16,296 nucleotides of DNA from Candidatus Fermentibacterota bacterium (GTDB lineage Bacteria; JAFGKV01). The DNA lies in assembly GCA_030620115.1 (NCBI GenBank), contig JAUXFG010000086.1, positions 1 to 16,296 on the forward strand, written 5' to 3'. This document shows, piece by piece, positions 1 to 16,296 of the stretch; within the stretch, counting starts at the first letter, position 1; every line of letters starts with the position of its first letter. A model generated the notes under the pieces. The model saw nothing but the letters and a program-made list of their open reading frames with translations, was not told the DNA's origin and did no database searches. The translations under genes were made by a program, and so were the position numbers.

Positions 1-261
1 AATCTCTTCCTTCTGTCATCTGAACGCTGCACGCTGAACGCTCTCTTCTCCCCATCCCCTCCCCCCAGATTCTTCGGTCGCTCCGCTCCCTCAGAATGAC
101 AAGCAGTACCACACCGTCTGCCTCAAACCACTGTCATTCTGAGCGACTGCATGAAGCGAAGAATCTCTTCCTTCTGTCATCTGAACGCTGCACGCTGAAC
201 GCTCTCTTCTCCCCATCCCCTCCCCCCAGATTCTTCGGTCGCTCCGCTTCCTCAGCATGAC
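1..261. repeat. Direct repeat pair enclosing an inverted repeat
   Basis: Positions 1-100 recur almost unchanged at 162-261, an offset of 161 bases, including a C-rich CCCCATCCCCTCCCCCC run. Between and within the copies lies an inverted repeat: AGATTCTTCG (67-76) and CTCAGAATGACA (90-101) are answered by TGTCATTCTGAG (132-143) and CGAAGAATCT (157-166). These phrases belong to a type of dispersed intergenic repeat common in genomes of uncultured bacteria. A related fragment recurs at 3310-3393. No gene is supported here. Confidence 0.85.
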
Positions 262-551
262 ACATGTGGGCGTTCACCGGTTCAAAGGTTCAAGGTTCGG
301 GGTTAGTAAAGGTCAACAAGAAAAAATGGGATATTTCAGGACAGGCCGGGAAGTGGTTCATCCTCTCCGAACCCTCCTCGCAATGACTGAGGGTGGCGCC
401 ACGGTTCCGGAATCTCTCTACGGGATTCTGTATTCCTACTCTTGGGCCGTCGCCCTAGGCCCAAACCGTTAAACGAGATAATGAATCATCTAGGCATGTC
501 GGTTCCCCTTTCGCGAGGCCGGGGATGGCAGATGTCTTCATGAGCAACCTT

Positions 552-575
552 TTAAGTTTCTGCGCAGAAACTTAA
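552..575. promoter_or_regulatory. Perfect 24-bp palindrome, possible operator or cruciform
   Basis: The half-site TTAAGTTTCTGC is followed directly by its exact reverse complement, with no spacer. It lies about 250 bases upstream of the activator gene. No T-run follows, so it does not look like an intrinsic terminator. It could be a dimer-binding operator or a recombination site. The function is inferred; the symmetry is seen directly. Confidence 0.45.
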
Positions 576-730
576 TCAAATCGCCTTGCTGGTTTGACCC
601 GCTGCTTCCGCTTTTGCTCCGTAGCGCCTGATAAAAAGAACAATGAGACAGTGAAACATCCTGTGAGACAGAACCTTGCCAGGTACGAGACAATCAGCTT
701 AGTTTAGGGGTAACCGTTCATGGGTTCAGA

Positions 731-781
731 GTTCAGGGTTCGGGGTTAGTGAAGATCAACTCTGAACCCCGAACCCTGAAC
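731..781. repeat. 17-bp inverted repeat (hairpin) upstream of the activator
   Basis: The left arm GTTCAGGGTTCGGGGTT (731-747) and right arm AACCCCGAACCCTGAAC (765-781) are perfect complements around a 17-base loop. The hairpin ends 40 bases before the GTG start at 822, so if transcribed it would sit in the 5' leader. The left arm is a member of the GTTCAGGGTTCGGGG repeat type seen also near 293, so it may be repeat debris rather than a dedicated regulator. Confidence 0.6.
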
Positions 782-821
782 GCCTGCCTTTTGCGAAATG
801 CTTTGCGTCAGGGAGCCGAAA

Positions 822-2687
822 GTGAAAATCCTGTTCCTCGATGATACTCATTCGTGCCGAGTTATCATGGCAGAGACCCTGTTCCGGGAGATCTCCGGCG
901 ATCAGATCGAAGTGACCAGTGCAGGAGTCGAGGCCGAAGGGATCCATCCGGAGGCGCTCACGCTTCTCCAAGAGATGGGCATCCATGTACCGGAAAAGGC
1001 GCCGGTGTCCATCGACGATCTCCGGCCTAGCTCGTTTGATCTTGTCGTCACGTTTGGCCAAAAAGCACATGACTGTTGTTGCCCTTCCTCGGCCCAGGAT
1101 GATTCCGGCGATGCGCTTCATGAGGCGCTCTTTCTTGGTTCACCGGCGCTATTGCATTGGAGCATCGAGGATCCTTGCCAGCATCTTGACCGGCCGGATA
1201 CATTTCGACAGAAGGTTGCCCAAGTCAAGGTTCGGCTCGAGGAGCAGTTGGAGCCTCTGCTTCGACACGGCTACCTCGATGCGCTTGCATCCCAGAAGCG
1301 CAACATAGAGATGATGGTTGATTCGGTGGATGTGGGGCTCATGTTCTTGAATTCCCGCGCCCGTGTCTACCTCTTCAATACCGCCGCCGAGAGGATTACC
1401 GGGCGTTTGCGCTCAGATGTACTGGGAAGGAGCTGCAGACAGGTTTTTCCCCCAACCGGAATCTGTGCGGATCAGTGCGTGTTCTCTGCCATCAGAGGTT
1501 GTGCCAAGGAGAAGCACGAGCATATCGTCTCCTACCGTACTCCCGAAGGCCGAGAGCGGAGTCTGCGGATTGTGCTCTCCCCCACGAAGACCGCATCGAA
1601 TCGCCCATGCGGCGTCACCGCCGTGATCAGTGATATCACCGAATTGGGGTTTGGACAATGGCCGGGAGGCAAATTCCACGGACTTGTGGGGCACTCCAAG
1701 GCTCTGCGAGAGGTCTTTATCACCATTCGTCAGGCCGCGCAGTTCGACTATCCGGTATTGATCAGCGGTGAGAGCGGGACGGGCAAAGAGCTTGCGGCTC
1801 GCGCGATTCATGCGGAGAGCAAGAGAAACAAAGGCCCCTTTGTACCAATCAATTGCGGCGCCCTGCCTGAGAACATCTTGGAGAGCGAGCTCTTCGGTCA
1901 TGTCAGGGGTGCATTTACGGGAGCGATCCGGGACAAGAAGGGGCGATTCGAGCTGGCCGACAACGGTACGCTTCTCCTGGACGAGGTTGGCGAGCTGAGT
2001 CCGAGTTTCCAGGTCAAATTGCTCCGCGTCCTCCAGGAGAAGCGGTTCGAGAGAGTCGGCGGCGAGCGGCAGATAAGCGTGGATGTGCGGGTGGTCAGCT
2101 CCACCAACAAAGATCTGAAGGAGCTCGTGAAGAAAGGGAAGTTCAGAGAGGACCTCTTCTATAGATTGTGTGTGGTCCCCATCAATTTGCCTTCACTCCG
2201 CACCCACCGGGAGGACCTTCCATCTCTCGTGGAGCACATCATCAGGGAGATCCGCAGGGAAACCGGCAAGCAGCTCCGCCGGGTTTCAGCGGAAACCATG
2301 GCAAGGCTTACTGCGTATCCTTGGCCGGGAAATGTGCGCGAGCTTATCAATTCGCTCCAGTATGCCACCATCCACTGTGCTGGTGATGAGATATTGCCAC
2401 AACACCTGCCGCCAGAGATCCGCCAATGGACCACCCCTGCAGGCATCCATCACGAAAAAGCTGTCTTGGTGGAAGACCAACCTGAGATACCGGAAAAATC
2501 TCTTGCACAGCCCAAAGAATCCGAGGGCCCAAAGCGCGGCAGGCAGCGATTGGACAAGCAGCGCGTCATAGATGCATTACATCAAACCTCCGGCAACAAG
2601 GTGAAGGCCGCCGCGCTCCTCGGCGTGGGGCGCGCCACATTATACCGCTTCCTCAATGATAACCCTTTGGGATCCGGTACGGAATAG
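822..2687 (+). CDS. Sigma-54-dependent activator with ArsC/LMW-phosphatase-like, PAS, AAA+ and Fis-type HTH domains
   Basis: A 621-residue bacterial enhancer-binding protein. Residues about 1-145 resemble the low-molecular-weight phosphatase/arsenate reductase (ArsC) fold. Residues about 160-275 form a PAS domain with cysteines at 205, 215, 219 and 227. The AAA+ domain has Walker A GESGTGKE (316-323), the sigma-54-contacting GAFTGA loop (363-368) and Walker B TLLLDEVGE (383-391), all intact. A Fis-type helix-turn-helix closes the protein (about 572-612). In the first domain the nucleophile cysteine of the CX5R loop is replaced by Asp7 (LDDTHSCR), and the second redox cysteine of thioredoxin-linked ArsC aligns with Gly, while a CCC run (85-87) and the EDP aspartate motif remain. 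It is therefore probably a sensor rather than an enzyme. I chose GTG 822 because AGGGAG lies at ideal spacing; an in-frame ATG at 798 has no such site. A sigma-54 promoter follows the stop, suggesting control of downstream genes. Confidence 0.93.
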   Translation: MKILFLDDTHSCRVIMAETLFREISGDQIEVTSAGVEAEGIHPEALTLLQEMGIHVPEKAPVSIDDLRPSSFDLVVTFGQKAHDCCCPSSAQDDSGDALHEALFLGSPALLHWSIEDPCQHLDRPDTFRQKVAQVKVRLEEQLEPLLRHGYLDALASQKRNIEMMVDSVDVGLMFLNSRARVYLFNTAAERITGRLRSDVLGRSCRQVFPPTGICADQCVFSAIRGCAKEKHEHIVSYRTPEGRERSLRIVLSPTKTASNRPCGVTAVISDITELGFGQWPGGKFHGLVGHSKALREVFITIRQAAQFDYPVLISGESGTGKELAARAIHAESKRNKGPFVPINCGALPENILESELFGHVRGAFTGAIRDKKGRFELADNGTLLLDEVGELSPSFQVKLLRVLQEKRFERVGGERQISVDVRVVSSTNKDLKELVKKGKFREDLFYRLCVVPINLPSLRTHREDLPSLVEHIIREIRRETGKQLRRVSAETMARLTAYPWPGNVRELINSLQYATIHCAGDEILPQHLPPEIRQWTTPAGIHHEKAVLVEDQPEIPEKSLAQPKESEGPKRGRQRLDKQRVIDALHQTSGNKVKAAALLGVGRATLYRFLNDNPLGSGTE

Positions 2688-2722
2688 CCATGCATCATGA
2701 CATTGGCACATCCTATGCATGG
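2688..2722. repeat. Inverted repeat flanking the sigma-54 promoter
   Basis: CCATGCAT (2688-2695) pairs exactly with ATGCATGG (2715-2722), leaving a 19-base loop. The left arm starts one base after the activator's stop codon and the right arm overlaps the -12 box of the promoter. It could be a protein-binding pair or a weak hairpin in the activator's 3' end; no T-run follows. Confidence 0.4.
2704..2719 (+). promoter_or_regulatory. Sigma-54 (-24/-12) promoter
   Basis: TGGCACATCCTATGCA matches the RpoN consensus TGGCAC-N5-TTGCA at every defined position but one, with the GG and GC dinucleotides correctly spaced. It begins 16 bases after the stop codon of a sigma-54 activator gene, where such a regulator's target promoter is often found. 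Transcription would start near 2730, upstream of the 67-codon gene at 2779. This also argues against translation from the ATG at 2719, which lies inside the -12 region. Confidence 0.72.
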
Positions 2723-2778
2723 AGGAAGAAAAGACTGAGATCTGTCCTATCACCGCCAGCAGGTTTGGAGAACAGAAG

Positions 2779-2982
2779 ATGTCAAAACCGTACCACGAGA
2801 ATCTGCACAAAACGATGCGTTTGACCGATGAAATGCTGGCCTTGGCAGACGAGGGAGATCGAGACAGGATCGATGCCTCGTGTGGAATCCTGTACGGAAT
2901 CATGAGAGACATGGCATACAAACTGAGACGCCTTGTGGAACAAGAATATGAGAATCATGAGACGGCGGAGCGGGGCGATTAG
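2779..2982 (+). CDS. Small conserved-looking helical protein of unknown function
   Basis: A 67-residue acidic, mostly helical protein with no recognisable domain, signal or membrane segment. Notable are a single cysteine in a DASCGILYGIMRD segment and a charged C-terminal helix (YKLRRLVEQEYENHE). I recall similar small proteins in anaerobes but cannot name a family. ATG 2779 is preceded by GGAG eight bases upstream; an in-frame ATG at 2719 overlaps the sigma-54 promoter and lacks a ribosome binding site. It is the first gene downstream of that promoter and so the most likely direct target of the activator. A repeat-filled gap separates it from nifU. Confidence 0.7.
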   Translation: MSKPYHENLHKTMRLTDEMLALADEGDRDRIDASCGILYGIMRDMAYKLRRLVEQEYENHETAERGD

Positions 2983-3008
2983 CTGGAATGAAGGATTGAC
3001 GGAATGAA

Positions 3009-3024
3009 TCCGCCAGCTGGCGGA
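3009..3024. repeat. 16-bp palindrome TCCGCCAGCTGGCGGA, copy 1
   Basis: Perfect self-complementary sequence. Another perfect copy lies at 7495-7510 and a copy with one changed end base at 3198-3213. All three are intergenic. Confidence 0.8.
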
Positions 3025-3197
3025 AACATCCAACATTCAACATCGAAGTGAGGATGATGGAGGGCCATCCGCCGGTTGTCGGATCTTCGATGCTTGGTCA
3101 TGGCCGTTGATGCGCGATACGGAAAGACCGCAGGCAGTGGAAGATCACAGGCAGGGACGCCTGCGCTACTGTCCTACGCTACTGACCTGTGCTACGA

Positions 3198-3213
3198 TCC
3201 GCCAGCTGGCGAA
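3198..3213. repeat. 16-bp palindrome, near-perfect copy 2
   Basis: TCCGCCAGCTGGCGAA, identical to the copies at 3009 and 7495 except for one base near the right end. Confidence 0.75.
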
Positions 3214-3422
3214 CGTCCCTCCAGAGATGATGATGAGATGGGATTGGGTGAATGGGCGAATAGGGGATTGAGGAAGAAATCGTTCAGATGACAGAACGAG
3301 GAGCAAGGCGAGATTCTTCGCTCCTTGTGGTCGCTCAGAATGATAGTGATAGTGGACAGAAGGATGCAATACCATATGTCATTCTGAGGGAGCAGAACAT
3401 AAATTCTGGAAGGGAGGATGCG

Positions 3423-4268
3423 ATGTGGGACTATACTGAGAAAGTGAAGGATCATTTCAATAATCCGCGCAATGTGGGCGTGATCGTAGATGCTGATGGT
3501 GTTGGTGAGGTTGGATCTTTGGCATGTGGTGATGCATTGAAGCTGATGTTCAAGCTCGATAGTGAAGGCCGCATCATTGACGTGAAGTTCCAAACTTTTG
3601 GGTGCGCGAGCGCCATTGCCTCATCGTCTGCCTTGACGGAGATGATCAAGGGAAAAACGTTGGAGGAAGCCCAAAAGGTCACGAATCGGGATATCGCCGA
3701 ATATCTTGGGGGTCTGCCAGATCAGAAGATGCACTGCTCCGTCATGGGCAAGGAAGCGCTGGAGGCTGCTATCGAGAACTACCGCAGCGGAGACCAGGTC
3801 ACCAGAGAGCTCGAGGGCGTCGTGGTCTGCACCTGTTTCGGCGTCACGGAAAAGGAGATCGAGCGTACGGTCCTGGAGAATGGGCTCACCACGGTGGAAG
3901 AAGTCACCAACTATACAAAAGCCGGCGGAGGATGCGGTAGTTGCCAGCCCGAGATTGGCAAGATACTCGCCCGACTGTCTGGATCCACAGAGCCGGCAGT
4001 GGCCGAGGAGGAGCCTGAACCTCGGCCGTTGACAAACATCGAGAAAATCAAGCTCATCCAGGAAACCTTCGAACGCGAGGTGAGGCCTTTGCTTCGAAAG
4101 GACGGGGGAGACGTCGAACTCATCGATGTGGTGGGAAATCGTGTGTTGGTCTCATTGCGGGGGAGCTGCGCACACTGCCGGGTGGCACAGTTCACGTTGA
4201 GTGATGTGGTCCAGGCCAAGCTGAGGGAGTTCGTGTCACCGGACATCGTGGTGGAGGAGGTATCGTGA
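3423..4268 (+). CDS. nifU: NifU, three-domain Fe-S cluster assembly scaffold
   Basis: A 281-residue scaffold protein of the full Azotobacter NifU type. Residues 1-125 are IscU-like with the three cluster-ligating cysteines C35, C61 and C105 and the conserved Asp of ACGD. Residues about 133-185 are the central [2Fe-2S] (BFD-like) domain with C136, C138, C171 and C174. Residues about 205-280 are the C-terminal NifU domain with the CXXC pair C249/C252. It takes sulfur from NifS and assembles clusters for apo-proteins in the cytoplasm. ATG 3423 is chosen because AGGGAGG lies just upstream and the IscU domain begins here; an in-frame ATG at 3288 would add 45 repeat-derived residues. Its last bases overlap the nifS start. 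No nitrogenase genes are visible, so a general or stress-repair role is more likely than nitrogen fixation. Confidence 0.96.
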   Translation: MWDYTEKVKDHFNNPRNVGVIVDADGVGEVGSLACGDALKLMFKLDSEGRIIDVKFQTFGCASAIASSSALTEMIKGKTLEEAQKVTNRDIAEYLGGLPDQKMHCSVMGKEALEAAIENYRSGDQVTRELEGVVVCTCFGVTEKEIERTVLENGLTTVEEVTNYTKAGGGCGSCQPEIGKILARLSGSTEPAVAEEEPEPRPLTNIEKIKLIQETFEREVRPLLRKDGGDVELIDVVGNRVLVSLRGSCAHCRVAQFTLSDVVQAKLREFVSPDIVVEEVS

Positions 4269-5431
4269 GAACCATCTACCTCGACAACAATGCCACCACC
4301 ATGACCGCCCCCGAAGTTGTGGAGGCCATGCAGCCCTTCTGGACTGAGCTCTATGGGAACCCTTCGAGCATGCACACCTTCGGAGGCCAGGTGAAGCGTC
4401 ATATAGACCAAGCCCGCCGGCAAGTGGCCGCCTTGCTCAACGCCGATCCTCAGGAGATTGTATTCACCAGCGGGGGGTCCGAAGGAAACAACCTTGCAAT
4501 CCGTGGCAGCCTTGATGCACTGGACGGACTCAAGAAGCATATCATCACCACCAGGGTTGAGCACCCTGCCGTGCTTGGCGTGTTCCGGCATCTTGCCAAA
4601 CATGGCTACCGGGTCACGGAGCTCCCCGTCAACAGCGACGGCTCGTTGATTCTTGATGCGCTAGAGAGCACGCTGACACCAGACACGGCTCTGGTCAGCA
4701 TAATGTGGGCGAACAACGAGACAGGTGTGATTTTCCCCATCGAAAAAATCGCAAATCTGGTGAAATCCATGGGTGTAATACTCCATATCGATGCAGTCCA
4801 GGCCGCCGGCAAGATCCCCATCGACATCACCAGAGTTCCGGTGGATCTCCTCACCATTTCAGGGCACAAGCTTCACGGGCCTAAGGGAACCGGTGCTCTC
4901 TATGTCAGGAAGGGAACGAAGCTTGTGCCTCAGGTGATCGGCGGTCATCATGAACACAATCGGCGCGCCGGCACTGAGAATATCCCCGGCATCGTGGGCA
5001 TCGGCATGGCGACCGAATTGGCCCTGAATGGCCTCGATGAAGAGAACACACGCGTCCGTGCGCTGAGGGATCGACTCCAGCGGGGTGTGCTGGCTGGATG
5101 CAAGGCTGCGCAGGTCAATGGAGCCAACAGGCTCCCCAACACCCTCAATGTAAGCTTTCAGTATGTAGAAGGCGAGGCTATCCTCCTCTTGCTTGACAAT
5201 CTTGGCATAGCTGCCTCGTCCGGCTCGGCATGTGCCTCGGGTTCATTGCAGCCTTCTCACGTACTCAGGGCAATGGGGATTCCCTTCACATCGGCGCATG
5301 GGTCTATCCGTTTCAGTCTCAGTAGATACAATACGGAGGAAGAGATAGATCTTGTGATCAAGCACCTTCCACCCATTATCGATCGATTGAGAGAGCTTTC
5401 GCCGTTCGTCGAGGATGAACTACCGGTTTGA
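4265..5431 (+). CDS. nifS: NifS-type cysteine desulfurase
   Basis: A 388-residue fold-type I PLP enzyme that removes sulfur from L-cysteine, giving alanine and a protein-bound persulfide for NifU. Visible landmarks are the N-terminal YLDNNATT motif, the GGSEGNN cofactor loop, His100 (VEHPAV), Asp176 and Gln179 (HIDAVQAAGK), the PLP lysine Lys202 in SGHKLHGPKG, and the catalytic Cys323 in SSGSACASGS. Length and motifs are those of class I NifS/IscS. The GTG start overlaps the nifU stop (GTGA) and follows a GGAGG ribosome binding site, so the two are translationally coupled. Confidence 0.96.
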   Translation: MRTIYLDNNATTMTAPEVVEAMQPFWTELYGNPSSMHTFGGQVKRHIDQARRQVAALLNADPQEIVFTSGGSEGNNLAIRGSLDALDGLKKHIITTRVEHPAVLGVFRHLAKHGYRVTELPVNSDGSLILDALESTLTPDTALVSIMWANNETGVIFPIEKIANLVKSMGVILHIDAVQAAGKIPIDITRVPVDLLTISGHKLHGPKGTGALYVRKGTKLVPQVIGGHHEHNRRAGTENIPGIVGIGMATELALNGLDEENTRVRALRDRLQRGVLAGCKAAQVNGANRLPNTLNVSFQYVEGEAILLLLDNLGIAASSGSACASGSLQPSHVLRAMGIPFTSAHGSIRFSLSRYNTEEEIDLVIKHLPPIIDRLRELSPFVEDELPV

Positions 5432-5435
5432 CTAG

Positions 5436-5452
5436 ATGTCGAGTGTCGACAT
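5436..5452. other. Small hairpin between nifS and the rubredoxin gene
   Basis: ATGTCGA-GTG-TCGACAT forms a perfect 7-bp stem with a 3-base loop, four bases after the nifS stop. No T-run follows, so it is not a standard terminator. It could be an RNA processing or stability element separating nifUS from the downstream genes. Confidence 0.35.
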
Positions 5453-5482
5453 GACCCCTCGCTATCCAAAAGGAGTTGATTC

Positions 5483-5644
5483 ATGAAGAAGTATGAGTGC
5501 ACCGCATGTGGGTACATATACGACCCGGAAAAGGGTGATCCCGATAGCGGAATCGCCCCTGGCACCGCATTCCAGGACATTCCCGATGATTGGGTTTGCC
5601 CAATCTGCGGCGTAGGGAAAGACCTATTCGATCCAGTCGATTGA
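5483..5644 (+). CDS. Rubredoxin
   Basis: A 53-residue single-iron electron carrier beginning [19 protein letters not shown]. The iron is bound by C6 and C9 (CTACGY) and C39 and C42 (CPICG); the DWVCP context and the length are typical of classical rubredoxins. AAAAGGAG lies upstream of the ATG at proper spacing. Neighbouring genes encode a rubrerythrin-family protein without its own rubredoxin domain and a flavodiiron protein, both known acceptors of electrons from rubredoxin, so this is probably their shared donor. Confidence 0.97.
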
Positions 5645-5646
5645 AC

Positions 5647-5664
5647 TAACCCGGACTTCTCACC
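5647..5664 (+). repeat. Short dispersed repeat TAaCCCGGACTTCTCACC
   Basis: The 15-mer CCCGGACTTCTCACC (5650-5664), starting five bases after the rubredoxin stop codon, recurs exactly on the opposite strand at 14659-14673, where it directly follows the stop codon of the AbiEii gene. Counting the preceding bases, 17 of 18 match. Confidence 0.65.
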
Positions 5665-5709
5665 AACTCTCGGCTGCAACCGACCCCAGCACTGCGTAAG
5701 GAGGGGAAA

Positions 5710-6204
5710 ATGGACCTCAAATTCACGGCAGACGAAGTATTCGCCATGGCTGAACAGATAGAGGCCAACGGCGCCAAGTACTACCGCAAGGCGGCGGAGG
5801 GATTTGAAGACGAAGAGGCAAAGAAGCTGCTGCTGAGCCTGGCAGACATGGAGGATGATCATCTCAAAACGTTTTCCGGCATGCGCGAGGAACTCTCCTC
5901 ACATGAGAGAGAAAGCTCTGTGTTCGATCCATATGGCGAAGCAGGTCTCTACCTGCGAGCCATGGCCGACGATCACGTGTTCAACGTTGATCTCGACCCT
6001 TCCTCGGAATTGACCGGCCATGAGACTCTTGACGACATTCTCAAGAATGCCATCCGACTGGAGAAAGACTCCATCCTCTTCTATCTTGGAATCAAAGCAG
6101 CGATCTCGCGCCGCAAGGGCAGGGAAAAGATCGACGATATCATCGAGGAGGAATTCGGCCATATCGCCACATTGAGTAATGAGCTGAGCGTCCTCAGCAA
6201 ATGA
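5710..6204 (+). CDS. Rubrerythrin-family ferritin-like diiron protein without rubredoxin domain
   Basis: A 164-residue four-helix-bundle protein. Diiron ligands are visible as Glu18 (QIEAN), the first ExxH at Glu48/His51 (MEDDH), Glu118 (RLEKD) and the second ExxH at Glu148/His151 (EEFGH). Classical rubrerythrins carry a C-terminal rubredoxin domain; this one ends after the bundle, and a free rubredoxin is encoded just upstream. The likely role is peroxide reduction in the cytoplasm, though ferritin-like families also include proteins of other function. The start is supported by AAGGAGGGG just upstream. Its TGA overlaps the ATG of the flavodiiron gene (ATGA), implying coupled translation. Confidence 0.9.
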   Translation: MDLKFTADEVFAMAEQIEANGAKYYRKAAEGFEDEEAKKLLLSLADMEDDHLKTFSGMREELSSHERESSVFDPYGEAGLYLRAMADDHVFNVDLDPSSELTGHETLDDILKNAIRLEKDSILFYLGIKAAISRRKGREKIDDIIEEEFGHIATLSNELSVLSK

Positions 6205-7436
6205 CGGAGGATACGGTGGACACACCCTTCAAGGCAACGAAGGTCAGTGATCATGTCTATTGGGTTGGCGCCATAGACTGGGATCTCCGGGATTTCCATG
6301 GCTACTCGACCTACAGGGGATCGACCTACAACGCCTACCTGATAATGGCAGAGAAGATCACGCTCATTGATACGGTCAAGGCCCCATTCAAGGATGAGCT
6401 TCTCTCACGGATTGCTTCCGTGGTGGATCCATCATCCATTGATTACATCGTCTGCAACCATGCGGAGATGGACCACTCCGGGTGTCTGCCCGAGATCGTT
6501 GCCACAGTGAAACCCGAGAAGGTATTCGCCTCTCCCATGGGTGTACAGGCCCTGGAGGCTCACCACTTCCCGACCCTGGGAGAGGTGCAGTCCATAGGTA
6601 CCGGCGAATCGCTCTCGTTGGGCGACATGCAGCTCCTGTTTCTGGAAACTCGTATGCTCCACTGGCCGGATAGCATGTTCAGCTATCTCCCCGAGGACGG
6701 CATTCTGTTCTCCCAAGACGCGTTCGGTCTTCATTTCGCCACATCAAATCTGTTCGTGGATGAAAACGATCCAAGCGTAGTCAGGTTCGAGTCGAGCAAG
6801 TACTTCGCAAATATCCTCACGCCATTCAATCGCCTTGTGGCAAAGACCTTGGAGAAGGTGGTGGAGACGGGCTGGGATATCAAGATCCTGGCTTCGGATC
6901 ATGGCCCGATCTGGCGAGAGAATCTCGGAGAGATCCTTGGGCTGTACTCACATTGGCTACAGATGCGCCCTACCAGAAAGGCCGTAGTTGTCTATGATAC
7001 CATGTGGAAAAGCACCACAACAATGGCCCGGGCTATTGCAGATGGTCTCCAGCAGAATGGTGCGGTACCTGTTCTGATGCCTCTCTCAGGATCCACCAGG
7101 AGCGATGTCGCCACTGAACTCCTGGAGGCCGGCGCCCTTCTGATTGGATCGCCGACCCTCAACAATCAGATGCTGCCGAGCCTTGCAGATACACTCACCT
7201 ATCTCAAGGGTCTGAAGCCGAAGAATCTGATTGGCGCGGCATTTGGTTCCTATGGGTGGAGCGGTGAGGCCACGGGCCAACTCGAAGAAGCGTTGAAGGA
7301 TCTCAAGGTTGAGATCGTGGAGGATCCGATCAAGGTCAAATACGTTCCCACAAACGCCGATCTCATCGCATGTAGACAGATGGGTGAACGCATCGCCACT
7401 CGACTCGTGGAACTTGCTCCTCCTCTTGCGCCTTAG
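6201..7436 (+). CDS. fprA: Flavodiiron protein (FprA-type O2/NO reductase)
   Basis: A 411-residue cytoplasmic enzyme that reduces O2 to water and/or NO to N2O. The N-terminal metallo-beta-lactamase-like domain has the diiron ligands His87, Glu89 and Asp91 (NHAEMDHSG), His154 (LHWPDSM), Asp173 (SQDAFG) and His234 (SDHGPIW). The C-terminal flavodoxin domain (about 260-405) has the FMN phosphate loop DTMWKSTTTMA. No C-terminal rubredoxin fusion is present, in keeping with the free rubredoxin upstream. It is the last gene of the + strand series. Its TAG stop lies within the left inverted end of the repeat element that follows, so element insertion may have replaced the original C-terminus. Confidence 0.95.
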   Translation: MTEDTVDTPFKATKVSDHVYWVGAIDWDLRDFHGYSTYRGSTYNAYLIMAEKITLIDTVKAPFKDELLSRIASVVDPSSIDYIVCNHAEMDHSGCLPEIVATVKPEKVFASPMGVQALEAHHFPTLGEVQSIGTGESLSLGDMQLLFLETRMLHWPDSMFSYLPEDGILFSQDAFGLHFATSNLFVDENDPSVVRFESSKYFANILTPFNRLVAKTLEKVVETGWDIKILASDHGPIWRENLGEILGLYSHWLQMRPTRKAVVVYDTMWKSTTTMARAIADGLQQNGAVPVLMPLSGSTRSDVATELLEAGALLIGSPTLNNQMLPSLADTLTYLKGLKPKNLIGAAFGSYGWSGEATGQLEEALKDLKVEIVEDPIKVKYVPTNADLIACRQMGERIATRLVELAPPLAP

Positions 7437-7494
7437 GGTTCGCAATTTTGGCGCTCAGATCTGCCGTAGAATCGGTCTCCCCTATGTAGGGGCA

Positions 7495-7510
7495 TCCGCC
7501 AGCTGGCGGA
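7495..7510. repeat. 16-bp palindrome TCCGCCAGCTGGCGGA, copy 3
   Basis: Perfect copy of the palindrome at 3009, here inside the larger repeat element and absent from the element's relative near 13150. Confidence 0.8.
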
Positions 7511-7611
7511 CCGTGCCCACCGGCCTGCCTCGGCGTAGCCTTGGCGTAGATGGGAGGCGTAGTCCCGCGTACTCCGCGGGATTGAGTGCGCAAGCTTTGG
7601 AGTATGGCCGC

Positions 7612-7744
7612 TTTGGAGTGCGCAAGCCATGCTTGCGCCTTGTTCTGCGGGAGCCATGCTCCCGCGCTCATTACTGGCTTTTCGATTGGCAACCGCAAGC
7701 ATGGCTTGCTCGGTAAAAGCGGTAGCATGGCTACCGCACTCCAA
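7612..7744. repeat. Four-hairpin cassette with different stems around a common CATG core
   Basis: Four small hairpins occur in a row: GCGCAAGC-CAT-GCTTGCGC (7620-7638), GCGGGAGC-CAT-GCTCCCGC (7647-7665), GCAAGC-ATG-GCTTGC (7695-7709) and GCGGTAGC-ATG-GCTACCGC (7719-7737). Each stem is perfectly paired although the stem sequences differ. The set is framed by TTTGGAGTGCG (7612-7622) and CGCACTCCAA (7735-7744), itself an inverted repeat, so the cassette is nested. Confidence 0.75.
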
Positions 7745-7833
7745 GGAAGGAACGTGGAAGATTGGCGAGAGATTCGCGCTATATATAGGGTGAAGACGGG
7801 ATGCAGGAATGTGAGGTTATCCCTGGGCAAGCC

Positions 7834-9528
7834 CTAATCGCCCAATGCCCAGCCAACATACAAGCTATCCACATAGAACGGCTTCCCCAGGAAATCCCTC
7901 AGATACTCCAGAATCGCCTCTTCTGAGGCCTTCGGGAGACGACCTCGATGAAGCACGACTCCTTCGATGCCCAGATCAACCAGTCTACCATATAACCGAG
8001 AAGGTGGACTCAGTGCCTTGGATCGGCGCTCGGGAGGCCTCACCGCGATGAACCGGGCCGCTGATTGAGGCAGGCTATCCAACAAAACAACCGCATGGCC
8101 GGGGTCACGCCCGATGGCCCCCGCCACGATGGGTCTCCCATGCACTGTCTGACAGTACTGCGCATCGAGCCGGGTGAAGTACTCGTCCACTGGTACATCC
8201 AGGAATGCAGCTCCTTCGGTCATCTGTGCACTGACTGCCACATGGGCGGGCGCCGCCGGCAACGGCGTCACATCAAATGGGACCTGCGAGAACTCCACAA
8301 AAATCAGACACCCCGCAAGAATCCCCACTGCCGGCCATTTGAGCGAGCCAATGAGCTTCTCCGTGCCTACTGCCACCGCCACGGCAAGACAGAGGGACGA
8401 AAGGAGAACGAAACGAACAGGCACTCGAAGGCCGTCGAGCAAGGGTACTCGTTGAATGAGCCAATAGTAAGGGAGAAACCTTCCTGCAATCACCTCTCCC
8501 CCGAGGTGCAAGAGCGGCCCGAGTGAGAGAACGGTGAAGTCGCCTGCCAAGAGGAGCCAACGAATCGCCACGGCACGCCGCTTCGAGAAAAGACCATAAA
8601 CAGCCAGGCCAATCACCAAGAAACCAAGATACTCGAACTCCCACGGGCTCCCCGTAGTAGAGAGCTGGGCGGATCTGAATACCTCACCCCAGACTGGGTG
8701 TGTGAATGGTGGGAGAAACAGCCCAAGGAGATCAGAGCAATACTCAGTGGCCCCCAGGAGCAGGTACTCGCCGCCCTCTTTTGTCGCCTGCAATACGAGT
8801 AAACCTCGGGGCGCCAGGAGCACAGCGCTTATTCCGGCAGAGATGGCGATTCGCCGAACCAGCACGTGAAGCTGCCGTCGGTCGGCATACATGTTCCACA
8901 GAAGGATGGGGAATCCCACCATCATGGCAAACATGGCGAAATAGAGCGAAGAGTATGTTGCCGATACGAAACAGAGCCCGGCAAGAATGGGCCATTTCAA
9001 GGGATTGCCGGCCCTTGTTCGACGGAGCGTGAGTACAAGAAGCGGAAACCAGTGGATACCTGTCTGCTGGAGGTGATGTTGCGCATGGACCGGCAGATAC
9101 GGCGCGAATGCATACGCGACTCCCGCAACCCATGCCGCGGCCCTTGAAACCCCGATATCGCGTGCAAGCAGATACATGGCTCCTGCGGAAAGCGGGAATG
9201 CCAGGAGAATAAGAAGATTGTACGCTGCGGCTGCGGAGCCAATCAGTTGCGCCAACAGCGCGCCCGGCAGTGTATACGCAAGGCCGACGTCATGCAACCC
9301 CAGACTGGTGACATATGGATAGTAGATGAGCGAGCACCGCCACGGCACGACATGATCCTGAAAGAGCGCACGCTGAGCCCACCAGATCGTCCAATAGTTC
9401 TGCTGATTGTCTTCCGGGGGACCGATGACTGCCTCAGAGAGATGCAGCCAGGCAGGATACGTGGCAACAAGAGACAGGAGAACAAATGAGAGGATAATGA
9501 TGGAGCCGGCCCTAAGACGTGTCTTCAT
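7834..9528 (-). CDS. Polytopic membrane protein, GT-C glycosyltransferase-like
   Basis: A 564-residue integral membrane protein with an N-terminal TM helix (about 8-26), an acidic pair Glu39-Asp40 in the first extracytoplasmic loop (GPPEDNQQNYWTIWW), many further TM helices to about residue 410, and a soluble C-terminal region of about 130 residues. This layout is that of GT-C glycosyltransferases, whose catalytic acid sits in the first outer loop and whose donor is a lipid-linked sugar. Substrate cannot be guessed, and a non-enzymatic protein is possible. The ATG follows a GAGGG site. It starts 30 bases after the end of the DUF6754 operon and may be its last gene. Its TAG stop lies within the right end of the repeat element. 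Confidence 0.75.
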   Translation of the reverse strand: MKTRLRAGSIIILSFVLLSLVATYPAWLHLSEAVIGPPEDNQQNYWTIWWAQRALFQDHVVPWRCSLIYYPYVTSLGLHDVGLAYTLPGALLAQLIGSAAAAYNLLILLAFPLSAGAMYLLARDIGVSRAAAWVAGVAYAFAPYLPVHAQHHLQQTGIHWFPLLVLTLRRTRAGNPLKWPILAGLCFVSATYSSLYFAMFAMMVGFPILLWNMYADRRQLHVLVRRIAISAGISAVLLAPRGLLVLQATKEGGEYLLLGATEYCSDLLGLFLPPFTHPVWGEVFRSAQLSTTGSPWEFEYLGFLVIGLAVYGLFSKRRAVAIRWLLLAGDFTVLSLGPLLHLGGEVIAGRFLPYYWLIQRVPLLDGLRVPVRFVLLSSLCLAVAVAVGTEKLIGSLKWPAVGILAGCLIFVEFSQVPFDVTPLPAAPAHVAVSAQMTEGAAFLDVPVDEYFTRLDAQYCQTVHGRPIVAGAIGRDPGHAVVLLDSLPQSAARFIAVRPPERRSKALSPPSRLYGRLVDLGIEGVVLHRGRLPKASEEAILEYLRDFLGKPFYVDSLYVGWALGD

Positions 9529-9558
9529 CCTGCCCTCAGGACCGGCTCAAGAGCTCTA

Positions 9559-10245
9559 CTATTGAACGAGCCCCAACCAATCTCTCAAAAGAAACGTAAA
9601 CCTACCAATAGCCAGTGACATACGAGCCATGACCGTAAATCCGAACGAGGCGCCAAAGCCTATCATGATAAATACGATGCCAACCCAAGAGGCGCCTTTG
9701 AGGATACCCTTATGTTCCTTTGAGAAGTAGAAGTAGACGATGGTGCAGATCACCCCGACGAAAACCAGAACGGCGATAATGCCTTCCCAAAGACCGGTCA
9801 TCTTTTCTGGGGTGAGTATCGTGGCGCCGGCCTGCCGGAGCACGGTTCCCTGGAAATAGGCAGGTACGGACAGGCCGGTGTAATAACCCATAAATATGCC
9901 AATGGGTATCCTCACCATCCATGAAACCCTTGGAATGAACCTGGTGAAGTAGAGGCATCCGATCATGCCGAACAGAATCACAATGAAATTCGTGTCTTGA
10001 AAGGGATTGAACAGAGCCCACGAAAGCCCGTCTCTCCCGGCTATCTTGAAAGCGTCTCCCGCCGGCTTGATGAGATTGGGAACGAGCACATTGTTGTACA
10101 TGAACGCCACCGACCAGCCATTCGAGACCCCCACAAACAGGTGTTCGCCAAATCGGTAGAAACCGTTCTCCCGCCACAGGAAGGAGAACATGCATAGGGT
10201 GAGAAACACACCTATCCAGACCCATGGATCAGTGCTTATATGCAT
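9559..10245 (-). CDS. Six-TM membrane protein of the DUF6754 operon
   Basis: A 228-residue hydrophobic protein with about six predicted TM helices (roughly 8-23, 34-55, 86-101, 110-130, 155-174 and 184-206). Residues worth noting in the loops are RENGFYRFGEH (25-35) and NPFQDTNF (80-87). I recognise no characterised family. Its ATG overlaps the stop of the upstream gene by one base (TAATG), with an AAGGAGGAG ribosome binding site, so it is translationally coupled to it and probably a subunit of the same complex. Confidence 0.8.
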   Translation of the reverse strand: MHISTDPWVWIGVFLTLCMFSFLWRENGFYRFGEHLFVGVSNGWSVAFMYNNVLVPNLIKPAGDAFKIAGRDGLSWALFNPFQDTNFIVILFGMIGCLYFTRFIPRVSWMVRIPIGIFMGYYTGLSVPAYFQGTVLRQAGATILTPEKMTGLWEGIIAVLVFVGVICTIVYFYFSKEHKGILKGASWVGIVFIMIGFGASFGFTVMARMSLAIGRFTFLLRDWLGLVQ

Positions 10246-11108
10246 TACCTTCTCCTCCTTGAGGCAAAGTAGCCAATATTCCCTATGATGACAAAGAACA
10301 TTATGGCCAAATGAGCAGCAGACTGGGAACTCATGCCTTCAGTGGCCCTCCTCCGCCCGGGCACTCCCACAACCTTGTCCACAAGCTCTTCGTATTCCGC
10401 AGCTCCTTTCATGCCTCCAAGGAGCCCACTGAACTGGCCTGATTCCAGATACGGATAGAAGTCTGCAACACTGACTGCGGTGACTCCCGCTCCCACCTTG
10501 ACCCCAAACCGTGTTTGGGCAAACTGCACGTACCATTTGGGCGAACCGCCGGAGGAGAGGGCAACCACTATGCTCAAGTCGTCATAGTTCTTTATTCCCC
10601 GCATCACGGGCATATCGGCTGTTGGCTTCTTGTAGAAATCAGTGGTATAGAAACCCGCAATGTCGGTCCCCATGGCAAGAATCGGTATGATGGGCGGCGG
10701 CTTCCATCCCAAGAACACAATATCCCGGCCCATGATGATGCTGTCCGCACTGCATGTCGCCCGTTCATTGAACTCATTGATGACCTGTTTTGCGGCATTA
10801 TCCACAAGCCCTGCTCCCTCTATGTAGAGAGTAACGAGCAATACCCTGATCTTGCGCCCCAGACAGTGCCGAAGAAGCGCGATCATCATCGGTTGCAGCT
10901 CAGGTTCTGCCTGAGGAGCATAGTCACTAGAGATCAGCACAGCCTGCGTCTCTCTGTCAGTGGCATCAACCGTATCAAAAAGGCTTTGCGTCCGGCTGGT
11001 CACGTGGGTCGGCAACCCGAACGGTTTTATGATGGGAATGGCGATCACAAGAGCCATTATGATGAAAATGATCTTTCTATCGAGCTTGAACAGCTTGGAA
11101 AGCCTCAT
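10245..11108 (-). CDS. Bitopic extracytoplasmic protein of the DUF6754 operon
   Basis: A 287-residue protein with one N-terminal TM helix (about 12-29), a soluble alpha/beta-looking domain (about 50-250) and a second TM helix near the C-terminus (about 264-283) ending in ASRRRR, which by the positive-inside rule anchors the tail in the cytoplasm. The soluble part has alternating hydrophobic strands and helices (QAVLISSDY, KIRVLLVTLY, LSIVVALSSG) and might bind a ligand, but I recognise no family. Its start overlaps the stop of the upstream 6-TM gene (ATGA). Confidence 0.8.
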   Translation of the reverse strand: MRLSKLFKLDRKIIFIIMALVIAIPIIKPFGLPTHVTSRTQSLFDTVDATDRETQAVLISSDYAPQAEPELQPMMIALLRHCLGRKIRVLLVTLYIEGAGLVDNAAKQVINEFNERATCSADSIIMGRDIVFLGWKPPPIIPILAMGTDIAGFYTTDFYKKPTADMPVMRGIKNYDDLSIVVALSSGGSPKWYVQFAQTRFGVKVGAGVTAVSVADFYPYLESGQFSGLLGGMKGAAEYEELVDKVVGVPGRRRATEGMSSQSAAHLAIMFFVIIGNIGYFASRRRR

Positions 11109-11767
11109 TCTCCACCTCCCATCCAGCTCCGCTCGATGCCTGTCATGATCTTCAGCATGGTCGCTATCATCCCCAAGCAGACGCCGATCTCGATTCCTCG
11201 CTTGCTGGCTGTGTTCGGTACTCTCATGATAAAATCCGAGATCTCGGGTATATGACGCGAGATCGCCGCACCGATGGGGATCTGGCCAAGCATGACGATG
11301 AATGCGGACACTAATAGAAGAATAGCCAAGCTGCTCTTCGCTCTAAAGGAGCGATATGCAGCAGAGGCCATAAAAAAGGCAAGCATTGCAAACATCGTGG
11401 CACCCAATGGTACCAATATCTTGAAGTAGATCGTCCATATATCGAAGTTGAAGCTTCCGATCTCTGTCCGGAATAATCCAATCTCGCCTTCCCGATCACC
11501 AAAAAGCCCAATCACTGCGGCGATGAAGAAACCCAAGATAGTAACTATGCTAAACTGCCAATTCTTTGCCTTTCGCTTGACCTTCATGAAATGGGTTCGC
11601 AGCAGATTGCCCAGCGCGAGAATCAATGCGAATGCCCCGATGATAAGCATCATCTTGTTTCTTAAGGTCAGGTCAAAGGTCTCCCACGCCGGATGGGGGA
11701 TAAAGATGGATATCACGCCGAGAATACCAAAGAATATGAGCAGCCCTAACGGGAACTTACGGTGCAT
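11105..11767 (-). CDS. Six-TM membrane protein, second gene of the DUF6754 operon
   Basis: A 220-residue protein with about six TM helices (roughly 6-24, 39-55, 72-90, 114-137, 146-166 and 190-210), a basic cytoplasmic-looking loop MKVKRKAKNW (61-70) and a C-terminal GIERSWMGGGE tail. No characterised family is recognised. It starts 12 bases after the DUF6754 gene, with AAGGAGG at its ribosome binding site, and its TGA overlaps the start of the following gene by four bases. Confidence 0.8.
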   Translation of the reverse strand: MHRKFPLGLLIFFGILGVISIFIPHPAWETFDLTLRNKMMLIIGAFALILALGNLLRTHFMKVKRKAKNWQFSIVTILGFFIAAVIGLFGDREGEIGLFRTEIGSFNFDIWTIYFKILVPLGATMFAMLAFFMASAAYRSFRAKSSLAILLLVSAFIVMLGQIPIGAAISRHIPEISDFIMRVPNTASKRGIEIGVCLGMIATMLKIMTGIERSWMGGGE

Positions 11768-11779
11768 CTCTTCGCCTCC

Positions 11780-12871
11780 TTATTGGAAAAGACGCACCAC
11801 GGGCGTCTTGAATACCAAAGCAAGAAAGGAAAGAACAAACAGGAATCCACCGATGATAACCTTACCATAGTCCTGGCCCTTGAGTGCGCCAAGCATTAAA
11901 GGCTCGCGTGACAAGTATGCACTGGCAGCGTAAAGTTCCTCACCAATCAGCGTATAGTCACATGCAACCACGAAGAACGGAAGTTGGGTCACGCAGTCCG
12001 TACCTGCGATCTGAATGGCGCCAACAGAGGCGCCCGTTTCGGCGAGAATAAGGCTTTCTGCACCGAATGCACCCATAAGAAAATTCGTGGCGGGCTTATC
12101 TCGCATCATAATGCCATCAACTGCTGAAGCGTAAGCCAATACATTCTGTGCCAGGAAGAATACCGAGTCAGGATCAAATGCATCGGGCCGCCCTGCCTCC
12201 ATGTATGCGCCCTTCACAATCTCCATTGTGACGGTGAATACTATAGGATCTTTGTTTGGTACCTTCAACCCAGTACCATGCTCAGCCGCCTTCTTGGCGA
12301 CTTCGCCCAATAGATTCATCGATGCGATTGTGGCAATGTCCTCGATGTAGCCCACGCCCGGAATGTACAAGATATCCCGCCCCATCTCCGTGGCGCGTCC
12401 CACTGCCTCATCGACTGCCTCGAGTCCTGCGATCTTGCGAACAAAAAGCTCGTGCCCGCTCTTCGCATTCAGTATGAACACGCCAACCAGGCTCAGGAAG
12501 ATGACAAGCCCCACTGCCACGTTTAGATATGCCATATTGAACCATTGGGGGCTGCTTATGACCGGGAGGCTTGTTTCTGAGAAGAGAATTGTATCAGGAT
12601 AAACGGCTCCTACCCTGTATCGGTACGGGATCTTATCCTCGACCGCCTCGTCGAGGTAGCTGGCCATCTTGACGGAAGGCCTATCTATTTCTCCGAATTC
12701 TTCCTCAGGGCCTACCCGCTCGATGACGAATTCAATGACACCCTGTTTGTCTGCAGGGAACTCCCATGCAACGGAAATGCTCTTTCCGTTATCACTGGGC
12801 GTGTCCTTCACTGTCAGGTCCGTGGGACCGACCAACGACAGGAGAAGGACGAGCGATAAGGATAGCGTCAT
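11780..12871 (-). CDS. FN3-like plus DUF6754 membrane protein
   Basis: A 363-residue protein of the DUF6754 family, which has no known function. It has a short hydrophobic N-terminus (1-15, possible signal sequence), a fibronectin-III-like segment (about 17-105, ending FSETSLPV), a TM helix (about 114-135), the DUF6754 region (about 138-335) and a C-terminal TM helix (about 338-355). The DUF region carries the well-conserved-looking segments LYIPGVGYIEDIATIASM, GAIQIAGTD and FFVVACDYTLIGEELYAASAYLS. ATG 12871 is preceded by AAGGGAGGG. It is the first of four tightly spaced genes, so the locus probably makes a membrane complex in which this is the most recognisable subunit. The assignment to DUF6754 is from memory. 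Confidence 0.82.
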   Translation of the reverse strand: MTLSLSLVLLLSLVGPTDLTVKDTPSDNGKSISVAWEFPADKQGVIEFVIERVGPEEEFGEIDRPSVKMASYLDEAVEDKIPYRYRVGAVYPDTILFSETSLPVISSPQWFNMAYLNVAVGLVIFLSLVGVFILNAKSGHELFVRKIAGLEAVDEAVGRATEMGRDILYIPGVGYIEDIATIASMNLLGEVAKKAAEHGTGLKVPNKDPIVFTVTMEIVKGAYMEAGRPDAFDPDSVFFLAQNVLAYASAVDGIMMRDKPATNFLMGAFGAESLILAETGASVGAIQIAGTDCVTQLPFFVVACDYTLIGEELYAASAYLSREPLMLGALKGQDYGKVIIGGFLFVLSFLALVFKTPVVRLFQ

Positions 12872-13079
12872 GCATACCCTCCCTTCATGCGTTCAACGTG
12901 CACGCAAAGAGCGATCCCAGAATATCGGGGCCAGGTTACGTTTCCGTGGCACGTTTGACAACTCACAAGATCGAGAATACAGAGGAGTTTTCGAATCCGG
13001 AAAGCCGAAGATGCCAGGGAAGTCGATTGCTTCTCACGCAAAGCCACCAAGAGTGGTGAAATCATCGCTCCCACCGGGC
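12872..13079. other. Upstream region of the DUF6754 operon
   Basis: No gene is seen. The operon promoter should be here, reading leftwards. The best match I find is TTGTCA then 17 bases then TAACCT on the - strand near 12934-12962, with a poor -10 box, so I do not call it. Confidence 0.35.
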
Positions 13080-13282
13080 TAAGGGTTCGCGCAAGAATAA
13101 GTTCGCAGTTCTGGCGCACAGATTTACCACAGAATTGGGCTCCCCATGTAGGGGCATGGCATGCCATGCCCGTCGGAGGCGTAGTCCAAGCTACGTCGAG
13201 GATTACGCGATCGAGGCGAGGCAAACAGATGTGGTGAAGATGGGATGCAAGAATGTGAAGTTATTTCTGTGCGAACCCTAAG
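13080..13282. repeat. Non-coding repeat element with inverted ends, copy 2
   Basis: AGGGTTCGC (13082-13090) and GCGAACCCT (13271-13279) are perfect inverted ends. The body matches copy 1 at the head (about 13101-13156, including CCCCATGTAGGGGCAT), at GGAGGCGTAGTCC (13175-13187) and at the tail (13234-13264, 28 of 31 bases). It lacks the four-hairpin cassette and instead has a perfect 20-bp palindrome, half-site GGGCATGGCA (13152-13171). The TTCGC end phrase is repeated 13 bases inward, so this end may have been duplicated. Confidence 0.6.
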
Positions 13283-13283
13283 G

Positions 13284-14534
13284 TCAGAAGGAATAGCATA
13301 CGACCATTGCATCGATCTCTTCGGCATCCTCTCCCCTGTCACGCGGTTTGACCCCAACCATGGCATGCGCGCAGGACAAGAAGTCGTGCACAACAACCAC
13401 ACGATCATTCAGAAGGAAGATCAGATCATCTCCTGGGTTTCCTTGGGCGTACAGCACCACTTGTTCCACGAAATGCCCCTCTGGATTGAACACGTCGTAG
13501 CTCGCTATGGCGCCCTCCGGGAGCCTCCACCTTCCCTCGCTTGTCTGCACCCAGATCTCATTATCGGATGATGCATGTAGGCCAACGATGTCCATGTGCA
13601 TATCACTGATCTCGAATGTCGACTCGGGCTTTACATGGCGGAAGCGAGCAAAGCTCCGTTCTGCTTCCTCCTTTTCTTCTTCATTTCGACGAACGCTCTC
13701 GTACTCGCGCTCTATCATCATCGTCTTTTGCCCCTCTGAGTCGAATACATGGATTGTGTAACCTTGGTATCCCAGAGCGGCATAGACTGCGCCATCGGGA
13801 CCCATACACCACCTATCTCCCAACCAGGTCATTTCGGTCTCACGCTTCTCCCCTTGCTTGGAGGACTTCGTCTCAATCCGGCGGCTGAGAAGAAGATTCT
13901 TCGGGTTCCCTTGGAGATCAAAGAGCCCAAGATATATGGCGCTTATTCGATTGTTGCCCTTCCATGCACATGTAGTGTAATGAATTGCCAGACGTTCCCC
14001 TGCCACCTTGGACCTCGACAAATTCACATAGGTCTCAAGTGAATCAGAATCATGTATCTGCGGAAGTAATGTTCCACCTGGGGTTCCATCCTTCTCGAAC
14101 AGCAGAAAACGGCCGGGAAATGATTCCGCGACTGCCAACCGCCCATCGGGCCACTGGAGCACCTGGAAGGGTCTACGAAATTCACCGGGGCCGTCGCCTT
14201 CCCGTCCTACGGATCCTATTCTCTCGCCGTCAGCGCTGTAAATCCACACGGTGTTCAGTTGAACATCGAGTAGGTAGATGTTCCTGTCGCGGTCCTCACA
14301 TACATCCGCTATGAGGCCAACCACATCTCCCTCATCCGCACCAATTCGCCATAGCTCTCGCAAGATGATGTCCCGCCGCCCGTGGAGAGGCTCGGCCGGA
14401 TTCTTCACATGCTTGATCCCCTCCTCCACGACCACCTCCCCTTCCCAATCAGCCATCACGGCTGACGCAGAAAGAAGGAGCATCATCATAGAAAAGATTG
14501 AACAGATGCGAACCATTCCAGGTCTCCTGGTCAT
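13284..14534 (-). CDS. Secreted 6-bladed beta-propeller protein
   Basis: A 416-residue exported protein. Residues 1-28 form a signal peptide (basic MTRRPGMVR, hydrophobic core, AVMA before DWEGE). The body has repeated propeller-blade features, best seen in IYLLDVQLNTVWIYSADGE followed by GSVGREGDGPGEF, a hallmark phrase of the NHL-like 6-bladed beta-propeller family (DUF5128-like). Such proteins are usually scaffolds or binding modules; no partner is evident. I chose ATG 14534 because AAGGAG sits six bases upstream and the signal peptide starts there; an in-frame ATG at 14582 adds 16 residues without support. The stop lies immediately beyond the right end of repeat element copy 2. Confidence 0.82.
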   Translation of the reverse strand: MTRRPGMVRICSIFSMMMLLLSASAVMADWEGEVVVEEGIKHVKNPAEPLHGRRDIILRELWRIGADEGDVVGLIADVCEDRDRNIYLLDVQLNTVWIYSADGERIGSVGREGDGPGEFRRPFQVLQWPDGRLAVAESFPGRFLLFEKDGTPGGTLLPQIHDSDSLETYVNLSRSKVAGERLAIHYTTCAWKGNNRISAIYLGLFDLQGNPKNLLLSRRIETKSSKQGEKRETEMTWLGDRWCMGPDGAVYAALGYQGYTIHVFDSEGQKTMMIEREYESVRRNEEEKEEAERSFARFRHVKPESTFEISDMHMDIVGLHASSDNEIWVQTSEGRWRLPEGAIASYDVFNPEGHFVEQVVLYAQGNPGDDLIFLLNDRVVVVHDFLSCAHAMVGVKPRDRGEDAEEIDAMVVCYSF

Positions 14535-14658
14535 GAGCATCTCCTTTGGGCTCGTCCAGAAATAATCCGAACACTCCGACATCTCTTCTTCAGGCCATCT
14601 TTGATCGATCCTCGCTCACATCCCGCATCGGATTCGGGACAGCTTCGCTTCGAAAACC

Positions 14659-14673
14659 GGTGAGAAGTCCGGG
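14659..14673 (-). repeat. Short dispersed repeat abutting the AbiEii stop codon
   Basis: On the - strand, CCCGGACTTCTCACC follows directly after the TAG stop of the toxin gene. The same 15-mer lies on the + strand at 5650-5664 after the rubredoxin gene. Confidence 0.65.
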
Positions 14674-15531
14674 CTAGGGTGACATCAGATTGATCAATTG
14701 ATCCAGTGCCTGGGAGAATAGCTCACGGGTCCACGCACTGAGACTATCCATCTCTTTTGCCATGATGAAACGTCTGACGTCGGCTCGTGCGACATCCCAA
14801 TCGATCTCTTTGATGCGATCCAGCATTGCCTCATAATACCACTTCGGTGTCACGCGAATAGACCTTCCGGACCATGTACCGTGTTGATCCAAGGCACTAC
14901 CGAGAAGATCGAGATCAGGAACGATCTTCTTCCCAGTGTACCAAAGAAAATCGTACCAGTCCCTACCTTTTGTGTACTCGCGACAAAGAAGCGCGTGTGA
15001 TTTCAAACCGAAGCTCGAAGGTAGCGTTTGTGTTGTAATAGCAGCGGTCAGAGGGAATGTGATGTACTTGGTCTCGAGCTGCGATCCCTCAGGAGGATTG
15101 GAATCGATCTCGAGTTTGATCCTCACCTTTCGATTCGAATGTCTCGGGAAAGGAAAATTAGACCGTTGGCCGACGAAATCCGTTTTTAGGAACACCTTTT
15201 TGACGGCCGTACTCGCTGATGATTTTTCCTGCAATTCAAAGCAAATCCCTTCTGCCTCGCAATCTGATTGAATGCGATCAACATACGGTTTCCACTGAAA
15301 TTGCGGGTCAGGTTTTCTAAGCAAGAAATCCAGATCCTCGGAGAAGCGGTTCATCCCGTAGAGAATGCGCAGGCAGGTACCACCATGAAACAGTGCCTGT
15401 GAAAAGAAGCGGGCACTGGAAAGGCTGGCGAGTACATAGTGTTGCAGTAGCTCGGACAAAGTACTCTCCTGCTCAATAGAGTTTGCGGGAGAGTAGTCGC
15501 GGAGTCTATCAGCCAGGATGTCGCCGATCAT
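14674..15531 (-). CDS. abiEii: AbiEii/AbiGii-family nucleotidyltransferase toxin
   Basis: A 285-residue toxin of the type IV toxin-antitoxin AbiE family, which carries a DNA polymerase beta-like nucleotidyltransferase fold and arrests growth, often giving phage resistance. Motif I is HGGTCLRILYG (49-59); motif II is RFSEDLDF (62-69) with metal-binding Asp66 and Asp68; motif III is KLEID (139-143); motif IV is KGRDWYDFLWY (188-198) with Asp191 and Asp194. All catalytic positions appear intact. Its ATG overlaps the antitoxin's stop by four bases. Substrate tRNA or protein is not deducible. Confidence 0.92.
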   Translation of the reverse strand: MIGDILADRLRDYSPANSIEQESTLSELLQHYVLASLSSARFFSQALFHGGTCLRILYGMNRFSEDLDFLLRKPDPQFQWKPYVDRIQSDCEAEGICFELQEKSSASTAVKKVFLKTDFVGQRSNFPFPRHSNRKVRIKLEIDSNPPEGSQLETKYITFPLTAAITTQTLPSSFGLKSHALLCREYTKGRDWYDFLWYTGKKIVPDLDLLGSALDQHGTWSGRSIRVTPKWYYEAMLDRIKEIDWDVARADVRRFIMAKEMDSLSAWTRELFSQALDQLINLMSP

Positions 15532-16181
15532 CGCCCGATCTCCGTTTTTAATCCGTTAAGGTATGTCCTTGTTCGCTTGTTCCCGATGCTCTGGCAGATC
15601 TCTCCGAAATCTTCCAACTGCATTGCTCGGAGATCGCCCTCTTCGATGCGCATAGAGACTGTAAGAAAGCGGCTACCGTCTTTTCCCCATGAGATATGTT
15701 TTCTGAGATAGATAAGATCGGCGATGGACCGAAGGGGGCTAGCTACAAACGCCCATCCATACTCATCTACTTTTTCCAAATTGACACCTGCCCGAGGATT
15801 GGCTGCAGGAACCCTCTGGAAAGTGAAGATTCCTAGTGGCGTAAGGAATTCTCTGCTTCGCCGGATCGTAACGCTGCTTATCTGGTGCACGGCCTCGGGA
15901 ATGAGCCCATGATGCGATAGCGCTGACTCGAGACTAATGTGGGATGGGGAATGGAGTAATGCTGCAACAACAAAGGGATGAGGGTGAGACCGTCGATATG
16001 CCTCTGTTAGGCAATAGACACCGGGCTTGATTCGGATAATTTCACCGTTGTGGACCGCACGGTAGATAAGGAGTTTTCGTGCCCCAGCTGAGGCCTTCGG
16101 AAACAGGTTCCGTACCACGATATCATCAAAGATGCCACCCGGCGGGTCCAATCTATACACTTGTTCAGTGAGTGTTTGCAA
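15528..16181 (-). CDS. abiEi: AbiEi-family antitoxin and transcriptional autorepressor
   Basis: A 217-residue partner of AbiEii. An N-terminal winged-helix domain (about 1-58) ends in the family's GEIIRIKPGVYCL wing, and the C-terminal domain contains SHISLESALSHHGLIPE (80-96) and ITS-like strands with TPLGIFTFQRV. In characterised AbiE systems this protein binds inverted repeats in its own promoter and neutralises the toxin without a stable complex. The start is TTG 16181, supported by GGAG six bases upstream. A perfect palindrome lies within the predicted promoter just upstream. Confidence 0.9.
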   Translation of the reverse strand: MQTLTEQVYRLDPPGGIFDDIVVRNLFPKASAGARKLLIYRAVHNGEIIRIKPGVYCLTEAYRRSHPHPFVVAALLHSPSHISLESALSHHGLIPEAVHQISSVTIRRSREFLTPLGIFTFQRVPAANPRAGVNLEKVDEYGWAFVASPLRSIADLIYLRKHISWGKDGSRFLTVSMRIEEGDLRAMQLEDFGEICQSIGNKRTRTYLNGLKTEIGR

Positions 16182-16200
16182 GGTTATCTCCGTTTTTTGC

Positions 16201-16235
16201 TGTCTATGTTACTAATTTAGTAACCTTGTCGCAAA
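16201..16235 (-). promoter_or_regulatory. AbiE promoter with embedded palindromic operator
   Basis: On the - strand, TTGCGA and TAACAT are separated by exactly 17 bases and each match four of six consensus positions. The palindrome GTTACTAATTTAGTAAC (16208-16224; 8-bp arms, one-base centre) fills the spacer and enters the -10 box. Binding here would block RNA polymerase, as expected for AbiEi autoregulation. The symmetry is seen; the operator role is inferred from the family. Confidence 0.6.
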
Positions 16236-16267
16236 AAAACAACTGGGGTATCTACTTGACTCCAGCG

Positions 16268-16285
16268 ACCACTACATGTTGTGGT
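16268..16285. repeat. 18-bp near-perfect palindrome at the right edge
   Basis: ACCACTACATGTTGTGGT is self-complementary except for one mismatched pair. It may be an operator or terminator stem belonging to a gene outside the window. Confidence 0.4.
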
Positions 16286-16296
16286 TGTCAGAATCC

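Follow-up and report, generated by a model that had tools for sequence, protein, structure and literature searches.

A conserved DUF6754 membrane operon as the possible core of a larger envelope machine

Introduction

The locus considered here lies in a genome of Candidatus Fermentibacterota, where four adjacent genes encode an FN3-DUF6754 protein (A) and three further membrane proteins (B, C and D). Do these proteins form a complex of their own, and what might such a complex do in the cell envelope? Only A belongs to a described family: it is a full member of PF20539 (DUF6754), a Pfam family that has been assigned no function and covers one of the four core proteins. B, C and D have no Pfam or NCBIfam match above cut-off and no convincing PDB relative, and a Pfam scan of all their members gave only scattered noise below cut-off. 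An initial sequence-only reading, which knew of no function for any of the four, is thereby borne out. DUF6754, PF20539 and PF13941 (the family of the associated ATPase described below) were named in no paper found by a literature search outside which most subscription papers lay.

Gene layout

The window, i.e. the whole stretch of 16,296 nucleotides that was analysed, corresponds to contig C11, from a genome of 4.1 Mb that is 98% complete. The four genes and their downstream neighbour are arranged as follows:

12871-11780, minus strand: A, 363 aa, stop TAA; N-terminus resembling a signal peptide, FN3 domain (residues 13 to 110, approximately), transmembrane helix (TM) 113-137, cytosolic alpha/beta DUF6754 domain (150-321), TM 324-354
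11767-11105, minus strand: B, 220 aa, start 12 bases past A; six TMs, N-in/C-in by the positive-inside rule, no known family
11108-10245, minus strand: C, 287 aa, ATGA overlap with B at 11105-11108; TM 11-27, extracytoplasmic six-stranded Rossmann-like domain (38-247), TM 254-286
10245-9559, minus strand: D, 228 aa, sharing one base with C at 10245 (TAATG); 6-7 TMs, probably a 2-TM hairpin repeated three times, no known family
9528-7834, minus strand: YfhO-like membrane protein (match below cut-off), start 30 bases past D

The 12-base gap, 4-base overlap and 1-base overlap first described for this operon are all found on the minus strand at these positions. Each start has a plausible Shine-Dalgarno sequence (AGGAGG, GGGAGGTGG and AGGAGG, with GAAGGGAGGG preceding A). 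The YfhO-like gene may be co-transcribed with D; in a relative's orthologous operon (L106), a HAMP-SpoIIE phosphatase takes its place. No Rfam element or tRNA was found in the window, terminator-like sites showed no excess over shuffled sequences, and the number of promoter-like sites (8 versus 4.1 +/- 2.1 in shuffles) was not informative.

Distribution and copy number

Profiles built for the four genes recovered 118 complete ABCD units, all in the same order, from 97 loci in about ten phyla, often as two or three tandem copies. The prediction that the genes would co-occur in other genomes thus held in this gene-neighbourhood survey. Between 75 and 87% of the ABCD junctions have a gap of 20 nt or less, as measured with the ORFs at their longest start; 104 homologues of B were found next to A, and 100 of D next to C. 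The proteins also diverge in a correlated manner, with r = 0.84-0.87 among B, C and D and 0.63-0.66 for A versus these.

A scan of GTDB genomes yielded 473 stretches that encode a DUF6754 relative. The best 80 of these come, by the phylum names in their record titles, from WOR-3/Stahlbacteria, TA06, Eisenbacteria, Edwardsbacteria, Latescibacterota, Poribacteria, Zixibacteria, Fermentibacteria, Coatesbacteria, Cloacimonadota and Armatimonadota, among others. In three phylum samples, DUF6754 was present in 40/40, 36/40 and 173/201 genomes. Nearly all genomes sampled from the Zixibacteria and WOR-3 groups have it, as do about 86% of the sampled Armatimonadota, and it occurred in none of 14 well-known control genomes. 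Taken together, the surveys of the window's own genome, of GTDB genomes and of the phylum samples show that A-B-C-D is a fixed unit. The existence of the complex is a well-supported prediction, and a unit so often multi-copy and conserved in several bacterial phyla, most of them largely uncultured, probably does something central.

The window genome has seven DUF6754 genes, six in A-B-C-D order and one lone A, and ABCD genomes from many phyla have one to six matches each. Among the subunits, C has diverged furthest between most tandem copies. In Armatimonadota, the operon is compact and usually occurs as a single copy.

Several loci depart from the common arrangement. Lone A genes without B, C and D are found in L008 (6146-7321), L057, L070 and L089, some lone A genes lying 2-3.5 kb from a complete operon, and L129 has two A genes in tandem ahead of BCD. 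What seems to be a fusion of B and C in L090 has the look of a frameshifted B gene and was therefore excluded as evidence on topology. Within the window's family, the ABCD copy that has diverged most (L013, L108 and L109) has an SH3-type protein upstream and a long protein downstream, which in L013 is a HAMP/HisKA histidine kinase of 1338 aa.

Proteins of the core

The FN3-DUF6754 architecture of A is secure. PF20539 matches at E = 2.3e-109 (364.9 bits versus a cut-off of 27) over profile positions 3-248 of 257, and FN3 is recognised both by profile, with titin FN3 chains down to 1e-31, and by the fold of the AlphaFold2 model (pLDDT 94), at Z 12.6-13.8 and 1.6 A. Fold searches with this model were dominated by FN3 matches, which masked the DUF6754 domain. 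Since 18 of the 148 A proteins, almost all of them armatimonadote, lack FN3, this domain is an accessory. Conservation extends over the entire DUF6754 domain, in which Cys304-Asp305 is almost invariant and conserved residues are not enriched at the strand ends. The positive-inside rule places it in the cytoplasm, in agreement with the sequence-only reading.

By the same rule, the charge bias of C places its domain outside the membrane, as had been proposed. The AlphaFold2 model of C (pLDDT 96, pTM 0.92) shows a Rossmann-like domain. Its nearest fold is that of the CODH epsilon subunit, with Z 9.5 and 3.0 A over 146 aligned residues at 10% identity. This value lies only just above those of other Rossmann folds, many unrelated structures reach Z 8-9, and there was no Foldseek match at E <1e-3. 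The suggested remote-homology search of C pointed to a Rossmann-like fold but to no Pfam, NCBIfam or PDB family. DHS-like and Rossmann NAD-binding folds (CODH epsilon subunit, TrkA RCK, transhydrogenase dIII) resemble the C domain; however, C faces outward on two TM anchors, and the likeness is of fold only, near the level of the unrelated structures. At the strand ends of C, conserved residues are raised relative to the remainder of the domain (p = 0.003) but not relative to the opposite ends (p = 0.14). His266, Gly276 and Asn277 in the second TM are also conserved.

In the models, the A and C domains both consist of six beta-alpha units in the same order, each domain lying between two membrane anchors. 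A common origin might be suggested on this basis, purely as a suggestion; profile comparison by hhalign gave a probability below 1%.

B and D had been described as two different 6-TM proteins. This stands for B, whereas a more fitting description of D is a set of roughly three 2-TM hairpins that repeat weakly (profile self-alignments at probabilities of 82 and 64). Profile self-comparison found no internal repeats in A, B or C, and homology between B and D was not significant by profiles.

Upstream partners

The commonest extra neighbours of ABCD lie directly upstream of A on the same strand and encode four proteins:

P: about 150 aa, two TMs, weak match to a bacterial PH domain (bPH_6, below cut-off)
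S: 100-150 aa, conserved motif LES-KPLSF--Q
M: about 600 aa, MutL family (PF13941), ASKHA ATPase motifs DCGSTTTK, VDIGGATTD and GSGG
R: about 375 aa, barrel-sandwich region weakly like RnfC_N and biotinyl domains, KOW-like end

The PF13941 match of M is strong (E 4e-127 in L041 and 1.3e-128 in the window genome), and the nucleotide motifs are present in nearly all M proteins, from which ATP hydrolysis by M is predicted; no convincing PDB relative of M was found. R gave weak KOW (SPT5) and TIM-barrel hints against the PDB and nothing more.

The order P-S-M-R-A-B-C-D is contiguous in five loci (L040, L041, L044, L046 and L126) and nearly so in four (L127, L128, L130 and L131). R lies immediately upstream of A in about 21 loci from several phyla. 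Among the loci taken from Armatimonadota, P-S-A-B-C-D is the usual form: S precedes the core in every one of the 19 loci, and P-S does so in 18. In the window genome, all eight parts are present but scattered, S-M-R being together on contig C105 and P on C54. The initial description of a four-gene unit was therefore too narrow, since P, S, M and R also belong to it in many lineages.

Of 20 ABCD genomes drawn from many phyla, 18 have R, each with a single full-length copy, and it was not found in the other two (G004 and G012). In Armatimonadota, it is present in all 19 A-positive genomes versus 8 of 20 A-negative ones (Fisher p = 4.5e-5, an optimistic value as the genomes are related and some possibly incomplete). 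That R is single-copy and ABCD multi-copy suggests one shared energising module (M-R-S) for several cores.

A second M-type protein, of 920-985 aa, occurs apart from ABCD in L102 (5132-8089) and L049 (17795-20557); in L049, the same chain includes an R-like barrel part.

A candidate machine and its rivals

Together, ABCD and P-S-M-R are treated here as a system of its own, whatever its function. The preferred reading, held tentatively and with somewhat less than even confidence, is that ABCD forms, in the inner membrane, the core of an undescribed machine, P-S-M-R-A-B-C-D, in which one ATPase module drives the cores. Sequence, conservation and models support a core with the DUF6754 domain of A inside, FN3 outside in most lineages and the C domain outside on its two TMs, with B and D as the multi-pass body, and this core is genetically linked to an ATPase whose motifs are intact. 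M and R, aided by S and the PH-like P, would dock onto the cytosolic DUF6754 domain, and nucleotide-driven movement of M could be relayed by A and the B/D body until it reaches the C domain outside, which would then change its grip on a ligand in the envelope. In multi-copy genomes, one M-R-S module might serve several cores that differ most in C. For the output, we lean towards transport or handling of the envelope powered by ATP, and sensing is the strongest alternative. Against the machine stand the many ABCD operons located apart from M-R, the two ABCD genomes in which R was not found, the A-negative Armatimonadota that still have R and the neighbouring genes, which name no substrate.

The sensing alternative holds that ABCD is a trans-envelope sensor in which C and FN3 bind an outside signal and the cytosolic domain of A passes it on to M/R as well as to partners of the two-component or phosphatase kind. 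The many paralogous cores, diverging mostly in C, would suit such a role, as would the signalling genes found at particular sites: a HAMP/HisKA kinase after the copy on contig C5, the HAMP-SpoIIE phosphatase that follows the orthologous operon of the relative, a protein kinase after S-M-R on C105 and DUF4388 genes downstream in some WOR-3. However, in a sample with one locus per cluster, signalling families are not enriched next to ABCD compared with genes at least five away, and two whole multi-pass proteins plus an ATPase exceed what a sensor usually needs. We consider this explanation unlikely, if still a serious one. Beyond P-S-M-R, the neighbours in that sample show no enrichment of substrate, metabolic or signalling genes over farther genes; signalling neighbours are striking in the window's own family and not enriched overall.

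Slightly less likely still is a transporter dedicated to a single class of substrate, in which C would bind the substrate and B/D would form the permease. Its attractions are the internal hairpin repeat of D, a feature common in permeases, the outward Rossmann-like domain of C with its conserved strand-end residues, and the polar His266 and Asn277 within the membrane. Yet B and D have no transporter similarity above the Pfam cut-off, no catabolic or biosynthetic neighbours recur, and A-D contain no P-loop. ABC or ECF membership was rejected on the last point (no Walker A motif in A-D), together with the ASKHA nature of M. ECF transporters combine one shared energising module with many substrate parts. 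The shared cytosolic ATPase module and several membrane cores proposed here offer an organisational parallel only, and differ in having an ASKHA-type (M) instead of an ABC ATPase.

The family of M raises another option. MutL has been described as a chaperone that reactivates glutamate mutase (PMC4682846), and M, a member of the MutL/GlmL family with intact nucleotide motifs, could by analogy be an ATP-dependent reactivating chaperone for an "enzyme" made from A-D and R, namely, the DUF6754 domain with its Cys304-Asp305. The high conservation of this domain and its almost invariant Cys would fit. Unlike MutL/GlmL of glutamate mutase, however, M is linked to a membrane operon, and the mutase E subunit (PF06368) was found in none of three genomes of the window's phylum. 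No cofactor motif was recognised, and the remainder of the complex is membrane protein. This leaves the chaperone with a low probability.

Least probable by far is a redox-driven ion pump of the Rnf/Nqr type, with R as RnfC/NqrA, B and D as RnfA/RnfE and C as RnfG. The N-terminal barrel of R weakly resembles RnfC_N and NQRA_N below cut-off (22.2 bits versus 25.6 for RnfC_N), and Rnf and Na+-NQR combine a soluble barrel-sandwich subunit, which R may resemble, with two multi-pass subunits of about six TMs and one anchored outward protein, as here. Unlike those pumps, B and D are mutually unrelated and have no conserved Fe-S cysteines (top Cys column 0.21 in B and 0.34 in D), the covalent-FMN motif [ST]GA[TS]x[TS] occurs in 0 of 86 C sequences, and an ATPase is present. 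The missing Cys and FMN motifs largely refute membership. An anti-phage defence system was also considered and dropped, there being no PADLOC match for A-D, M, R or S.

To return to the ATPase-driven machine, a broader claim is possible, if doubtful: P-S-M-R-A-B-C-D may be a near-core envelope machine of several phyla, in which an actin/Hsp70-fold ATPase drives a two-sided core. If true, this would be a mode of energising the envelope that is absent from any described system, with an ASKHA ATPase linked to a membrane core without known relatives. The Armatimonadota include cultured members. Because the operon there is compact and usually single-copy, its function is directly testable in that phylum.

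Other features of the window

The rest of the window carries four features apart from the operon:

14674-16181, minus strand: AbiEii nucleotidyltransferase toxin and AbiEi antitoxin (type IV toxin-antitoxin), with a 4-base overlap
3288-7436, plus strand: Fe-S/oxygen-stress cluster encoding, in a row, NifU (N, BFD and C domains), a NifS-type class V aminotransferase, a rubrerythrin-like protein and a flavodiiron-type protein
798-2687, plus strand: an unusual fusion protein with low-molecular-weight phosphatase-like, PAS, sigma-54 activator AAA+ and Fis-type HTH parts
1-262: direct repeat of 101 bp at the end of the contig, with 98% identity between the copies and a spacing of 161
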